DNA of 64,000 nucleotides from Spartobacteria bacterium (GTDB lineage: Bacteria > Verrucomicrobiota > Verrucomicrobiia > Chthoniobacterales > UBA10450). Positions 1-64,000 of this stretch are shown piece after piece (positions within the stretch are counted from its first letter, which is position 1; every line of letters begins with the position of its first letter). Under the pieces are notes generated by a model. It was not told where the DNA came from. It ran no database searches and saw only the letters and a list, made by a program, of their open reading frames with translations. The position numbers and the translations under genes are program-made. The stretch is from NCBI GenBank assembly GCA_003167365.1, contig PMTM01000009.1:62001-126000 (forward strand), in the 5' to 3' direction.

Positions 1-761
1 GGGATTACTCATTGCTCAAGATCGACCGCGGTCCGTTCGTCTTGAACGCAATTCGCGCGGAAAACTTCGAAAGCAATCGCGAGTTAAATAAAATCGGCAA
101 ACCGGTCGATCGCACAGAATGGGGCATGACGCCGCCAACTGTGAATGCGTACTACAATCCGAATATGAACGAGATTGTTTTCCCGGCCGGTATTTTGCAG
201 CCGCCATTTTTCTACGCCAAGGCTGACGACGCGATGAACTACGGCGGAATCGGCGCGGTCATCGGTCATGAAATGACGCACGGCTTCGACGACCAGGGAC
301 GGCAGTTCGATGCGACCGGGAATTTACGCGACTGGTGGTCGCCGGAATCAGCCGCAAAATTCAAGGAACGTTCGCAAGCGATCGTCACCCAGTATTCCGA
401 ATACGAACCGCTGCCGGGATTGCACGTCAACGGCGAGCTCACGCAAGGCGAAAACATCGCCGATCTCGGCGGAGTGAAGCTGGCTTACGCCGCGCTGCAA
501 AAAGCCCAGGCCGGAAAACCGCAGCCAAAGATTGATGGCTACACTCCGGAGCAACGCTTCTTTCTCTCTTTCGCACAAATTTGGCGATCCAAACAACGCG
601 ACGAAGATTTGAAGCTGCGCTTGAACACGGACCCGCATTCACCGGCGCACTACCGCACCAATGGCCCACTCTCGAATCTTCCCGAGTTCGCGAAGGCGTT
701 CAATCTGCCGGACAACTCCCCGATGATTCGCCCGCCGGACAAGCGCGTAAATATCTGGTAA
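1..761 (+). CDS. M13-family zinc metallopeptidase (PepO/neprilysin-like), C-terminal part
   Basis: The reading frame is open from the left edge (first whole codon at base 3), so only the C-terminal catalytic part of a roughly 650-700 residue peptidase is present. It shows the zinc-binding HEMTHGFDDQG motif (HExxH), followed about 60 residues later by GENIADLGG, whose Glu is the third zinc ligand in M13 enzymes. Upstream is the NAYYNP..NEIVFPAGILQPPFF block typical of the family, and the protein ends in VNIW, close to the usual C-terminal xxVW. M13 enzymes are secreted or membrane-anchored oligopeptidases acting outside the cytoplasmic membrane; the N-terminal signal would lie outside the window. 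A strong terminator follows 40 bases downstream, so this is probably the last gene of its transcript. Confidence 0.95.
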   Translation, partial: DYSLLKIDRGPFVLNAIRAENFESNRELNKIGKPVDRTEWGMTPPTVNAYYNPNMNEIVFPAGILQPPFFYAKADDAMNYGGIGAVIGHEMTHGFDDQGRQFDATGNLRDWWSPESAAKFKERSQAIVTQYSEYEPLPGLHVNGELTQGENIADLGGVKLAYAALQKAQAGKPQPKIDGYTPEQRFFLSFAQIWRSKQRDEDLKLRLNTDPHSPAHYRTNGPLSNLPEFAKAFNLPDNSPMIRPPDKRVNIW

Positions 762-799
762 GGCGATCCGCCTCAGGCGGACTAAATCGACATCTTCAA

Positions 800-840
800 C
801 CGCCGCTCGTGTGCAACTCGCGAGCGGCGGTTTGTTTTAT
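800..840 (+). terminator. Rho-independent terminator after the M13 peptidase gene
   Basis: A perfect 10-bp stem (CCGCCGCTCG at 800-809 with CGAGCGGCGG at 821-830) closes an 11-base loop and is followed at once by TTTGTTTTATT. This is a textbook intrinsic terminator for the rightward peptidase gene. The convergent TPR gene ends at 920, so the hairpin might also serve leftward transcription, but the T-run only suits the plus strand. Confidence 0.85.
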
Positions 841-869
841 TCTTTCGCGATTTTTCCGCCCCCAACCTC

Positions 870-900
870 TGTCATGTCGAGCGAAAGCGAGACATCTCTC
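870..900. repeat. Single arm of the GTCATNCNGAGCG (type 3) dispersed repeat
   Basis: TGTCATGTCGAGCGAAAGCGAGACATCTC matches the left arm of the longer elements at 28436, 44351 and 48951 (consensus TGTCATYCYGAGCG..CGAGGxAYCTC). Only one arm is recognisable here. The stretch 762-919 between genes otherwise holds just the terminator at 800-840 and a small GTCCGCC/GGCGGAT palindrome near 765-782. Confidence 0.6.
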
Positions 901-919
901 AATTCTCATGAGATCGAAA

Positions 920-1252
920 TTACTCCTTCGCGATCTTTCCACCCCATGAAAGGATCTTCGCTTTCGTTCCGGCGGCTTCGGCTTCTTTGATGTCGCCATT
1001 GCGATTGTAAAACAAGGACAAGCTCGTCCAACCGATCTGATCGTTCGGCTGAAGCTCGGTTGCTTTTTTGCCGGCTTCGATCGCTTCCGGAAAACGCCCG
1101 AGTTTCATCAACGCCATTCCCAGCGCATGCCAGCCGTCGAAGAATTGTGGATCGACATCGACACAGCGCCGATACTTTTCAACTGCGCTTGCCAGCTCTC
1201 CGATCGCCAGATCGCCGTTCGCGTCATCGAATATTTCGTCGCGCGTTTCCAT
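920..1252 (-). CDS. Small tetratricopeptide-repeat protein
   Basis: This 110-residue soluble protein has a clear TPR motif at about residues 36-70 (WHALGMALMKLGRFPEAIEAGKKA..) and a second, weaker repeat at about 72-100 (GWTSLSLFYNRNGDIKEAEAAG). TPRs form helical scaffolds for protein contacts; no enzymatic motif is visible. It starts 32 bases after the stop of the upstream PpiD-like gene in the same direction, so the two are probably co-transcribed, and a link to envelope protein folding is possible but only an inference. No signal peptide is seen. Confidence 0.75.
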   Translation of the reverse strand: METRDEIFDDANGDLAIGELASAVEKYRRCVDVDPQFFDGWHALGMALMKLGRFPEAIEAGKKATELQPNDQIGWTSLSLFYNRNGDIKEAEAAGTKAKILSWGGKIAKE

Positions 1253-1283
1253 CTTGAGGGATCGACGGAGACGACACCGCTAC

Positions 1284-2810
1284 TTAAGTTTTCGAATTTA
1301 GGATGCCGGCCTCGCGCTGCCGTTCGCGCAACCACTCGTAGAAGACAAAACTTCGTTTGTTGCTGAGGAAGCGCTCATCGAAGCTTGCTTTGCTTTCGCG
1401 GAATTTTGCTTCATCCGGCGGCTCGCGTTTTTCGACAACCACAATCAGCCCGCCATCGGTCACCGGCCAGAATTCGCTCACTCCGCCGGTACTCAGGTCG
1501 CCGACCGCTCTCTTGATTGCGGGAAAATCGGGCGATTCCTTCGCGGGTTTGTTTGGCTCCGTTCCTGGCTCGAACTCATCGGCCAGCGAAAAAGGCGGGA
1601 CCTTCTCCGTTTTCAAATTTACCTTGGCCAAGGCAGATGCGAGAGACTCGCCCGCTTTAAGACTTTCTCGCAAATCGTGTGCTGCTTTCGCCCCTTTGTT
1701 TGAAACCGTCTCGCGTTCGCGGCTCTCTTTAATCGTATCGACGATCTTCGGCTTCGCCTCTTCCATCGTCAGCGGCCGCGCTTCAACCACGCCGGTTAGA
1801 TGCAGGATGTAAAAGCCGTCGGCCGTTTGAACCGGTTCGCTGTTCGGCTCCGGTGCGCTCAGTTGAAATACAGTGGCCACAAGTTGGGGATCGCCCTTGA
1901 TCTGCGGGTCGGGAGCTAACTGCGTGAACTCTCCGGTCTCACGAATGGGTAACTGAAATTTTGCGGCGACTTGCTTGAAGTCCGCTCCCTTTTCGAGCAG
2001 CGCCTGAGTAAAATCGTTGGCGCGGTCGGCCAGCTTCTGCAAAACGTCGATCCGTTCTTTGCCCGCCAGTTTTTTTTGCTCGTCCGTGAACGCGAGACTC
2101 ACCAGTTCAACTTTGCGTTTTTCCTCGCTCTTAAAGTCCGCTTTATGGGCCTCATAGTATTTCTGCACATCATCGTCGGTGACCTTGATGTCTTTGGCGA
2201 AATCGGCCATGCGCAACCGCGCGACGCTCACCGTAATCTTGCCGTATAACTGTTCGAAATTGGCTTTGCTTTCCGTTTCCGAGACTGCAACTCCCGTCGC
2301 CACTAATTGTTTGATTCTGTTCAACGAAATCTCGTCACCGGCCAGCTCTTCTACCTGCGCTTCAGTCAGACCATTCGGAGCAAGCAAGTTCTGCGAGAAT
2401 TCGGTGTACTTATTTATGTCGAAGCCAGCGGGCCCTCGAAATACGTGCAGGTCGCGCACGAAATCGGCAACCTCCGCCGTCGTCGGCCGAATACCGAGAC
2501 GCGCGGCTTCGTGCCGCAGGATGATCAGGTTCAGAATGAATTGCGCGGTGATTTCGTTCTGGTTCCGGCCGTTCGCGCCTCCCGCCAACGAATCACAAAA
2601 ATCGCTCATGCCCAATGCTTGCGCGAGCCCGAACAAACGCCCGTCGCGGCGCGCCTCGATCATCGAGACATTGCGATCGTAAACTCGCGCGAACCGATCG
2701 GATCCCTTTGCGGCCAAATCGGTTTTGTTGAAATAAAATACGAACGGAATCGCCAGGAGAGCGATCACGATCATCAGCCAGCGCTGGTGTTTATTGATCG
2801 TTCGAATCAT
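1284..2810 (-). CDS. Membrane-anchored peptidyl-prolyl isomerase (PpiD/SurA-like)
   Basis: The 508-residue protein has an N-terminal membrane anchor at about residues 11-28 (WLMIVIALLAIPFVFYF) after a short basic leader. A long SurA_N-type helical chaperone region runs to about residue 240, and a parvulin-like rotamase region at about 240-355 contains GEFTQLAPDPQIKG and GFYILHLTGVVEARP. The last 150 residues are charged and helical. This architecture is that of PpiD, a periplasm-facing folding factor for exported proteins. The start at 2810 places the anchor at the correct distance from the N-terminus. Classical parvulin active-site residues are not easily recognised, so chaperone activity is more certain than isomerase activity. 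Confidence 0.85.
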   Translation of the reverse strand: MIRTINKHQRWLMIVIALLAIPFVFYFNKTDLAAKGSDRFARVYDRNVSMIEARRDGRLFGLAQALGMSDFCDSLAGGANGRNQNEITAQFILNLIILRHEAARLGIRPTTAEVADFVRDLHVFRGPAGFDINKYTEFSQNLLAPNGLTEAQVEELAGDEISLNRIKQLVATGVAVSETESKANFEQLYGKITVSVARLRMADFAKDIKVTDDDVQKYYEAHKADFKSEEKRKVELVSLAFTDEQKKLAGKERIDVLQKLADRANDFTQALLEKGADFKQVAAKFQLPIRETGEFTQLAPDPQIKGDPQLVATVFQLSAPEPNSEPVQTADGFYILHLTGVVEARPLTMEEAKPKIVDTIKESRERETVSNKGAKAAHDLRESLKAGESLASALAKVNLKTEKVPPFSLADEFEPGTEPNKPAKESPDFPAIKRAVGDLSTGGVSEFWPVTDGGLIVVVEKREPPDEAKFRESKASFDERFLSNKRSFVFYEWLRERQREAGILNSKT

Positions 2811-2858
2811 AAGTGACGGAGTTTACGGACTCTTTCTGCATCGCCAAATTTTTTTTGG

Positions 2859-4313
2859 CTACGACTCGCCCGCCGTCGCTCGAATCAGCTCCCAGGCATT
2901 TCGCAAGTGCTGCTCCGTGGTGAGAATATTTCCCAGTCCGATCCGCATGACCGTTCGTCCGTTTAATTTCGTTTGCGTGAGATAAGCGCGGCCCGACGCG
3001 TTGATTCGCTCGACCATCTCGCTGTTCATCGCGTCGATCTTATTTTCATCCGTGCCGATGAATCGAAAGCAAACCACGCCCATGCTCACGGGCGCGGCAA
3101 GCTCGAAGCGATCATCGGCCTTCACCCACTCGGCCAAGAGCGTCGCCAGCCGCAGATGATCGCGAATCCGCGCCGCTATTCCGGCCCGGCCAAAAGTGCG
3201 GAAAACCATCCAGGCTTTGAGCGCGCGAAACCTCCGGCCGAGCTGCACTCCGTAGTCCATGTAGTTCTTCTCCGCCGCGACGGTATCGCCGCGCAAATAT
3301 TCCGGAACAAGCGTGAAAACGCGCCGAAGTCGTTCAAGATCCCGCACGTAGAGCACGCTGAAATCCAACGGCACGAAGAGCATTTTGTGCGGATTGATCA
3401 CGAGCGAGTCTGCTTCGCTCCAACCCGCCATCACCGATTTGCACTCGGGTAGCAGCGCCAATCCCCCGCCGTAAGCGCCGTCAATGTGCAACCACATTTT
3501 GTGTTCGCGGCAGATGACCGCGATTTCCGGGACGGGATCAACACTCGCGGTTGAAGTTGTGCCGACCGTGGCGATCGCAGCGAGCGGCCGCATCCCCGCC
3601 GCCAGATCGCGCGAAATCATTTCGCGCAGCGCCGTCGCGTCCATGCGAAAGGCCGCGTCGGTGGCGACGCGCTGCACATTTTCCTCGCCAAGACCGAGCG
3701 CGATGGCCGCCTTTTCGGCGGAGCTATGGGCTTGCTCCGAAGCATAAACGCGCAACCGCGGAACGTCCGCGCGACCGGCGAGGCCAAGCTTGCGCGTTGA
3801 TGGCACAGCTTCTTCTCGGGCCACGGCCAGCGCATGCATAATCGCGACCGAAGCGGTGTCGTAAACAACGCCATCAAAATCGTTCGGCAAATGCAACCAT
3901 TGCCGCAACCAATCGATGACAAGCGTCTCCAGTTCGGTCGCCGCCGGTGACGTGCGCCAGGTCATCGCATTGACGTTCAGCGGCGCAGTGATGATCTCAC
4001 CGAGAATTCCCGGCGCCGTGGTTGTCCAGCCGAAATAGCCGAGAAACATCGGGTGTCCCCAATGCACCATTCCGGGAACAATCACTCGATCGATGTCCGC
4101 GATAATTTTTTCGAACGATTCGCCTTCCTCGGGCGGTTGAGCGGGAAGCTGCGCCCGGATTGCGCCCGGCTTGGCGTTCGGCGCGACACGCAGCTCGCCA
4201 ATTTTCTCCCGGTAATCGGCGATCCAATCCGCCAGTTGATGCAACTGCTTACGGAATTCCTCGGGTGGCACATCGCCGAGATCATCTTTTAAGTCTGCTT
4301 GTCGATCTTTCAT
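2859..4313 (-). CDS. PLP-dependent group II (aromatic-L-amino-acid type) decarboxylase
   Basis: At 484 residues this is the usual size of group II amino-acid decarboxylases. The PLP-binding lysine is K310 in NPHKMLFVPLDF (compare NPHKW in aromatic-L-amino-acid decarboxylases), preceded by the cofactor-contacting HIDGAYGG at 276-283 and by HWGHPMFLGYF near residue 85. The substrate cannot be read from sequence: tyrosine, DOPA, tryptophan and related amino acids are all possible. The upstream neighbour is repeat DNA and the barrel gene, so context gives no pathway. The start codon at 4313 is overlapped by a TGTCGATCTT word at 4300-4309, part of a dispersed oligonucleotide family (see findings). 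Confidence 0.9.
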   Translation of the reverse strand: MKDRQADLKDDLGDVPPEEFRKQLHQLADWIADYREKIGELRVAPNAKPGAIRAQLPAQPPEEGESFEKIIADIDRVIVPGMVHWGHPMFLGYFGWTTTAPGILGEIITAPLNVNAMTWRTSPAATELETLVIDWLRQWLHLPNDFDGVVYDTASVAIMHALAVAREEAVPSTRKLGLAGRADVPRLRVYASEQAHSSAEKAAIALGLGEENVQRVATDAAFRMDATALREMISRDLAAGMRPLAAIATVGTTSTASVDPVPEIAVICREHKMWLHIDGAYGGGLALLPECKSVMAGWSEADSLVINPHKMLFVPLDFSVLYVRDLERLRRVFTLVPEYLRGDTVAAEKNYMDYGVQLGRRFRALKAWMVFRTFGRAGIAARIRDHLRLATLLAEWVKADDRFELAAPVSMGVVCFRFIGTDENKIDAMNSEMVERINASGRAYLTQTKLNGRTVMRIGLGNILTTEQHLRNAWELIRATAGES

Positions 4314-4379
4314 TCGAAGGGCTTCGACGTTACCGCGAGGCGGCGGCGGGGCGCAACGCTCCAGTCATTCCTGCTTTCC

Positions 4380-4455
4380 AGGTAGGGATGGCTCTCTGAG
4401 CCGTCCGGCTCTCTCTGAAATGATCGACGGACACCCCGGAGGTACGTCCCTACCT
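4380..4455. repeat. AGGTAGGG...CCCTACCT (type 2) palindromic element
   Basis: A 76-bp element with inverted ends: AGGTAGGGATGG at the left and CGTCCCTACCT at the right. The left arm carries its own hairpin (GGCTC-TCT-GAGCC). It fills the space between the decarboxylase and the barrel gene. Related right arms occur inside nagZ at 55897-55924 and just upstream of it at 56578-56604, so this is a second dispersed family, distinct from the TGTAGC family. Confidence 0.7.
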
Positions 4456-4460
4456 AGCGA

Positions 4461-6632
4461 TTAGAAAGCAAAGCCGAAGCTGAAATCAAATGCGCCAAAA
4501 TCTTCGCCGGCGTGTCGATCTGGATTAAATCCATAATCGAGACGAATCGGACCGATGGGCAATCGGTAGCGCAAACCAACGCCAAGGGCGTAACGCATGT
4601 CGTCGAGGCCAGGGTCTTCCGCATTCGGCAAAAGATTGCCGGCATCGGCGAAAAGCGCGCCCTGAAGTTCGCCAAAGATCGGAAAAGTGTATTCGGCATT
4701 GAAGACAGTGAAGAACTCGCCGCCGATGGGATTGCCTTTTGAATCGTGCGGCCCAAGCTCGCGCTCGCCAAAACTCCGCACCGTCGCGCTTCCGCCGTTG
4801 AAAAACCGTTCGTCGATCGGTATCGCCATTACTTCACCGGCACCCGAGGTGGTGAGAGAATGGACGGCGCCCATGCGCGCACCAAACGCGAGCGATGACT
4901 GTTGAAACCAGTGTTGCAACGGTGTGCCATTTCGATCTTCCACCATGCCGGGTGTCAACGCTTTCGGAGCAAAAGGCAGATAGTAACTCGCGCGAATAGT
5001 GCCACGGACAAGCTCGATATCGCTGCCAAACGCGTTCAGGGCCAGATCCAGAGTTTGATTGAAAACAAAACCGCGTGGCGAAACGAGCGGGCTGTCGCGA
5101 AGATCAAGCGTTTGGCTGAACCCGAGGGAGTTTACAAAGTAAGAGGTCCGGCCAAGGAAAATCGGGTCGATACTCGCGCTGGTCACTTCCACGTGGCGAA
5201 CCGAGAAAAACAAACTTGTTTCATATTGCTTCGTGATTTTGCGCGACAATTCGAGACGTCCGCCCAGCTCGAATTTCGAATAGCCGTCGAAATCGTAAGT
5301 CAACGCGCCGACCCGCGACTTGAAACTGAAATCGGTGTCCAGGAAGAATGGATCCTCGTAGAGAATTTCACCTTTATAGCCGCGCTGCGAAACTTCGATC
5401 GAGGTCGTGAGCGGACGGCCGTAGCCAAACAGATCACGGTCCCGAAATTGCAATCCAAAAATCCCGCCGTCATAAGTGCCGTAACCGATCGAGATGCCGA
5501 ACTCTTTGCTCTTGGCCTCCTCCGCGGTGATGTCGAGCCGCAACAAATCGCCATCCACTGGCGTCGGTTTGATTTGCAAAATACTGAAAAGGCCTGTCCG
5601 CATCAGCGCGCGGAATTTCTCGTCCAGAACATCCGGACTGTAGGCCTTGCCGCTAAGACTGCTGAATCGTTTAGCAACGAAACTCGGCCGCAAACGATCC
5701 AATCCGCTGACCGTCACATCGCCGAAGTGATAAACGGGCCCGGCGGCCACCACTATTTGCACAGGCACCCGGCCATCCAAAGCGATTGCCGGTTCGCCGC
5801 TCGCATCGATCTTTACATCATAATAACCGCGCGCCTTGTAATACGCCTGCAAGCGCCGCGGAATATCGGCAAGCCGCGCATCGGTGTAAGGCCGTTTCAG
5901 AAGATCAACGATTTGCCCGCGCAAAGTTTCCGCGTCGTAAATGGCGTTGCCGGTGAAAGAGACATTGCCGAAGAAGTATTGGCGCCCTTCGTGAATCGGA
6001 ATGACCGCATCTACCTGATTAGTTTCGTCGTGATAAGTGTAACTCGGCGGATCGACCGTCGCGTCGAGAAAACCTTCCGCGATATAAAACCGATGCACGA
6101 GATCGGCGCCTTCCTGAATGTCCGCCGAGACGAAAGGCAGGTTCTTTTGCAATTTTGAATAGCGCTCACGCGTCGGCCCGGCCGCAAACTCGAACAGCTT
6201 CTCCTTCGGTTCGGTTACGTTTCCATCGAACGTCACCGTCCCGAGCGTCATGAGCGAACCTTCATCGATCTCGAGGCGCAAACGCTCGCCCGGCTCGATC
6301 ACATACTTCACGCGCACCTTCACGTAGCCGTGTTTGCGGTAGATTACTTCCAGAAAAAACGCGAGATCGTCCGCCCGCGCCGCCGTCAGGCCGAACTCAT
6401 CGATGACTGTGATTTGCTCCTTTAATTGGGAACGCAGTTCCTTTTCGCTGAAGGTTTTTTCTCCGCTAAAGTCGATCACGCTCGTTTTCTGCGCGCGTTT
6501 TTCCTGCTCCTTCGCCACGATCCGTTCCTCCTTGGCCTTCTCTTCCGGCTTCGGAACAGTGACTGCCGTTTGCGCCAGGACGCCGACGACTAGCGCCACG
6601 GTGCAGGTCAGGGGAAAGATCGCGCGGCGCAT
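4461..6632 (-). CDS. BamA/TamA-family outer-membrane assembly protein (Omp85)
   Basis: The 723-residue protein starts with a signal peptide (about residues 1-26), then a short Lys/Glu-rich stretch. POTRA-type repeats span roughly 50-360 (e.g. GTVTFDGNV, GNVSFTGNAIYD, GDVTVSGLDRL). The Omp85 beta-barrel runs from about 370 to the end, containing FNGGSATVRSFGERELGP and terminating FDFSFGFAF with the C-terminal Phe expected of outer-membrane barrels. Family members insert beta-barrel proteins or, with TamB, help move lipids or autotransporters. The upstream gene, one base away, encodes a TamB-like protein, so a TamA role is more likely than the main BamA; the latter cannot be excluded without seeing the rest of the genome. 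Confidence 0.9.
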   Translation of the reverse strand: MRRAIFPLTCTVALVVGVLAQTAVTVPKPEEKAKEERIVAKEQEKRAQKTSVIDFSGEKTFSEKELRSQLKEQITVIDEFGLTAARADDLAFFLEVIYRKHGYVKVRVKYVIEPGERLRLEIDEGSLMTLGTVTFDGNVTEPKEKLFEFAAGPTRERYSKLQKNLPFVSADIQEGADLVHRFYIAEGFLDATVDPPSYTYHDETNQVDAVIPIHEGRQYFFGNVSFTGNAIYDAETLRGQIVDLLKRPYTDARLADIPRRLQAYYKARGYYDVKIDASGEPAIALDGRVPVQIVVAAGPVYHFGDVTVSGLDRLRPSFVAKRFSSLSGKAYSPDVLDEKFRALMRTGLFSILQIKPTPVDGDLLRLDITAEEAKSKEFGISIGYGTYDGGIFGLQFRDRDLFGYGRPLTTSIEVSQRGYKGEILYEDPFFLDTDFSFKSRVGALTYDFDGYSKFELGGRLELSRKITKQYETSLFFSVRHVEVTSASIDPIFLGRTSYFVNSLGFSQTLDLRDSPLVSPRGFVFNQTLDLALNAFGSDIELVRGTIRASYYLPFAPKALTPGMVEDRNGTPLQHWFQQSSLAFGARMGAVHSLTTSGAGEVMAIPIDERFFNGGSATVRSFGERELGPHDSKGNPIGGEFFTVFNAEYTFPIFGELQGALFADAGNLLPNAEDPGLDDMRYALGVGLRYRLPIGPIRLDYGFNPDRHAGEDFGAFDFSFGFAF

Positions 6633-6633
6633 T

Positions 6634-9600
6634 TCAACGAAAACGTAACAAATATTTTAGCATTCCACGATAATCTCCGCCCACTCCGAGATCGCCGATG
6701 ACCACAAACTGGTCGTTGATCTTCAAGTGCGCCGTCCCCTGCTGTTGTCCGGTGCGGGGATCGACCGTGCCAAAGTCCACATCCAACCGATCGAAAATGG
6801 AGTTGCTTTGGGTCGCTTGGCCTTTCTTGAAAACTTTCCGGTAGAGCTGTTGCACAAGCAGCATGCCGGCTCGGCCCACGACTACACTAGTGCCACTCGA
6901 TAGCTCTTCGCGAGTCGTGCCGGTTGCGAGCAAAGAAATAATTTCGTCTTGCGGCAGCGGCGGCTCACTCGTGAACACCGCCTCCGGCGAAAGTGACGTT
7001 CCGTACACATAAACATGAATGGTGTAATCGCGGATCAAGGACGTGCCGTGCAATTCGATGCGCGGGTTAAACGAATCGCTCGGATCAAAGTAAAGGAAAC
7101 CGTAGGAAACTTCGAGACGGCTAAAAGGTAGCGTCGCTTCCACTTTCTCGAGCCGCACCGTGCCTTGCAAACCCGGATGCAAACCGGTACCGGTGAGATG
7201 CAGATCGCTGGTCGCGCCGCCATTCGCCAGATTTCCACGAATGAGAACCGGATCTTTCGTTTTAATTGCGAGATCGAATTTCCAATCGCGCAACGGCGGC
7301 TTCGGCAATGAGATATCCGGTCGCGACGAAGCCGGTTGCGGCGCGGGCCGGCCAGGCAAACCGATCGGAATGAGATCGATGTTCTTGAGAAACTGACTGT
7401 TGGTCAGGGCCACGTTGCCCGTCACGGTCGCGCTCGTGAACGGCCCATTTATTTTCACATCCGCATTCGCACGGGCGGTCAGGTCGTCATTGCGAGCCAC
7501 CAGCACGCTGTCGGCTTTCAATTGCAAATCGAGGATTGGCGAAAACAATTTCGGAAAACTGACACGGCCGGCCAGCGTAAAACGACCGCCCGCTAGTTCG
7601 CCCCCGAAACGCTCCAAGGTGAAGGCGTCGTGCGCAAAATCGATTCGCGCCTTGAAATCTCGCAGCGTCGGCAGGGTCGCATTCTCGAACCGCGCCACGT
7701 TCACCGTGATGTCCCCCGCCCCGCTCAAAACCGGTTGCCCAATCGTTCCACTTACATCCACATCCAGCGCGAGGTCGCCATCGAGTTGCTGAATATCGGG
7801 AACGAATTGCCGGACGAAATTTACCGAGCTCCGAGGCAAGCGGACCTTCGCCGTTAACGGAGTGTCGTCGGGAATTTTTCGTTCCCGCGCAATTTTCGGA
7901 ATATCGAATGGCAAATCCGCGGACAACTCCATTGGTTGAATTTTGCTTTGCTGCAGTTTGCCGGAGACAGACAACCGATCGTGTTGCGATAGCGCGGTAA
8001 GATCGAAGGTGGCCGGCTCGAATTTTGGAAGGCTCTCGCTCCGAACGTCGCGCAGTTGGACATCCAAACGCGCGTTTAGATCCGCGATCGTTCCGCTCGC
8101 ATCAAGCTTCACATTCAACACACCCGACGCGACCGGCTTGGCGCCCACGTCTTGAAAAAGCTTTTTGATGTCGATGTTCTTGGATTCAAAAGTTGCGACG
8201 ACTTTGCCATTCGGCGGACACACCGGCTGGTTCGTCCCCAGATTTTTCCAAATGAACGGAATGGAAACATAACCCTCGGCATACTTCGATTTCTCCTGAT
8301 CGAGTTGAATGTTACTGATCTCCAGCGTTTCGCCTTTCGCTTGCGCGCTCGCCTGGAAGTTCATCTTGTCGCTGCGCAGAAAAATTATCGGAGCATCGAG
8401 ACCATCCGCCGAATATTTTGCATCCACCTTCGATTGCAGCGATTTCAAGTCGCCGTAACGGCCCTTCTCGAGGGCAAGTTTCAATTGCCCGGAATTCTTG
8501 AACGTTCCCGCTTCGCCGTTGCCTTCCCAGTTAATCGCAAGCGCGCCTTCCACTTTGTTCTCGTTGCCTGATGCGTGGAGCAAAGGTTGCAGCGTGGACA
8601 AGTCGGCAACATTGGCGGCGACCTTCCCGCTGTAATGAAACGGCGCGCTCAGATCGGCCATTCCATTTGCGCCCACGAAGTCGTGCTCATTCAAACTCGC
8701 CGTAAAATCATTCACGTAAACGACGTTGCGCGAAATGGAACATTGCGCGCTCAGTTGTTTGAAAACGAGATCGCGCATCCGAAGATTCGACCCGAAGATC
8801 GACACTTGCCCATTGCCGACTCCTTGCTTCCACTCGACTCGCCCGTCGATTTGCAGTGGCCCGAAAACCTTGTCGCGCGAATCGGAAGCCCAGTAATCGC
8901 CCAGTTCCGGCGCGTTGAGCGCAACTTCGATTTGCTCCGGTCGCGTTGAAAATTTACTCGGATCTTCCGGCAATCGGTAGCGGCCACGGACGTTCAGTTC
9001 ATTTTGTTTTCGTCGCGCCGTCAACCGATCGATCCGCACCAAGTCGCCGGCTCCGCTAACAGAGCCTTCCACTGAGTCCAAAATATAATCCCGGAATCGA
9101 ATTTCCGATCCATTCAGCGCGACTTCGGAACGAAGATCGGCGAACCACGGCTTTCCCGCTGTAGCCGGGGTCGATGACCCCGGCCGGGGATTAGACGGCA
9201 TGATTTTGGTCGCCTTGAGATTCACATTCAATTTATCTGCGCTGCCGTCGTTAAATTTAATCGCGTCCGCAGAAGCGTTCAGATTTGCCTCGAGTTTCCC
9301 ATCCTTGATGTCGATCTGGCCATTGATTTGAGCCGAGCCGGTTACCGGCTCCCGGTTTCCTGCCGTCAACGTTTGCAGATCGATGGCCGAGCTTGTCAGT
9401 TCGAGCGTCGCTGAGTTGCGGCCAAATTGTTTAGTGTCGGACGGCAACTCTGCCGATCCGCGAAGATGAAATTGGTTTTGACCTTGGACTAAGTCGGCCG
9501 CTTGCAGCGTGGCCGAACCATCGCGTGCAACAATCTTGAAATCGCCACGGTCGAAGACAATCCCCCGCCCGTGAAAGTCGTTCACCTGAGCGGTCACGGT

Positions 9601-10542
9601 CGCGTTCCAGGTCCGCGGCGAATTGATTACACCTGTTCCATCGAAATTTACTCGCGCGATCTCTCCGCGCACAAATCCGCCGGGCCAGCCGAGGTATTTA
9701 TTGAGCGCATCCAATGCAATGCTTTCAGCGTTCAAATGAAATTCCGTATTTAGCGACGAGCGTGTTTCGCTCAAAGCGACTGAGCTCGACATTTTCCCAC
9801 CACCGATCTCTGACTCCAGACTAATCGCCAGAGTTTTCGCGTTGATGCGTGAGGCGTCGATGTTGAGCGACCGGATACGCTCGTCATTATTAAGCGCGAG
9901 ATCGCGCAGAATCAGGTTTCTGTTTGCACAGGAAGTCTGCGCGGAAAGTTTTGACCACTCTTGCGCCGTCGGCAGTTGCAACTTCCCAATGCGCAATTCG
10001 CCCGGGCTGCGCGGATTAAAATCAAGATCGGCATGTTCGATGACGAAATCGTGCGGCCGATTCCGCACGACCAGATCGACATCGGATAATCGCACTCTTT
10101 CCGGAAAGATTGGCCACAGCGTCATTCTCTTATCAGCTTTCGATTGCCGATTTTTTCGATGTCCTTTTGACGGATCCAAAACAACGCGCGCCGAACGCAC
10201 TTCTACATTTCGGAAAAAGTCAGTCAGGCCATGCCGGACGAATGCGAACAAGCTGTAGTCGGCCTGCGCAAAATCGACATCAATCGACTCGACATCAGCC
10301 GGTCCGATCGGCACGACGTGCAGATTTCGCACCGTCAAATTCGTAAAGACGTTGCCTTCAATGCGAAAATCCATCTTCAGATTTTCCTTGGCCGCATAAT
10401 GCAATGCGACCAGTCGGACGAGCTCCTGGAGCAACGGCCGATGAAAAATCAAAACGAGTGCGCCAAAGATCGCCAGCGCAATAAGTGCACGACGCTTCCA
10501 TCCTCCGCGCGGAGAAATTTCACTCTGACCTTTTTCGCCCAC
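6634..10542 (-). CDS. tamB: TamB-like inner-membrane/periplasmic translocation protein
   Basis: This is a 1302-residue protein with one N-terminal membrane anchor (about residues 16-34, RALIALAIFGALVLIFH). A very long run of short beta-strand repeats follows, ending in a C-terminal TamB (DUF490) domain at about 950-1302 that includes VRLEKVEATLPFSRLEVSYG and PPLPQDEIISLLATG. TamB-type proteins form a hydrophobic groove spanning the periplasm and pair with an Omp85 partner, here encoded immediately downstream with a 1-base gap, which implies translational coupling. Residues about 453-461 come from a TGTAGC-family repeat arm inserted in frame. Length is typical for the family (about 1250 in enterobacteria). 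The start at 10542 gives a basic N-terminus before the anchor. Confidence 0.9.
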   Translation of the reverse strand: MGEKGQSEISPRGGWKRRALIALAIFGALVLIFHRPLLQELVRLVALHYAAKENLKMDFRIEGNVFTNLTVRNLHVVPIGPADVESIDVDFAQADYSLFAFVRHGLTDFFRNVEVRSARVVLDPSKGHRKNRQSKADKRMTLWPIFPERVRLSDVDLVVRNRPHDFVIEHADLDFNPRSPGELRIGKLQLPTAQEWSKLSAQTSCANRNLILRDLALNNDERIRSLNIDASRINAKTLAISLESEIGGGKMSSSVALSETRSSLNTEFHLNAESIALDALNKYLGWPGGFVRGEIARVNFDGTGVINSPRTWNATVTAQVNDFHGRGIVFDRGDFKIVARDGSATLQAADLVQGQNQFHLRGSAELPSDTKQFGRNSATLELTSSAIDLQTLTAGNREPVTGSAQINGQIDIKDGKLEANLNASADAIKFNDGSADKLNVNLKATKIMPSNPRPGSSTPATAGKPWFADLRSEVALNGSEIRFRDYILDSVEGSVSGAGDLVRIDRLTARRKQNELNVRGRYRLPEDPSKFSTRPEQIEVALNAPELGDYWASDSRDKVFGPLQIDGRVEWKQGVGNGQVSIFGSNLRMRDLVFKQLSAQCSISRNVVYVNDFTASLNEHDFVGANGMADLSAPFHYSGKVAANVADLSTLQPLLHASGNENKVEGALAINWEGNGEAGTFKNSGQLKLALEKGRYGDLKSLQSKVDAKYSADGLDAPIIFLRSDKMNFQASAQAKGETLEISNIQLDQEKSKYAEGYVSIPFIWKNLGTNQPVCPPNGKVVATFESKNIDIKKLFQDVGAKPVASGVLNVKLDASGTIADLNARLDVQLRDVRSESLPKFEPATFDLTALSQHDRLSVSGKLQQSKIQPMELSADLPFDIPKIARERKIPDDTPLTAKVRLPRSSVNFVRQFVPDIQQLDGDLALDVDVSGTIGQPVLSGAGDITVNVARFENATLPTLRDFKARIDFAHDAFTLERFGGELAGGRFTLAGRVSFPKLFSPILDLQLKADSVLVARNDDLTARANADVKINGPFTSATVTGNVALTNSQFLKNIDLIPIGLPGRPAPQPASSRPDISLPKPPLRDWKFDLAIKTKDPVLIRGNLANGGATSDLHLTGTGLHPGLQGTVRLEKVEATLPFSRLEVSYGFLYFDPSDSFNPRIELHGTSLIRDYTIHVYVYGTSLSPEAVFTSEPPLPQDEIISLLATGTTREELSSGTSVVVGRAGMLLVQQLYRKVFKKGQATQSNSIFDRLDVDFGTVDPRTGQQQGTAHLKINDQFVVIGDLGVGGDYRGMLKYLLRFR
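9160..9183 (+). repeat. TGTAGC-family REP arm inside the tamB-like gene
   Basis: TGTAGCCGGGGTC-GAT-GACCCCGG forms a perfect hairpin and matches the left arms at 25855 and 50331. It is followed directly by CCGGGG, the beginning of the partner arm, so the element looks truncated by deletion. On the coding strand it contributes residues resembling RPGSSTPATAG, in frame and without a stop. Confidence 0.75.
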
Positions 10543-10660
10543 GAGCGCGTTACTCTATTTCCCAGAGGAGAAAGAGCAAACTCGCCGGTCATACTTAAGA
10601 TAGACTGCGCGAGTTAACGATTGCGCGCCAAGGCATCTCGCGTCACGCTTTTCGCGCCAT

Positions 10661-11314
10661 ATGAGTCCGGACAAGCTATTTGATTATCTCGACGGGAAGT
10701 TGTCTCCGGAACAACGCGAGAAGATTGAGCGACAGCTCGCGGCGGATGCGCATGCGCGGCGCGAGCTCGCCGCGGCCCGTGAAATTCACAGCCGGATGCG
10801 CGATTCGCGGGAAGTGTTGTTGGGAGATGAGGCAATCGACAATCGCGGCGCGATTTTGGGCCGCAAAATTGCAGTCTGGTCTGTAGCGCTGGTTTTTCTC
10901 AATGTTGTTTTCGCTCTTTACGCAATTGGATTTTTGAAAAAGAAACCGCCGGCGCGTCCGGTGGAAGATCAAAATCATCAGCAATTAGTGCAAGCCCTGG
11001 AGAAAGCGGGCGTATCCGCGCTGCCCACACCCAGTTTTGAAATCGATGAGATCAAACTCGAAGCGCCGGCCAGACAGCGCGAAGTAATGGCAAGCAAGGT
11101 CATCGCGACCGCGAGCCAATGTGGCGGCTCAGCGGTGAAGGGCTTGAACGATGAAAATGGAATTCTTTTATTCGCCGAAATTCCAGCCGCGCGCGTAAAC
11201 GAATTCGGTAATTCTTTAAAGAAACTTGGAGCAGTTTTGCCGGCGCCAAGAAGCGAGAGCACAACAAGCGGCAAGGCAATTCTCCAAATTCGAATTGTCG
11301 ACAGCGCGAAGTAA
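10661..11314 (+). CDS. Anti-sigma-factor-like single-pass membrane protein
   Basis: The 217-residue protein opens with LFDYLDGKLSPEQREKIERQL, the helical layout seen at the start of anti-sigma factors (a short helical domain counting on a cytoplasmic sigma partner). One transmembrane segment at about residues 70-92 (KIAVWSVALVFLNVVFALYAIGF) follows, and then a periplasmic region of about 120 residues with no recognised domain. No zinc-binding HxxxCxxC is present and no sigma factor gene adjoins it, so anti-sigma function is only suggested. Its stop overlaps the start of the next gene by one base (TAATG), which indicates a two-gene operon. Confidence 0.6.
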   Translation: MSPDKLFDYLDGKLSPEQREKIERQLAADAHARRELAAAREIHSRMRDSREVLLGDEAIDNRGAILGRKIAVWSVALVFLNVVFALYAIGFLKKKPPARPVEDQNHQQLVQALEKAGVSALPTPSFEIDEIKLEAPARQREVMASKVIATASQCGGSAVKGLNDENGILLFAEIPAARVNEFGNSLKKLGAVLPAPRSESTTSGKAILQIRIVDSAK

Positions 11315-12042
11315 TGTCTTCGATGCGCGAAATGATTGCGGTGTCATTCGCGCTTCCGGCGGAAAGCTCCGGCCTGATCGACCTTTTGCAGGACAAGCAA
11401 TCCGTTGCCATCGGCCCGGCCAAGGTTGTGCAGGGAAAGATCGGCGAACGAGCGGTCGCAATCGTGCACACCGGCGTCGGCCGGAAAAGCTGTGAGAATC
11501 GGATCGATAAATTTCTTGGCGAAACGCGGCCCAAGGTTTTTATCGGCGCCGGATTTGCCGGAGCAGTCCGTGAAGGATTAAAAATCGGGGAGTTAGTTCT
11601 TGCGGAAAATTTTTCAGATCCACGTCTGCTTTTGAGCGCACAGGAAATCTTACGCCAGCGGAATGTGCAAACGATAAAACTTTTTACCGCCACGGCCATT
11701 GTCGATTCAATCGACGAACGCAATCGGATTGCGCGTGAGCACGGAGCCGATGCCGTCGAAATGGAAACTGAATACATCGCCGCCGCGTGCACCGCGCACG
11801 CGATTCCAATGCTTTCGCTTCGCGCGATCAGCGATTCTCCGCACCAACCGTTTCCGGCGCCGCCGAATGTTCTGTTCAATGTGGAACGCCAAAAAACGGA
11901 TGGCGTTCGGCTCGCTTTTTATCTTCTCACGCATCCAATGGCGATCGGGCGCTTGAGCCGGTTTGCTCGTCAGGTCGCACAAGCGCGGAAAGCGATTGCG
12001 CAGGGATTAGTCGCATTGATCGAGCAATTGCCCGAGCTGTAG
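11314..12042 (+). CDS. 5'-methylthioadenosine/S-adenosylhomocysteine nucleosidase-type phosphorylase family protein
   Basis: The 242-residue protein has the purine nucleoside phosphorylase fold signature: an N-terminal strand followed by HTGVGRKSCENRIDKFL, FIGAGFAGAVREGLKIGELV, and the base/ribose-binding DAVEMETEYIAAACTAHAIPMLSLRAISDS (split here by the family's conserved ME(T/M)E core). Such enzymes cleave the glycosidic bond of nucleosides such as MTA or SAH, or act in hopanoid synthesis (HpnG-like); the exact substrate is unclear. The start at 11314 overlaps the previous stop codon; an in-frame ATG nine bases on is an alternative. The stop codon TAG is provided by the terminal TGTAGC of a repeat element (12038-12090). 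Confidence 0.8.
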   Translation: MSSMREMIAVSFALPAESSGLIDLLQDKQSVAIGPAKVVQGKIGERAVAIVHTGVGRKSCENRIDKFLGETRPKVFIGAGFAGAVREGLKIGELVLAENFSDPRLLLSAQEILRQRNVQTIKLFTATAIVDSIDERNRIAREHGADAVEMETEYIAAACTAHAIPMLSLRAISDSPHQPFPAPPNVLFNVERQKTDGVRLAFYLLTHPMAIGRLSRFARQVAQARKAIAQGLVALIEQLPEL

Positions 12043-12090
12043 CCGCGTCGCTGTGCGACGCGATACGCTTCCCATAGGGAAGCGGCTACA
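12038..12090. repeat. TGTAGC...GCTACA REPIN element
   Basis: A 53-bp inverted pair. The left arm is TGTAGCCGCGTCGC-TGT-GCGACGC and the right arm is CGCTTCCC-ATA-GGGAAGCGGCTACA, each a complete hairpin of its own. The left end overlaps the stop codon (12040-12042) of the upstream nucleosidase gene. A further GCTACA at 12095-12100 overlaps the TAG stop of the convergent CDF gene. Confidence 0.85.
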
Positions 12091-12095
12091 ATTTG

Positions 12096-12995
12096 CTACA
12101 GTTGCGCCGCCGGTTCGACATGAACGAGCACGTCGGCGATGCGCGGATCGGTTTCTTGAATAGCGCGTTTTACCTGGTGGGCAATGTCGTGGCCTTCGCG
12201 CACGGAAATGTTGCCGTTCACTCTAACGTGAAGATCGACATAAAAACTCAGGCCCATTTTTCGGGCAAAACATTTGTCGATTTCCATGACACCGGGCACA
12301 GCAGCCGCGGCGGTTCGAACACGATCGATAACTTCGCCGCGCGGAGCCGTGTCCATAATTTCGTAGAGTGCGGGTTTCAACAGCCGGTAGCCGTTCGCAC
12401 CGATCAGTCCGCAAGCAAAAATCGCGGCCCAATCATCCGCGCCTTGCCAGGCTTTGCCACCAATCAGCGCGAGGGAAATTCCAATAAACGCGGCAATCGA
12501 AGTCAGCGCATCGGTGCGATGATGCCAGGCGTCGGTTTGCAAGGCGGTGCTTTCAACGTCGCGCCCCAACCGAATTACATAGCGATACAAGACTTCCTTC
12601 ACCATCACGACGATGATGAGCACAACGAGCGTAAAAGGCGCGGGACCGTGATGCGGTCGAAAAAGCTCGCGCACGCTTTGAATGGCGATGCCGAGCGCGG
12701 CGGCCAGTACTCCGATCGCGACAAGAACGGCGGCGATCGGTTCGGCTTTGCCATGTCCGTAAGGATGAGTCGCGTCCGGCGGACGCGCTGCGACTTTCAA
12801 CCCACCCCAAATAATGACCGAACCGGCAATATCGAGCGCGGACTCGATGCCGTCCGCAATCAGGACGTAAGCATTGCCAAAAATGCCAGCGGTGATCTTT
12901 GCACTCGCCACCAGCACGTTGATGAATAGCCCGAGCAACGCGACACGGGCGCCAGTTTGCAGATTGTTGACGGAAGCGTGAGGCTGCGAAGGCAT
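12096..12995 (-). CDS. Cation diffusion facilitator (CDF) family metal transporter
   Basis: Starting at the ATG at 12995 gives 299 residues, normal for CDF proteins. Visible features are the metal-site region IADGIESALDIAGS in TM2, HPYGHGKAEPIAA in the cytoplasmic loop, and DAWHHRTDALTS (HxxxD) in TM5. A C-terminal ZT_dimer domain (about residues 210-299, YVDLHVRVNGNISVREGHDIAHQVK) follows. CDF transporters export Zn2+, Fe2+, Co2+ or Mn2+ in exchange for protons; HxxxD in TM5 is compatible with zinc or iron. An upstream in-frame ATG (13127) would add a low-complexity Ala/Arg/Ser leader antisense to the neighbouring gene and is rejected. Its start lies only 2 bases from the divergent start at 12998. 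Confidence 0.9.
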   Translation of the reverse strand: MPSQPHASVNNLQTGARVALLGLFINVLVASAKITAGIFGNAYVLIADGIESALDIAGSVIIWGGLKVAARPPDATHPYGHGKAEPIAAVLVAIGVLAAALGIAIQSVRELFRPHHGPAPFTLVVLIIVVMVKEVLYRYVIRLGRDVESTALQTDAWHHRTDALTSIAAFIGISLALIGGKAWQGADDWAAIFACGLIGANGYRLLKPALYEIMDTAPRGEVIDRVRTAAAAVPGVMEIDKCFARKMGLSFYVDLHVRVNGNISVREGHDIAHQVKRAIQETDPRIADVLVHVEPAAQL

Positions 12996-12997
12996 CG

Positions 12998-13993
12998 ATG
13001 AAGAAAGATATAAGCGCGGTAGTATACGAAACGCACGGAAATCCGGCGGAGGTCTTGCGGATTGAGAAGCAGCCCTGGCCGAAACCGGCGCCGGACGAAG
13101 TAGTTGTGCAGATGCGGGCCGCGCCAATCAATCCGGCGGACCTGAATGCAATCGAAGGAAAATATCCGCTGCGGCCGCAACTGCCGGCGACCCCGGGCTT
13201 TGAAGGCGCTGGAGTCGTGGTCGATCTTGGCAGCGACGTTACAACAATTGCAGCCGGTGCGCTGGTGATCTTGCCGCACCACATCGGGACGTGGCGCGAT
13301 GCGCTCGCGGTGAAAGCAAGCGAGCTGGTCGCCGTTCCGCCGGAGATCGAACCGGTGCAGGCGGCGATGTTAAAAATCAATCCGATGACCGCGTGGCGTT
13401 TGCTGCACGATTACATCGATCTAAAACGCGGTGATTGGCTGATTCAAAACGCCGCGAACTCGGCTGCTGGTCGTGCGGTGATCCAGATCGCCCGCGATCT
13501 CGGTTACAAAACGATCAATGTGGTTCGACGCCAGGAATTGATCGAAGAATTGCGCGCGGAAGGCGGTGATGTTGTCCTGGTAGACAGTGAAAATCTTCGT
13601 GAAGAAGTGAAGAGCGTGACGGGCGGAGCGCCGATCCGCCTCGGATTGAACGCGGTCGGAGGCGAGAGCGCCTTGCATCTCGCAAACACGCTCGCGCCTG
13701 GATCGACGATGGTCACGTTCGGCGCGATGAGTTTGCAGTCGCTCAAAATTCCGAACGGCCTTCTCATTTTCAAAGATCTTCGCTTCCGCGGAATTTGGAT
13801 CAACAAGTGGTACGACAATGCGACAATGCCGGAACGCATGGAGGCGTTCCGGTCGCTCTTTGAAATGACGAAGCGCGGCTTATTGAAAACGAAAATTGAG
13901 AAGTCTTATCCGCTCAGCGAAATGAAAATCGCAGTGGCGCACGCCGCCCAAGGGAAGCGCAGCGGCAAAATCATTTTCGAATTCGGCGCGTGA
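12998..13993 (+). CDS. MECR/ETR-type zinc-less medium-chain dehydrogenase (2-enoyl thioester reductase-like)
   Basis: The 331-residue protein has an N-terminal GroES-like domain (VVYETHGNPAEVLRIEK..NPADLNAIEGKYPLRPQLP) and a Rossmann NADPH domain. The run NPMTAWRLLHDYIDLKRGDW, followed by QNAANSAAGRAVIQIA, closely follows the mitochondrial MECR/Etr1 pattern. ETR enzymes reduce trans-2-enoyl thioesters with NADPH in fatty-acid synthesis. Structural zinc cysteines of alcohol dehydrogenases are absent. The gene starts 2 bases from the divergent CDF gene, so its promoter must lie inside that gene or the transcript is leaderless. It overlaps the following gene by 4 bases (GTGA), implying co-translation. 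Confidence 0.85.
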   Translation: MKKDISAVVYETHGNPAEVLRIEKQPWPKPAPDEVVVQMRAAPINPADLNAIEGKYPLRPQLPATPGFEGAGVVVDLGSDVTTIAAGALVILPHHIGTWRDALAVKASELVAVPPEIEPVQAAMLKINPMTAWRLLHDYIDLKRGDWLIQNAANSAAGRAVIQIARDLGYKTINVVRRQELIEELRAEGGDVVLVDSENLREEVKSVTGGAPIRLGLNAVGGESALHLANTLAPGSTMVTFGAMSLQSLKIPNGLLIFKDLRFRGIWINKWYDNATMPERMEAFRSLFEMTKRGLLKTKIEKSYPLSEMKIAVAHAAQGKRSGKIIFEFGA

Positions 13994-15165
13994 TCGCAAT
14001 TGTTGTCGGTGCGGGAATTAATGGCGTTACTGCCGCGATCGAACTAAAAACACGCGGCCACAAAGTAACTCTGGTTGATCCAGGACCGCTGCCGCATCCT
14101 CTCGCCGCGTCGACCGACATCAGCAAAGCGGTCCGTGCGGCTTACGGCACGGATGAAGAATATATGGCGATGGCTCGACGCTCGATCGAGCTCTGGCGCG
14201 AGTGGAATGAAGAATTTCGCCTCGATTTATATCACGAGGTAGGCGCGCTGTTTATGCGGCACGAAGAGATGCGACCGGGCGATTACGAATACGATAGTCT
14301 CAAACTGTTTGAACGGCGCGGCGACAAGGCGGAGCGGATAAATTCGGCGCAACTGCGCGAACGTTTTCCAGCATGGAACGCGGAACAGTACCATGATGGC
14401 CTTCTTGAAACGGAAGCCGGTTATGCCGAAAGCGGGCGCGTAGTCGCGACGCTATTAGAGCGCGCGAGATCGCTTGGCATCGATTTACGGGAAGGCAGTC
14501 GATTTTCCAGGTTGGACGAAGGCGGTGATCGCGTGAAAGGCATTGTGCTCGACGGCGGAGAGCGAATTGCCGGCGACGTCGTGGTGATGGCAGCCGGCGC
14601 GTGGACACCATACGTGTTGCCGTTTACGAGAAACTTTTTCCGCGCGACCGGACAACCAGTGTTTCATCTCAAACCTCATCAACCTGATTTGTTCGCCCCG
14701 GAACGGTTCCCGGTTTTTGGCGCCGACGTCTCAACGACGGGCTATTACGGCTTTCCGCTCAACCGAGATGGCGTGGTAAAGATTGCCAATCACGGACCCG
14801 GCCGCGAGATGTCGCCGGAATCTTCGAAACGCGTGGTGACTGCGGAAGAAGAAAAACAATTGCGCGCGTTCCTATCCGAAACATTCCCGGCGCTCGCGCG
14901 TGCGCCGATTGTTTACACGTGCATTTGTTTGTATTGCGACACGCACGATGGACATTTTTGGATCGCGCCCGACCCGGAACGTCCTGGGCTGGTTGTGGCG
15001 GCGGGTGATAACGGCCACGGATTCAAGTTCGCACCGGTCCTGGGCAAACTGATTGCCGACGCAGTTGAAGGAAAATCGAATCCGCTTTCGGAAAAATTCC
15101 GCTGGCGACCAGAAGTGGGTCCACGCGCCAGTAAAGAGGCCGCGCGTTTTCTGCCCGAACTGTAG
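13990..15165 (+). CDS. FAD-dependent amine/amino-acid oxidase (DAO, monomeric sarcosine oxidase-like)
   Basis: A GTG start at 13990 places the dinucleotide-binding GAGINGVTAA (GxGxxG, residues 7-12) at the N-terminus, as in DAO-fold flavoenzymes. The C-terminal block CICLYCDTHDGHFWIAPD, followed by VVAAGDNGHGFKFAPVLG, matches the region of monomeric sarcosine oxidase and N-methyltryptophan oxidase where FAD is covalently attached to cysteine. Several Cys (CICLYC) are available for this, though covalent attachment is not proven. The likely reaction is oxidation of a secondary amine or N-methyl amino acid with H2O2 release. It overlaps the reductase gene by 4 bases. Its TAG stop is the terminal TAG of the repeat element at 15161-15222. 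Confidence 0.85.
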   Translation: MIAIVVGAGINGVTAAIELKTRGHKVTLVDPGPLPHPLAASTDISKAVRAAYGTDEEYMAMARRSIELWREWNEEFRLDLYHEVGALFMRHEEMRPGDYEYDSLKLFERRGDKAERINSAQLRERFPAWNAEQYHDGLLETEAGYAESGRVVATLLERARSLGIDLREGSRFSRLDEGGDRVKGIVLDGGERIAGDVVVMAAGAWTPYVLPFTRNFFRATGQPVFHLKPHQPDLFAPERFPVFGADVSTTGYYGFPLNRDGVVKIANHGPGREMSPESSKRVVTAEEEKQLRAFLSETFPALARAPIVYTCICLYCDTHDGHFWIAPDPERPGLVVAAGDNGHGFKFAPVLGKLIADAVEGKSNPLSEKFRWRPEVGPRASKEAARFLPEL

Positions 15166-15222
15166 CGGCGGTCTACGACCGCCGAATTTAATTAGTCTCG
15201 GCGCTCATAGGGCGCCGCTACA
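15161..15222. repeat. TGTAGC...GCTACA REPIN element
   Basis: A 62-bp element: left arm TGTAGCGGCGGTC-TAC-GACCGCC, right arm GGCGCTC-ATA-GGGCGCCGCTACA, with about 16 bases between them. The left end contributes the stop codon of the oxidase gene (15163-15165). An exact AAGATCGACA word begins 3 bases after the right end. Confidence 0.85.
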
Positions 15223-15224
15223 AC

Positions 15225-15234
15225 AAGATCGACA
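15225..15234 (+). other. Intergenic copy of the AAGATCGACA word
   Basis: This is the only one of 18 exact copies of the 10-mer AAGATCGACA in the window that lies outside any coding region, between the REPIN and the end of the jag gene. See the finding on this word for positions and possible meaning. Confidence 0.5.
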
Positions 15235-15235
15235 G

Positions 15236-15706
15236 CTACTCTTTTTGCGCGGTTTCTTTTTTCGGCTGGCGTTTGAGCAGCGTGATTTGTTTGATGCGCG
15301 CCGAATCGTCCGGACTCCAGGTCGCGACGTCAGGATCGTCTTTGAAAGCGTTGTGCACAATACGGCGCTCGTAGGAATTCATCGGCTCGAGTTGAAGCGA
15401 ACGTCCGGTGATGCGCACGCGCTCGGCCAATTCACGTACACGTTGCACAATCCGATCCTCGCGCATCGAGCGATACATTTCGCAATCGACAATCACCTTC
15501 AACGCGTCCTTATCTTTCGCTTGAATGAGGCGGTTGAGAAGAAACGTGATCGCTTCGAGCATTTCGCCGTCGCGACCGATCAAGCGTCCGCTTTCCTCGG
15601 TGTAGATTTGCAGAACCAAATTGCCGGCCTCGTTCCGCGACTCCTCGATTTGCACAACGAAACCGAGAAAGCCAAGCATGGTGTCGAGTAATTCCTTCGG
15701 AGTCAT
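15236..15706 (-). CDS. jag: Jag/KhpB RNA-binding protein (KH and R3H domains)
   Basis: The 156-residue protein has a KH domain at about 30-90 (GRLIGRDGEMLEAITFLLNRL, with the GxxG loop) and an R3H domain at about 90-150 (RELAERVRITGRSLQLEPMNSYERRIVH..). The N-terminal Jag_N domain seen in longer homologues is absent or reduced. The protein binds RNA in the cytoplasm, and in Firmicutes affects cell elongation; its gene classically follows yidC. Here the start overlaps the yidC stop by 4 bases (ATGA), the standard coupled arrangement. Confidence 0.92.
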   Translation of the reverse strand: MTPKELLDTMLGFLGFVVQIEESRNEAGNLVLQIYTEESGRLIGRDGEMLEAITFLLNRLIQAKDKDALKVIVDCEMYRSMREDRIVQRVRELAERVRITGRSLQLEPMNSYERRIVHNAFKDDPDVATWSPDDSARIKQITLLKRQPKKETAQKE

Positions 15707-17430
15707 CGTCGTTTCTGCTTTCCAGCAGGTGCGACTTTTTCAAGCGTCGGCACGGGTTGTTTCTTATTCTGATAAAATTGCAAAATGCTGAAAAGATTTT
15801 GAGCGGTGTAATACAATGCCAGAGCGGCGGCAAAATTGTAGCAGATAAATAAGAAGATCAGCGGCGTAAACATCATGACGCGCCGCTGCGTGGCGTCGCC
15901 GGTTTTTGGCGTCATGGCCATGAGCCAAATCTGGGTGGCGGCCATGCAGAGCGGAATAATGTTGATCGGCCAGCCGAGCACCGGCAGATGCGCGACGGTG
16001 TCCGGCTGCGAAAGATCTGGGACCCAAAGAAATTTTTGGTTCCGCAATTCCACGGCTTGTCCCAGCATCTGGTAAAGACCGAAAAAGATCGGGATCTGGA
16101 TGACCATCGGCAGGCAACCGCCCACGGGATTAATCCCGTACTGTTTATAGAGCTTCATCACCTCCTGATTCATGCGCGTCGGATCGTCTTTATATTTTTC
16201 GCGCAATTCCTGCATCTTCGGCGCAAGCACAGCAGTTTTGCGCATCGATTGATTCGCTTTGCTTTGCAACGGCCAAAGCACAACTCGAATGATGGTGGTG
16301 AGGACGAGAATCGCCACACCGTAATCTCTCACCGCGCTGTGCAACCAGTTCATGAAGTTCAGCAGGAATTGGCTGACCAGTTTGAATATCCCGAAGTTCA
16401 TGATCTCCGCTTCGTCGTGTTCGAGACGCGCGAGACGATGATAAAGCTTCGGACCGATCCACATCTGAAAACGCACGCTGGTTGTTTGACCGGGCTGCAA
16501 TTCGAATCCCGGCATGCCGAGCGCGCCTTCGATCGCCGCGACCTTTAGGTCGGGCGACAATTCGGTTTCGACGCGCCGTCCCCAAACGGAGTTCGCCTTC
16601 GCCGTGAGCGGTGCGATGAGAGTCGTGAAAAATTGATTACTAACGGCGACCCATTCCGCGTTAGCGACGCTCTCTTGATAGAGCGGACGCGCCATTCGCT
16701 GGCCCATTCCAACGAACCCGCTGCTTCCGGCAAACCAACCGACGTCAACGCCTTTTGCTTTTCCTTCTACGCACCAAGCCAGACGTGTGTAGGAAGGGAA
16801 ATCCTTGGCGTGGATCGGAACCGCCGAGCCGAGGCCGAGGAAATAGCCGGAGCTTGAATACGGCTTTGCGCCGCCGTTCTGAAGATCGACATCCAGCTCG
16901 ACGAGGTAGTTGTCCTTTGTTTCGCTCGTCTTCGGAAAGAAAAACTTCTTTCGAATCGTGATATTGTCCGCTGTCGTCTGCTTAAGCCGAACGGCGTCGC
17001 TTTCGCGGATCATCTCGTATTCCGTCAGAATGGGCGCCGCGGGATTTTCTACCATCGCGCCGATCGGGAGATGCTCCGGGGAATTTAACGAAACCCGTTT
17101 CTCGTGTTCGGCTTTGTGCTTCGGCAAAATCGCCTCGCTGATGCCGCCACCACGGTTTGTGAAATGCAGCTCGACGTCGCCGTTGCTGAGTGTTTCAGTT
17201 TTTAGAGCGAACGACGGAATTGTTGCCGCCGGCGTTGGCGTTGAAGCCGCAAGAGCCGAGGCAAGCGGAGCAGTCGTTGCGCTAGGAGTAACGGGCGATA
17301 CGGAAGAAACTGGCGCCGGCGACGCCGTGATTGCCAATGGCCGCGGCGGAGCCTGACGTACGGTCCACCACTCCCATAGCACAAGAGCAATGACGCAAAG
17401 TATAACGGCGACCCACGCGGTTCGATCCAT
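15703..17430 (-). CDS. yidC: Membrane protein insertase YidC
   Basis: A full-length 575-residue YidC of the Gram-negative type. TM1 is at about 5-23 (AVILCVIALVLWEWW), followed by a Pro/Ala/Thr-rich linker and the periplasmic beta-sandwich domain (about 70-330). The conserved 60KD_IMP core is at about 345-555, with YGVAILVLTTIIRVVLWPLQ, MQELREKYKDDPTRMNQEVM and NPVGGCLPMVIQIPIFFGLY. A basic C-tail ends KQKRR. YidC inserts inner-membrane proteins alone or with SecYEG. It sits in the conserved rnpA-yidD-yidC-jag order, 17 bases after yidD. Confidence 0.97.
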   Translation of the reverse strand: MDRTAWVAVILCVIALVLWEWWTVRQAPPRPLAITASPAPVSSVSPVTPSATTAPLASALAASTPTPAATIPSFALKTETLSNGDVELHFTNRGGGISEAILPKHKAEHEKRVSLNSPEHLPIGAMVENPAAPILTEYEMIRESDAVRLKQTTADNITIRKKFFFPKTSETKDNYLVELDVDLQNGGAKPYSSSGYFLGLGSAVPIHAKDFPSYTRLAWCVEGKAKGVDVGWFAGSSGFVGMGQRMARPLYQESVANAEWVAVSNQFFTTLIAPLTAKANSVWGRRVETELSPDLKVAAIEGALGMPGFELQPGQTTSVRFQMWIGPKLYHRLARLEHDEAEIMNFGIFKLVSQFLLNFMNWLHSAVRDYGVAILVLTTIIRVVLWPLQSKANQSMRKTAVLAPKMQELREKYKDDPTRMNQEVMKLYKQYGINPVGGCLPMVIQIPIFFGLYQMLGQAVELRNQKFLWVPDLSQPDTVAHLPVLGWPINIIPLCMAATQIWLMAMTPKTGDATQRRVMMFTPLIFLFICYNFAAALALYYTAQNLFSILQFYQNKKQPVPTLEKVAPAGKQKRR

Positions 17431-17447
17431 AATTGGTAACGGAAAGA

Positions 17448-17726
17448 CTATTCACAGACGCTCTGTTCGGTGGCGCAACCGGCAACCACGCGATCTCGCG
17501 GCGGAACTGGATCGTGCCCAAAACCACCCCAAGGTTGGCAGCGCCCGAGGCGTTTCAAGCCCAGCCAGCTTCCGTGAAAAGTGCCGTGCGTTTCTACGGC
17601 TTCCAAAAAGTACTCGGAACAGGTCGGTTCGAAGCGACAGCCGGATCCTGGTCCCGCCATCCAGGAGAGGAGCGGCGACACCGTGCATTGATAGGCGCGG
17701 ACAAGAATTCGAATCAGCGGAACCAT
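17448..17726 (-). CDS. yidD: Membrane protein insertion efficiency factor YidD
   Basis: With the ATG at 17726 the protein is 92 residues. It contains the family signature LIRAYQ-type N-terminus ([15 protein letters not shown]), [19 protein letters not shown] with its conserved cysteines, and [19 protein letters not shown]. YidD assists YidC-dependent insertion at the inner face of the membrane. The chosen start overlaps the rnpA stop (TAATG) and is preferred over an upstream in-frame start at 17768 that would extend into rnpA. Confidence 0.95.
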
Positions 17727-18091
17727 TAGGCCGCTAGAATAGAAGTGCGCTTTGCCAGGCGCAACCACTCATCTTCCAGTTCGCGATAGGTGGCGCGCGC
17801 CGCTTTTGGCCGGGCAATGATTACGATCCAAAGATCAGCTCGCAAATCTTGTTGATGTTTGCGAACGATTTCACGCAAACGGCGCCGAACCCGGTTTCGA
17901 ACGACTGCTCCGCCGATGCGTTTTGAAGTTACAAATCCCGCGCGCAGAGAGTGTCGATCGGGCGACTGAAGGGCACCAAGGATGAGCAAAGCTCCACGCT
18001 CGGACCGGCCTTCCTTTTTTACGCGCTCAAACTCCGATGGCCGCGTAAGGCGGCGCGACTTCGGAAGACGCAAATCGCGCGGTGCGGACAT
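17726..18091 (-). CDS. rnpA: Ribonuclease P protein component
   Basis: The 121-residue protein has the expected basic composition and family motifs: [15 protein letters not shown] near the N-terminus and the RNR motif region [28 protein letters not shown], then [20 protein letters not shown]. It binds RNase P RNA and supports tRNA 5' maturation. In most bacteria rpmH lies immediately upstream; here the upstream neighbour is a DUF1761 gene only 33 bases away, with no room for rpmH. Confidence 0.95.
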
Positions 18092-18124
18092 GCATTTTGA
18101 AATCGCTAAACGACGGCGGCGCTG

Positions 18125-18526
18125 CTAACGCCAGGAAAACAAAATGACCGTCGCCAAAATGCAACCAAGAAGGTGGTAGCTCGTGTCGATCATCCAAACC
18201 TTAGTCGGTTTCGATTCCCAAATGTGGGCGATAGTGAGCGCAGTGGCCGAAAGCCCTACGCCCGCCGCGACCCCAAGCCGCAACGCATGATTCATGTCGG
18301 GCGTGGTGGAGTGATCCAAAATGTAAGCGATCGCCGTGACTGCGATGAAGTTCGAAACGAAGGTGCCGATTAAGTTGCCGGCCATTTCCCCTTTTGTCGG
18401 TGTCGGCCACTGGGCACGATAACGCCGCAACTCATTTCCCCAAGTTTTCCCGAACAACAAAGAATACCAGACAAAACCCAGCATCCAGTAGGCCGCGCCC
18501 GCGCAAATGATCGCCAGCCAATTCAT
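18125..18526 (-). CDS. DUF1761 family membrane protein
   Basis: The 133-residue protein has four predicted transmembrane helices (WLAIICAGAAYWMLGFVWYSLLF; LIGTFVSNFIAVTAIAYIL; LGVAAGVGLSATALTIAHIW; YHLLGCILATVILFSWR). The N-terminal GxxWYSxLFGKTW pattern and tetra-helical layout fit DUF1761, a family with no assigned function. It takes the place normally held by rpmH upstream of rnpA, with a 33-base gap, so co-transcription is plausible but functional linkage is not implied. Confidence 0.75.
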   Translation of the reverse strand: MNWLAIICAGAAYWMLGFVWYSLLFGKTWGNELRRYRAQWPTPTKGEMAGNLIGTFVSNFIAVTAIAYILDHSTTPDMNHALRLGVAAGVGLSATALTIAHIWESKPTKVWMIDTSYHLLGCILATVILFSWR

Positions 18527-18623
18527 AGCGGCGTTATCTCAATTGCGATCCGGCAACACAAGGACATTCGCTGTAACTCATTGTTTCCAGAACAACACCT
18601 GCGAAACGAATTTTGTACAGCAA

Positions 18624-18657
18624 AAGTCTTCCCCTGAACGCATTCAGGGAAAGACTT
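18624..18657 (-). terminator. Hairpin downstream of the small lipoprotein gene, probable terminator
   Basis: AAGTCTTTCCCTGAA pairs with TTCAGGGGAAGACTT (one bulge) around a 4-base loop when read on the minus strand, giving a stem of about 14 bp. It lies 28 bases after the lipoprotein stop codon and is followed on that strand by only a short T-run (TTTT within GACTTTTGC). The interval 18527-18684 shows no other feature. Confidence 0.6.
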
Positions 18658-18684
18658 CGCAAAAGCGGAATCTATTCCGGCAGG

Positions 18685-18858
18685 CTACGGTGAAGGCGAC
18701 GGCGAGGTCGTCGTTGTAGTAGTCGTCGACTCCGTGCCGGATGTCGCAGCGGGGCTCGCTTCCGTGGATGGGCTCGCAGCCGGTGTCACGGTTTCAGTCT
18801 TTTGCTCGCACGCCGCTAAAAGCGCGGCACTAGCCAGAATGCAGATGTATTTCTTCAT
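18685..18858 (-). CDS. Small Ser/Thr/Pro-rich lipoprotein
   Basis: From the ATG at 18858 this is a 57-residue protein with a type II signal peptide (MKKYICILASAALLAAC); the lipobox LAAC gives a lipidated Cys17. The mature part of 40 residues is almost wholly Thr, Ser, Pro, Ala and Glu, ending in runs of Thr and SPSPSP, so it is probably a disordered, surface- or periplasm-exposed peptide. A longer in-frame start at 18966 would bury the signal peptide and is rejected. No known family is recognised. Confidence 0.75.
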   Translation of the reverse strand: MKKYICILASAALLAACEQKTETVTPAASPSTEASPAATSGTESTTTTTTTSPSPSP

Positions 18859-18962
18859 AATTTGTTTATGGGAATCCCAATGTGGGTCAAACATTGAATC
18901 GGAGCAAGGGCGGGTTTCGGCCGTCGCAAATAAAGTTTTGCCTGGCACGACAAATCCGTCGA

Positions 18963-20060
18963 TCAAAGCGCCGGCTCGTATTTCAAACCATGCTCTTCCG
19001 CGACCGCTTCGATCGTGAGCTTGCCGTCGCGCGTGTTAATTCCACCGCGTAAAGCCGGTTGTTTTTCGCAAGCGCCTTCCAGTCCATGATCGGCCAGTAG
19101 TTGAACGTACCGGTAAGTGATATTGGTGAGTGCTTGCGTGGCAGTCCGTGCATACGCAGCCGGCATGTTGGCCACGCAATAATGAGTCACGCCTTCTTCG
19201 ACGTAAACGGGATCGACATGTGTCGTCGGTCGCGCTGTTTCCGCGCAACCGCCCTGATCGATCGCGATATCGACAAGCACGCTGCCTGGTCTCATCTTCC
19301 GCAACATTGCTCGCGTGATTAGTTTTGGCGCCTTCGCTCCCGGCACCAGCACGGCGCCGATCAAGAGATCCGTCGTCGGCATCAGCTCGTGCAAATGCGC
19401 CTCGCTCGAGAAGAGCGTCCGCGTGTTGGCCATGGTGAGATCGAGAAATCTCAAGCGTTCAAGATCGACATCGAGAATCGTAACGTCCGCGCCGAGACCG
19501 GTTGCCATGCGCGCGGCGTTCACACCCGAGGTCCCACCGCCGAGCACCACCACGCGTCCCGGCAACACGCCGGGCACGCCGCCGAGCAACACACCGCTGC
19601 CACCCACATGCTTCGCCAAATAATACGCGCCCATCACGGTGGACATGCGGCCGGCGATTTCACTCATCGGTTCGAGCAACGGCAATCGATTCCCGACTTG
19701 AATCGTTTCGTAAGCGACGGCAGTGACGCCGGACTTTAATAAAGCGTCGGTCAGAGTTTTGCTCGCGGCGAGATGGAGAAAGGTGAAAAGAATCTGGCCT
19801 TTGCGCAAAAATGGAAACTCGGCTTTGAGCGGTTCCTTCACTTTCACGATCATGTCTGCGCGCGCGAAAACATCTTTGGCAAGATCGACAATCTCCGCGC
19901 CGGCCTTGATGTAATCCTCATCAGGATAACCGGAACCGATGCCCGCGTTCTTCTCGACCAGCACGGAATGTCCGCGCCGTTTCAACTGCTCCGCTGCCGA
20001 AGGCAAAAGGCCAACACGATTCTCCTGTTCCTTAATTTCCCTCGGGACGCCGATAATCAT
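18963..20060 (-). CDS. ald: Alanine dehydrogenase
   Basis: The 365-residue protein is collinear with alanine dehydrogenases (about 370 residues). [18 protein letters not shown] is at the N-terminus and the pyruvate-binding region holds MIVKVKEPL. The Rossmann motif is [20 protein letters not shown] with DVTILDVD, and [20 protein letters not shown] with [15 protein letters not shown] at the C-terminal side. It interconverts L-alanine and pyruvate plus ammonia with NAD+. Two AAGATCGACA words (19461 and 19881) fall in it, both read as VDL on the coding strand. Confidence 0.95.
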
Positions 20061-20092
20061 ACGCAGTGCTTCGCAGAAGAGAGTGCGCGAAG

Positions 20093-20653
20093 CTAGTTCA
20101 AAGATGGATTATCCGGCGCCGCCGCAAGCAATTTGTACCACGGCCCCAAACCGCGCATGATGTTGAACCACAATTTGGGAAGGATCTCCGGCTTGAGAGC
20201 GGTACGATTCGGTTTGTGCAATAGCCACGCGTTCTGTTTCATTTCTACCTCCAACTGGCCGGCGCTCCAGCCAGCGTAACCGACAAAGGCGCGGACCGAG
20301 GCGGGATCCGCACCGGCGCGCTCGCCGGCTTCATCGACATCCACATTGTGATTGAGCTTCAGCCCTTCTCCCTTCTCCCATTCGAAGGCCGCGAACATCA
20401 ACTGATTTTTCCCGACCGGGCCTCCGAGAAAAACTGGAACGTCAGCCAATCCGTACGGCGGCAATTCGTTCACCAGATCCGACACGTGCTTGTCGAGCGG
20501 CCGATTGATAATCACTCCCAACGCGCCGTCATCCGGATCATGTGAGGAAATAAATAGAACAGTGCGCCGGAAATTCGGATCGAGCATGTTGGGATGAGCG
20601 GCGAGAAACGAGCCGGCGAGACTTCGCGGCTTTTCCCCTCTCAGATTGCGCAT
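20093..20653 (-). CDS. YqgE/AlgH family protein (DUF179)
   Basis: At 186 residues this matches the family, with LAGSFLAAHPNMLDPNFRRTVL near the N-terminus, GALGVIINRPLDKHVSDL, PVFLGGPVGKNQLMFAAF and FVGYAGWSAGQLEVEMKQNAWLL. Family members are small soluble proteins of unclear role (first linked to alginate regulation in Pseudomonas); no catalytic function is established. It lies 32 bases upstream of ald in the same direction, so the two may form an operon. Confidence 0.92.
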   Translation of the reverse strand: MRNLRGEKPRSLAGSFLAAHPNMLDPNFRRTVLFISSHDPDDGALGVIINRPLDKHVSDLVNELPPYGLADVPVFLGGPVGKNQLMFAAFEWEKGEGLKLNHNVDVDEAGERAGADPASVRAFVGYAGWSAGQLEVEMKQNAWLLHKPNRTALKPEILPKLWFNIMRGLGPWYKLLAAAPDNPSLN

Positions 20654-20709
20654 GTAAAACTAAAAACCGCGATGCGACCTTTCGCAAGCGCCCGCGCAAG
20701 ATCGGCAAT

Positions 20710-20770
20710 TGTAGCGGCGCTCTATGGGCGCCGATTCTCTAATAAACGGCGGTCACAGACCGTCGCTACA
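20710..20770. repeat. TGTAGC...GCTACA REPIN element
   Basis: A 61-bp element between yqgE and the transglutaminase-like gene: left arm TGTAGCGGCGCTC-TAT-GGGCGCC, spacer ATTCTCTAATAAAC, right arm GGCGGTC-ACA-GACCGTCGCTACA. The stem sequences of the two arms are swapped relative to the copy at 15161. Confidence 0.85.
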
Positions 20771-20777
20771 GCTCCTT

Positions 20778-21629
20778 TCAGAGATTTACCAACTCGAGGC
20801 AGCTGTTCATCCGATTCGGAATTTCATCTTTACGAAAGTAACTGCCGCTGATCGGCGTGACATCTGACGGAGTTAGGCCGACGGCCGCACTGATGAAATT
20901 ATGATTGCAAAAGATTCCGTTGGTCGCATCCAGGCCGACCCAACCGGCTCCGGGCAAAAACGCTTCTGTCCACGCGTGCAACGAACCTTCCGCGCGCCGA
21001 GTCTGGCCGTCACTTTCGCGCAAGTAACCGCTGACCAGTCGCGCCGCCAAACCCATTTCGCGCAGGAGCTCGGCCAACAGCACCGCAATATCGCGGCAAG
21101 CCCCACTCCCGTTCCGCAACGTTTCGACCGGAGATCGCGTCGCCCCTCCTTCGCGCCGCTCGTATCCGATCGCTTCATGGAGCAAGCGATTGAGATCGGC
21201 CAAAACAGAAACCGTGTTGCGTTTGTTCGACGCGCTTGGCGGCGTCCATCCCGGGATCGCCAACTCATGCGTGATCTTTCGCTCGCGGTAAGGCGCCAGT
21301 ACGGCAAGAATCGCGGGATCGTAATCGAACGGCAAATCCACCGCGCTATTTTCGAGAATAAAATGAAACGGGTCCTTTTCATCGATCTCGAGATCGAGCG
21401 CCAATTGCAAATTTAGTTCCGCTGAAGGATCGGGGAAAAAACAGGACGCGACCGTGTTATCGAACACGTCTCGAGCAAAACGCACGTTGGCTGAGGGCGT
21501 GGTTTTAAATTCTAATGTTCGAACACGGCTGAAGCGGTCATGGCGAGGAAAAAGCCGAACATCGTGGGGCGAGAAGCTGATCGCCGGTTCGTAACTGTAG
21601 GTCGTTTGATAACGAATTCCCAGTTTCAC
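20778..21629 (-). CDS. Transglutaminase-like cysteine protease family protein
   Basis: The 283-residue protein combines a bacterial transglutaminase N-terminal beta domain (YQTTYSYEPAISFSPHDVRLFPR) with a transglutaminase core. The Cys is in NGSGACRDIAVLLAELLREMG, the His in EGSLHAWTEAFLPGAGW and the Asp in GLDATNG, completing the catalytic triad. Proteins of this type are cytosolic peptidases or amidases, often found beside circularly permuted ATP-grasp and alpha-E genes in peptide-like synthesis loci; none of those adjoins it here. The substrate is unknown. Confidence 0.88.
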   Translation of the reverse strand: MKLGIRYQTTYSYEPAISFSPHDVRLFPRHDRFSRVRTLEFKTTPSANVRFARDVFDNTVASCFFPDPSAELNLQLALDLEIDEKDPFHFILENSAVDLPFDYDPAILAVLAPYRERKITHELAIPGWTPPSASNKRNTVSVLADLNRLLHEAIGYERREGGATRSPVETLRNGSGACRDIAVLLAELLREMGLAARLVSGYLRESDGQTRRAEGSLHAWTEAFLPGAGWVGLDATNGIFCNHNFISAAVGLTPSDVTPISGSYFRKDEIPNRMNSCLELVNL

Positions 21630-21748
21630 AGGGGAAACTATGATAAAGATCGTGACACGTCGCCTAGTTCGTATAGAATTTTGTTGTCATCGCAGCTAAG
21701 CTCGTTTATTAGCTGCCCAGTTTTGGAAGATTGTTCTGGGGGGAACAG

Positions 21749-21790
21749 CCGCCCTTCACGTCCCTCGGACGTGGGGGGCGGTATCTTTTT
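21749..21790 (+). promoter_or_regulatory. Strong hairpin plus T-run in the leader of the DUF4230-like gene
   Basis: CCGCCC (21749-21754) pairs with GGGCGG (21776-21781), enclosing a perfect inner stem CACGTCC-CTC-GGACGTG, and is followed by TATCTTTTT. It has the form of an intrinsic terminator pointing toward the gene that starts at 21809. Since it precedes that gene and the leftward gene begins at 21629, there is no rightward transcript to end except the gene's own leader, which suggests attenuation; a mobile palindrome is the alternative. Confidence 0.5.
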
Positions 21791-21808
21791 GATCGGAAGG
21801 TACGCCTC

Positions 21809-22492
21809 ATGAAAAAAAGCCCGGAGGCGAATGGCCGAATCTCCTGGCCCGCCGCGATCATGCTTGTTGTTGTCGTCGCCGCCGCCGTCGTTGTTCTCGT
21901 TTTCCTGCGTTTGGAAAGCTGGCCGGCGCGAACGGCGAAGCAGAGTACAGCTGAGCTCGAGCGCCTTGGAAAAGATTTGCGCTCGGCCTTTGTCGATGTC
22001 GCGCATTTGCAACCGCGCATCACGATCAACAATCGCGTCTATCTGGAACAAACCACGACCAGAAGCGAGTTGGCGATTGTCTCGCGCCGCATCGAGGTCG
22101 AACACGAGTTCGCGCACACATGGGCGGGAAGCTCGAAGCGAATCAAGTTGCACGGAACGTTCGCGGTCAAAGCCGGTTTCGATCTGCGACAAAATCTCGC
22201 TGTCGACGTGCGTCCCGAAGAAATCGTGGTGCAGGTTCCGCACGCGCAGATTCTCGGCGTCGAACAAGACCAACTCGATGTGCTCGAGTTCGAGAACGGT
22301 TTTTGGAATCAAATCTCGGCCGACGATGTGAAGAATGAGTTGTCGATCTTGCCCCAGCTCGCGCGACAAAAGGCCGAGGAAAGTGGTCTGCCCGTGCAAG
22401 CTGAGCGCGCGTTGCAGCAGCAGTTGAACGAACGCATTCACGCCCCCCAGCCCGTGCGGGTGGTTTTCGGCTTCCCCGTGATAAAGGAATAG
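21809..22492 (+). CDS. Membrane-anchored DUF4230-like protein
   Basis: The ATG at 21809 is preceded at a good distance by GGAAGG, one of the few clear ribosome-binding sites in the window, and gives 227 residues. A transmembrane helix at about 13-34 (SWPAAIMLVVVVAAAVVVLVF) is followed by an extracytoplasmic domain with ARITIN-like strand RITINNRVYLEQTTTRSEL and a conserved mid-section VDVRPEEIVVQVPHAQILGV. This layout resembles DUF4230, a family without known function. An upstream in-frame start (21731) would pass through the leader hairpin and is rejected. Confidence 0.65.
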   Translation: MKKSPEANGRISWPAAIMLVVVVAAAVVVLVFLRLESWPARTAKQSTAELERLGKDLRSAFVDVAHLQPRITINNRVYLEQTTTRSELAIVSRRIEVEHEFAHTWAGSSKRIKLHGTFAVKAGFDLRQNLAVDVRPEEIVVQVPHAQILGVEQDQLDVLEFENGFWNQISADDVKNELSILPQLARQKAEESGLPVQAERALQQQLNERIHAPQPVRVVFGFPVIKE

Positions 22493-22571
22493 CGAGCAAG
22501 CTCTTGCCTTAACTTCGCGTGCGAGAAAACTTTCCCCCTGTCGCCTTTGCGGCTAAAGCAATCAGACGTAA

Positions 22572-24827
22572 ATGCCCTTTCGACGCCGACTCCTGATAGC
22601 GAGCCTGTTGGCTGTGCTCATCAGTCTTTTTGTCTTTTGGATCGGGCCCACGGCGGTTGCGACCGGAGTGCGCACATGGCTCTGGTGGCAGGGGCGTCGG
22701 CAAGGCTTAAAGGTTGAGATCGAGAAGGTCGACGCGCCGCTGCTGCGACCAGTCCTGATCCAAAACTTGCATATCGCATCCGCTAACAACGCGCCGTGCC
22801 GGATTGATGTAAAAGTCTCGGAGGCGATCGTCGATCTTCAACTCGCCAGAATTTTGACCGGCGCTTCGGGACGCGCCATCCGCGCGCTTTCGATTAAAGA
22901 ATTGCACGTCGAAACTCACTGCTCTGTTTCAGATGGAACAGAAAAGTCGCGGTTGGTCTGGCCAACTCTTCAAAAACTCCTTCCGGAGAATCTCAACGTG
23001 GCCAAGATCGATCTTCGCGTTGAAAGCGGATCGACCATCATCCTGCTGCGGAACACTTCTCTTTCCGCGAGCCAGATTGAAGCCGGCCGCCTCAAGGTCG
23101 GCGAACTCATGATTGCCTCCCCGTTATTCCGCCAAACCTTTTCCAATCTAAACGGCGCCACCGGCTGGCACGACAACCGCCTGACTTTGGGCGGCGTGGC
23201 GCTGGCCCGCGGTCTCGCTCTCCAGTCGATGACGATGGATTTGTCGCATCTGGGAAGCCAACGCGTCGGCATCGAAGTTGACTTCGACACGTTCGGCGGA
23301 AAACTCCGCGCCAGCGTCTCCAATGAATGGCGCCACCGGCATTCCGTCTGGAGCATCGCGGGCTCAGCTGCGCAAGCATCGCTCGCGCAGACGTCGGAAG
23401 CGCTCGGCTTTACCAGTCCGATCGAGGGCTTGCTTCACGCCTGCAAATTCACCTTTCACGGTGATACGCGCGATCTGCCGCACGCTACTGCTTCCATTTG
23501 GATCGAACTCACCGATTCCAGTTGGGCGGGACGAACGTCCGAAATCATCATGCTCGGCGCGGCGCTCTACAATCGCCAGATCCAGCTGCAGCAGCTTTAC
23601 GTAAAGCAGCGCGACAATCAGCTGACCATGAGCGGCGAAGGCGCCCTTCCTTCCAACTCATCCGATTGGTTGCGTCCGGATTTTCACGGCGACATCTCCG
23701 CTTCGATTCACGACCTCGGCGATTTCGCCGGTCTCTTTGGAGCCGAGCCCGGAGATTTTGCGGGTCAGATCGCGATCAACGGAACACTGAACGCGCGCGA
23801 TCGAAAACTCGTCGGGCGCTTGGCCGCGAGTGGCAAGTCGCTTACGATTTTCAAGACCCCGATCGACCTCTTGAACGTCGGATTGAACTTGAAGGCCGCC
23901 GAGCTCGAGATCGAGCAGTTGGAACTCAATCGGAAAAAAGATTTCGTCCACGCGCAAGGCAAGATCGACATGTCGCATGGGCACGATTATTCCGGCACGC
24001 TGAGCGTTTCCATCGGCAATTTGTCGGATTACTTGTCGATCTTCGGCAAATTTATTACGGTCGATTCGAAACCAACGCCGGCCGAAATTCAGGCCACAAT
24101 CGACTCGGGAATTTGGGACGCGCGCGGTATTGTAAATCTGCCCGGTTCTAGCCCGCTCAATTTCACCGCAAACTTTCCGCTACAGATCGGTGCAGACTGG
24201 AACGCTTTCCTCATCTCGCCGCTCAAGCTCACGCTGGATTTCCCGTCCGTCTTTCTAGCAAACGCACCGCAATACTTTCGTCCGGAGATTTTTCGCGAAG
24301 GGATTTTGAGCGGCAAGCTTTCCCTTTCCGGAACCTTGCAACATCCGCGCATCGCCGGCGACCTGCAGTTGCTAAGCGGAAAATTAGCGAACGCTCCGAT
24401 GAATCTTATAGAAACGAATGGCCGTCTCACTTTCAACGGAGATCGCGCATCGATCGATTTCTTGAATTTGGCGACGAAAGATGTCGATCTGTCATTTCGT
24501 GGAGAAATCGATCTTCACGATGTAAACGACCTTTCGATCAAGACTGTGGCGGTGCTACCGATCTTTGATCTCGCGACTCAGACAATCGATTGCGCCAGTA
24601 GAATTGAGTTTACGCCCGTTGGCCTCACGTTGGCACCGCCGATCGAAGAACTGGAGTTTCGCGGAAGCCTCTCTAAAGGCGATTGGTCGGTTAACGCAAA
24701 AGAGGGCGGAGCGACACGAGTAGTTCGACTCTGTTTCGGTGATAGTACGGGCGAGAAATCATTAGCGTTCGGCGCGCATTCTCGGCCAGGACCCCTTCAA
24801 CCACGGAAGCGAGCGAAGCGCCGTTAG
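22572..24827 (+). CDS. AsmA/TamB-like large membrane-anchored protein
   Basis: The 751-residue protein has an N-terminal membrane anchor (about residues 6-24, LLIASLLAVLISLFVFWIG) and then a long series of short amphipathic beta strands (e.g. LSIKELHVET, LKVGELMIASPLF, LNVGLNLKAAELEIEQLEL). A C-terminal section (AGDLQLLSGKLANAPMNLIETNG) recalls the beta-groove repeats of AsmA, YdbH and TamB. Such proteins are thought to carry phospholipid between membranes. No Omp85 gene adjoins this one, unlike the tamB gene at 6634. It ends overlapping the convergent dnaE by 4 bases (TTAG, both stop codons). Confidence 0.7.
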   Translation: MPFRRRLLIASLLAVLISLFVFWIGPTAVATGVRTWLWWQGRRQGLKVEIEKVDAPLLRPVLIQNLHIASANNAPCRIDVKVSEAIVDLQLARILTGASGRAIRALSIKELHVETHCSVSDGTEKSRLVWPTLQKLLPENLNVAKIDLRVESGSTIILLRNTSLSASQIEAGRLKVGELMIASPLFRQTFSNLNGATGWHDNRLTLGGVALARGLALQSMTMDLSHLGSQRVGIEVDFDTFGGKLRASVSNEWRHRHSVWSIAGSAAQASLAQTSEALGFTSPIEGLLHACKFTFHGDTRDLPHATASIWIELTDSSWAGRTSEIIMLGAALYNRQIQLQQLYVKQRDNQLTMSGEGALPSNSSDWLRPDFHGDISASIHDLGDFAGLFGAEPGDFAGQIAINGTLNARDRKLVGRLAASGKSLTIFKTPIDLLNVGLNLKAAELEIEQLELNRKKDFVHAQGKIDMSHGHDYSGTLSVSIGNLSDYLSIFGKFITVDSKPTPAEIQATIDSGIWDARGIVNLPGSSPLNFTANFPLQIGADWNAFLISPLKLTLDFPSVFLANAPQYFRPEIFREGILSGKLSLSGTLQHPRIAGDLQLLSGKLANAPMNLIETNGRLTFNGDRASIDFLNLATKDVDLSFRGEIDLHDVNDLSIKTVAVLPIFDLATQTIDCASRIEFTPVGLTLAPPIEELEFRGSLSKGDWSVNAKEGGATRVVRLCFGDSTGEKSLAFGAHSRPGPLQPRKRAKRR

Positions 24828-27800
24828 GCTGGCGTTGGATCGACCGCCACCTCGCGCTCGCTCTTCGCCGTCACGAGCCACTTCGCCAGCTTCTCTTCGA
24901 GATCGCGCGTAAGATCGACATGAAAATCCGCGCCCGCTTCAACGCGAAGCGGCTCGCCGCCGGTGCGGCCAAAAAGTAGCTGGACCGGACGGCGTCCCGG
25001 CGAACTCGATAAAATCTCGCGCACTTCGCGAAGCTCCTCCGCGGTTGTTGCGATCGAGAACTGCAACAACACAGCAGGAGTTTCTTCCGAACCGCCGTTG
25101 GAAGAAATTCCGTTCGTCTTCTCGTGCGTCAAGACTTTGATCTTTTGGGCCGTCGCCCGCAGCGACTCGTCGCGTTTGTCGATTGTCCCCCGCACGCCGA
25201 TGACTCGGCCGGCGAGGAGAGAGTCGGAAACCTGAACGTACGTTTCATTCCAAACGACCACCTCAAGTGTGCCGGTGAGATCTTCCAGCCATAACACGGC
25301 AAACGGTTTCCCCTCTTTCCGCGTGAACTTTTTTTCGACCTGCGCGATCGCGCCGACGATTTTGAACTGACTGCGATCGGCGAGCGCAGCCAGCGATCCG
25401 ATGGTTTGATAATTCCCGCGCGCAATAATATCGACGTATGCATCCAGCGGATGACCGGTCACGTAAAAGCCGAGAAGCTCTTTCTCGTAAGACATCTTTT
25501 CGTGCTGGCTCCAGGCGATCACCGATCTTCGGCGCGATGAAACTTCCGGCGCCAGGTCTCCGAAAAGCGAAACTTGTCCGGCGGCACGATCGCGATGAGC
25601 CGCCGCGGAAGCGGCCAGCGCTTCGTCAATGCATGCAAAAAGCTCGGCGCGTTCACGCTCGAGAAAATCGAACGCACCTGTCTTGACCAGACTTTCAAGC
25701 ATCTTCCGATTGGCGATACGCGAACCAAGCCGTCCACAAAAATCTTCCAGCGAAGTAAACTCTCCTCCTCGCTCCCGTTCCTGGATCGACAATTCCATCG
25801 CGCCCTCACCCACATGCTTGATCGCAGCCAGACCGTAGCGAATGGCGTTCTGTCTGCAGCCGGGGTCGCTGACCCCGGCTGCTCCAAGATTAGCCTTTGC
25901 GTCACCGGGATCAGCGATCCCGGCTACAGCCTCCGGCAGAAACTTCAATCCGCTGCGGTTGATGTCCGGCGGCAAAATCGAGATGCCCATCCGTTTACAT
26001 TCACCCACGAAAATTGAAATCTTGTCCGTATTATTGATTTCGTTGCTCAGCAATCCGGCCATAAATTCGACCGGGTAATTCGCCTTCAGATAAGCGGTCT
26101 GATAACTGATCACTCCGTAAGCGGCGCTGTGGCTCTTGTTGAATCCGTAGCCGGCAAACTTTTCGAGCAAATCGAAAATCGCGTTCGCCTTCTTCTCGGG
26201 AATTTTGTTCGTGCGCGCGCAGCCTTCGATGAAGTTCTTGCGCTCTTTCGACATCTTCTCCTTGTCCTTCTTGCCCATGGCGCGCCGGAGAAGATCGGCC
26301 TGGCTTAAAGTGTAGCCGCCCAACTTGCTCGCCGCGGCCATCACCTGTTCCTGGTAAATCATTACGCCATAAGTGTCGGCGCAAATTTCCTCGAGCAACG
26401 GGTGCAGATATTTGATCGGCGCAATTCCCTTCTTCGCTCTTAGGAACTCGGGAATCAGTTCCATTGGCCCCGGCCGATAGAGCGCGATCAATGCGATAAT
26501 GTCGTCGAGTTTGCGCACATCGAATTGCTTCGACAAACCGGTCATGCCGCCCGACTCCACTTGGAAAATACCGATCGTTTCTCCGCGATTGTAGAGAGCA
26601 AAAGAGGCCGGATCATCCAGCGGAATGTTCTTGAGCGAAAAACTCGGTTCGCGTTTGCGAATGAGCGTGAGGGTGTCCTCGATCACCGTCAGCGTTTTGA
26701 GCCCAAGGAAATCCATTTTGAGCAACCCGAGATCGTTGAGCGGATTCATCGCGTATTGGCTCACGATGTCGTTGCCCTTCACATCGCGGCAGAGCGGGAT
26801 GTAGTCGGTTAAATCGCGATCGGCGATAACCACGCCCGCGGCATGCACGCCGGCATTGCGCGACAGTCCTTCAAGAATTTTTGCGTGATTCCACAACTGT
26901 CGAGTCGGTTCTTCGGTCGCGAGCGCGCGTTTCAACTCGGGATTTTTTTCAACAGCGGAATCAAGGGTGGTATTGAGATCGTTCGATATCATCTTCGCGA
27001 TCCGATCGGCATCGCGGTAACTCATGCCCATCACGCGGCCGACATCGCGCACCACGCTCTTCGCTTTCAATTTTCCAAAGGTAATGATCTGCGCGACCCG
27101 GCGTTCGCCGTATTTTTGGCGAACGTATTCGAGCACTTCACCCCGCCGTGCTTCGCAAAAATCCACATCGATGTCGGGCGGAGAAACGCGATCGGGATTC
27201 AAAAAGCGTTCGAAGATCAATCCGTATTGCAATGGATCGATGTCGGTAATGCCCATCACGTAGGCCACCATCGAGCCGGCCGCCGAACCGCGGCCTGGCC
27301 CAACCGGAATGCCGCGCCCCTTCGCGAAATGGATGAAGTCCCAAACAATGAGGATGTAGCTGACGAAACCGGTCTTCTCGAGAATCTCGATCTCACGCTG
27401 CAGACGCTCCTGAATTTGGTTATCGCTTCCAGCGCGCTCGCCGTAACGCTCGTGCAAACCTTTCTCGCAAAGTTCTCGCAGATAACCCTCGCGCGTTTTC
27501 CCTTCCGGCACCGTATACTCCGGATATTTCGAACGGCCGAATTCCAGATCGAGATGGCAGCGTTCGCCGATTTCGAGCGTGTTCGAGATTGCTTCCGGAA
27601 AATCGCGGAACAATTCGCGCATTTCCTCCGGAGATTTGAAATAAAGCTCCGGCACGTAATGCATGCGCTTCTCGTCCTGCACCATTTTGCCGGTGCCGAT
27701 GCAAAGCATCACGTCGTGCGCCTCGTGATCGGTTCGCCGCAGAAAATGCACGTCGTTCGCGGCGACCAGGCCGACCCCCAGATCTTTCGCGAGTTGCGGC

Positions 27801-28375
27801 AGCACACAATTGCATCGGTGTTGTTCCTCGATTCCGTGATCGTGCAGCTCGATGAAGAAATTTTCCGCGCCGAGAATGTCGCGATACTCAGCCGCGGCCT
27901 GTTTCGCATGGTCGAGCTTGTTCGCTTGAATCGCGGAATTGATTTCGCCGGCGAGACAACCGCTCAGGCCGATCAAACCCGCGGAGTGCGCTGCCAAAAG
28001 CTCCTTATCGATCCTCGGCCGGTAGTGAAACCCGTCGAGATGCGCGGTGGAAATGAGTTTAACCAGATTGCGATATCCGGTTTCGTTTTGCGCCAGCAAA
28101 GTGAAATGATACGCCGCGTCGCGCATCGAATTCGGCCGATCTTTGTGCGATCCCGGCGCGATGTACGCTTCGCAGCCAATGATCGGTTTGATCCCGGCTT
28201 TGGTCGCCTCCTGATAAAACTCAATCGCGCCGAAAAGATTGCCGTGATCTGTCACCGCGACCGCGGGCATCTTGAATTCCACCGCTCTTTTCATCAGCTC
28301 CTTCATCCGGATCGCGCCATCGAGGAGCGAGTATTCGGTATGGAGGTGGAGATGAACGAAGGAGTCGCGGGGCAT
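24824..28375 (-). CDS. dnaE: DNA polymerase III alpha subunit
   Basis: This is a full-length 1183-residue DnaE. It has a PHP domain (HLHTEYSLLDGAIRMKELM; AVTDHGNLFGAIEFY; IIGCEAYIAPG), the polymerase core with the catalytic acidic motif SPPDIDVDFCEARRGEVLEY, and GRGSAAGSMVAYV. The finger/HhH region (KKDKEKMSKERKNFIEGC; AGYGFNKSHSAAYG) and a C-terminal OB fold (FKIVGAIAQVEKKFTRKEGKPFAV..) follow. It is the replicative polymerase subunit. About 25 residues near 816-840 (AGIADPG..AAGVSDPG) derive from an in-frame REPIN insertion in the region between the fingers and the C-terminal part, presumably a surface loop. Confidence 0.97.
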   Translation of the reverse strand: MPRDSFVHLHLHTEYSLLDGAIRMKELMKRAVEFKMPAVAVTDHGNLFGAIEFYQEATKAGIKPIIGCEAYIAPGSHKDRPNSMRDAAYHFTLLAQNETGYRNLVKLISTAHLDGFHYRPRIDKELLAAHSAGLIGLSGCLAGEINSAIQANKLDHAKQAAAEYRDILGAENFFIELHDHGIEEQHRCNCVLPQLAKDLGVGLVAANDVHFLRRTDHEAHDVMLCIGTGKMVQDEKRMHYVPELYFKSPEEMRELFRDFPEAISNTLEIGERCHLDLEFGRSKYPEYTVPEGKTREGYLRELCEKGLHERYGERAGSDNQIQERLQREIEILEKTGFVSYILIVWDFIHFAKGRGIPVGPGRGSAAGSMVAYVMGITDIDPLQYGLIFERFLNPDRVSPPDIDVDFCEARRGEVLEYVRQKYGERRVAQIITFGKLKAKSVVRDVGRVMGMSYRDADRIAKMISNDLNTTLDSAVEKNPELKRALATEEPTRQLWNHAKILEGLSRNAGVHAAGVVIADRDLTDYIPLCRDVKGNDIVSQYAMNPLNDLGLLKMDFLGLKTLTVIEDTLTLIRKREPSFSLKNIPLDDPASFALYNRGETIGIFQVESGGMTGLSKQFDVRKLDDIIALIALYRPGPMELIPEFLRAKKGIAPIKYLHPLLEEICADTYGVMIYQEQVMAAASKLGGYTLSQADLLRRAMGKKDKEKMSKERKNFIEGCARTNKIPEKKANAIFDLLEKFAGYGFNKSHSAAYGVISYQTAYLKANYPVEFMAGLLSNEINNTDKISIFVGECKRMGISILPPDINRSGLKFLPEAVAGIADPGDAKANLGAAGVSDPGCRQNAIRYGLAAIKHVGEGAMELSIQERERGGEFTSLEDFCGRLGSRIANRKMLESLVKTGAFDFLERERAELFACIDEALAASAAAHRDRAAGQVSLFGDLAPEVSSRRRSVIAWSQHEKMSYEKELLGFYVTGHPLDAYVDIIARGNYQTIGSLAALADRSQFKIVGAIAQVEKKFTRKEGKPFAVLWLEDLTGTLEVVVWNETYVQVSDSLLAGRVIGVRGTIDKRDESLRATAQKIKVLTHEKTNGISSNGGSEETPAVLLQFSIATTAEELREVREILSSSPGRRPVQLLFGRTGGEPLRVEAGADFHVDLTRDLEEKLAKWLVTAKSEREVAVDPTPA
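25855..25928. repeat. REPIN element inserted in frame within dnaE
   Basis: A 74-bp element with ends TGCAGC (one change from TGTAGC) and GCTACA. Left hairpin: GCCGGGGTC-GCT-GACCCCGGC. Right hairpin: ACCGGGATC-AGC-GATCCCGGCTACA. On the dnaE coding strand it is read without a stop and encodes AVAGIADPG and AAGVSDPG, nearly identical to the peptide encoded by the copy at 50331. Confidence 0.85.
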
Positions 28376-28435
28376 CTGAACGCATTATAAACTCGGCGAA
28401 GGCGGCAACGTCAAATTCACGAGGCATGCGAGGTC

Positions 28436-28551
28436 TGTCATCCCGAACGGATGTGAGGGACCTCGCACAACACTTTGCACTTTATCGATTCGCGTGGGCC
28501 AAAACGGCTATTGTGAGATCCTTCGGTCGCCGTGGCGACCTCAGGATGACA
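28436..28551. repeat. Type 3 dispersed element (TGTCATCC...GGATGACA)
   Basis: The inverted ends are CTGTCATCCCGAACGGATG with GAGGGACCTCGCAC on the left and GTGAGATCCTTCGG with CTCAGGATGACA on the right, about 116 bp overall. It lies in the 298-base gap between dnaE and glnB. Apart from this element the gap shows no gene; a glnB promoter is presumably in 28552-28673 but I cannot point to one. Confidence 0.7.
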
Positions 28552-28577
28552 CGCGGATCTGCCGCAAAATTTCGTGA

Positions 28578-29012
<435 letters not shown>

Positions 29013-29123
29013 AGAACCCGCTCGATCGCCAAACTTACTTCCAACAAGCGAACCAGCGTCGGGCGAGTTGCGCTTCGACGCCATTCAGCGATTTAGTGAA
29101 TTGACGATTTAGTAACTGGAATT

Positions 29124-29157
29124 CTCAACTCCTCAACCCTCAACCTCTCAACCCACC
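29124..29157. repeat. CTCAAC-rich tandem repeat in the glnA leader
   Basis: CTCAACT-CCTCAACC-CTCAACCT-CTCAACCC is a run of four to five YTCAACY units ending 2 bases before the glnA start codon, where a ribosome-binding site would be expected. Similar CAAC-rich runs occur at 47898, 49723 (opposite strand) and 61264. The sequence is purine-poor and offers no Shine-Dalgarno pairing. Confidence 0.7.
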
Positions 29158-29159
29158 AC

Positions 29160-30581
29160 ATGTCCAAAGCAAAAACCGCATCCGACGTTAGCAAACTGAT
29201 CAAAGACAACGGGGTGAAATTGGTCGACTTCAAGTTCACCGATCTGCCCGGCACCTGGCAGCATTTCACGACCACGCTTACCGAATACAACGAAGACATT
29301 TTCACGGAAGGGCTCGGCTTCGACGGCTCGAGCATTCGCGGTTGGCGGACGATTAACACGTCGGACATGCTCGTGATTCCGGATCCGACGAGCGCGTGGA
29401 TCGACGTTTTCAACGCGGAACCGACGCTGAGTCTTATTTGCACCATTGTCGATCCGATCACGCGCGAGCCGTACGATCGCGACCCGCGCGGGGTCGCCGA
29501 AAAAGCGGAAGCTTATTTGAAGAGCACGGGAATCGCCGACACCGCATTCTTCGGACCGGAAGCGGAGTTCTTTATTTTCGACGACGTGCGCTTCAGCTAC
29601 TCGGGCAATTCATCGTTTCATCTCGTCGATAGCGTGGAAGGACATTGGAACAGCGCGCGCGAAGAATTCCCAAATCTCGGTTACAAGATTCGTCCGAAGG
29701 AAGGTTATTTCCCGGTCCCGCCGATGGACACGTTGCAGGACATTCGCAACGAAATGTGCCTCGAGCTCGAGAAAGCGGGCGTCGCGATCGAGAAACAGCA
29801 TCACGAAGTTGCCACCGCCGGCCAGGCCGAGATCGATGTCCGTTTCGCGCCGCTCAAGGTGATGGGCGACTCGATGCAGTACTACAAATACATTATTCGT
29901 AACGTGGCCAAGCGTCACAACAAGAGCGTGACGTTTATGCCGAAGCCGCTCTTTGCTGACAACGGAAGCGGCATGCACACCCACATGTCGCTTTGGAAAG
30001 ATGACAAGCCGCTCTTTGCCGGAAACGGTTACGCCGGGTTGAGCGAGATGGCTCTCTTTTTCATCGGGGGAATTTTGAAACACGCGCCCGCGCTCACCTG
30101 CATCACGAATCCAACTACCAATAGTTACAAGCGCCTCGTCCCCGGATTCGAAGCGCCGGTCAACCTCGCTTATTCCGCCCGTAATCGCTCGGCCGCGATC
30201 CGAATTCCGACTTACTCCGCGAATCCGAAATCGAAGCGAATCGAATTCCGCACCCCGGATGCGGCAGCCAATCCGTACCTTGCCTTCTCCGCGCTGCTTC
30301 TCGCCGGACTCGACGGTATCCAAAACCGTATCGATCCGGGTGACCCGCTCGACAAAAATCTTTACGAGCTTCCGCCCGAAGAACTCGCCCAAATAGCCAG
30401 CGTTCCGGATTCACTCCACGGCGCTATCCAAGCACTCCAAGCCGATCATTCCTTCCTGCTCAAGGGCGACGTCTTCAACAGCGACTTCGTCGCCAATTGG
30501 CTCGACATGAAACAAAAGGAATACGACGCGCTACGCTTGAGGCCTCATCCCTACGAGTTCAGCATGTACTACGACGTTTAA
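29160..30581 (+). CDS. glnA: Glutamine synthetase type I
   Basis: The 473-residue protein matches GSI. The N-terminal beta-grasp is followed by [39 protein letters not shown], the ATP-binding [21 protein letters not shown], and [26 protein letters not shown]. The adenylylation tyrosine motif NLYELPPEE near residue 400 marks it as GSI-beta, controlled by reversible adenylylation. It makes glutamine from glutamate, ammonia and ATP and is preceded by glnB. The ATG at 29160 is immediately preceded by the CTCAAC repeat, not by a recognisable ribosome-binding site. Confidence 0.97.
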
Positions 30582-30610
30582 GACTTGTTTGAGTCGATTT
30601 CCATAACCGG

Positions 30611-31213
30611 ATGCTTTCTCCCAAAACACAATCACGATTGGCAGAACTCGAAAAAAGATTGTCTCTGCGATCAGAGTTTTGTCTCGATCTTTTAGCCGAG
30701 AGCGATTGGTCGTTTTTTGTTAAGACACACGCACTTTTCGAGGCAGCGTTAACTCGTTTGCTCGTGCAGCAGCTCGCGCAACCCAAATTAGCCATACGGC
30801 TTGCACGCCTTTCAATGAGTGAAAAACTCGAATTCGCAAAATCTTTGGAATACGTGGAAAAAGAAGAACGTCGCTTCGTAAGCAAATGGTCCGGATTACG
30901 TAATGATTTAGTTCATGATATTACTAATACGTCGTTTGATATTAAGGCACACATTGCTTTGCTATCTGACAAGGCTATCGAAACATTTTGCGGAAACTTT
31001 TATCTTAAAGGATGGCATCAACCGGATATCCTTACTCCTCCCGGGCTTGAAGCCGCTAAGGCTGATCCCAAAGAATTTCTCTTCTTAGGCGCCATGAGTC
31101 TTCTAGAACAATGGAGTCATTATTTCGATTGGGCAGATAATGAGCGCGAGATGGAACATATGAATTGGTTTCTTGAGAACTTCGGCAAAGAGACGGATTC
31201 CGAAGAAATTTAG
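30611..31213 (+). CDS. HEPN-like protein of an integron cassette
   Basis: The 200-residue soluble, helical protein has no close family I can name. It contains LRNDLVHDI, in which R97 and H102 form the RX4-6H signature of HEPN domains, many of which are RNases of toxin-antitoxin and phage-defence systems. The gene is visibly more AT-rich than glnA beside it, which points to horizontal acquisition. It lies 29 bases after glnA and ends 27 bases before the attC site at 31241, so it is the first cassette of the array. No partner antitoxin gene such as an MNT nucleotidyltransferase adjoins it. The HEPN assignment rests on the motif and helical character only. Confidence 0.6.
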   Translation: MLSPKTQSRLAELEKRLSLRSEFCLDLLAESDWSFFVKTHALFEAALTRLLVQQLAQPKLAIRLARLSMSEKLEFAKSLEYVEKEERRFVSKWSGLRNDLVHDITNTSFDIKAHIALLSDKAIETFCGNFYLKGWHQPDILTPPGLEAAKADPKEFLFLGAMSLLEQWSHYFDWADNEREMEHMNWFLENFGKETDSEEI

Positions 31214-31240
31214 GCTAATGAGATTGCGACGCGTCAATCG

Positions 31241-31351
31241 ATCTAACCATGCGATGCAACCAACCGCCGGCCGGCGTGAACCAAGGTTGAAGGATGAAAA
31301 GAAAGCAAAGCTCGCTGTCGCCAGCGGTTGCTGATCTTGTTCTCGTTAGGC
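31241..31351 (+). other. Integron attC recombination site 1
   Basis: The 111-bp site starts with ATCTAAC (RYYYAAC, 31241-31247) and ends with GTTAGGC (GTTRRRY, 31345-31351). Internally GCAACCAACCGCCGGC at the left pairs imperfectly with the GCCAGCGGTTGC at the right, with an unpaired offset, as expected for the folded bottom strand of attC. A terminal loop of roughly 40 bases lies between. It closely resembles the sites at 31987 and 32615. Confidence 0.88.
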
Positions 31352-31362
31352 GTCAGAGAATC

Positions 31363-31972
31363 GTGAACGCACCGTATACCGATCGTCTGGCCTTCGTGAA
31401 GTATCAGTCAGCCAGCGTCTGCTTCAAGATGGTTCACGACATCAGTTCCTTTTTTCTGACGTCTGGTCTGGACCGCCATGAGTTGATTCACGATCCTCTT
31501 CTCGTTTCCCTGCACGTTCTTTACGCCCGCCCATTCAAACAACGGAAATCCCTTCGGCTTGAGGCAACGATTGTTCCAACCGAGTTTCAGATTACCCACG
31601 AGAGGCTCATTACACTTCGAGACAGGATGCATGCACACACCGATCTAGATGGCCCCGATATCACAGATGGAGTGATGATGAATGAGTTGACGGCTTTCAC
31701 TAAAGACGGCTGGACCAAATTCGGGATTAGTGTTTTCAATCCCTCCGCCGAAATGCATCGACAGATATTGCAGTTTGGTCGACTCCCTCAAGAAAACAAC
31801 GCATGACGAAGCTGACAAAATCTGGAAGCGCTACATGACCAAGCACAAGGTGCCTGACGGCGTGACCATTGTTAACTTGGCGCCGGAAGATGGACCCTTT
31901 CTTGTGCCTTACCCTGTCGAGAAACATGGAAATCTCCGAGGGTTCTTTGTTGATGTTCAAGAATGGCAGTAA
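31363..31972 (+). pseudogene. Probable frameshifted cassette gene, unknown function
   Basis: A GTG start at 31363, 11 bases after attC1, opens a 147-residue frame to 31806 with no recognised family; an earlier ATG (31294) lies inside attC1 and is rejected. The motif LRDRMHAHTD has an RX5H arrangement like HEPN-type proteins. Near 31775 coding character moves to the +1 frame, which continues SLKKTTHDEADKIWKRYMTK, then VNLAPEDGPFLVPYP, to a stop at 31972. That stop is 14 bases before attC2, the normal position for a cassette gene, whereas 31806 would leave 180 non-coding bases. A one-base insertion, a sequencing error, or programmed frameshifting could explain this. Confidence 0.6.
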
Positions 31973-31986
31973 ACGATGACCGCGAC

Positions 31987-32096
31987 GTCTAACCGAGCGA
32001 TGCAGCCAACCGCCGACCGTCCTTATGCGTAGCTTTCACTCTTTTATGAACGCCACTTGGTAATTCGCGCGGTGGCTGATCTTGTTGTCGTTAGAC
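31987..32096 (+). other. Integron attC recombination site 2
   Basis: The 110-bp site is bounded by GTCTAAC (31987-31993) and its exact complement GTTAGAC (32090-32096). Inner blocks GCGATGCAGCCAACCGCC and GGCGTT-like/GCGCGGTGGCTGATCTTGTTGTC pair imperfectly. It is a canonical attC layout. Confidence 0.9.
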
Positions 32097-32112
32097 CATC
32101 CATACCACACCT

Positions 32113-32592
32113 ATGAAATTAATACGCCACCTACACCTAGCCGTAATCGCACTGGCTCTTGCCAGCTGCTCGAGACCACACTTCGATGCCGCGATCGAGG
32201 GGGAGAAATTACTACGCCGAGATGCGGAATGGGCTGACCTTGCCGCCGCCGGCAAGGATGTCGATAAGGTGGTATCCTACTGGAGCGATGATGCCATCCT
32301 AATTTTTCCAGGACAGCCCGCGCTGGAAGGTAAGGCAGCGATTCGCGCTTACGTGACAGCCTGCTTTCAGACGCCAGGCTTTAAGATTCACTGGATTTCG
32401 GAAAAGCCGACTTTTTCGCCAGATGGTAAGATGGCCTACATGCGCGGAGCGGACGAGGCAACCGTGCCCGGGCCGAACGGGAGCACGATGACTCTGCACA
32501 CACGGGGGATATCGATTTGGCGTCTCGATCCGGATGATCAGTGGCGTTGTGTGGTAGATATTTCCAATGAGGCGCCTGAGCCAAAGCAGTAA
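32113..32592 (+). CDS. NTF2/SnoaL-like (DUF4440-type) lipoprotein of an integron cassette
   Basis: The 159-residue protein has a type II signal peptide with lipobox LASC (lipidated Cys19). The mature domain (about 28-155) has the cone-shaped alpha+beta pattern of the NTF2-like superfamily: a helix DAEWADLAAAGKDVDKVVSYW, SDDAILIFPGQPALEGKAAIRAYV, and terminal strands GISIWRLDPDDQWRCVVDI. Such proteins may bind small hydrophobic ligands or act as isomerases; the function here is unknown. The ATG is 16 bases after attC2 and the stop is 22 bases before attC3, which defines it as a complete gene cassette (bases 32091-32731). Confidence 0.8.
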   Translation: MKLIRHLHLAVIALALASCSRPHFDAAIEGEKLLRRDAEWADLAAAGKDVDKVVSYWSDDAILIFPGQPALEGKAAIRAYVTACFQTPGFKIHWISEKPTFSPDGKMAYMRGADEATVPGPNGSTMTLHTRGISIWRLDPDDQWRCVVDISNEAPEPKQ

Positions 32593-32614
32593 GCATGTCG
32601 ACCGATTGCAAACG

Positions 32615-32737
32615 GTCTAACCAGGCGATGCAGCGAACCGCTGGCCGCTCTGCGGCAAGGCTGAAGGATGAATTAAGAATGATGAAACCAAAGACGCTCG
32701 CTCCCGCCAGCGGTGGCTGATCTTATTCTCGTTAGAT
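32615..32737 (+). other. Integron attC recombination site 3
   Basis: The 123-bp site runs from GTCTAAC (32615-32621) to GTTAGAT (32731-32737). The left inner part GCGATGCAGCGAACCGCTGG pairs with the right part CCAGCGGTGGCTGATCTT, and the loop contains a GGCCGCTCTGCGGC palindrome. It is the last clear attC; a weaker look-alike (GCGGTGCGGCTGATATTACG, 32767-32786) just upstream of the next gene may be a decayed right half. Confidence 0.9.
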
Positions 32738-32796
32738 TTTCTTTGCATAACAATGTCGCGAGATAGCGGTGCGGCTGATATTACGATCAGCTGGGT

Positions 32797-34305
32797 ATGG
32801 AACAGAATGATCGTTCGCTCTTTCGCGTTGCCGTGCCGATCATCGTAGTTGTCCTCGCGATAAATCTCCTAGCCATGCCGGCGGAGGAATATCCGGGCGA
32901 CGCGCATGCGGTCCGGGTCGAGACCACCATTCTGCTTGATACCGGTAAGTGGGCGATTCCATCGGAGATCGCCGAAAAGTTCGGCGAGCGCGGTCAATAC
33001 TTTTACCAAAATCCGAATGGGAATTGGTACCCAAAGTACGGAACGCTGAACACGTTAATCTATGTGCCAGCTCTCTGGTTGGAGAGGGTTGCGACGGGCA
33101 ATCTCGCGATAGACTCTGCGTCCCGGTTGCTCTTTCTGAACCTGCTTAATCTGATCTTGAGCGCGGCCACGGCGCTTTATCTGATTTTACTCGCTCGCCG
33201 ATATACGAGATCGAACGCAGTCGTAGCGATATTCGTTCTGGCTGCTCTCTATTCGACCTTCTGGTGGAACTACCTGCGCGCACAAACTTTCGAGATTTAT
33301 CACACGCTCTTCCTGCTGGCGTTCTATTATCATTTGGTTTCCGGTTTCGATCTCCAACGAAACGACACCAATCGACGCAAAAGTGACGCTCAACTTTTCA
33401 TTGCCGCGATTTTCTTTGGCGCACTTTGTCTGTGCAAAACTGTGTATACCGCTTTGTTGCCGGCTCTCGTCGTTATTTGGGCACTGTTAAAGACGGGGTC
33501 GATTCCACCGGTTACGCGAAAACATCGCGATCGTTTTCTTCGGCCGTTTTTATTCTTCTGGCTGCCGGCCTGTATCTTCCTGTGCATTCTGGCAGCGGCG
33601 AATTGGTATAAGTTCGGTTCTCCACTCGCCATGGGTTACACCCAATGGGAAAAGGAAAGCCATCCGTTCCATGCCAATGTGATTCCCGCTCTGTGGGGAT
33701 TTCTCTTCAGCCCGCATCACAGCGTTTTTCTCCATTTCCCGGTTTTGCTCTTCGCGCTCGCCGGCTGGCCAAACTTTTTTCGGAAACACAAACCGGATGC
33801 GATCGCCGCCGCGCTTTTTGGACTCACGCTGCTGTTGGTCAATTCGATGTACATAAACTGGCGCGGCGAATCGAGTTACGGTCCGCGTTATTTGTTGCCG
33901 ATACTCCCAATCATCAGCCTGCCATTCATCGAATATCTGATGTGGCTGATTGAGCGTCCGAACAGGATCGCGAAATCCCTGCTTGGAGGAGGGACCATTG
34001 CGCTATTGGTCTATTCTTTCTTGCTTCAGGTCAGCGTAAACACTTTGCCGTTCTTCTTTTGCTACAGCCTAAAGGATATTCTCGACGACAAGCGTTTTTC
34101 AAAACCAGCGATCTATCTTCGCTCTCACTCTTTCGGGACGATCGATCGGGATTTCCTGCTCTACAAATTTGGCTATCCCTCGCCGTTCACCGGAAGATTT
34201 CTGGATCAACTCAATGCCGCCGAGGTGGAGCGATTCAGTGGACTCACCGAACCGTTGCGGAGCAATTATTACTGGTTTCCCAATCTGCTGCGCGAAGAGA
34301 AATAG
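32797..34305 (+). CDS. Multi-pass membrane protein, glycosyltransferase-39-like
   Basis: The 502-residue integral membrane protein has about 10-11 predicted helices, beginning VAVPIIVVVLAINLLAM. The first extracytoplasmic loop (EEYPGDAHAVRVETTILLDTGKW, interrupted by the membrane boundary) and the repeated hydrophobic pattern resemble GT-C glycosyltransferases that use lipid-linked sugars. A conserved SSYGPRYLLPILP element late in the protein is also typical. The acceptor is unknown. It follows the integron cassettes by 59 bases; no attC closes it on the right, so I read it as chromosomal rather than a cassette. Confidence 0.7.
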   Translation: MEQNDRSLFRVAVPIIVVVLAINLLAMPAEEYPGDAHAVRVETTILLDTGKWAIPSEIAEKFGERGQYFYQNPNGNWYPKYGTLNTLIYVPALWLERVATGNLAIDSASRLLFLNLLNLILSAATALYLILLARRYTRSNAVVAIFVLAALYSTFWWNYLRAQTFEIYHTLFLLAFYYHLVSGFDLQRNDTNRRKSDAQLFIAAIFFGALCLCKTVYTALLPALVVIWALLKTGSIPPVTRKHRDRFLRPFLFFWLPACIFLCILAAANWYKFGSPLAMGYTQWEKESHPFHANVIPALWGFLFSPHHSVFLHFPVLLFALAGWPNFFRKHKPDAIAAALFGLTLLLVNSMYINWRGESSYGPRYLLPILPIISLPFIEYLMWLIERPNRIAKSLLGGGTIALLVYSFLLQVSVNTLPFFFCYSLKDILDDKRFSKPAIYLRSHSFGTIDRDFLLYKFGYPSPFTGRFLDQLNAAEVERFSGLTEPLRSNYYWFPNLLREEK

Positions 34306-34394
34306 CTGCAGTCGATCATGCTTGATTGCGACACCTGATGTGGCCATGAATTACCTTGCAACTTCAGCAAATGGTCTGATGTTTAAATCAACGT

Positions 34395-34706
34395 ATGAGC
34401 TTCATCGCCAGCTTCATGAATTTGGCCGGGCCGGATTTGATCATCATCTTGCTTATCATTCTGGTGCTCTTCGGTGCGAAGAAATTGCCGGAACTAGCGC
34501 GAGGCATGGGTCAAGCCGTTAAGGAATTCCAGAAAGCAAAGGACGAATTTGGGGACGAGCTGCACAAAGCAGGTCAAGCCGAAGTGAAACCCGCGGCGTC
34601 CGCGCAATCGACCGTGCCGCAGAATCCGCTTCCACCCGCCACCGGCGACGTTCGACCGGACCCGAATCAGACAACTCCGCCCGGCGATCAAACCAAGCCG
34701 GTGTAG
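34395..34706 (+). CDS. tatA: Twin-arginine translocase subunit TatA/TatE
   Basis: The 103-residue protein has one N-terminal transmembrane helix (LIIILLIILVLFG) joined to the amphipathic helix AKKLPELARGMGQAVKEFQKA, including the conserved FG hinge, and a Pro-rich disordered tail. TatA forms the variable-size pore for folded Tat substrates. No tatC lies in the window. The stop TAG (34704-34706) coincides with the TGTAG end of a repeat arm. No ribosome-binding site is evident before the ATG. Confidence 0.93.
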   Translation: MSFIASFMNLAGPDLIIILLIILVLFGAKKLPELARGMGQAVKEFQKAKDEFGDELHKAGQAEVKPAASAQSTVPQNPLPPATGDVRPDPNQTTPPGDQTKPV

Positions 34707-34725
34707 AGGCGGCTGTCTCAGCCGC
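34702..34725 (+). repeat. Single TGTAG-family REP arm
   Basis: TGTAGAGGCGGCTG-TCT-CAGCCGC forms a hairpin and its first bases form the tatA stop codon. No partner arm is recognisable between here and the acyl carrier protein gene at 34795. Confidence 0.75.
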
Positions 34726-34794
34726 ATAGCGTGCTGCGATGGCAACGCGTGATTGACGTTCGTCGCGGCTTGCGACAACTTCGGCGCTTCTTTT

Positions 34795-35082
34795 ATGTCC
34801 GAGTCCGATCTTCGCAGTCGCATCAAACAAATGCTGGTCAAGAATTTGATGCTGCAAACTACGCCCGAAGAAATCGCCAATGACCTTCCATTGTTCGGAC
34901 CCAACGGGCTCGGCCTCGATTCGATCGACGCACTCGAACTCGTGGTGAGCATGGAAAAAACTTTCGGCGTCGGCGTTCCCAATTCGGAAGTCGCGGGCAA
35001 AGCTTTACGTACGGTCAATACCATCCACGATTACATTCTCGAAAAGGGCAGTGCGCCGGAACAAGCTGGCGCAAGCGCATAA
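34795..35082 (+). CDS. Acyl carrier protein
   Basis: From the ATG at 34795 this is a 95-residue acidic ACP with the 4'-phosphopantetheine attachment Ser43 in the motif GLGLDSIDALELV. It has the usual four-helix pattern and an Ala/Gly-rich tail. The DSID (rather than DSLD) motif and the isolated setting suggest a specialised carrier rather than the main fatty-acid ACP, though this cannot be decided here. There is no ketosynthase or synthetase next to it. The upstream in-frame start at 34753 lacks family similarity. Confidence 0.92.
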   Translation: MSESDLRSRIKQMLVKNLMLQTTPEEIANDLPLFGPNGLGLDSIDALELVVSMEKTFGVGVPNSEVAGKALRTVNTIHDYILEKGSAPEQAGASA

Positions 35083-35100
35083 AAGCGCTGCGATTTTCTT

Positions 35101-36174
35101 TCATTCCGCCGGCGCTGAGTTGATCGCGTCGATCAACTCGCGAAGCCGGCCGAAGTTGTGACGATCCGCTGTTAGGATCAATCGCGGCAGTCCCCAAATC
35201 TCCGGTTCGTTTTTTTCCTGACGCAGCGCGGTTCCTTGGACGATCTCGCCCATTTGCACTACGTCCGCGAATTTTTGGTTAAGATCGACAACCGCTTCGG
35301 TCGGCAATCGTTGGCGGAGGCGGATCACGAGCTCCGCGCCAACCCAACGCGCCGAGTGATAGACCCGATAAAACTGCAAGATTTCCGCGACCGCTTCGTC
35401 CACGCTGCAAACAATTTTGAAAAAAGCGAAGTCTTCCGGCGAAATAAGGCCAAGCTTGAGGAGGTGTTCGGTGAGAAATTTTATCCAGGTTTCCCAATAG
35501 GTTCCACCGGGCCGATCGAGCAGGACCACGGGAATAATGCGCGCCTTGCCCGTTTGCATGAGGGTAAGCACCTCAAACGTTTCGTCGAGCGTGCCGAAGC
35601 CACCTGGGAAAAGTGCGAAGGCGTGCGTCTCTTTCACGAAGTTGAGTTTGCGCGTGAAAAAATAATTGAAGTTAATCAGCTTGGGATCGCCTTGGATGAT
35701 CACGTTGGCCTGCTGCTCGAATGGCAACCGGATGTTAAGACCGAAGCTGTGTTCGCGACCGGCGCCGCGTTGCGCCGCACCCATGATCCCGTCACCGCCG
35801 CCGGTTATCACCATGTAATTATGCGCGACCATTTCGAGCCCGAAATCTTCCGCTACTTTTGATTCAGCGGCGTCCGGAGGAGTTCGGGCGGAGCCGAACA
35901 CGACCACTTTTCGAAACTCTCGAAACGGTGCGAACGCTTTTGCGGCGTATCGCATCTCCTTGAGCGAGCGATTCATCAATTTGAGGTCCGCCACCCCGAT
36001 CTGATCGCGCGCCATCTTTAGCGCGGTCACGATCAACTCTTCGATTAACTCCGGCGACTTTTCCGCACCCCAATCGCGGACCAATTCCCGGACTCGCTCG
36101 TCAAAAGGAGGATCGACCGTCCATTGCCGCCGCGCCGGCTGATCGTGAATCGCTCCGCCCGTGAAATCTTCCAC
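35101..36174 (-). CDS. LOG-family (TIGR00730-like) Rossmann protein
   Basis: The 357-residue protein contains the LOG motifs: VVVFGSART, MVITGGGDGIMGAAQRGA, and FALFPGGFGTLDETFEVL (PGGxGTxxE), with the following LTLMQTGKA. Family members include cytokinin-activating nucleotide phosphoribohydrolases and PpnN-type nucleosidases that cleave the N-glycosidic bond of NMPs. The extra N-terminal 80 and C-terminal 70 residues make it longer than plant-type LOG (about 200) and closer to the larger bacterial proteins. The reaction is inferred from the family only. Confidence 0.85.
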   Translation of the reverse strand: MEDFTGGAIHDQPARRQWTVDPPFDERVRELVRDWGAEKSPELIEELIVTALKMARDQIGVADLKLMNRSLKEMRYAAKAFAPFREFRKVVVFGSARTPPDAAESKVAEDFGLEMVAHNYMVITGGGDGIMGAAQRGAGREHSFGLNIRLPFEQQANVIIQGDPKLINFNYFFTRKLNFVKETHAFALFPGGFGTLDETFEVLTLMQTGKARIIPVVLLDRPGGTYWETWIKFLTEHLLKLGLISPEDFAFFKIVCSVDEAVAEILQFYRVYHSARWVGAELVIRLRQRLPTEAVVDLNQKFADVVQMGEIVQGTALRQEKNEPEIWGLPRLILTADRHNFGRLRELIDAINSAPAE

Positions 36175-36232
36175 GGCGAACTCTTAACGCGCGCCATGCC
36201 GAACGCACGGAAAAACTGATGTAGCCGCATCC

Positions 36233-36311
36233 TGTAGCCGTCTCGCTGTGCGAGATGCGGCGATGATGAGAATAATTCGCGCGATGCGTCGCCCATAGGG
36301 CGACGGCTACA
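36233..36311. repeat. REPIN element upstream of the RAYT gene (copy 1)
   Basis: TGTAGCCGTCTCGC-TGT-GCGAGAT on the left and GTCGCCC-ATA-GGGCGACGGCTACA on the right, 79 bp. A preceding TGTAGCCGCATC (36220-36231) can pair with GATGCGGC at 36254-36261, so one arm appears to have been inserted inside another. Confidence 0.85.
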
Positions 36312-36346
36312 ACGCAATCCGAATGGGAAGCAAATAATGGCCTTCC

Positions 36347-36439
36347 TGTAGCCGTTTCGCTGTGCGAAACGAGATTCTTGAAGAAGTCTCGGCCACATAC
36401 AAATTAGATATGGTGTCGCCCATGGTGGTGACGGCTACA
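36347..36439. repeat. REPIN element upstream of the RAYT gene (copy 2)
   Basis: A 93-bp copy whose right end is 14 bases before the transposase start. Left arm TGTAGCCGTTTCGC-TGT-GCGAAAC differs from the previous copy by a compensated change (C to T in one strand of the stem, G to A in the other). Right arm GTCGCCC-ATG-GTGGTGACGGCTACA keeps the stem with a wobble pair. Confidence 0.85.
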
Positions 36440-36453
36440 GCGGATAAACCCCC

Positions 36454-36921
36454 ATGAGCAAATATCCACGCGTTCCACCTAGACTTGGTCAGGTCTTTGC
36501 GAACAATCCTTTATATTTTGTGACGCTTTGCACTTATTGCCGCCGGGCTATTTTGGCAGATAGCGCAGTGCACATCGCGTTTCAGGAGTTTACGAAACGA
36601 GGTTTCACGGAACGGAATATAGCGGTGGGACGTTATGTAATTATGCCCGACCATATTCATCTGTTTGTCTGCGGTCCCGATGATTTTGTTTTAGGTCGAT
36701 GGATTGGCTCTCTGAAACAAAGGCTTGCTAAAGCGATCAAGCGTAAACCGGATGCTCACTCGATCTGGCAACGCGGTTTTTTCGATCACGTTTTGCGCAA
36801 TGACGAAAGCTATGGTCAAAAATGGCAATATGTGCGCGACAATCCCACGCGCGCCGGTTTCGTCGTTAGATCCGAAGACTATCCTTACTCAGGCGAACTC
36901 GTGTTTATCGATCGTGCCTAG
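36454..36921 (+). CDS. REP-associated tyrosine transposase (RAYT, Y1/HUH family)
   Basis: The 155-residue protein has the Y1_Tnp fold signatures. The HUH motif is H67-I-H69 in YVIMPDHIHLFV, the catalytic tyrosine candidate is Y120 in LRNDESYGQKWQYVRDNPTRAG, and WQRGFFDHVLR just before it is characteristic of REP-associated transposases. These enzymes are single-copy, domesticated relatives of IS200/IS605 transposases that act on REP hairpins in single-stranded DNA. The gene is flanked on the left by two complete REPINs and on the right by another arm, all of the family found about fifteen times across the window, so it is the probable mobiliser of that family. Confidence 0.93.
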   Translation: MSKYPRVPPRLGQVFANNPLYFVTLCTYCRRAILADSAVHIAFQEFTKRGFTERNIAVGRYVIMPDHIHLFVCGPDDFVLGRWIGSLKQRLAKAIKRKPDAHSIWQRGFFDHVLRNDESYGQKWQYVRDNPTRAGFVVRSEDYPYSGELVFIDRA

Positions 36922-36937
36922 CAACGACAACAGACAG

Positions 36938-36962
36938 CGCCGCCCACAGGGCGACGGCTACA
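36938..36962. repeat. REP right arm downstream of the RAYT gene
   Basis: GCGCCGCCC-ACA-GGGCGACGGCTACA lies 16 bases after the transposase stop and ends 13 bases before the stop of the convergent hydrolase gene. It closely matches the right arm of the copies at 36233 and 36347. Confidence 0.8.
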
Positions 36963-36974
36963 GCGCGTCGATAA

Positions 36975-37850
36975 CTATACCGCAATCAGGTCCGCCAGAA
37001 TCTCGCGCATGTGCCGAATAGGCAGCGAATAATGGCCGGCGCCTTCGATGTAACGAGCCGTGCAGTTCGGCAATCGTCGCGCGACCTCTTCGGCGACGCG
37101 AAACGAAAACGCTCGGTCTTGTTTGCCGTGCCAGAGCCGAACCGGTACACCGACGTCTTCTAATCGAAAGCCCCAGGGTTCGGCATGAATTTGTGCGTCG
37201 ATTATTACACCTTCGACGGAACCGCGCCACGCGCGTCTTGCACTTTCGAAACAGGCTTCGAACGCGGCGTTGTCGCGCAAGACGGCCGCGTCGCTCGGGT
37301 GCAAGAGTTTCAGAAGCATCGGCCGAAATCGGATCGGCAGCCGCATCGTCGCGATTGGCTTTGCGACACAAAACAACTTTCGCAGGAGTTTGGGACGCTT
37401 TCGATGAAGCGCGAGCATCCAGCGATAAAGCCTAAGCAATCCGCTGTGATCGCTAAGATCGGCAATTGGCGGCGCACCGCTCACCACCGCGATTGCGCGG
37501 ACGCGTTCCGGCATGGCCCACGCACTTGCGTAAGCGTAGGGCGCGCCTCCGGAAATCGCGAGTATGTGAAATCGTTCGAGCTCGAGATGGTCCGCGAGCT
37601 GTCGCAATACCGCCGGCCAGTCGAGCAACCTGCGATTCGACTGAAATGACGAGCGGCTGATTCCGGGTCGATCTGGAGAAATGATGCGCACGCCCAGATC
37701 GCGGCCCGCCGCGTCCGTCAATTCGGCCATCGTGCGCGAGCTGGGCCAGCCGTGACAGAAGAACACGGGCATGCCGCGCGCGTCGCCGTATTCACCATAC
37801 GCGATGTAATCGCCGCCATTAAGCGCAAGCAGTTTCTCCTCGACCTTCAT
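36975..37850 (-). CDS. Alpha/beta hydrolase fold protein
   Basis: The 291-residue protein has an oxyanion region VFFCHGWPSSRTM and RIISPDRPGISRSS. The nucleophile elbow LAISGGAPYAYASA has serine in xxSGG context, with a candidate acid and the histidine in IEGAGHYSLPIRH near the C-terminus. This is the pattern of esterases or epoxide-hydrolase-like enzymes; the substrate is not identifiable. Its start codon is 3 bases from the start of the divergent gene at 37854, so at least one of them must use a promoter inside the other or be leaderless. Confidence 0.85.
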   Translation of the reverse strand: MKVEEKLLALNGGDYIAYGEYGDARGMPVFFCHGWPSSRTMAELTDAAGRDLGVRIISPDRPGISRSSFQSNRRLLDWPAVLRQLADHLELERFHILAISGGAPYAYASAWAMPERVRAIAVVSGAPPIADLSDHSGLLRLYRWMLALHRKRPKLLRKLFCVAKPIATMRLPIRFRPMLLKLLHPSDAAVLRDNAAFEACFESARRAWRGSVEGVIIDAQIHAEPWGFRLEDVGVPVRLWHGKQDRAFSFRVAEEVARRLPNCTARYIEGAGHYSLPIRHMREILADLIAV

Positions 37851-37853
37851 CTC

Positions 37854-38353
37854 ATGAAATGCTCACCGAACAAAAAGGCTTTCCGGATTGATAAACTCAG
37901 CATTATCTTTTTCGACGAAACCGATCAGCATTCCGTTTCCGTATTAATTGATATGAAGGAAAACTCCAAATTAGGGTCGGGAAAGATTGAGCTGCATGGA
38001 AACGGCATGGGTGTGCCTTCCCCGGAAATAGTGGAAGCGCGCGCGAGAGAGATTGCTTTGATCGACGAACGCGATCCGGATGAATTTACGGACGCCGATT
38101 GGGACCAGGCGCGTCGTGAGCTGTCGGGTACGGCGGTGCCGCTGCCGCCGGAAGAAACCGAAGGGACTTTGAAACTGGAGGAAGAATGGGAAGTCGTCCC
38201 CGAGAATCGAGGACATCGAGTGCCGCGCCCGGGGGTGGATGAAGAGGAAGAAACGCTCGGTGAGGCTCTCGTTGCCGACGGCGTGGAAGAAGCCTCGCAC
38301 GATCAAATGCTCGAGGCGCGCAAGGAAGAGCTCGAGCAGGAGGGTGGAATCGT

Positions 38354-38357
<4 letters not shown>
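37854..38357 (+). CDS. Acidic conserved hypothetical protein upstream of egtB
   Basis: I do not recognise this 167-residue protein. The N-terminal 50 residues are a mixed hydrophobic/basic segment (FRIDKLSIIFFDETDQHSVSVLIDM). The rest is strongly acidic, with Glu/Asp-rich helices (EEEETLGEALVADGVEEA, ARKEELEQEGG) and probably extended or partly disordered. No signal peptide, cysteine motif or enzyme signature is seen. Its stop codon overlaps the TTG start of egtB by 3 bases, so it is probably the first gene of the egt transcript; whether it has a part in that pathway is unknown. Confidence 0.65.
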
Positions 38358-39678
<1,321 letters not shown>

Positions 39679-39682
<4 letters not shown>

Positions 39683-40653
39683 GTCTCCCACTCGGCGCCG
39701 GCGCCGTGCTCGACCGCGAGCCGGCTAGTTCCGATTTCCTCGCGGAAGTCATCGCCGGTCTTTCCAATCAACCGCGCACGCTGCCGTGCAAATTTTTCTA
39801 CGACGAGCGCGGCGCTGCCTTGTTTCAAAAAATTTGCGACCTCCCGGAATACTACGTCACGCGAACCGAACTCCAGATTCTTCGACTGCAAGGCGCCACG
39901 ATCGCAACGGCGCTAGGTACGCAAATCGAGCTGATCGGCTTAGGCACTGGCGCCGGAACTAAAACGCGAATTCTTCTCGAAGAATTAAACAGCCCGGCAG
40001 TCTATATCCCGATCGACATCTCCAAGGAGCAGTTGCAAAGATCAACTACACGATTTCGCGAGATTTTTCCGGAATTGGAAATTTTGCCCGTTTGCGCGGA
40101 TTACCTCGAACCCTTCGAGTTGCCGTCGCCGGGCCGAGTCTCCTCGCGCAAGATCATTTACTTTCCCGGATCAACCATCGGCAATTTTGAGCCGCGTGCC
40201 GCGAAGATATTTTTGCAGCGAATTGCCGACCTGTGCGGAAAGGACGGCGGTTTATTGATCGGCGTCGATTTGCAAAAAAATCCGCGCGTGATCGAGTCCG
40301 CTTACAACGATAGCGCCGGTATCACCGCGGAGTTCAACCTAAACCTGCTCGTCCGAGCCAATCACGAACTCGGCGCCGATTTCGATCTTAACCACTGGCG
40401 GCACCGCGCGATCTACAATGCCGCGGAAGGCCGTATCGAGATGCATTTGATCAGTGATATCGACCAAGTCGCTCGTATCGAAGATCATCAATTCAATTTT
40501 CCAGCCGGCGAAAATATCATCACGGAATTCTCTTACAAGTACACGCCCGACGGATTCGTTGCCCTCGCCCGCGAAGCCGGATTCGAATTCGTGCGGATGT
40601 GGACTGACGACGCGCGGTTGTTTGGCGTTTTCTACTTCACCGTGGCAAAGTAG
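39679..40653 (+). CDS. egtD: L-histidine N-alpha-methyltransferase EgtD
   Basis: At 324 residues this matches EgtD. It opens with the family block GLSNQPRTLPCKFFYDERGAALFQKICDLPEYYVTRTE (read in segments), followed by the SAM-binding IELIGLGTGAGTKTRILLEEL and FPGSTIGNFEPRAAKIFLQRI, and later DLNHWRHRAIYNAAEGRIEMHL. It trimethylates histidine to hercynine, the substrate of EgtB. The pair egtB-egtD is sufficient for the two core steps; no egtA, egtC or egtE is in the window, so the final C-S cleavage enzyme must be elsewhere. Confidence 0.95.
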
Positions 40654-40659
40654 CCGCCG

Positions 40660-41403
40660 GTGAGCGCGCTGGTTCAACTGGTCGAGGTCAGCAAGCGTTA
40701 TCGTGACGCTCCAGCGTTGCACCCGACAACTCTCGCCATCGAGAGAGGTAAAACGACGGTTTTGATCGGCCCGAGTGGTTGCGGCAAATCAACGCTACTG
40801 CGTCTCATCATTCGGTTAATCGAACCGGATACTGGCACAATCGACTTCGACGGCGCTCCCGTCACGCCGGACAAGATCGACATGTTGCGCCGGCGAATCG
40901 GCTACGTCATTCAGGAAGGCGGTTTGTTTCCGCACCTCACCGCGCGCGCGAACGTTCTCTTGATGGCGCGACATCTCGGAAAGCCTGACGAAGAAATGCG
41001 AAGGCGACTCTCGGAACTCTGCGCGCTAACAAGATTTCCAGAAAACTTGCTCGCTCGCTATCCGGTCGAACTTTCCGGCGGCCAGCGTCAGCGCGTCAGT
41101 TTGATGCGCGCGCTCATGCTTTCGCCGGAGTTGTTGTTGCTCGACGAACCGCTCGGGGCGCTCGATCCGCTAGTGCGCGCTTCGTTGCAAAAAGATTTGA
41201 AGGAAATCTTTTCGCGTTTACGACAAACCGTGCTGCTCGTCACACACGATCTCGCGGAAGCCGCCTATCTCGCCGACGAGATCGTGCTCATGAACGAAGG
41301 ACGGATCGTTCAGCGAGGATCGATTGCCGATCTTCGAGGCGATCCGGCGAGCGATTTCGTTACCGAATTCATCAACGCGCAACGCAGCCTCGCACTCGTA
41401 TGA
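40660..41403 (+). CDS. ABC transporter ATP-binding protein (betaine/ergothioneine type)
   Basis: The 247-residue ATPase has Walker A GPSGCGKST, Q-loop VIQEGGLFPHLT, signature LSGGQRQRVSLMRAL, Walker B LLLLDEPLGALD and the switch VTHD. It resembles OpuCA/ProV-type ATPases for quaternary-ammonium osmolytes but ends before the C-terminal CBS domains found in osmoregulated members, so it is probably not ionic-strength gated. A GTG start at 40660 lies 6 bases after the egtD stop. It overlaps the permease gene by 4 bases (ATGA). Its place behind egtBD suggests ergothioneine or hercynine as the substrate. Confidence 0.9.
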   Translation: MSALVQLVEVSKRYRDAPALHPTTLAIERGKTTVLIGPSGCGKSTLLRLIIRLIEPDTGTIDFDGAPVTPDKIDMLRRRIGYVIQEGGLFPHLTARANVLLMARHLGKPDEEMRRRLSELCALTRFPENLLARYPVELSGGQRQRVSLMRALMLSPELLLLDEPLGALDPLVRASLQKDLKEIFSRLRQTVLLVTHDLAEAAYLADEIVLMNEGRIVQRGSIADLRGDPASDFVTEFINAQRSLALV

Positions 41404-42920
41404 AACGAATCAGGAAAAAAGGAAGCCAGGAAAAACACCTTCAGAGACTCGTGTTCTTTTCTTGCCTTCCTGCCTTCCTGATTTTCATTTCTTCTTCTCT
41501 TTCAGCCGGGCCCGTCGTGATCGGCTCGAAGAAATTCACCGAGTCCTACGTGCTTGGCGAAATTGCCAAACGTTCGTTAAGCGACGCTAACATTGTCGCC
41601 GAACATCGGCAGGGCATGGGCGGCACGATTATTTTGTGGGAAGCGTTGCGCACCGGGCAAATCGACGCTTATCCGGAATACACTGGAACAATCGCCCAGG
41701 AAATTTTGAAGACGGAACGACAATTATCCATGCAAGAGTTCGAAAGCGCGCTCGAAAAACTTGGCATTGGCATGACAGAACCACTTGGTTTCAATAACAC
41801 TTACGCGCTCGTCATGCAGCGCAACCAAGCAGAGCGACTCGGTGTTCATACGATCAGCGATTTGCAAAAACATCCCGAGCTTAAGTACGGCCTCACCCAC
41901 GAATTTTTAGATCGTCACGACGGCTGGCGACCGCTGGCGTCGCGTTACCAGCTAAATCCGCAAAGTGTGGTTGGCATTGATCACGCGCTTGGCTACGCCG
42001 CTCTCAAGAATGGTTCGTTCGACGTGAAAGACGCTTATTCCACTGACGCAAAGATTGCGGAATACGATCTCGTCGCGCTGGAAGACGATCAGCAGTTTTT
42101 CCCTCGCTACCAGGCGGTATTTCTCTTTCGGTTCGCTCTTCCCACGCCAGTAATCTCCGCACTCCGCCAACTCGAGGGAACAATCGACGAAGCGCGCATG
42201 ATCAAGCTCAATGCCGAAGCGGAACGCACGAAAGACTACGCGCGAGCAGCGAGCTTGTATTTCAACAATGGTGCAAGATCGACCATCTTCTTTTCGGGCG
42301 AATCCTTCGCCCACAAACTCGCGCGCTGGACGTTGCGGCATCTCGAGCTTGCCGGGTTTTCTTTGTTGCTCTCGGTGATCGTCGGGATTCCGCTCGGCAT
42401 CCTGGCCAGTCGCGGCGGCGCAGTTGGACACGTCATCCTCGGTTTTGCCGGCGTCATGCAAACAATTCCATCGCTCGCGTTGCTTGCGCTGCTCGTGCCG
42501 CTTCCCTTTTTCGGCATCAGTGTGCGCACCGCAATCACGGCGCTTTTCCTTTACGGACTTTTGCCGATCGTGCGCAACACCGCGACCGGCTTGCAAGATA
42601 TCCCGCGATCGCTCCGCGAATCAGCCATCGCGCTTGGTCTCGAACGCGGCGCGCAACTTCGAAAGATTTTTCTACCGATCGCCTCGCGTTCGATCCTGGC
42701 CGGAATTAAAACCAGTGCGGTAATCAATATCGGCACAGCCACGCTGGCGGCATTGATTGGCGCCGGCGGACTGGGCGAACCGATCTTGAGCGGGCTGAAC
42801 CTGAACGATCATGTCACCATTTTGCAAGGCGCTATCCCCGCCGCGGTGCTCGCGCTGCTTGTGCAGTGGCTCTTCGATTTACTCGACCGCGTTTTGATTC
42901 CGAAAGGTTTGCGGTTGTAG
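41400..42920 (+). CDS. Fused substrate-binding protein and permease (OpuC/EgtU-like), binding domain first
   Basis: In this 506-residue fusion, an N-terminal signal segment (residues about 15-37) leads to an OpuAC-type binding domain (about 38-285: VIGSKKFTESYVLGEIAKR, GMGGTIILWEALRTGQIDAYPEYTGT). A BPD permease domain follows (about 300-506: GFSLLLSVIVGIPLGILASR, IPSLALLALLVPLPF, the EAA-loop region LRESAIALGLERGAQLRKIFLP and GAGGLGEPILSGLNL). Known Opu/EgtU fusions usually place the permease first; here the order is reversed. Together with the ATPase it forms a complete importer. The TAG stop lies within a repeat end, and the signal-peptide DNA contains a purine/pyrimidine inverted repeat. 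Confidence 0.9.
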   Translation: MKRIRKKGSQEKHLQRLVFFSCLPAFLIFISSSLSAGPVVIGSKKFTESYVLGEIAKRSLSDANIVAEHRQGMGGTIILWEALRTGQIDAYPEYTGTIAQEILKTERQLSMQEFESALEKLGIGMTEPLGFNNTYALVMQRNQAERLGVHTISDLQKHPELKYGLTHEFLDRHDGWRPLASRYQLNPQSVVGIDHALGYAALKNGSFDVKDAYSTDAKIAEYDLVALEDDQQFFPRYQAVFLFRFALPTPVISALRQLEGTIDEARMIKLNAEAERTKDYARAASLYFNNGARSTIFFSGESFAHKLARWTLRHLELAGFSLLLSVIVGIPLGILASRGGAVGHVILGFAGVMQTIPSLALLALLVPLPFFGISVRTAITALFLYGLLPIVRNTATGLQDIPRSLRESAIALGLERGAQLRKIFLPIASRSILAGIKTSAVINIGTATLAALIGAGGLGEPILSGLNLNDHVTILQGAIPAAVLALLVQWLFDLLDRVLIPKGLRL

Positions 42921-42973
42921 CGCAAGCGTCTCGCTTGCGTTTGTAAATTCGCAAGTTGGAAACTTGCGCCACA
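42916..42973. repeat. TGTAGC-family REPIN variant
   Basis: A 58-bp copy: left arm TGTAGCGCAAGCG-TCT-CGCTTGCG, right arm CGCAAGTT-GGA-AACTTGCGCCACA. The left end supplies the stop of the permease fusion gene (42918-42920). The right end is GCCACA instead of GCTACA. It ends 11 bases before the aldehyde dehydrogenase start. Confidence 0.8.
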
Positions 42974-42983
42974 TATTAGCAAA

Positions 42984-44348
42984 ATGGCAATCGCGTCAAT
43001 CAATCCGGCAACCGGCGAAAAGCTGAAAGAATTTCCTGCTTTCGGCGATGATGAAATCGAGAAACGATTGACGCGCGCCGAACAGGCGTTTGCGCATCAT
43101 CGCCGGGAGCCGTTTGCCAAGCGCGCGCAACTAATGGTTGTGGCGGCGACGCTGCTCGAGCAGGAGAAGGAAAAGTGGGCGCGCACCATGACTCTCGAAA
43201 TGGGAAAGCTCTTGCGCGCTGCCATTGAGGAAGTGGAGAAATGCGCGCGCGCTTGTCGATTCTACGCCGAGAACGCGGAACGATTCTTGGAGGACGAGCC
43301 GGCGCAGACCAGCGCGGCGCGAAGTTTCGTTCGCTATCAACCACTCGGACCGATCCTCGCCGTTATGCCTTGGAATTTTCCTTTCTGGCAGGTCTTTCGT
43401 TTTGCTGCGCCAGCGTTAATGGCGGGAAATGTCGCCCTGCTCAAACACGCGGCCAATGTTCCGCAATGCGCGCTCGCGATTGAAGAAATCTTTTGCCGCG
43501 CCGGTTTCGACGAAGGCGTTTTTCAAACGCTGCTCATCGAAGCCAAACAGGTTGAAAAGGTGGTTGTCGATCCTCGCGTGAAAGCGGTTACGCTTACCGG
43601 AAGCGAAAAAGCCGGAAGCGCGGTCGCGAGCACGGCGGCGCGCGAAATCAAAAAAACGGTACTCGAGCTTGGTGGAAGCGATCCGTTCATCGTCATGCCG
43701 AGCGCAGATTTCGAAAGCGCCCTCTCCACCGCGGTCAAAGCGCGCACCATCAACAGCGGCCAATCGTGCATCGCGGGAAAGCGCTTTCTCATCGCCGATC
43801 AGATTTACGACAAGTTTCTCGAGCAGTTTGTAGACCGAATGCGCGCGTTGAAGATGGGTGATCCACTCGACGAAGCGACGGAGATCGCTCCGCTTGCCAC
43901 GGAAAGCATTATGAACGGCGTACACGATCAAGTGCGGAAATCGGTCGCAGCCGGCGCGAAGCTGTTAACAGGAGGTAATCGCGTGCATGGGCCAGGGTTT
44001 TTTTATGAGCCCACCGTCCTGGTCGATCTTCCGCGTAATGCGCCCGCCTATTCCGAAGAAGTTTTCGGACCGGTGGCGTCTGTTTTCCGAGTGCGCAACG
44101 CCGGTGAGGCAATTGAAATCGCCAACGACAGTAGCTTCGGACTTGGAGCGAGCGTGTGGACGGCCGATTCCAGCGAGCAGGAACTGTTCTCTTCAGAACT
44201 CGAGTCCGGAATGGTTTTCGTCAACGCCATGGTCGCGTCAGATCCGCATTTGCCTTTCGGTGGCGTGAAGCGCTCCGGCTTCGGCCGCGAGCTCGGCGCG
44301 CACGGAATCCGCGAGTTCGTCAACATCAAGACGATCTGGATCGCGTAG
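42984..44348 (+). CDS. NAD(P)-dependent aldehyde dehydrogenase (succinate-semialdehyde dehydrogenase type)
   Basis: The 454-residue protein has the ALDH landmarks: PLGPILAVMPWNFPFWQVFR, VTLTGSEKAGSAVASTA, catalytic Glu in KKTVLELGGSDPFIV, catalytic Cys in NSGQSCIAGKRF, and PFGGVKRSGFGRELG near the C-terminus. INPATGEKLKEFPAF at the N-terminus and the overall pattern resemble succinate-semialdehyde dehydrogenases of the GabD/Sad type. At about 454 residues it is a compact form. The preceding REPIN separates it from the egt/transport genes, so co-transcription is uncertain. Confidence 0.9.
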   Translation: MAIASINPATGEKLKEFPAFGDDEIEKRLTRAEQAFAHHRREPFAKRAQLMVVAATLLEQEKEKWARTMTLEMGKLLRAAIEEVEKCARACRFYAENAERFLEDEPAQTSAARSFVRYQPLGPILAVMPWNFPFWQVFRFAAPALMAGNVALLKHAANVPQCALAIEEIFCRAGFDEGVFQTLLIEAKQVEKVVVDPRVKAVTLTGSEKAGSAVASTAAREIKKTVLELGGSDPFIVMPSADFESALSTAVKARTINSGQSCIAGKRFLIADQIYDKFLEQFVDRMRALKMGDPLDEATEIAPLATESIMNGVHDQVRKSVAAGAKLLTGGNRVHGPGFFYEPTVLVDLPRNAPAYSEEVFGPVASVFRVRNAGEAIEIANDSSFGLGASVWTADSSEQELFSSELESGMVFVNAMVASDPHLPFGGVKRSGFGRELGAHGIREFVNIKTIWIA

Positions 44349-44350
44349 GG

Positions 44351-44467
44351 TTGTCATCCGAGTCGCGAAGACGACGAGGGACCTCACATACGGTGAAGTG
44401 CCACTCTAATGTTCCTTGGTAAACGCCGTCAGCCTGTGCGAGGTCCCTCACTTCGTTCGGGATGACA
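44351..44467. repeat. Type 3 dispersed element (TGTCATCC...GGGATGACA)
   Basis: About 117 bp with inverted ends TTGTCATCCGAGTCGCGAAG with GAGGGACCTCAC at the left and GTGCGAGGTCCCTCAC with TTCGGGATGACAG at the right. It occupies nearly all of the gap between the aldehyde dehydrogenase and the CarD-like gene; nothing else is visible in 44349-44494. Confidence 0.75.
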
Positions 44468-44494
44468 GCAACTGCCCGCGCGATCAAGTGTCAC

Positions 44495-45040
44495 TTACTT
44501 CGTCGAGAACTGGTCGTCCTTGTCCTTGAACAGAATATTGAATGTCGTCAGCGATCCGTAGCAGCGCGTGATGTATTGCTGAAGATCGAATTTGTCAGCA
44601 TCGCTCAGCTTATCGCTCGCGTTCACCTTCTGCTCGAGGACGCGCAGGTTATTTCTAATCATCACGATCTTGTGAAAAAAGGTTTCGATCGGCACCTCTT
44701 TCGGCTGAAGCGAAGTGTCGACTGATTGCATGATCAGACTTCCGCGCTGCCAGCGGTTCGCCAATCCTTCGACGATCGCATCTTTCTTTTCCAAACCCAG
44801 CGCCTCCACCACAGCATGCGTCGTGTCGCGGATAAGACTTGCCAGCGGAACCTGAAGCCCGGTCAACGCAGCGCTCGGCTCTGCCGAAGCGAGATCGCTG
44901 GAGGCGGGGTCAACCGTCCGTGGCGCATCATCGAAGGAAATATCGGCCGTATGTTCGGTGAGCGCTTTAATCACGCCGACGCCATAGCGCGGATGAAGCA
45001 CTTTCATCCCGATGTGAAGGTCTTGGATGTTTAGTGACAT
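44495..45040 (-). CDS. Conserved hypothetical protein with a CarD/UvrD-C-like N-terminal beta domain
   Basis: From the ATG at 45040 the protein has 181 residues. The first 40 (LHIGMKVLHPRYGVGVIKAL, then HTADISFDDAPRTV) have the small beta-barrel pattern found at the start of CarD-type RNA-polymerase-interacting proteins and at the C-terminus of UvrD/PcrA helicases. The remainder is helical and ends KDKDDQFSTK; it has no motif I recognise. A role in contacting RNA polymerase is possible but only inferred from the N-terminal pattern. The longer start at 45076 adds 12 non-conserved residues. Confidence 0.6.
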   Translation of the reverse strand: MSLNIQDLHIGMKVLHPRYGVGVIKALTEHTADISFDDAPRTVDPASSDLASAEPSAALTGLQVPLASLIRDTTHAVVEALGLEKKDAIVEGLANRWQRGSLIMQSVDTSLQPKEVPIETFFHKIVMIRNNLRVLEQKVNASDKLSDADKFDLQQYITRCYGSLTTFNILFKDKDDQFSTK

Positions 45041-45124
45041 AATAATTCGTTGCGCACCCTCTGGGATGTCAGCCAAATCTCAACAACGTTTTTGCGTCGT
45101 TCTCGGAGACGAAGCGGCAGGGAA

Positions 45125-45164
45125 ATTTACCGCGGATTACGCGGATGACACGGATAAGAATAAG
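45125..45164. repeat. CGGATTACGCGGATGACACGGAT (type 4) short repeat
   Basis: This stretch contains the near-repeated unit CGCGGATTA-CGCGGATGA-CACGGATAA followed by GAATAAGAA. Sequences of this form recur between genes in several environmental bacterial phyla (my recollection), but only one copy is seen in this window. The gap 45041-45202 has no other feature. Confidence 0.45.
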
Positions 45165-45202
45165 AAAATCTTGAGCCTCGCGCTCAATCCGCGGTTCATC
45201 GA

Positions 45203-46336
45203 TTAGCTAAACAGATCGAGTTGCGCTGTCGATCTTCGAAAAGCGGCTGTCGAGAGTTTCGGCCGCGTGTTCATTCCCGCTCGACGACATCCCACTTCGA
45301 ACATCGAACGAATTTGTTCCGCGAAAATTCCCTCACCCTTTATGCGCGAACCCCAGCGCGCATCATTCAATCGCGTTCCGCCACGAATGTTGCGGATGCG
45401 CTGCAGAACCTTCTCCTTCTTCTCGGGAAAATGCTCGTCAAGCCAATGCTCGAAAAGCGGAGCAATCGCCCACGGCAAGCGCACGATCGTGTATCCCGCA
45501 AACTGCGCTCCGGCTTTCGCGCATGCTTCCAAAATCTTCGGCACTTCGTGGTCGGTTAGTCCCGGAATAATCGGCGCTACCATCACTCCGACTGGAATTC
45601 CGGCCGCGCGCAAGGTTGCCACTGCCTGCAAGCGCGCGCTTGGTGACGACGTCCGCGGCTCGAGCACGCGTTGCAATTCTGGATCGAGCGACGTAACGGA
45701 GACGTTCACCGCCGAGGCGTTGTAACTCGCCAGCTCGCCCAGAAAATCGACATCGCGCGTAACGAGGCGATTTTTCGTGATGATCACGACCGGGTTCCGG
45801 AACTTCGCCAGCACTTCCAAGCATTTTCTCGTAATTCGAAGTTCCCGTTCGACCGGTTGGTAAGGATCGGTCACGCCACTCATGATGATTACCTGCGGTT
45901 TCCATTTCGGCGACGACAACTCCGCTTCAAGCAGCTCCGGCGCGTCCGTCTTGACCACGATTTTACTTTCGAAATCGAGTCCCGCGGAAAGCCCGAGATA
46001 TTCGTGGGTTGGGCGGGCAAAGCAGTAAATGCAGCCGTGCTCGCAACCGCGATACGGATTGACACTGGTTTCGAATCCGACATCCGGACTGTTGTTGTGC
46101 GAAATGATCGTTTTTGTGCCGTCGCGGAAAAACTGCGTCTCGCGTCGCGGCCGCTCTTCGTCGCTTTCATCGACTTGAACAACATCGACATCGCCAAGAT
46201 CGACATGCAGCTTTTCGAAGCGATTAGCCGGACTCCACGAAGCGCCTCGACCGTGAATCACGGGAGACGGAGGCGGAGCTTCTTCGACGATGGGCACGAA
46301 CTTCTTGGCTTTCTTGTCTCGTGCGCCGTTTGCCAT
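45203..46336 (-). CDS. Radical SAM protein of the SPL/PA0069 type
   Basis: The 377-residue protein has the [4Fe-4S]-binding CEHGCIYCFARP (CxxxCxxC), preceded by the family's NPYRGCEHGC entry. Further elements include SKIVVKTDAPELLEAEL, VIIMSGVTDPYQPVERELRITRKCLEVL (in segments) and VGVMVAPIIPGLTDHE. It belongs to the spore-photoproduct-lyase-like radical SAM group common in non-sporulating bacteria; the substrate is not known. The N-terminal 60 residues with RGASWSPANRFEKLHVD are also typical. Two AAGATCGACA words lie in the gene. Confidence 0.88.
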   Translation of the reverse strand: MANGARDKKAKKFVPIVEEAPPPSPVIHGRGASWSPANRFEKLHVDLGDVDVVQVDESDEERPRRETQFFRDGTKTIISHNNSPDVGFETSVNPYRGCEHGCIYCFARPTHEYLGLSAGLDFESKIVVKTDAPELLEAELSSPKWKPQVIIMSGVTDPYQPVERELRITRKCLEVLAKFRNPVVIITKNRLVTRDVDFLGELASYNASAVNVSVTSLDPELQRVLEPRTSSPSARLQAVATLRAAGIPVGVMVAPIIPGLTDHEVPKILEACAKAGAQFAGYTIVRLPWAIAPLFEHWLDEHFPEKKEKVLQRIRNIRGGTRLNDARWGSRIKGEGIFAEQIRSMFEVGCRRAGMNTRPKLSTAAFRRSTAQLDLFS

Positions 46337-46380
46337 GAGATAAGTTCACATGAACATCTTGCTTGGTCGAGCAATTCTGT

Positions 46381-46440
46381 TGTAGCGGCGGTCTATGACC
46401 GTCGACTGTTGAGTTTCGGCGCTCATAGAGCGCCGCTACA
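46381..46440. repeat. TGTAGC...GCTACA REPIN element
   Basis: A clean 60-bp copy: TGTAGCGGCGGTC-TAT-GACCGTC, spacer GACTGTTGAGTTTC, GGCGCTC-ATA-GAGCGCCGCTACA. It lies between the radical SAM gene start and tRNA-Ser; nothing else is recognised in 46337-46500. Confidence 0.9.
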
Positions 46441-46500
46441 GTTACAGCCGGGCTTGCTCAACCTCCCAGCGATGGCACACTTCTCGCGATCGAAATTTCC

Positions 46501-46588
46501 GGAGGGGTGGTCGAGCGGTTTATGGCTCCGGTCTTGAAAACCGGCAAGGCGCAAGCCTTCGTGGGTTCGAATCCCACCCCCTCCGCCA
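46501..46588 (+). tRNA. tRNA-Ser (UGA anticodon)
   Basis: The 88-nt gene has acceptor stem GGAGGGG (46501-46507) with CCCCTCC (46578-46584), discriminator G and an encoded CCA (46586-46588). The anticodon stem-loop CCGGT-CTTGAAA-ACCGG gives anticodon TGA, and the T arm is GTGGG-TTCGAAT-CCCAC. The long variable arm (AAGGCGCAAGCCTT) is the class II hallmark of serine tRNAs. It reads UCA and, by wobble, other UCN codons. Confidence 0.96.
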
Positions 46589-46735
46589 GCTTCACGACAT
46601 CGAATAATCGCGCGCTATCGGAAGGAGTTGCGTGCGGCACGGCGGAGATTCGAACGCCGTTCGACTGGTGGGGCGCGTCACGCGCAAGAGTTAAAAGCGA
46701 AGCTCTAACTCCAGAGCCAAAGCGCAGCTTTGGAT

Positions 46736-46753
46736 AATCCCACCCCCTCCGCC
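46736..46753 (+). repeat. 18-bp direct repeat of the tRNA-Ser 3' end (att-like)
   Basis: AATCCCACCCCCTCCGCC here is identical to 46570-46587, the T-arm/acceptor end of tRNA-Ser. The copies are 166 bp apart and the flanking bases differ, so only the 3' end is duplicated. No integrase or other gene lies between them. Confidence 0.75.
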
Positions 46754-46761
46754 GTGACATT

Positions 46762-47388
46762 TTAGATTTTAGGTTTTAGATTTTCGATTGGCTGCAGAAT
46801 AAAGCGTGCCACGACAAGCGCGCAAAGCAGCCCCAGAATCGCCGCGAAAACAACATCCGACAGATAGTGGGCAGCAACGTACATGCGCGAAAAGGCGATT
46901 AACATTGGGATCGGCAGACAGGCGAGACCGATTCGCCAAGTGACGAAAAGCAAAACGCCGAAGAACGCCGTTGATGCAGCGGTGTGGCCGGAGGGAAACG
47001 AGTGAAATTTCGAACTCAGACTTGGTCCGTTCCATTGCTCCTCCGTTTGGACGAAGGGACGCGCCCGACCGGTCCCAATCTTAATAACTCGCACCGCTGC
47101 GCCGGCCAGCGCGCACGCAATTAGCATCGCTAAAACAATCCGCACCCATTTCTTGCTGCCGCGCAACCAGGCAACGACTCCGAGAAGAATCCCGAGCGCC
47201 ACGTGCTCCGGCCAATTGCCGAACCGGCTGACCTTCTGCATGAAAGATCTCAACGCGTCGTTCGGATGGGTCGCGATGTAATTGGGCACTAATTCATCAA
47301 AATGAAACGCCAATGCGACCAGAATGACCGCGATGATGTCGCCAAGCACCCAAAAGAGAAGCCGTTTACGGTTCACAAATAAATTCAC
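46762..47388 (-). CDS. PAP2-family membrane phosphatase
   Basis: The 208-residue protein has six predicted helices and the three phosphatase motifs: KIGTGRARP (KxxxxxxRP type), PSGHT and SRMYVAAHYLSDV (SRxxxxxHxxxD). Enzymes of this family remove phosphate from phosphatidate, phosphatidylglycerophosphate or undecaprenyl pyrophosphate on the outer side of the cytoplasmic membrane. The gene is divergent from the ArnT-like transferase at 47425 (36 bases apart); both act on lipid-linked substrates, so a common role in envelope lipid modification is possible. Confidence 0.9.
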   Translation of the reverse strand: MNLFVNRKRLLFWVLGDIIAVILVALAFHFDELVPNYIATHPNDALRSFMQKVSRFGNWPEHVALGILLGVVAWLRGSKKWVRIVLAMLIACALAGAAVRVIKIGTGRARPFVQTEEQWNGPSLSSKFHSFPSGHTAASTAFFGVLLFVTWRIGLACLPIPMLIAFSRMYVAAHYLSDVVFAAILGLLCALVVARFILQPIENLKPKI

Positions 47389-47424
47389 GTCTCACCAGAC
47401 GGCGGCTATTCTTGGGGCCGCATC

Positions 47425-48924
47425 TTGAAATCCGCAATCCGCAATTACGCGCTCCTGTTTTTTGCCTGCGTGCTCTTTCACGTGATCGGCACGTGGAGTT
47501 TGCCGTTGATCGATCGCGACGAGCCGCGTTTTGCCGAAGCGTCACGCGAGATGATCGAGCGAGAAAATTACGTCGTTCCATATTTTAACAATCACTATCG
47601 CTTCGATAAGCCTCCCCTCAGCTACTGGGCTCAAGTCGCAAGCTATCGCATCTTTGGAGAGAACGATTTCGCCGCGCGATTTCCCACCACCATCGCTGCG
47701 GCCCTGGTCGCATTGGCGATCTTCGCCTGGGGCTCACGCATCGGAGGAAATCGAGTGGGTTGGTGGGCAGCGCTTATCTTTACGCTGTCGCTGCAAGTTT
47801 TTGCGCACGGCAAAGCAGCGGTCTCGGATATGTGGCTCGTGCTGTTCGTCACGATGGCGCATTGGGCGGGATACGAACTGGTTGCGGAAAAGAAAACATC
47901 CAACGCTCAACGTCCAACACTCAACGCTCAATGGAGATGGTGGTGGATCTTTTATCTGTCGCTTGCCTTTGCCTTCCTCGCGAAGGGACCAATTGGGCTG
48001 ATCCCACTATTAACCGTCGGATCGACGAGAATCTTTGATCGAGAAGTGGAACTCGGGAAACGGATCGCGTTTGTTCGCGGCATTGCGCTCACGCTGGCGA
48101 TTATCTCGCTTTGGGCGGTTCCGGCGCTTATTCGGACGCACGGAGAATTTCTGCGCGTCGGGATTGGCCGTCACGTAATCGGGCGCTCGTTCGTCGCGAT
48201 GGAAGGCCACGGCTCGAATTCGTTCGTCGTGTATTTGCTCCTTCTGCCGTTCTATTTCGTGACCGTATTCGTGAGCTTCTTTCCGTGGTCGATCAAACTG
48301 CCGTCGCTAATGCGCGGACTTTGGCGAGATCGGAAGGCCGCGGTCGGCGACCACGGCTACAACGCGCGCGACAAGATCGACATGTACCTTGTTGCCGGTA
48401 CCGCGATCACCTTCGCTATCTTCACTGTGGTGATGACAAAACTTCCTCACTACACGCTGCCAGCTTTTCCGTTGCTTTCACTGCTGTTGGCTCGCCAATT
48501 AGTGGCGAGCGAGTTTTGGGTGCGACGATTTAAAGGGATCGCAACCAGCGTCGCGGTGATTTACGTTTGCATCGCGCTGATCGGACCGCCGCTGATTGCG
48601 TCCGCGTTTCCTTCGCGAGAGTTATTCAAACAATCGGAAAACGATCTTCGGCCAGAAATGGAATTCGGCGCGATGGATTTCACCGAGCCCAGCCTCGTCT
48701 GGTATTTTCGTTCCCGGGTTCGCGGTTGGATGACAACGCTCGATCGCGACATGGTGAAACCGTTTATGGAAAAGCCGGGCCCGCGCTTTGTAATCGTGCC
48801 GGCAAACCTTGCCGAAACCCTCTTTGCCGATCATCCGGGCGATTGGAAGACATATACGCACCGCGGGTTCAACATAGTCAAAGGCAAGCGCGTGGAGCTG
48901 ACATTAGTTCTTAAATCGAACTAA
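47425..48924 (+). CDS. ArnT/PMT-like GT-C glycosyltransferase with repeat-derived inserts
   Basis: The 499-residue membrane protein begins with a helix and then SLPLIDRDEPRFAEASREMI, the acidic first-loop motif of ArnT-type aminoarabinose and related transferases, and has about 10-12 helices. Two segments look foreign. Residues 158-169 (TSNAQRPTLNAQ) are encoded by a CAAC-rich tandem repeat (47898-47931), and residues about 305-312 (AVGDHGYN) by a REP right arm (48339-48361). Both sit in predicted loops and keep the frame. The start is TTG at 47425. The sugar donor and acceptor are unknown; a polyprenyl-phosphate sugar is usual. Confidence 0.85.
   Translation: MKSAIRNYALLFFACVLFHVIGTWSLPLIDRDEPRFAEASREMIERENYVVPYFNNHYRFDKPPLSYWAQVASYRIFGENDFAARFPTTIAAALVALAIFAWGSRIGGNRVGWWAALIFTLSLQVFAHGKAAVSDMWLVLFVTMAHWAGYELVAEKKTSNAQRPTLNAQWRWWWIFYLSLAFAFLAKGPIGLIPLLTVGSTRIFDREVELGKRIAFVRGIALTLAIISLWAVPALIRTHGEFLRVGIGRHVIGRSFVAMEGHGSNSFVVYLLLLPFYFVTVFVSFFPWSIKLPSLMRGLWRDRKAAVGDHGYNARDKIDMYLVAGTAITFAIFTVVMTKLPHYTLPAFPLLSLLLARQLVASEFWVRRFKGIATSVAVIYVCIALIGPPLIASAFPSRELFKQSENDLRPEMEFGAMDFTEPSLVWYFRSRVRGWMTTLDRDMVKPFMEKPGPRFVIVPANLAETLFADHPGDWKTYTHRGFNIVKGKRVELTLVLKSN
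47898..47931 (+). repeat. CAAC-rich tandem repeat inside a glycosyltransferase gene
   Basis: ATCCAACGCTCAACG-TCCAACACTCAACG-CTCAA is two near-copies of a 14-bp unit (TCCAACRCTCAACG). It is translated in frame as TSNAQRPTLNAQ. The same kind of repeat is found in front of glnA (29124), between ruvA and the next gene (49723) and in front of cinA (61264). Confidence 0.75.
48339..48361. repeat. REP right arm inside the ArnT-like gene
   Basis: CCGCGGTC-GGC-GACCACGGCTACA carries the GGCTACA end of the TGTAGC family with a slightly mismatched stem. It is read in frame as AVGDHGYN. An exact AAGATCGACA word starts 12 bases after it (48373). Confidence 0.65.
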
Positions 48925-48950
48925 ACTGTCAAATGACACCGACCACTTTC

Positions 48951-49060
48951 TGTCATTCCGAGCGAAGCGAGGAACCTCCCATTTAGATGTCTAAATTATA
49001 CAAGCAATTGACAGTGTTGCTCTCGTTTGTGAGAGATCCTTCGCTCCGCTCAGGATGACA
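48951..49060. repeat. Type 3 dispersed element (TGTCATTCCGAGCG...CTCAGGATGACA)
   Basis: The inverted ends are TGTCATTCCGAGCGAAGCG with GAGGAACCTCCC and GAGAGATCCTTCGCTCCGC with TCAGGATGACA, 110 bp overall. It fills most of the 184-base gap before ruvA. In another frame it reads as the CHPERSEGSL peptide common in mis-called environmental ORFs. Confidence 0.8.
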
Positions 49061-49108
49061 CGCGGCGAGGTTTGCAGTTTGGCTCTGGTCTGTTAGGGAT
49101 TGCGAGAG

Positions 49109-49720
49109 ATGATCACGTTTCTCGACGGCAAGCTGACCAACGCGCTGCCGACGCAAGCGATTGTCGATGTTAACGGCGTCGGCTACGAACTCTCCATTCC
49201 GCTCTCGAGCTACGACAAGCTTCCCGCCGCCGGCCAACCGATTCGCATTCTCACCCATCTGCACGTGCGAGAAGACGCGCACATTCTTTACGGGTTTATG
49301 ACCGCGGCCGAACGCGATCTATTTCGCTTACTCGTCAACAACGTCAGCGGAATCGGGCCGAAGCTCGCGCTCGCGGTTCTTAGCGGAATGAGCGTGAACA
49401 ATTTCAAGGGCGCGGTGGTGAACTCCGACGTCGCCGCACTTTCAAAAATCAGCGGAGTGGGAAAGAAAACGGCGGAGCGCATCGTTCTCGAATTGAAAGA
49501 CAAGGTGGGCGTGGCGGCGGCATGGGAAGCGGCCAGCGCCACACATGCGCCGACACCCGAGGCCGAACGCGCAAACGAAGCTGTGCTTGCGCTGATCGCG
49601 CTCGGTTACAAACAAGTCGAAGCCCACCGAATCGTGCGCGAGTTGCAGCAAAAAGAGGGTGACAAATCCGCGGAAGAGTTGGTGAAGCTCGCGCTGAAGC
49701 AGATGGCGGCGGGCCGCTGA
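49109..49720 (+). CDS. ruvA: Holliday junction branch migration protein RuvA
   Basis: The ATG at 49109 gives a 203-residue protein starting MITFLDGKL, the standard RuvA N-terminus; the upstream TTG at 49100 is not favoured. Domain I (OB fold) spans about 1-62 and domain II the helix-hairpin-helix pair (LLVNNVSGIGPKLALAVLSG and AALSKISGVGKKTAERIVLEL, in segments). Domain III at about 155-203 (ANEAVLALIALGYKQVEAHR) binds RuvB. RuvA holds Holliday junctions for RuvB-driven branch migration. Neither ruvB nor ruvC adjoins it. Confidence 0.97.
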   Translation: MITFLDGKLTNALPTQAIVDVNGVGYELSIPLSSYDKLPAAGQPIRILTHLHVREDAHILYGFMTAAERDLFRLLVNNVSGIGPKLALAVLSGMSVNNFKGAVVNSDVAALSKISGVGKKTAERIVLELKDKVGVAAAWEAASATHAPTPEAERANEAVLALIALGYKQVEAHRIVRELQQKEGDKSAEELVKLALKQMAAGR

Positions 49721-49722
49721 GC

Positions 49723-49755
49723 AAAGTTGAGAGTTGAGCGTTGACAGTTGAGAGT
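49723..49755 (-). repeat. GTTGAG-rich tandem repeat downstream of ruvA
   Basis: AAAGTTGAGAGTTGAG-CGTTGACAGTTGAGAGT is four GTTGA(G/C) units, the reverse complement of the CTCAAC repeats at 29124 and 61264. It ends 12 bases before the start of the next gene. Confidence 0.7.
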
Positions 49756-49767
49756 CTGTGCAACTCG

Positions 49768-51150
49768 ATGCTCGTACAAGACGACAAACTCGGCGCAATC
49801 CGAGCGGCCTTTCCCAAAGAGGGATTGTTCGCAGAAAAGGATTGGCTGCTTTCGCCCGATGCTTTTCCGATCGAGAAAGATTTCGAACGCGACCTCGACC
49901 AGCTCGGCCATCGGCTATTCGTTTTTCAACGCGCGTGCAATCAGCTTTATCAACTCAGCGTTAAAGGCAAACAGCCGGCGTGGATCGCGCGCTATCTTGA
50001 TGCGGGAAAACCGGCGGAACTAATTGAGTTCTCGCGAGGCAAAGAAATTCGCGATGATTTGCCGCGCGTGATTCGGCCGGACCTCGTTCTGACTGATGAA
50101 GGTTACACAATCGCTGAAATCGATTCGGTCCCGGGCGGAATCGGACTGACCGCTTGGCTCAATCAAACCTACTCGGCATTCGACAAGAAAATCGTCGGCG
50201 GTGCCGAAGGAATGCTCGAAGGATTTCAAAGCGTATTGCCGAACGGCGGTGACATCGTTATTGCGGAAGAATCCGCAACGTATCGGCCGGAAATGGAGTG
50301 GATCGCGGCGCGATTAAACAATCGACAACCTGTAGCCGGGGTCGCTGACCCCGGTTCTAAGGCAAAATCAACACCGGCCGGGGCCACCGCCCCCGGCTAC
50401 AGCTGGCGCGTGGTGTCGGCAGAAAATTACGAGCCGCAAGACGGTCGCGACGTCTATCGGTTCTTCGAACTTTTCGATCTGCCAAATATTCCGAACATCG
50501 ACCAGACTCTGCGCGCCGTTGCCGAAGAAAAAATCAAAATCACGCCGCCGATTAAACCTTATCTCGAAGAGAAAATGTGGTTCGCGCTTTTTTGGATGCA
50601 ACCGCTGCGCGAATTCTGGCGGCGCGAGCTGGGCGAGAAATATTTTCTGAAACTTCAGGAGGTCATTCCCTACAGTTGGCTCCTCGATCCCACACCGCTG
50701 CCGCAGCACGCAGTCATTCCGCGACTGGAGATTCAAGACTGGCGCGAGGCCGGCAAGTTTAGCCAGAAGGATCGCGATCTTCTTCTAAAGGTCAGCGGCT
50801 TCTCCCCGCTTGGTTGGGGAAGTCGCGGAGTCTCGCTCGGTAGCGATCTTCCGCACACAGAATGGCAGCGACGGATCGACGATGCGCTCACGACATTCGA
50901 CTCGTCGCCGATGATCCTGCAGAAATTCCACAAGGGCCGGCTGTTCGATCATCAATATTGGGATTCCAATTCCGGAGAATTGAAGGTGATGAAAGGTCGC
51001 GTCCGGCTTTGTCCGTATTTCTTTGTCGAACAAGACAAAGTCAAACTACGCGGCGCATTGGCCACGATTGTTCCCGCCGACAAAAAACTTCTGCACGGAA
51101 TGAGCGACGCGATCCTCGTGCCGACGAAGGTTGCGGATTTAGAACGATGA
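49768..51150 (+). CDS. Conserved protein of unknown function, possibly ATP-grasp-like, with a REPIN-derived insert
   Basis: From the ATG at 49768 this is a 460-residue soluble protein. I do not recognise a family with certainty. The segments VIRPDLVLTDEGYTIAEIDSVPGGIGLTAWL and SPMILQKFHKGRLFDHQYWD, with a late KGRVRLCPYFFV, are reminiscent of ATP-grasp enzymes of the glutathionylspermidine-synthase or circularly permuted type, but no clear nucleotide loop is seen. Residues about 188-211 (AGVADPG..AGATAPGYS) come from a complete REPIN read through in frame. The upstream TTG at 49741 falls in the GTTGAG repeat and is unlikely. Confidence 0.6.
   Translation: MLVQDDKLGAIRAAFPKEGLFAEKDWLLSPDAFPIEKDFERDLDQLGHRLFVFQRACNQLYQLSVKGKQPAWIARYLDAGKPAELIEFSRGKEIRDDLPRVIRPDLVLTDEGYTIAEIDSVPGGIGLTAWLNQTYSAFDKKIVGGAEGMLEGFQSVLPNGGDIVIAEESATYRPEMEWIAARLNNRQPVAGVADPGSKAKSTPAGATAPGYSWRVVSAENYEPQDGRDVYRFFELFDLPNIPNIDQTLRAVAEEKIKITPPIKPYLEEKMWFALFWMQPLREFWRRELGEKYFLKLQEVIPYSWLLDPTPLPQHAVIPRLEIQDWREAGKFSQKDRDLLLKVSGFSPLGWGSRGVSLGSDLPHTEWQRRIDDALTTFDSSPMILQKFHKGRLFDHQYWDSNSGELKVMKGRVRLCPYFFVEQDKVKLRGALATIVPADKKLLHGMSDAILVPTKVADLER
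50331..50401. repeat. REPIN element inserted in frame within the unknown-function gene
   Basis: 71 bp: TGTAGCCGGGGTC-GCT-GACCCCGG, spacer, CCGGCCGGGGCC-ACC-GCCCCCGGCTACA. It is read in the same frame as the dnaE copy and gives nearly the same AVAGVADPG-type peptide. Since 71 is not a multiple of three, one or more extra bases must have been gained at or after insertion to keep the frame. Confidence 0.88.
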
Positions 51151-51158
51151 GCTGGAAT

Positions 51159-51863
51159 CTACTCGGAAACGTAGAGAATCCTGCCGCACTGTTCGCAGTT
51201 GACGATTTCTTTGCCGGCTTTGGCGTGCATGATAGTCGCCGTCGTCACTTTCATGTGGCAACCGGTGCAAACATTGTGCTCGAGCGCGACAATCGCCGCA
51301 TCGCCTTTGCTCTCAAAAAGGCGCTCGAACCGATCGAGCAAATCTTCGTCGATCTTCGCGGCCAACTCCGCGCGCTCGTTCGTCAATTCCTGTAAACGCG
51401 ATTCCAACGTTTTGGACTTCTCGTCGAGATCGACAAGTTGACGTGAAATAGATTCCTTGGTCGCACCTGCTTTCTTCTCTTCCTCGACCAGCTCGGCCTT
51501 GACCTTGTCGGCTTGCATCATCAGCTCGAGCTCTTGGTCCTCGATCTTCTTGATTTCATTTTCGTAACGCTCGATCTCATGGCCCATCGCCTGGAACTCG
51601 TCGTTCTTGCGTGTCTCGTATTGCTGCGTTCGCAACTTCGCGATGCTATTGCTGCGTGTGCCGACGTCGAGCTCAAGGTTCTTGCGGTCGACTTCGACCT
51701 GGCGTCCTTTTTGCTTCAGCGCTTCCACACCCGCGATGCTCGCCGCCAATTGCGCTTCCAGATTCGCTCTTTGCTGCGGCAACGTTTTTATTTCCGTCTG
51801 GATCTGTCTGATCTTTTGCTGTCGATCTTGAATAATCAGCAGTTGTTCCAGTTCCGAATGCAC
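51159..51863 (-). CDS. Coiled-coil protein with C-terminal C4 zinc ribbon (DUF164/CT398-like)
   Basis: The 234-residue protein is a long antiparallel coiled coil (about residues 5-175, rich in E, K, Q, R and L heptads). It is followed by a zinc-ribbon with CTGC (about 200) and CEQC (about 222) in NVCTGCHMKV and IVNCEQCGRILYV. This is the zf-RING_7/DUF164 family; homologues such as chlamydial CT398 and Hp0958 bind sigma-54 or flagellar/secretion partners. No partner gene adjoins it. The stop lies 8 bases from the stop of the convergent gene. Confidence 0.9.
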   Translation of the reverse strand: MHSELEQLLIIQDRQQKIRQIQTEIKTLPQQRANLEAQLAASIAGVEALKQKGRQVEVDRKNLELDVGTRSNSIAKLRTQQYETRKNDEFQAMGHEIERYENEIKKIEDQELELMMQADKVKAELVEEEKKAGATKESISRQLVDLDEKSKTLESRLQELTNERAELAAKIDEDLLDRFERLFESKGDAAIVALEHNVCTGCHMKVTTATIMHAKAGKEIVNCEQCGRILYVSE

Positions 51864-51900
51864 GGCCCGGAAGTTATTGGTTCAACCGAGCGGCGTCAAT

Positions 51901-52701
51901 CTAAGGTGCGACTTTACCGCTCAGTTCGTCGAAAATCTGCAGGACCTCTTCGGGCCGCGCCCGCACGCCGATGCTTTCGGTCAAATTTACCCAGCGGATA
52001 ATACCGGTAGAGTCGATCAGAAACTCGGCCGGACGGGCAATATCAGCGCCTTTTGGTCCTCCGCCTCGATGCAACAGATCGTAACTCCGAATGACTTCAG
52101 CCTTCGCATCGGAGAGAAACGGGTAAGTAAATCCCATCTTTCGGCAATGCCGCTGATTCGTCTCTACCGGATCGACGCTGATGGCGACAACGCGAATACC
52201 TCGCGTATCGAAGTCCGAAAGCCGTTGCTGGAAACTCCGCAACTCGGAGTTACAGAGTGGTCACCAGAAACCGCGGTAAAAAATCAATACCGCGCCTCCT
52301 GGTTTCCCCGCCGGCGATAAAATCAGGTCGGCTAATGCGACCTGCTTATCGTTCTGGTCCGGTAAAGTGAACTCCGGCGCCTTTTGTCCCACGCGCGGCG
52401 CTTCCGCTGAGGCGGGCAGCTGTTTCAATTCGTAAAAGACGATGTAGGAAAAGAGCGCGAAAACCAGCACACTCAGAATGGTCAAGATCGTTCCGAAAAC
52501 TTTGCCGCGATAAAGTTTCGGTTTTCCGAATGCGCGCGTGAGGCCGACGATGAGAAGAATTCCGCCGATGCCGAATAATAAGAAGTTCGCCCACGGAAAA
52601 TCCCGCGTGAGCGGAAATTGAACGAAAAAGGTATAACTGAGGAAGCCGGCCAGCGCGAAAAGAAATCCCGCCCACAGCGACCAGTTCCAGTTTCTCTTCA
52701 T
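51901..52701 (-). CDS. Membrane-anchored peroxiredoxin-like selenoprotein (in-frame UGA read as Sec147)
   Basis: Two frames (52701-52264 and 52260-51901) are in the same phase and separated only by a TGA at 52261-52263. Together they make one 266-residue protein: three N-terminal helices (about 10-30, 37-58, 70-92), then an AhpC/TSA-type domain beginning VGQKAPEFTLPDQNDKQVAL. The UGA falls in FYRGFW-U-PLCNSELRSFQ, exactly where peroxiredoxin-like proteins have the peroxidatic Cys (FYRGFWCPxC), and conserved redoxin sequence continues after it (VVAISVDP, YPFLSD, PAEFLID). A stem-loop of bacterial SECIS form follows (52233-52251). The start at 52701 excludes REPIN-derived residues. A simple nonsense mutation is the alternative. 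Confidence 0.82.
52233..52251 (-). promoter_or_regulatory. Putative bacterial SECIS element
   Basis: Starting 9 nt after the UGA on the coding strand, AACTCCG-AGTTG-CGGAGTT forms a perfect 7-bp stem with a 5-nt loop. The loop begins 16 nt after the UGA and has G as its second base. As I recall the bSECIS criteria, the UGA-to-loop distance is about 16-37 nt with a G in the first two loop positions; this hairpin meets both. Confidence 0.7.
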
Positions 52702-52711
52702 GGATTTTCTT

Positions 52712-52773
52712 TGTAGCGGTGCCGTGCGAGCGCCGGATCTAATCAAGTTCAGCGGTCATAGATCGCCGCTACA
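52712..52773. repeat. TGTAGC...GCTACA REPIN element
   Basis: A 62-bp copy just upstream of the selenoprotein start: TGTAGCGGTGCCGTGCGAGCGCC on the left (imperfect stem), GCGGTC-ATA-GATCGCCGCTACA on the right. Any promoter for the selenoprotein gene would have to lie within or beyond it. Confidence 0.8.
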
Positions 52774-52864
52774 GTTCTTAAGTAGGTTTAACATTCACGA
52801 CCTCGATTGCAAGCCATGACAGAACGCTCTTGCATGTTGAGCCGGTTTCTAAGAGTTGTTCCTA

Positions 52865-55414
52865 ATGGCGAATGATCCAGCGAATCCGCCCAACGAATAT
52901 CCGGACATTATTGGAGCAAGGCCGACGAATCCTCTTGCCGCTGGATTTAAGCCATACATCCCGGCCTCAGCACACCTTCGGGAACTCACGCCGCTTCCCT
53001 TGATCGTCGGAACTCTGCTGGGAATGGTTTTCGGCGCTTCGTCGCTTTATCTCGTTCTCAAAGTCGGATTGACCGTGAGCGCTTCGATTCCGGTCGCTGT
53101 GCTTTCGATCACATTCTTTCGGCTTTTTTCCAAAATGGGTCTGCGCGACGCGAACATTCTGGAAAACAATATTGTCCAAACCGCCGGCTCCGCGGGCGAA
53201 TCGATCGCGTTCGGCCTCGGCGTCACCATGCCTGCAATCATGATCCTCGGATTCGATCTCGAGATTACTCGCGTCATACTGGTGGCGATTCTCGGCGGAT
53301 TGCTCGGCATCTTGATGATGATTCCGCTGCGCCGCGCGCTGATTGTCGATCAACACGGACTTCTGAAATATCCCGAAGGCACCGCCTGCGCCGAAGTTTT
53401 GAAAGCAGCAGCATCGAAAGAGTCGATGGCAATGGCGGATAAAACGCAAACCACTTCAAACGCGGCAATCGTGAACGAAGAAGCCGCCGGTGGCGGCAAG
53501 GTGATCTTTTCCGGATTCGGCATCGGCTTTCTTTATCAAGCCGCCATGGGCGCGTTCAAAATGTGGAAGGACACGCCGCAGAAAATTTTCGCCGCGCCGT
53601 TCGAGGCCGGATCGATCTCCGCGGAAATTTCGCCGGCGTTGCTCGGAGTCGGTTACATCATCGGCCCGCGGATCGCCTCGATCATGTGCGCCGGCGGCGT
53701 GCTCGCGTATCTCGTGCTCATTCCCGCGATCAAATTTTTCGGCGCACACACCACTGGCGCAATCGCCCCCGGAATGATGCCGATCAGCGACATGTCGCCT
53801 AACGACATCCGCGGCGCATATATTCTTTACATCGGCGCGGGCGCGGTCGCCGCCGGCGGCATCATCAGTTTGTTGCGTTCGTTACCGACTATTTGGCACG
53901 GATTGCGCGGGGGGCTGGCCGATCTCCGCGGCGGTCACGCCGCGAGTGCGAACGCGCCGCGCACTGACCGGGATTTGTCGATGAAAGTCGTCATTGGCGG
54001 CTGCCTTGTGATTATCGCCATCATCATGATCGTGCCGCAGTTGAATTTGCGATGGAACATCCTCGGCGCTCTTCTGATCGTCGCGTTCGGTTTTCTTTTT
54101 GTCACGGTCTCCTCGCGTTTGACCGGCGAGATCGGTTCCTCTTCGAATCCGATTTCGGGGATGACAGTGGCAACGCTGCTTTTGACCTGCCTCGTTTTTC
54201 TCTTCGTCGGCTGGACCGGGCCGCATTACTTCGTCACCGCGCTCTCCATCGGCGGCATTGTCTGTATCGCGGCCTCCAATGGCGGAACTACCTCGCAAGA
54301 TCTCAAAACTGGATTTCTCGTTGGATCGACCCCGAAGTTTCAACAAATCGCCATCCTCTGCGGCGCGCTCGCCTCCGCCATCGTGCTCGGCCCGATCCTG
54401 CTCAAGCTCAACGACGCCTACACCGTTTACGTTCCGGCGGTTACGTTCACTCGGATCGAAAAACAAATGCCCCCTCCCGCTGGCGTGCCATTGCAGCCGT
54501 TTGATGAAAAAGTGAAACCGAATGGCGGCGGAACCTTTCGTTTGCTCCATGTCGGCGGTGCGGTGCCCGTCGCCGGAATGGACTCAGGAGATTATCTTGT
54601 CGGGGACAACGGGAACATCTCCTACAAGATCGAAAGGAACTTTCCGCCTGACCTTCATGCTCCGCCGAACGAACTCGGGATTACGGAAAAGATCACTGGC
54701 CCGCAAGCTTCCTCAGACCAGAATACCTATCGCGTCTGGCAGCGCCTCGATTCCGCCGGCGGCCCGGCTCAACGCTTTCTGGTGAATGACGAGGGCACCG
54801 TCACTTATCTTGTCGATCCAGGAATCAACGGCACGCATCACACGCGGCCCGATGGATCGGCCGTCGCGAAGTTCGATGCGCCCAAGGCGACGTTGATGTC
54901 GTACATCATCAAAGGAATTCTCAGCCATAAACTTCCGTGGGCGCTTGTCCTGCTCGGCGTGATGATTTCAATCGTCCTCGAGATGAGCGGCATTCCCTCG
55001 CTTGCCTTCGCCGTCGGCGTATATCTCCCGCTCTCATCATCCAGCCCGATTTGGATCGGAGGAATCGTCCGCTGGCTGGTCGATCGCTATTTGCGAGTAA
55101 AATTCCACCACAAGAATTTGTCGGAGACAGAAATGATCGCCGAAGGAGATAAGAGTCCCGGTGTGTTACTCGCGTCCGGCTACATTGCCGGCGGCGCGCT
55201 TGCTGGAATCGTCATCGCATTCATGGCCGGCGTGCCCAGCCTCGCCGATATCAGCAGCCGAATCGAAGATTGGTCCACCGCGAAAAACCCATTCTTCGCC
55301 GGTGCAAACTCAGACTTGCTCGCCACACTTCCCTTCATCATTCTCTGCGTTCTGCTCTACCTCACCGGCCGCGATATCATTCTCGCTGCGCGAGCAAGAA
55401 CGGCGAAGAGCTAA
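52865..55414 (+). CDS. OPT-family oligopeptide/metal-chelate transporter
   Basis: The ATG at 52865 gives 849 residues with about 14-16 predicted helices. The OPT N-terminal signatures are present: RELTPLPLIVGTLLGMVFGASSLYLVLKVG (in segments), NIVQTAGSAGESIAFGLG, and LLKYPEGTACAEVLKAA. A large hydrophilic region at about residues 530-690 with beta-rich sequence separates the last helices, as in some bacterial OPTs. Substrates in this family are small peptides or metal chelates. Its stop overlaps the stop of the convergent nagZ in the 4-base CTAA. Confidence 0.93.
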   Translation: MANDPANPPNEYPDIIGARPTNPLAAGFKPYIPASAHLRELTPLPLIVGTLLGMVFGASSLYLVLKVGLTVSASIPVAVLSITFFRLFSKMGLRDANILENNIVQTAGSAGESIAFGLGVTMPAIMILGFDLEITRVILVAILGGLLGILMMIPLRRALIVDQHGLLKYPEGTACAEVLKAAASKESMAMADKTQTTSNAAIVNEEAAGGGKVIFSGFGIGFLYQAAMGAFKMWKDTPQKIFAAPFEAGSISAEISPALLGVGYIIGPRIASIMCAGGVLAYLVLIPAIKFFGAHTTGAIAPGMMPISDMSPNDIRGAYILYIGAGAVAAGGIISLLRSLPTIWHGLRGGLADLRGGHAASANAPRTDRDLSMKVVIGGCLVIIAIIMIVPQLNLRWNILGALLIVAFGFLFVTVSSRLTGEIGSSSNPISGMTVATLLLTCLVFLFVGWTGPHYFVTALSIGGIVCIAASNGGTTSQDLKTGFLVGSTPKFQQIAILCGALASAIVLGPILLKLNDAYTVYVPAVTFTRIEKQMPPPAGVPLQPFDEKVKPNGGGTFRLLHVGGAVPVAGMDSGDYLVGDNGNISYKIERNFPPDLHAPPNELGITEKITGPQASSDQNTYRVWQRLDSAGGPAQRFLVNDEGTVTYLVDPGINGTHHTRPDGSAVAKFDAPKATLMSYIIKGILSHKLPWALVLLGVMISIVLEMSGIPSLAFAVGVYLPLSSSSPIWIGGIVRWLVDRYLRVKFHHKNLSETEMIAEGDKSPGVLLASGYIAGGALAGIVIAFMAGVPSLADISSRIEDWSTAKNPFFAGANSDLLATLPFIILCVLLYLTGRDIILAARARTAKS

Positions 55415-56541
55415 TAGGTCTCAACTGGCGAGCGTTTGCCGTCTTCGGGGCTGCGGATAGCAGCGAGTTTTTCGCCGAGGACCGCAACGCGAAGGTCCCA
55501 GATTTCATGGTCGATCTTGCGGAAGCCGGCTTCAGAGAATTTGTCCGGCGGCGCGAGATTTTTTTTGAAACGCGAAACACTCTCCAGTGCCCGGTGAGTT
55601 TGATCAGATGGCAACTTTTCGAGTGTGCGATGCGCTTCGTCAATTGACGGCACGCGGTGACAGATCATGGCCAGATCGTTCCCGGCCGCGATAGCGAGGC
55701 GGATGGTCTCTTCCAATCCGTACTCATTTAAGATCGCGCCCATGTCGAGATCGTCGGTCATGATCAAACCTTCGAAATTCATTTCTTCGCGGAGCAGTTG
55801 CGTTATCACGCGATGAGACAATGACGCGGGAGTTTTCTTCGGTTCGAAACAGGGATACCAACCGTGACAAATCATCATGCTATCGACGGGATTCGTCGGA
55901 CGGCTCGGAGATCCGTCCCTACCTACGAAGGCGCGAAAGACAGCGAGCTCTTCGCGGTCCAACTCTTCGCGGGTGCGCTCAATCTTTGGCAGATCGTGAT
56001 GCGCATCGACGGTTGCCGCGGAGTAACCGGGAAAGTGTTTGCCGCAGCTCGTGATCCCCTGCTCTCGCATCGCGTGATTGAACGCGCCGGCGTTGCGAAC
56101 AACTTGCTCGACCGTCTTACCGTAACAACGGCCACTCAACGAATTGTCGGCAGCGTCATCGAAGGAAATATCGAGCACTGGACAAAGATCGAGATTAAAA
56201 CCGAACAGGCGCAGCAATCGTCCGGTGATGTCGCCGTGACGGCGGATAAGATCGATCTCGTCCTTTTCGCGCAATTGCTGAGCGTTCGGCGGTTCGTTGC
56301 CGATCAAACGCAATCGAGAAACGCGGCCGCCTTCCTGATCAATCGTGATGATCGGCTCGATCTCGGAGAGATCGCGCAAATCATCGATCAGTTTGCGCAG
56401 TTGCGAGGCGTTCTCGATGTTGCGCCCGAAAAGAATAAAACCGCCGGGCTGCACTCGCCGAAACAATTTCGCGGTTTCCGCATCCAGTTCTTTTCCCGGA
56501 ACACCGGTAAGGATAAGTTGGCCAAGAGGATTATTGCTCAC
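55411..56541 (-). CDS. nagZ: Glycoside hydrolase family 3, NagZ-type beta-N-acetylhexosaminidase
   Basis: The 376-residue protein has the GH3 features: IDQEGGRVSRLR, CGKHFPGYSAATVDAHHDLP (the KHFPGH-like and DSH loop region of NagZ), and the nucleophile Asp in GLIMTDDLDMGAI. NagZ removes GlcNAc from muropeptides in cell-wall recycling. Residues about 206-215 (VGRDGSPSRP) come from a type 2 repeat arm. The first 12 residues (SNNPLGQLILTGVPG) are partly duplicated upstream across another type 2 arm (see findings). The window has no anhydro-muropeptide kinase or amidase beside it. Confidence 0.9.
   Translation of the reverse strand: MSNNPLGQLILTGVPGKELDAETAKLFRRVQPGGFILFGRNIENASQLRKLIDDLRDLSEIEPIITIDQEGGRVSRLRLIGNEPPNAQQLREKDEIDLIRRHGDITGRLLRLFGFNLDLCPVLDISFDDAADNSLSGRCYGKTVEQVVRNAGAFNHAMREQGITSCGKHFPGYSAATVDAHHDLPKIERTREELDREELAVFRAFVGRDGSPSRPTNPVDSMMICHGWYPCFEPKKTPASLSHRVITQLLREEMNFEGLIMTDDLDMGAILNEYGLEETIRLAIAAGNDLAMICHRVPSIDEAHRTLEKLPSDQTHRALESVSRFKKNLAPPDKFSEAGFRKIDHEIWDLRVAVLGEKLAAIRSPEDGKRSPVETY
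55897..55924. repeat. Type 2 repeat arm inside nagZ
   Basis: GGACGGCTCGGAGATCCGTCC followed by CTACCT matches the right end of the element at 4380-4455. Read on the nagZ strand it starts GGTAGGGACGG and encodes VGRDGSPSRP in frame. Confidence 0.65.
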
Positions 56542-56577
56542 GCTTTGATTCTGGTGATCTATCGCGATGCTGATTTC

Positions 56578-56604
56578 GGACGTCCCGGCGGTCCATCCCT
56601 ACCA
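56578..56604. repeat. Type 2 repeat arm upstream of nagZ
   Basis: GGACGTCCCGGCGGTCCATCCCTACC, a third copy of the right-arm type, lies between the present nagZ start and a partial duplicate of the nagZ 5' end (LGQLIL codons at 56606-56623). The gap 56542-56740 shows nothing else. Confidence 0.6.
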
Positions 56605-56740
56605 AGGATAAGTTGACCAAGCGAATCGCCCTTCATACTCTCCCAACCTAGATGTCGATCTCGCGCGCGGAAAACAAAAAACGTCTCGGCCGCGCGTTCT
56701 TCTTCTTCGGAATCGGCGCGACCGCTCGCGTCATCACGCC

Positions 56741-57307
56741 TTGAGAAAGATCGGCATTTACGGCGGCACCTTCGATCCGATTCATCACGGGCATTTGATT
56801 TTGGCGCGCGAAGCACTCGAAACATTGGAGCTGGAGAAAGTGATTTTTGTTCCCGCGGCCGTTTCGCCGCTCAAGGAATCTCCGGCGGCGTGCGCGGAAG
56901 TTCGACTATCGATGTTGCGCGCGGCAGTCGAAGGCGAAACAGGTTTCACGGTGGATGATTGCGAACTGCTTCGGCCACCGCCGTCTTACGCCATCGATAC
57001 GGTGGAAGAGATTCGAAAACGGGAGAGCAGCGCGGAAATTGTTTATCTTATCGGTGAAGACAACATTGCCACGCTCACACGGTGGCATCGCGTGAAGGAG
57101 CTTCAAACATTAGTCCGCTTCGTCGTCCTCGAACGAACGAGTTTTGAAACGAAGCATGGTTATGAAGTCGTGCACCGCAAGATCGATATCTCCGCCACGG
57201 ATATCAGGAAGCGAGTTGCATCCGGTCGATCCATTCGTTATCTCGTACCGGCAATGGTCGAAGAGATTATTCGCCGAGAGAATCTTTACCGGGAGAACCA
57301 AAGATAA
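56741..57307 (+). CDS. nadD: Nicotinate-nucleotide adenylyltransferase
   Basis: The 188-residue protein starts with TTG at 56741 and the nucleotidyltransferase motif IGIYGGTFDPIHHGHLILAREAL (GGTFDPxHxGH). Further landmarks are FVPAAVSPLKES, FIVLxGEDN-type YLIGEDNIATLTRWH, and the C-terminal ISATDIRKRVASGRSIRYLVP (ISSTxIR). It converts nicotinate mononucleotide to deamido-NAD+. The rsfS gene follows with overlap, the usual nadD-rsfS order. Confidence 0.95.
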   Translation: MRKIGIYGGTFDPIHHGHLILAREALETLELEKVIFVPAAVSPLKESPAACAEVRLSMLRAAVEGETGFTVDDCELLRPPPSYAIDTVEEIRKRESSAEIVYLIGEDNIATLTRWHRVKELQTLVRFVVLERTSFETKHGYEVVHRKIDISATDIRKRVASGRSIRYLVPAMVEEIIRRENLYRENQR

Positions 57308-57666
57308 CCGCCGAAAATCTAGCAAAGACCTGCGCGGAATCCGCCTCGAACAAAAAGGCGGAAGACATCGTCGTGCTGGATCTTCGAGAAATCTCCACCT
57401 TCACGGATTTCTTCGTCATCTGCTCGGCCAACTCGGAGCCGCAGCTCAAAGCCATCGCTGGTGAAATTGAAGCGCGACTAAAGGAAGATCACGGCGTTCG
57501 CGCGGCCGCGGTAGACGGTTTTCCGGCCAGCCAGTGGATCGTGCTCGATTATCTGCAGGTGGTCGTCCACATCTTCCATCGCGATAAGCGCGAATTCTAC
57601 AGTCTCGAGAGCCTGTGGGGCGACGCGACGCGCCTCCAATGGGAACCAGCCACGTCCGCGCGTTGA
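57304..57666 (+). CDS. rsfS: Ribosomal silencing factor RsfS
   Basis: The conserved core DIVVLDLREISTFTDFFVICSANSEPQ (in segments), with FPASQWIVLDYLQVVVHIF and FYSLESLWGDA, identifies RsfS, which binds ribosomal protein L14 and blocks subunit joining. Homologues have about 20-25 residues before DIVVLDL. In this frame these are present (ITAENLAKTCAESASNKKAE), but no ATG, GTG or TTG starts them. The only codon at the expected place is ATA at 57304, overlapping the nadD stop (ATAA). The first standard start is GTG at 57373, which would cut into the conserved core. I annotate from 57304 with an uncertain start. Confidence 0.88.
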   Translation: MTAENLAKTCAESASNKKAEDIVVLDLREISTFTDFFVICSANSEPQLKAIAGEIEARLKEDHGVRAAAVDGFPASQWIVLDYLQVVVHIFHRDKREFYSLESLWGDATRLQWEPATSAR

Positions 57667-57686
57667 TGCGAACGCAGCGCTCTATC

Positions 57687-58406
57687 TTATTTCGCGGTCG
57701 CCGACGGTGAAGAAGCTGCGCTGCCTCCAGGCTGTTTGACATCGAGCAGCTCGACCTCAAAGATCAAAGTCGAATTCGGAGCGATATCGGCACCAGCCGC
57801 ACGTTCGCCATAAGCCAGGCTCGACGGAATAAAAAGCTGATATTTTGATCCAGCCTTCATTAATTGCAGCGCTTCGGTCCATCCCTTGATCACGCCGTTA
57901 ACCGGAAATGATGCCGGCTGGCCGCGCTTGTACGAGCTGTCGAACTCGGTGCCGTTAATCAACGTGCCGCGGTAGTGCACGGTCACAGTATCCGTCACCT
58001 TCGGCTGCGCGCCGCTGCCTTCTTTGATCACTTTGTATTGCAAACCGCTCGCAGTCGTCTTCACACCGCTCTTGCTCTTGTTCTCAGCGAGAAATTTCAC
58101 GCCGTCCGCCACATTTTTTTCACCCACGGCTTTTTGTTTGTCTTCCATTTGTTTGCTCCAAGCTTCCATGGTTTCCTGCATTTCCTTTTCGCTTAAGGCC
58201 GGCTGCTTGCCGCTGAGGGCGTCTTTAAGTCCGGCGAGCACGGCGTCAGGATTAAGGTCCTGGCCTTGCTTTTTGAAATTGCTGCCGACACTCAGCCCGA
58301 CGCTGTAGCTTACCTTATCCTTTAGGTCTTTCAGTTGCGGTTTGTCTTCTCCAAACCCTATGGAAGCTAGAGAAAGAATTGCGGTAGTGATGATAAGACG
58401 TCGCAT
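57687..58406 (-). CDS. FKBP-type peptidyl-prolyl cis-trans isomerase (FkpA/Mip-like)
   Basis: The 239-residue protein has a signal peptide (about 1-19) and a helical dimerisation domain (about 25-115: KDKVSYSVGLSVGSNFKKQG, LSEKEMQETMEAWSKQ). The FKBP domain (about 118-225) has YKVIKEGSGAQPKVTDTVTVHYRG, FDSSYKRGQPASFPVNGVIKGW, and YQLFIPSSLAYGERAAG. A short Ser/Ala-rich tail ends the protein. It acts as a folding catalyst outside the cytoplasm. The length and domain order match FkpA/Mip proteins. Confidence 0.95.
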   Translation of the reverse strand: MRRLIITTAILSLASIGFGEDKPQLKDLKDKVSYSVGLSVGSNFKKQGQDLNPDAVLAGLKDALSGKQPALSEKEMQETMEAWSKQMEDKQKAVGEKNVADGVKFLAENKSKSGVKTTASGLQYKVIKEGSGAQPKVTDTVTVHYRGTLINGTEFDSSYKRGQPASFPVNGVIKGWTEALQLMKAGSKYQLFIPSSLAYGERAAGADIAPNSTLIFEVELLDVKQPGGSAASSPSATAK

Positions 58407-58460
58407 AAGAGTGGAATTGTCAATGCAGTTGTTTAGAATCCCGGCGGCTGAGAAAGTTGC

Positions 58461-59294
58461 ATGCTAATGGATAAACACCACCCGTCAAGGACACGAAGCC
58501 GCTGGTCCGTTCGGCTATCATTTCTTGCGGCGATTCTTTGCAGTTTCCTTCCGATACGGGCGCTTCCGGCGATCGGTTTGTCGGATGCAGAAGCTCTTCG
58601 GACTGGTAAGAAAATCTGGCAGAATGAGTGTAACGGAACGGTCGCAGGTTTGACCTCCTGGAATGCCGGCGAGGACTTTGCTTCGTTGGGCATCGGTCAC
58701 TTCATCTGGTATCCAAAGGGAAAGCGCGGGCCGTTCGAGGAGAGTTTCCCGAAACTGGTAAGCTTCATTTCCGGGCGCGGCGCGAAGCTGCCGAAATTGC
58801 TGCTGGGCGTGGGAGAACTTCCGTGCCCGTGGAATTCGCGCGCCGAATTCCTTCGAGCCCAGCAAACTTCGGAGATGAAACAATTGCGACAATTCCTGGT
58901 CGACACGGTCGATCTTCAAGCTGAGTTTTTGGTCAAACGGCTCGAGAATGCATTGCCCAAGATGTTAAATGAAGCACCAGCCGCGGAGCACGAGGATATA
59001 AGAAAACAATTCGAGCGCATGACCGGTACGCCGGAGGGATGCTACGCCCTGGTTGATTACGTGAATTTCAAAGGCGAAGGCGTGCTGCACACGGAGCGCT
59101 ATCGCGACCAAGGCTGGGGCTTGCTCCAGGTGCTCGAAGGGATGCACGGATCCGGTGCCGGCGCCGCAGGCGAATTCTCCCGCTCGGCCGCCACCGTCCT
59201 GGCCCGCCGTGTCCAAAACGCGCCACCGGAAAGAAAAGAATCTCGGTGGTTATCGGGTTGGCTTAATCGCGTGAGCGGCTACAGTCGCGGTTGA
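58461..59294 (+). CDS. Secreted conserved hypothetical protein
   Basis: The 277-residue protein has a probable signal peptide (about 15-37, WSVRLSFLAAILCSFLPIRALPA). A conserved block KIWQNECNGTVAGLTSWNAGEDFASLGIGHFIWYP (in segments) follows, with invariant-looking Cys, Glu and aromatic residues; later parts include LPCPWNSRAEFL and VDYVNFKGEGVL. I have seen similar uncharacterised proteins in Gammaproteobacteria but know no function; a muramidase-like fold has been a speculation of mine from the NE..GTVAGLTSWN..E pattern only. The next gene, an L,D-transpeptidase, starts 3 bases after its stop, which is compatible with a cell-wall role. Confidence 0.7.
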   Translation: MLMDKHHPSRTRSRWSVRLSFLAAILCSFLPIRALPAIGLSDAEALRTGKKIWQNECNGTVAGLTSWNAGEDFASLGIGHFIWYPKGKRGPFEESFPKLVSFISGRGAKLPKLLLGVGELPCPWNSRAEFLRAQQTSEMKQLRQFLVDTVDLQAEFLVKRLENALPKMLNEAPAAEHEDIRKQFERMTGTPEGCYALVDYVNFKGEGVLHTERYRDQGWGLLQVLEGMHGSGAGAAGEFSRSAATVLARRVQNAPPERKESRWLSGWLNRVSGYSRG

Positions 59295-59296
59295 CT

Positions 59297-59932
59297 ATGC
59301 CGGCAATCCTCCTGAAATCGCTCTGCGCTGCTGGGACGGTCCTGGCCGTTTCTTTCGCCGCTGGTCAAACGCGGCCCTCGACGCCTCCCGTCCAAAGCCG
59401 CCCCGCCGCGGCTTCCGGCCAAACTGTGCGCAAAGCCTCCGATCTCATCCGCAAGCAAGATCCGGTCAAAGTCAATCAATCGCTGCTCAAGCAAGCAACG
59501 CCCGATAACGTCCACATCGTTGTCTCGATTCCAAAACAGCGCGCCTACCTAATGATGGGAGAGCAAATCGTGATCGACGGTCCGATTTCATCGGGCAAGA
59601 GCGGCCATAGTTCGCCCACGGGCCATTTCACTGTTCTCGAAAAAGATCCCAACCATCATTCCAGCATCTACGGCGATTTCATCGATCGAAGCGGCCGGAC
59701 CGTGCGTGCCGGAGTGAGTGCTCGCATCGATTCCGCGCCCAGCGGCACGCACTTTGCCGGCGCGACCATGAAATGGTTCTTACGCCTCACTGGCGACGGC
59801 GTCGGAATGCACATCGGAATTTTGCCGGGATATCCCGCATCGCACGGCTGTATTCGCGAGTCGGTCGAGGGGGCGAAACTATTTTACGATCACGTCAAGG
59901 TCGGCACGCCGGTCGACGTAGGCGACTACTAG
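59297..59932 (+). CDS. L,D-transpeptidase (YkuD domain)
   Basis: From the ATG at 59297 the protein has 211 residues: a signal peptide (about 1-22), a Pro/Ser-rich linker, and a YkuD domain (about 68-211) with GPISSGKSGHSSPTGHFTVLEKD, FAGATMKWFLRLTGDGVGMHIG and the catalytic SHGCIRESVEGAKLFYDHV (HGCIR). It links peptidoglycan stem peptides or anchors proteins in the periplasm. The overlapping TTG at 59291 is an alternative start. Co-transcription with the preceding secreted protein is likely. Confidence 0.92.
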   Translation: MPAILLKSLCAAGTVLAVSFAAGQTRPSTPPVQSRPAAASGQTVRKASDLIRKQDPVKVNQSLLKQATPDNVHIVVSIPKQRAYLMMGEQIVIDGPISSGKSGHSSPTGHFTVLEKDPNHHSSIYGDFIDRSGRTVRAGVSARIDSAPSGTHFAGATMKWFLRLTGDGVGMHIGILPGYPASHGCIRESVEGAKLFYDHVKVGTPVDVGDY

Positions 59933-59956
59933 GTCAAGATCGACGTCGTTCTGCGA

Positions 59957-60019
59957 TGTAGCGGCGGCTGTCCTCAGCCGCATCTTTTCCCTGCGCTCGC
60001 CGCAGCGAGCGCCTCTACA
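59957..60019. repeat. TGTAGC...CTACA REPIN element
   Basis: 63 bp: left arm TGTAGCGGCGGCTG-TCC-TCAGCCGC, right arm GCGCTCGC-CGCA-GCGAGCGCCTCTACA. Its right end (60015-60019, TGTAG on the minus strand) supplies the TAG stop codon of cinA. An AAGATCGACG word, one base off the dispersed 10-mer, precedes it at 59936-59945. Confidence 0.8.
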
Positions 60020-61256
60020 CTTCTGTCCTCAACTTCTTGCGCAGCAATTCGAAAGCGGCCTGCGCGGTCATCTGCTTGAATGTCTCACGGTCGCTGGGGA
60101 AAAAGAATCTTCGCGCGATTGTTTCCTGGTCCGTAGAAGCCAACGCAACGTGAACCGTGCCGGCGGGTTTTTCGACCGAGCCGCCAGTCGGTCCAGCGAT
60201 TCCTGTCGTGGCGATAGCATAGGTCGATCTCGCACGCGCCCGTGCCCCCTCGGCCATGGCGCGCGCCACTGGCTCGCTGACTGCACCGTGTTTTTTGATC
60301 AGATCTGAAACGAGACCAAGCGCGTCAACTTTCGCGTCGTTTGAGTAGGTGACATAAGCCGCGAGAAATACCGCGGACGCACCCGGGACATTGGTGATGC
60401 GATGCGCGAGCAAACCCCCAGTGCAAGATTCCGCCAGGGCGATTGTCTCTTTTCGCTCGGTAAGCAGCTTTACAATTACTTCTTCGAGCGATTCATCATT
60501 TGTGGAGAAGATCGACGATCCCAACTTGCTTCGGATAATCGCATCTGCTCGATCGACGCCGGCGGCTTCTCCGATAATGCGCAGGTCCACTTCTGCGGGT
60601 CGCGCACAATAGCCAAGTTCGATGCCCGGGATCGCAAGGATCTCTTCCCCGATTGCTTCTTCGATAATCGATTCGCCAGTCATCGCGATTTTGTACAACC
60701 GGCGACTCAATTTCAAAGAAGCCGGCACAATCGAGCGCAAAATCGACATGACTGATTCGCAAAACATCGGCTGTAACTCACGCGGTGGACCAGGTAGCAG
60801 AAAAAGATGAGGCGAGCGAATCCGTGGATTGACGTCTTTCCGTAGGTACAACCCAGGCGCGGTGCCGTTCTCGTTGGTTAAGACTCGCGCACCAGCAGGA
60901 ACGTCGGCTTGCCGCGGAATGCGATTTGTCGATCGGATGCTGCGTTTGGACAACCGCTCGGAAATTGCGGTCATCACGGCATCGTCACGACGCAATTCAA
61001 GGCCAAGCAGTTCCGCCACAATTTCGCGAGTGATGTCATCGCTGGTCGGGCCGAGACCGCCAGTAACAAAAATAATTTCCGCGCGTAAGAATAGTTCGTT
61101 GAGCGCGTCTCGGATCGCCGTTCCGTCCGGGACCGTCCGCTGTTCGTCAATCCGCAGTCCCAGTGGGAGAATCTGATGCGAGATGAAACTCAGGTGTTTG
61201 TCCTGCACATCGCCGAGCAGAAGCTCAGTGCCGGTGTTTATTAGAACGGTCCGCAC
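60015..61256 (-). CDS. cinA: CinA-family protein (nicotinamide-nucleotide amidase/ADP-ribose pyrophosphatase type)
   Basis: With a GTG start at 61256 the protein has 413 residues and begins RTVLINTGTELLLGDVQDKHL. The N-terminal COG1058/MoCF-like domain has FVTGGLGPTSDDITRE. The C-terminal CinA amidase domain (about 255-413) has ALAESCTGGLLAHRITNVPGAS (in segments), SNDAKVDALGL and ATTGIAGPTGGSVEKPAGTV. CinA recycles NMN formed during NAD use and DNA ligation. The upstream ATG at 61316 would run through CAAC-rich repeat DNA and is rejected. The TAG stop is part of a REPIN. Confidence 0.92.
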   Translation of the reverse strand: MRTVLINTGTELLLGDVQDKHLSFISHQILPLGLRIDEQRTVPDGTAIRDALNELFLRAEIIFVTGGLGPTSDDITREIVAELLGLELRRDDAVMTAISERLSKRSIRSTNRIPRQADVPAGARVLTNENGTAPGLYLRKDVNPRIRSPHLFLLPGPPRELQPMFCESVMSILRSIVPASLKLSRRLYKIAMTGESIIEEAIGEEILAIPGIELGYCARPAEVDLRIIGEAAGVDRADAIIRSKLGSSIFSTNDESLEEVIVKLLTERKETIALAESCTGGLLAHRITNVPGASAVFLAAYVTYSNDAKVDALGLVSDLIKKHGAVSEPVARAMAEGARARARSTYAIATTGIAGPTGGSVEKPAGTVHVALASTDQETIARRFFFPSDRETFKQMTAQAAFELLRKKLRTEV

Positions 61257-61263
61257 AGCAGAG

Positions 61264-61324
61264 AACGTCCAACGCCCAACCCTCCTTCGCAAGGCTACGG
61301 CGTGACCGGCGCTCAACGTCCAAT
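61264..61324. repeat. CAAC-rich repeat upstream of cinA
   Basis: AACGTCCAACGCCCAACC (61264-61281) and GCTCAACGTCCAATC (61310-61324) flank an unrelated core; the inverted GGGCGTTCGGCGTT follows at 61404-61417. These share the YCAACG units of the repeats at 29124, 47898 and 49723. The gap 61257-61425 contains only these. Confidence 0.6.
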
Positions 61325-61425
61325 CTTGAAATCAGAAGGAGTAATTTGCGACTCAATCAGCGTCGCTCGGCACCGAGAGATTCTTTCACCCATTCGAAAT
61401 TGGGCGTTCGGCGTTTTCTCCTGCT

Positions 61426-62706
61426 CTAGGCCGCGTCCTTGTCTTGCTTCTTGCGAATGAGCGGCACCTTTTTGCCTTCGACAACCGCGCGATTGATCGT
61501 GACTTCCGCGATGTCTTCGCGGCTTGGCACGTCGTACATGATGTCGAGCATGATGCGTTCGAGCAGTGCACGCAGGGCGCGCGCGCCGGTTCCTTTGGTC
61601 ACCGCTTGAGCGGAGAGGGCGCGCAACGCGTCTTTCGTCACGGTCAAACGCACACCTTCCATAGCGAAAAGTTTGGTGTACTGCTTGATCATCGCATTCT
61701 TCGTCTCGGTCAGAATCTGCACCATTTCATCTTCAGTGAGTGCGTCGAGCGAACTGACGACCGGCAAGCGTCCGATAAATTCCGGGATCATGCCGAAAGC
61801 GAGAAGGTCCTCCGGTTCGACATGCCGCAAAGCTTCTTTGCGCATCGCTTCTTCTACTGCTAGGTCCGGACTTCCAAAACCCATTACCTTTTGGCCGATG
61901 CGTTTCTGGACAATCTTGTCGAGCCCGACGAACGCACCACCGCAGATAAACAGAATCTTCTCGGTGTTGACCTGAATGTATTCCTGGTGCGGATGTTTGC
62001 GGCCGCCCTGCGGCGGGACGTTGCAAGTGCTGCCTTCAAGGATTTTCAGGAGCGCTTGCTGGACGCCTTCGCCGGAAACGTCGCGCGTAATGCTTACGTT
62101 GTCCGTTTTGCGGCCGATCTTGTCGATCTCATCGATATAAACGATGCCGATTTCCGCGCGCTTTACGTCGTAATCTGCATTTTGGAGCAAACGGAGGATG
62201 ATGTTTTCAACATCTTCGCCGACGTAGCCCGCTTCGGTCAATGTCGTCGCGTCAGCAATGCAAAATGGAACGTCGAGAATCTTGGCCAGCGTCTTGGCCA
62301 GCAACGTTTTCCCGGAGCCGGTCGGGCCCACCAGTAGAATGTTGCTCTTCTCGATTTCAACGTCCGCGAACGGATCGGGTTGAAACGCCGATGAGGAATC
62401 GGTCGCTGCAGAAGTTTGTAAAACGCGTTTGAAATGGTTATGAACTGCGACTGACAGCGTCTTTTTGGCGATGTCCTGGCCGATCACATATTGATCGAGC
62501 GAACGCCGGATTTCGACGGGTTTCGGAACGCGGATGGTCGACGATTGACGGCGCGCATCCTCGTTGAGCTCTTTGTCGAGAATGCTCTTGCAGACATTAA
62601 TGCAACTGTCGCAGATGTAGACGCCCGGACCGGCGATGAGCTTGCGCACCTCGGCGTGGCTTTTGCCACAAAACGAGCACATTGTGAGGTTGGAAGCCCG
62701 CGCCAT
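61426..62706 (-). CDS. clpX: ATP-dependent Clp protease ATP-binding subunit ClpX
   Basis: A full-length 426-residue ClpX. The N-terminal C4 zinc finger ([11 protein letters not shown] and [10 protein letters not shown]) binds adaptors and substrates. The AAA+ module has Walker [18 protein letters not shown], Walker [14 protein letters not shown], the sensor and [13 protein letters not shown] regions, an IGF-loop region ([12 protein letters not shown]) that docks with ClpP, and a C-terminal [18 protein letters not shown]. It unfolds proteins for degradation by ClpP, encoded 23 bases upstream in the same operon. Confidence 0.98.
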
Positions 62707-62729
62707 ATAATCCCGTTTTTAAGCAGCTT

Positions 62730-63440
62730 TTATTCCCCGGCTTTGCGCGGTGAAACAGCCTCGGCGCCGGTTCCCGGACGTTCCCCTAAGGTTGGAGTCG
62801 CGGTTGCGCCATCGACCATCTTCAATTCTTTGCGAGACTTGATCACCTCGTCCACCAAGCCGTATTCTTTCGCCTCCGCCGCCGACATATAGTAATCGCG
62901 GTCCGAATCCATCTTCACCTGCTCCTCAGGCTTACCTGTATGCTTCGCAATGATTCCAATCAGGCGCTTCTTGAGCTTGAACATGTAATCGACTTGGCGC
63001 TCGACGTCGCTGGCCGCGCCTTGTGCGCCGCCCGAGACCTGGTGAATCATGATGTCGGAATTCGGCAGGGCAAAGCGTTTGCCTTTCGTGCCGGAACACA
63101 GCAGCACCGCTCCCATGCTCGCGGCCATGCCGAGGCAGTAAGTCGTCACGTCGCAGGTAAGAAACTGCATCGTGTCGTAAACCGCGAGTCCCGCCGTCAC
63201 CGAACCACCCGGCGAGTTGATATAAATGTTAATGTCCTTTTTCGAGTCTTCCATTTGCAGGAAGAGGAGTTGCGCGATGACCAGATTTGCGATGTGATCG
63301 TCGATCGCCGTGCCGATGAAAACGATCCGGTCCTTGAGTAGCCGCGAGTAAATATCGTAGCTCCGCTCGCCACGCCCAGTTTGCTCCACCACCATCGGAA
63401 CTAGGACGGACTGCGACACATTTGCGTTGGATCGACTCAT
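62730..63440 (-). CDS. clpP: ATP-dependent Clp protease proteolytic subunit ClpP
   Basis: The 236-residue protein carries the catalytic triad: Ser in [17 protein letters not shown], His in [14 protein letters not shown] and Asp in [18 protein letters not shown]. It also has [18 protein letters not shown]. It is longer than E. coli ClpP because of a C-terminal Pro/Gly/Ala-rich tail of about 30 residues. It forms the tetradecameric peptidase with ClpX. The start overlaps the trigger factor stop by 4 bases (ATGA). Confidence 0.98.
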
Positions 63441-64000
63441 GATTTTTGCTCGGAAACGGCCGGTTCTACCGACGGCTGGACGCTAACATTCGCCTTCAGA
63501 AAATCAAGGGTCTTGCCAAGCAGAATCTGTTCCGCGAAGCCATCCAGGCCATCGTGTTCCTCAAGTTCTTTGCGCATTTTTTCCGCAGAAATGTTGTAAC
63601 GCTCGGCTTCATCGCGAATCCGCGCACCAAAATCATCGCGCGTGACCTCGATCTTCTCGCGCTCCGCGATTCGATGAAGAATGAAGTTCGTTTTCAAACG
63701 ATGCGCGGCCAAACCGCCCGCGCCTTCCACCAGCTCCTTTTCTTTTTCTTTCAACATCTCGTCGGTTATGCCGCGTTGACGATTTCGCTGCACTAGCTCA
63801 CCCAGCGCTCGCCTCGTCTCGCTCCGCAAGAGAACCGGCGGCAAATCAAATTGAATCTTTTCGTGCAAATATTTTACGACCTGTGCTTCTTTCGCGCGTT
63901 CGAGCTCATGCTCTTTCTCGTGCTCGAGATCGTGTTCGATCATGTGGCGAACATCGGCCAACGTTTTTCCAGGCGTCAGCTTTTCGGCCAGAGCATCATC
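63437..64000 (-). CDS. tig: Trigger factor, C-terminal part
   Basis: The frame is open to the right edge of the window, so only the last 188 residues are present, corresponding to the helical C-terminal chaperone domain. It includes [42 protein letters not shown] and [20 protein letters not shown] (as separate stretches), ending SEQKS. The ribosome-binding and PPIase domains lie beyond the edge. The order tig-clpP-clpX is widely conserved in bacteria, which supports the call. Confidence 0.93.

Follow-up and report, generated by a model that had tools for sequence, protein, structure and literature searches.

The locus raises two questions: whether a single TGA within a long minus-strand reading frame is a stop codon or is decoded as selenocysteine (Sec), and, in the latter case, what kind of redox protein results. 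The frame lies within the window (the whole 64,000-nucleotide stretch of DNA that was analysed); it runs from an ATG at 52701 to a TAG at 51903–51901 and comprises 266 residues with one internal TGA (52263–52261), which stands in the context FYRGFW-U-PLC in the product. The start codon is backed by the N-terminal sequence MKxxWNW, which is conserved among orthologues. When the TGA was read as a residue, residues 104–237 matched AhpC-TSA (PF00578) at 107.5 bits (cut-off 26 bits), and the match ran across the TGA. An earlier reading made from the letters of this DNA (the sequence-only reading) had described one frame broken by a single TGA, with family-like sequence on both sides, and had expected gene callers to split the gene; these points were borne out, the mechanical ORF list containing two fragments of 161 and 113 aa. 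Standard gene calling would split the Sec gene, which illustrates how mechanical gene calling cuts selenoprotein genes in two. TGA also serves as an ordinary stop codon and ends nine of the 36 long ORFs in the window, so that the recoding is local and the code is not globally changed. The coordinates of the features are given in Table 1.

Table 1. Features of the putative selenoprotein locus and of a second Sec gene in the same genome (positions refer to the window unless a contig is named).
Feature	Position	Strand	Details
Putative selenoprotein CDS	51901..52701	minus	266 aa, Sec at residue 147, TAG end
In-frame TGA, predicted Sec147 of UPLC motif	52261..52263	minus	TGA in 28/28 aligned orthologues
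Predicted bSECIS hairpin AACTCCG-AGTTG-CGGAGTT	52233..52251	minus	7 bp, loop AGUUG, 16 nt from UGA to apical loop
Predicted membrane anchor, three hydrophobic helices	52426..52683	minus	Model helices 7–26, 37–59, 67–92
Peroxiredoxin-fold domain (model)	51916..52404	minus	Residues 100–262, UxxC 147–150, Pro224
Downstream neighbour, CT398-like coiled coil + C4-type zinc-ribbon protein	51159..51863	minus	Pfam
Formate dehydrogenase alpha	Contig C1, ~298191–301010	minus	L124, TGA at L124:1822–1824

Three N-terminal hydrophobic stretches were found by hydropathy analysis, and an AlphaFold2 model (mean pLDDT 85.5) consisted of three N-terminal helices followed by a peroxiredoxin-fold domain; both support the membrane anchoring proposed earlier. 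Helices 2 and 3 are joined by the strongly basic loop TRAFGKPKLYRGK, so by the positive-inside rule the domain would lie outside; it probably faces the periplasm, with the N-terminus inside. In the complete product of 266 residues the three predicted transmembrane helices would hold the peroxiredoxin-fold domain in the periplasm. The closest solved structures by fold were peroxidases, and comparison of the modelled domain with M. tuberculosis AhpE gave a Z score of 23.3 and an rmsd of 1.5 over 151 residues.

The active site differs from that of these enzymes. Sec147 aligned with the active-site Thr/Ser of solved peroxiredoxins and Cys150 with their peroxidatic Cys; the sequence-only reading had placed Sec at the peroxidatic Cys, and this assignment has to be corrected. 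Pro224 aligned with Arg116 of AhpE (the R116A chain 4xih has Ala in the same column) and is invariant both in the UxxC close relatives and in the CxxC distant ones. In place of the T-x-x-C/U motif and catalytic Arg of peroxiredoxins, the protein therefore has Sec for Thr and Pro224 for Arg, and within PF00578 it carries UPLC at the TxxC position. Its identification as a peroxiredoxin was accordingly replaced by that of a thioredoxin-type UxxC site in a peroxiredoxin fold. Thioredoxin-like oxidoreductases, among them ResA, combine a UxxC pair with Pro in this position.

The protein had been proposed to be a Sec-containing peroxidase in which Sec serves as the peroxidatic residue for hydroperoxide reduction. 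The peroxiredoxin fold and the AhpC/TSA domain agree with such a function, and a Sec that stands first in UxxC would in principle be capable of attacking peroxide; the location of Sec at the Thr/Ser position, the exchange of the active-site Arg for an invariant Pro and the scores of all curated peroxiredoxin models, which fall far below their cut-offs, make it unlikely. Oxidoreductase rather than peroxidase chemistry is the likely alternative. As a membrane-tethered thiol-disulfide oxidoreductase with ResA/TlpA-like chemistry, the protein would form a reversible selenenylsulfide within the Sec-x-x-Cys pair, with nucleophilic attack by Sec147 and resolution by Cys150.

The best NCBIfam match was to ResA (NF002854), although its 56.8 bits lie below the cut-off of 170 for membership. 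With ResA/TlpA-type oxidoreductases (NF002854; PDB entries 1st9 and 3c71) the protein shares a CxxC-type site at the same place and a domain carried on a membrane anchor; it differs from them in its three predicted transmembrane helices and in having Sec for the first Cys. SelL-related redox proteins (NF040769) likewise have a Prx-like fold with the redox pair at the same place. All 26 aligned members matched the NF040769 model weakly, and the protein itself scored 42.5 bits (cut-off 120); its motif is UxxC, whereas that of SelL is UxxU. The Sec-peroxiredoxin PrxU (NF040737; 33.8 bits, cut-off 270) also has an active-site Sec in a peroxiredoxin fold, but its Sec stands in for the peroxidatic Cys (TxxU), and here Sec would occupy the Thr position (UxxC). 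A further peroxiredoxin-like protein with Sec, the cd02970/AhpC-TSA_2 selenoprotein (PMC13188914), has UxxS where this protein has UxxC; no AhpC-TSA_2 match was returned for the present protein, which matches AhpC-TSA (PF00578).

The Prx-like thiol:disulfide oxidoreductases (PF00578, UxxC/UxxU) are a listed selenoprotein family (PMC13188914, PMC9312934, PMC1088965 survey). Like the UxxC members of that family, the protein has an AhpC/TSA domain, UxxC in place of the peroxiredoxin TxxC and a putative bSECIS element downstream; it may differ from them in its predicted three-helix N-terminal anchor, and it differs in that its close relatives were found almost only in one Verrucomicrobia-type family. 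Since the UxxC Prx-like family is already listed, the protein counts as an added member, perhaps of a new membrane-anchored subfamily. An open-literature search returned no description of this protein in Verrucomicrobia, and Verrucomicrobia are not mentioned in the selenoproteome literature searched (open papers). We tentatively suggest a distinct subfamily, not separately described, of Sec-only, lineage-restricted, membrane-anchored periplasmic redox proteins in soil Verrucomicrobia; their family would lack a Cys form, and they could function at the membrane as a selenium-dependent disulfide reductase or as an electron-transfer partner.

Whether the TGA is decoded as Sec was addressed by comparison with related genomes. 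Close relatives of the gene were found in 32 of the 83 genomes of the family, with identities of about 58–72% for most, and every such match that spanned the site contained a TGA. The codon itself was TGA, and never Cys, throughout the 28 aligned orthologues and the close relatives in which it was read. Distant Bacteroidetes homologues from public genomes have a Cys codon (TGC/TGT) at this site, in the sequence FYRGFWCPxCN; the alignment of homologues that the sequence-only reading had suggested as a check thus gave a conserved UGA in orthologues and Cys in more distant homologues. A Cys orthologue was sought throughout the family and order and none was found: all site-spanning matches at E < 1e-30 carry TGA, and the weaker site-spanning matches without TGA are only 30–40% identical. 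Among 388 genomes drawn from the phylum, no relative at E < 1e-25 was found outside the family. Amino-acid identity across the 28 orthologues was 0.685 upstream and 0.678 downstream of the TGA, and the downstream differences at the three codon positions (0.22/0.16/0.55) were concentrated at third positions, a pattern indicating that purifying selection continues straight through the TGA.

The source genome (3.13 Mb in 24 contigs, estimated completeness 100%) was searched for the Sec machinery, as had also been suggested. selA, selB, selC and selD, the set that accompanies a bacterial selenoprotein, are all present and form a complete contiguous cluster in the order selC-selD-selA-selB on contig C13, apart from the contig of the window. 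The protein genes each scored above the curated cut-off (selB, 337.5 bits; selA, 482 bits; selD, 379 bits), and tRNA-Sec (selC) with a UCA anticodon scored 70.4 bits (gathering score 47). An Rfam scan of the window returned only a tRNA-Ser (TGA anticodon, 46501–46588) and no other RNA family at threshold. This tRNA-Ser scored 47.9 bits against the Rfam tRNA-Sec model; the gathering threshold of 47 alone does not separate tRNA-Ser from tRNA-Sec here, and the tRNA-Sec call therefore rests on the 70.4-bit match with its UCA anticodon. The same genome contains a second Sec gene, that for formate dehydrogenase alpha, in which the codon of the canonical Sec site (NQARI-U-HSSTV) is TGA and a stable hairpin is predicted after it. 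Across the family, selA was present in 28 of 32 carriers of the gene and in 25 of 51 non-carriers (Fisher p = 3e-4), and in genomes at least 90% complete it was present in 8/8 carriers and 10/22 non-carriers (p = 0.007); the p-values serve only as a guide, since the tests assume independence among genomes that are not in fact independent. selA was missing from four carriers, all of them incomplete MAGs; judged by the completeness of the carriers, 4.8 losses of this kind would be expected.

The hairpin reported earlier, a perfect 7 bp stem with the loop AGTTG beginning 9 nt after the TGA, was found as described at 52251–52233. No other such hairpin sequence occurs in the window, even when three mismatches are allowed (chance expectation 0.01). 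Published constraints on bSECIS elements are an upper stem of 4–16 bp, a loop of 3–9 nt with G in the first two loop positions, 16–37 nt between UGA and loop and an MFE of at most −7.5 kcal/mol (PMC13188914). The present element has 7 bp, the 5 nt loop AGUUG with G at the second position followed by U, a predicted −8.9 kcal/mol and a spacing of 16 nt, the shortest that the published range allows (PMC13188914). Single-sequence folding of the region was not significant (z = −1.48), and an alternative 11 bp fold is more stable on paper; it was rejected as it is intact in only 16 of the 30 orthologue sequences and broken in 14. The 7 bp pairs are intact in 30/30 distinct sequences, the sole change in the stem being U-A to U-G. 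It is conservation, and only conservation, that identifies the 7 bp hairpin as the constrained fold; covariation cannot confirm the pairing because the hairpin is all but invariant and has no compensatory changes. Third-position differences were 0.000 in the hairpin codons compared with 0.55 in the remaining downstream region, and in hairpin codons 151–156 the share of the top codon was 1.00, compared with a mean of 0.615 for other conserved residues (Mann–Whitney p = 3e-5; the codon alignment omitted L050, one of two sequences whose loop is altered). Because the comparison values come from the same genes, the freezing is not accounted for by shared ancestry. The description of the hairpin as bSECIS-like is supported both by the published constraints and by this conservation at the nucleotide level, and the frozen 19 nt would be an unusually clean natural case of nucleotide-level bSECIS constraint.

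The UGA might instead be read through without selenium, by misreading with tRNA-Trp or tRNA-Cys, or might bring about programmed termination to give a short membrane protein, the hairpin being regulatory or a terminator. A hairpin after a stop codon can promote readthrough, and truncation would still leave a membrane protein. Against this stand the Cys at the site in homologues, the tracking of the gene by selA, the full Sec apparatus and the second Sec gene; moreover, the distance and loop of the hairpin fit a bSECIS element, and a terminator was rejected as its cause because the terminator-like matches do not include the hairpin. Readthrough or programmed termination is therefore very unlikely. 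A pseudogene or sequencing error, to which the stop itself and the loss or fragmentation of the gene in some relatives might point, appears for practical purposes to be already refuted, because every aligned orthologue has the same TGA, the assemblies being independent, and downstream selection equals that upstream; the unrelated stop codons and degraded downstream sequence that the sequence-only reading had named as evidence against itself were not what the relatives contained. Freezing of the hairpin by another overlapping feature, such as the antisense plus-strand ORF at 51877–52320 that is open across it in the window, is scarcely credible, given that any antisense frame across the stretch is open in at most 13 of the 28 orthologues and that the freezing is limited to the hairpin codons and a Gln codon soon after, not the whole antisense ORF.

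The TGA-containing gene is thus very probably a true selenoprotein gene, and the earlier proposal that the UGA is decoded as Sec is supported by the machinery, the second Sec gene, the conserved TGA and the frozen hairpin. SelB carrying Sec-tRNA(UCA) would bind the hairpin downstream of the UGA, and Sec would be inserted at position 147. We infer Sec insertion in vivo and, likewise, the topology, chemistry and partners of the protein. On this genomic evidence a well-supported candidate selenoprotein is added for an uncultured soil lineage.

The zinc-ribbon gene adjoins the selenoprotein gene in 30 related loci; it is a conserved gene-order partner that plays no role in the Sec mechanism. On the upstream side, 28 related loci have an OPT transporter gene, which is of two types: in L036, L048 and L055 it is a divergent neighbour of 80–85% identity, and in the others, L026 and L030 included, it is a distant paralogue (~26–35%) lying upstream. 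The zinc-ribbon gene was used to locate the same locus in 20 relatives without the full gene. No Cys version was seen, and relatives lacking the gene displayed either clean absence or a deletion remnant at this locus; where the OPT and zinc-ribbon genes are still neighbours in non-carriers, the gap between them is short (for example ~110 bp in L104). In one relative (L106, G057:C45, 2946–3219) a remnant in which residues 1–49 are joined to residues 224–265 lies beside an intact zinc-ribbon gene. The gene thus appears to have been lost outright and not converted to a Cys form, which would make it a testable case of Sec dependence. One genome (G073, contigs C29 and C60) has two copies of the gene, the second ~50% identical, with one TGA in each. 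One contig assigned to a Deltaproteobacteria MAG (L055) bears a copy that is 68% identical and has the same zinc-ribbon and OPT genes beside it; it is probably misbinned or mislabelled Verrucomicrobia DNA, or possibly the result of transfer.
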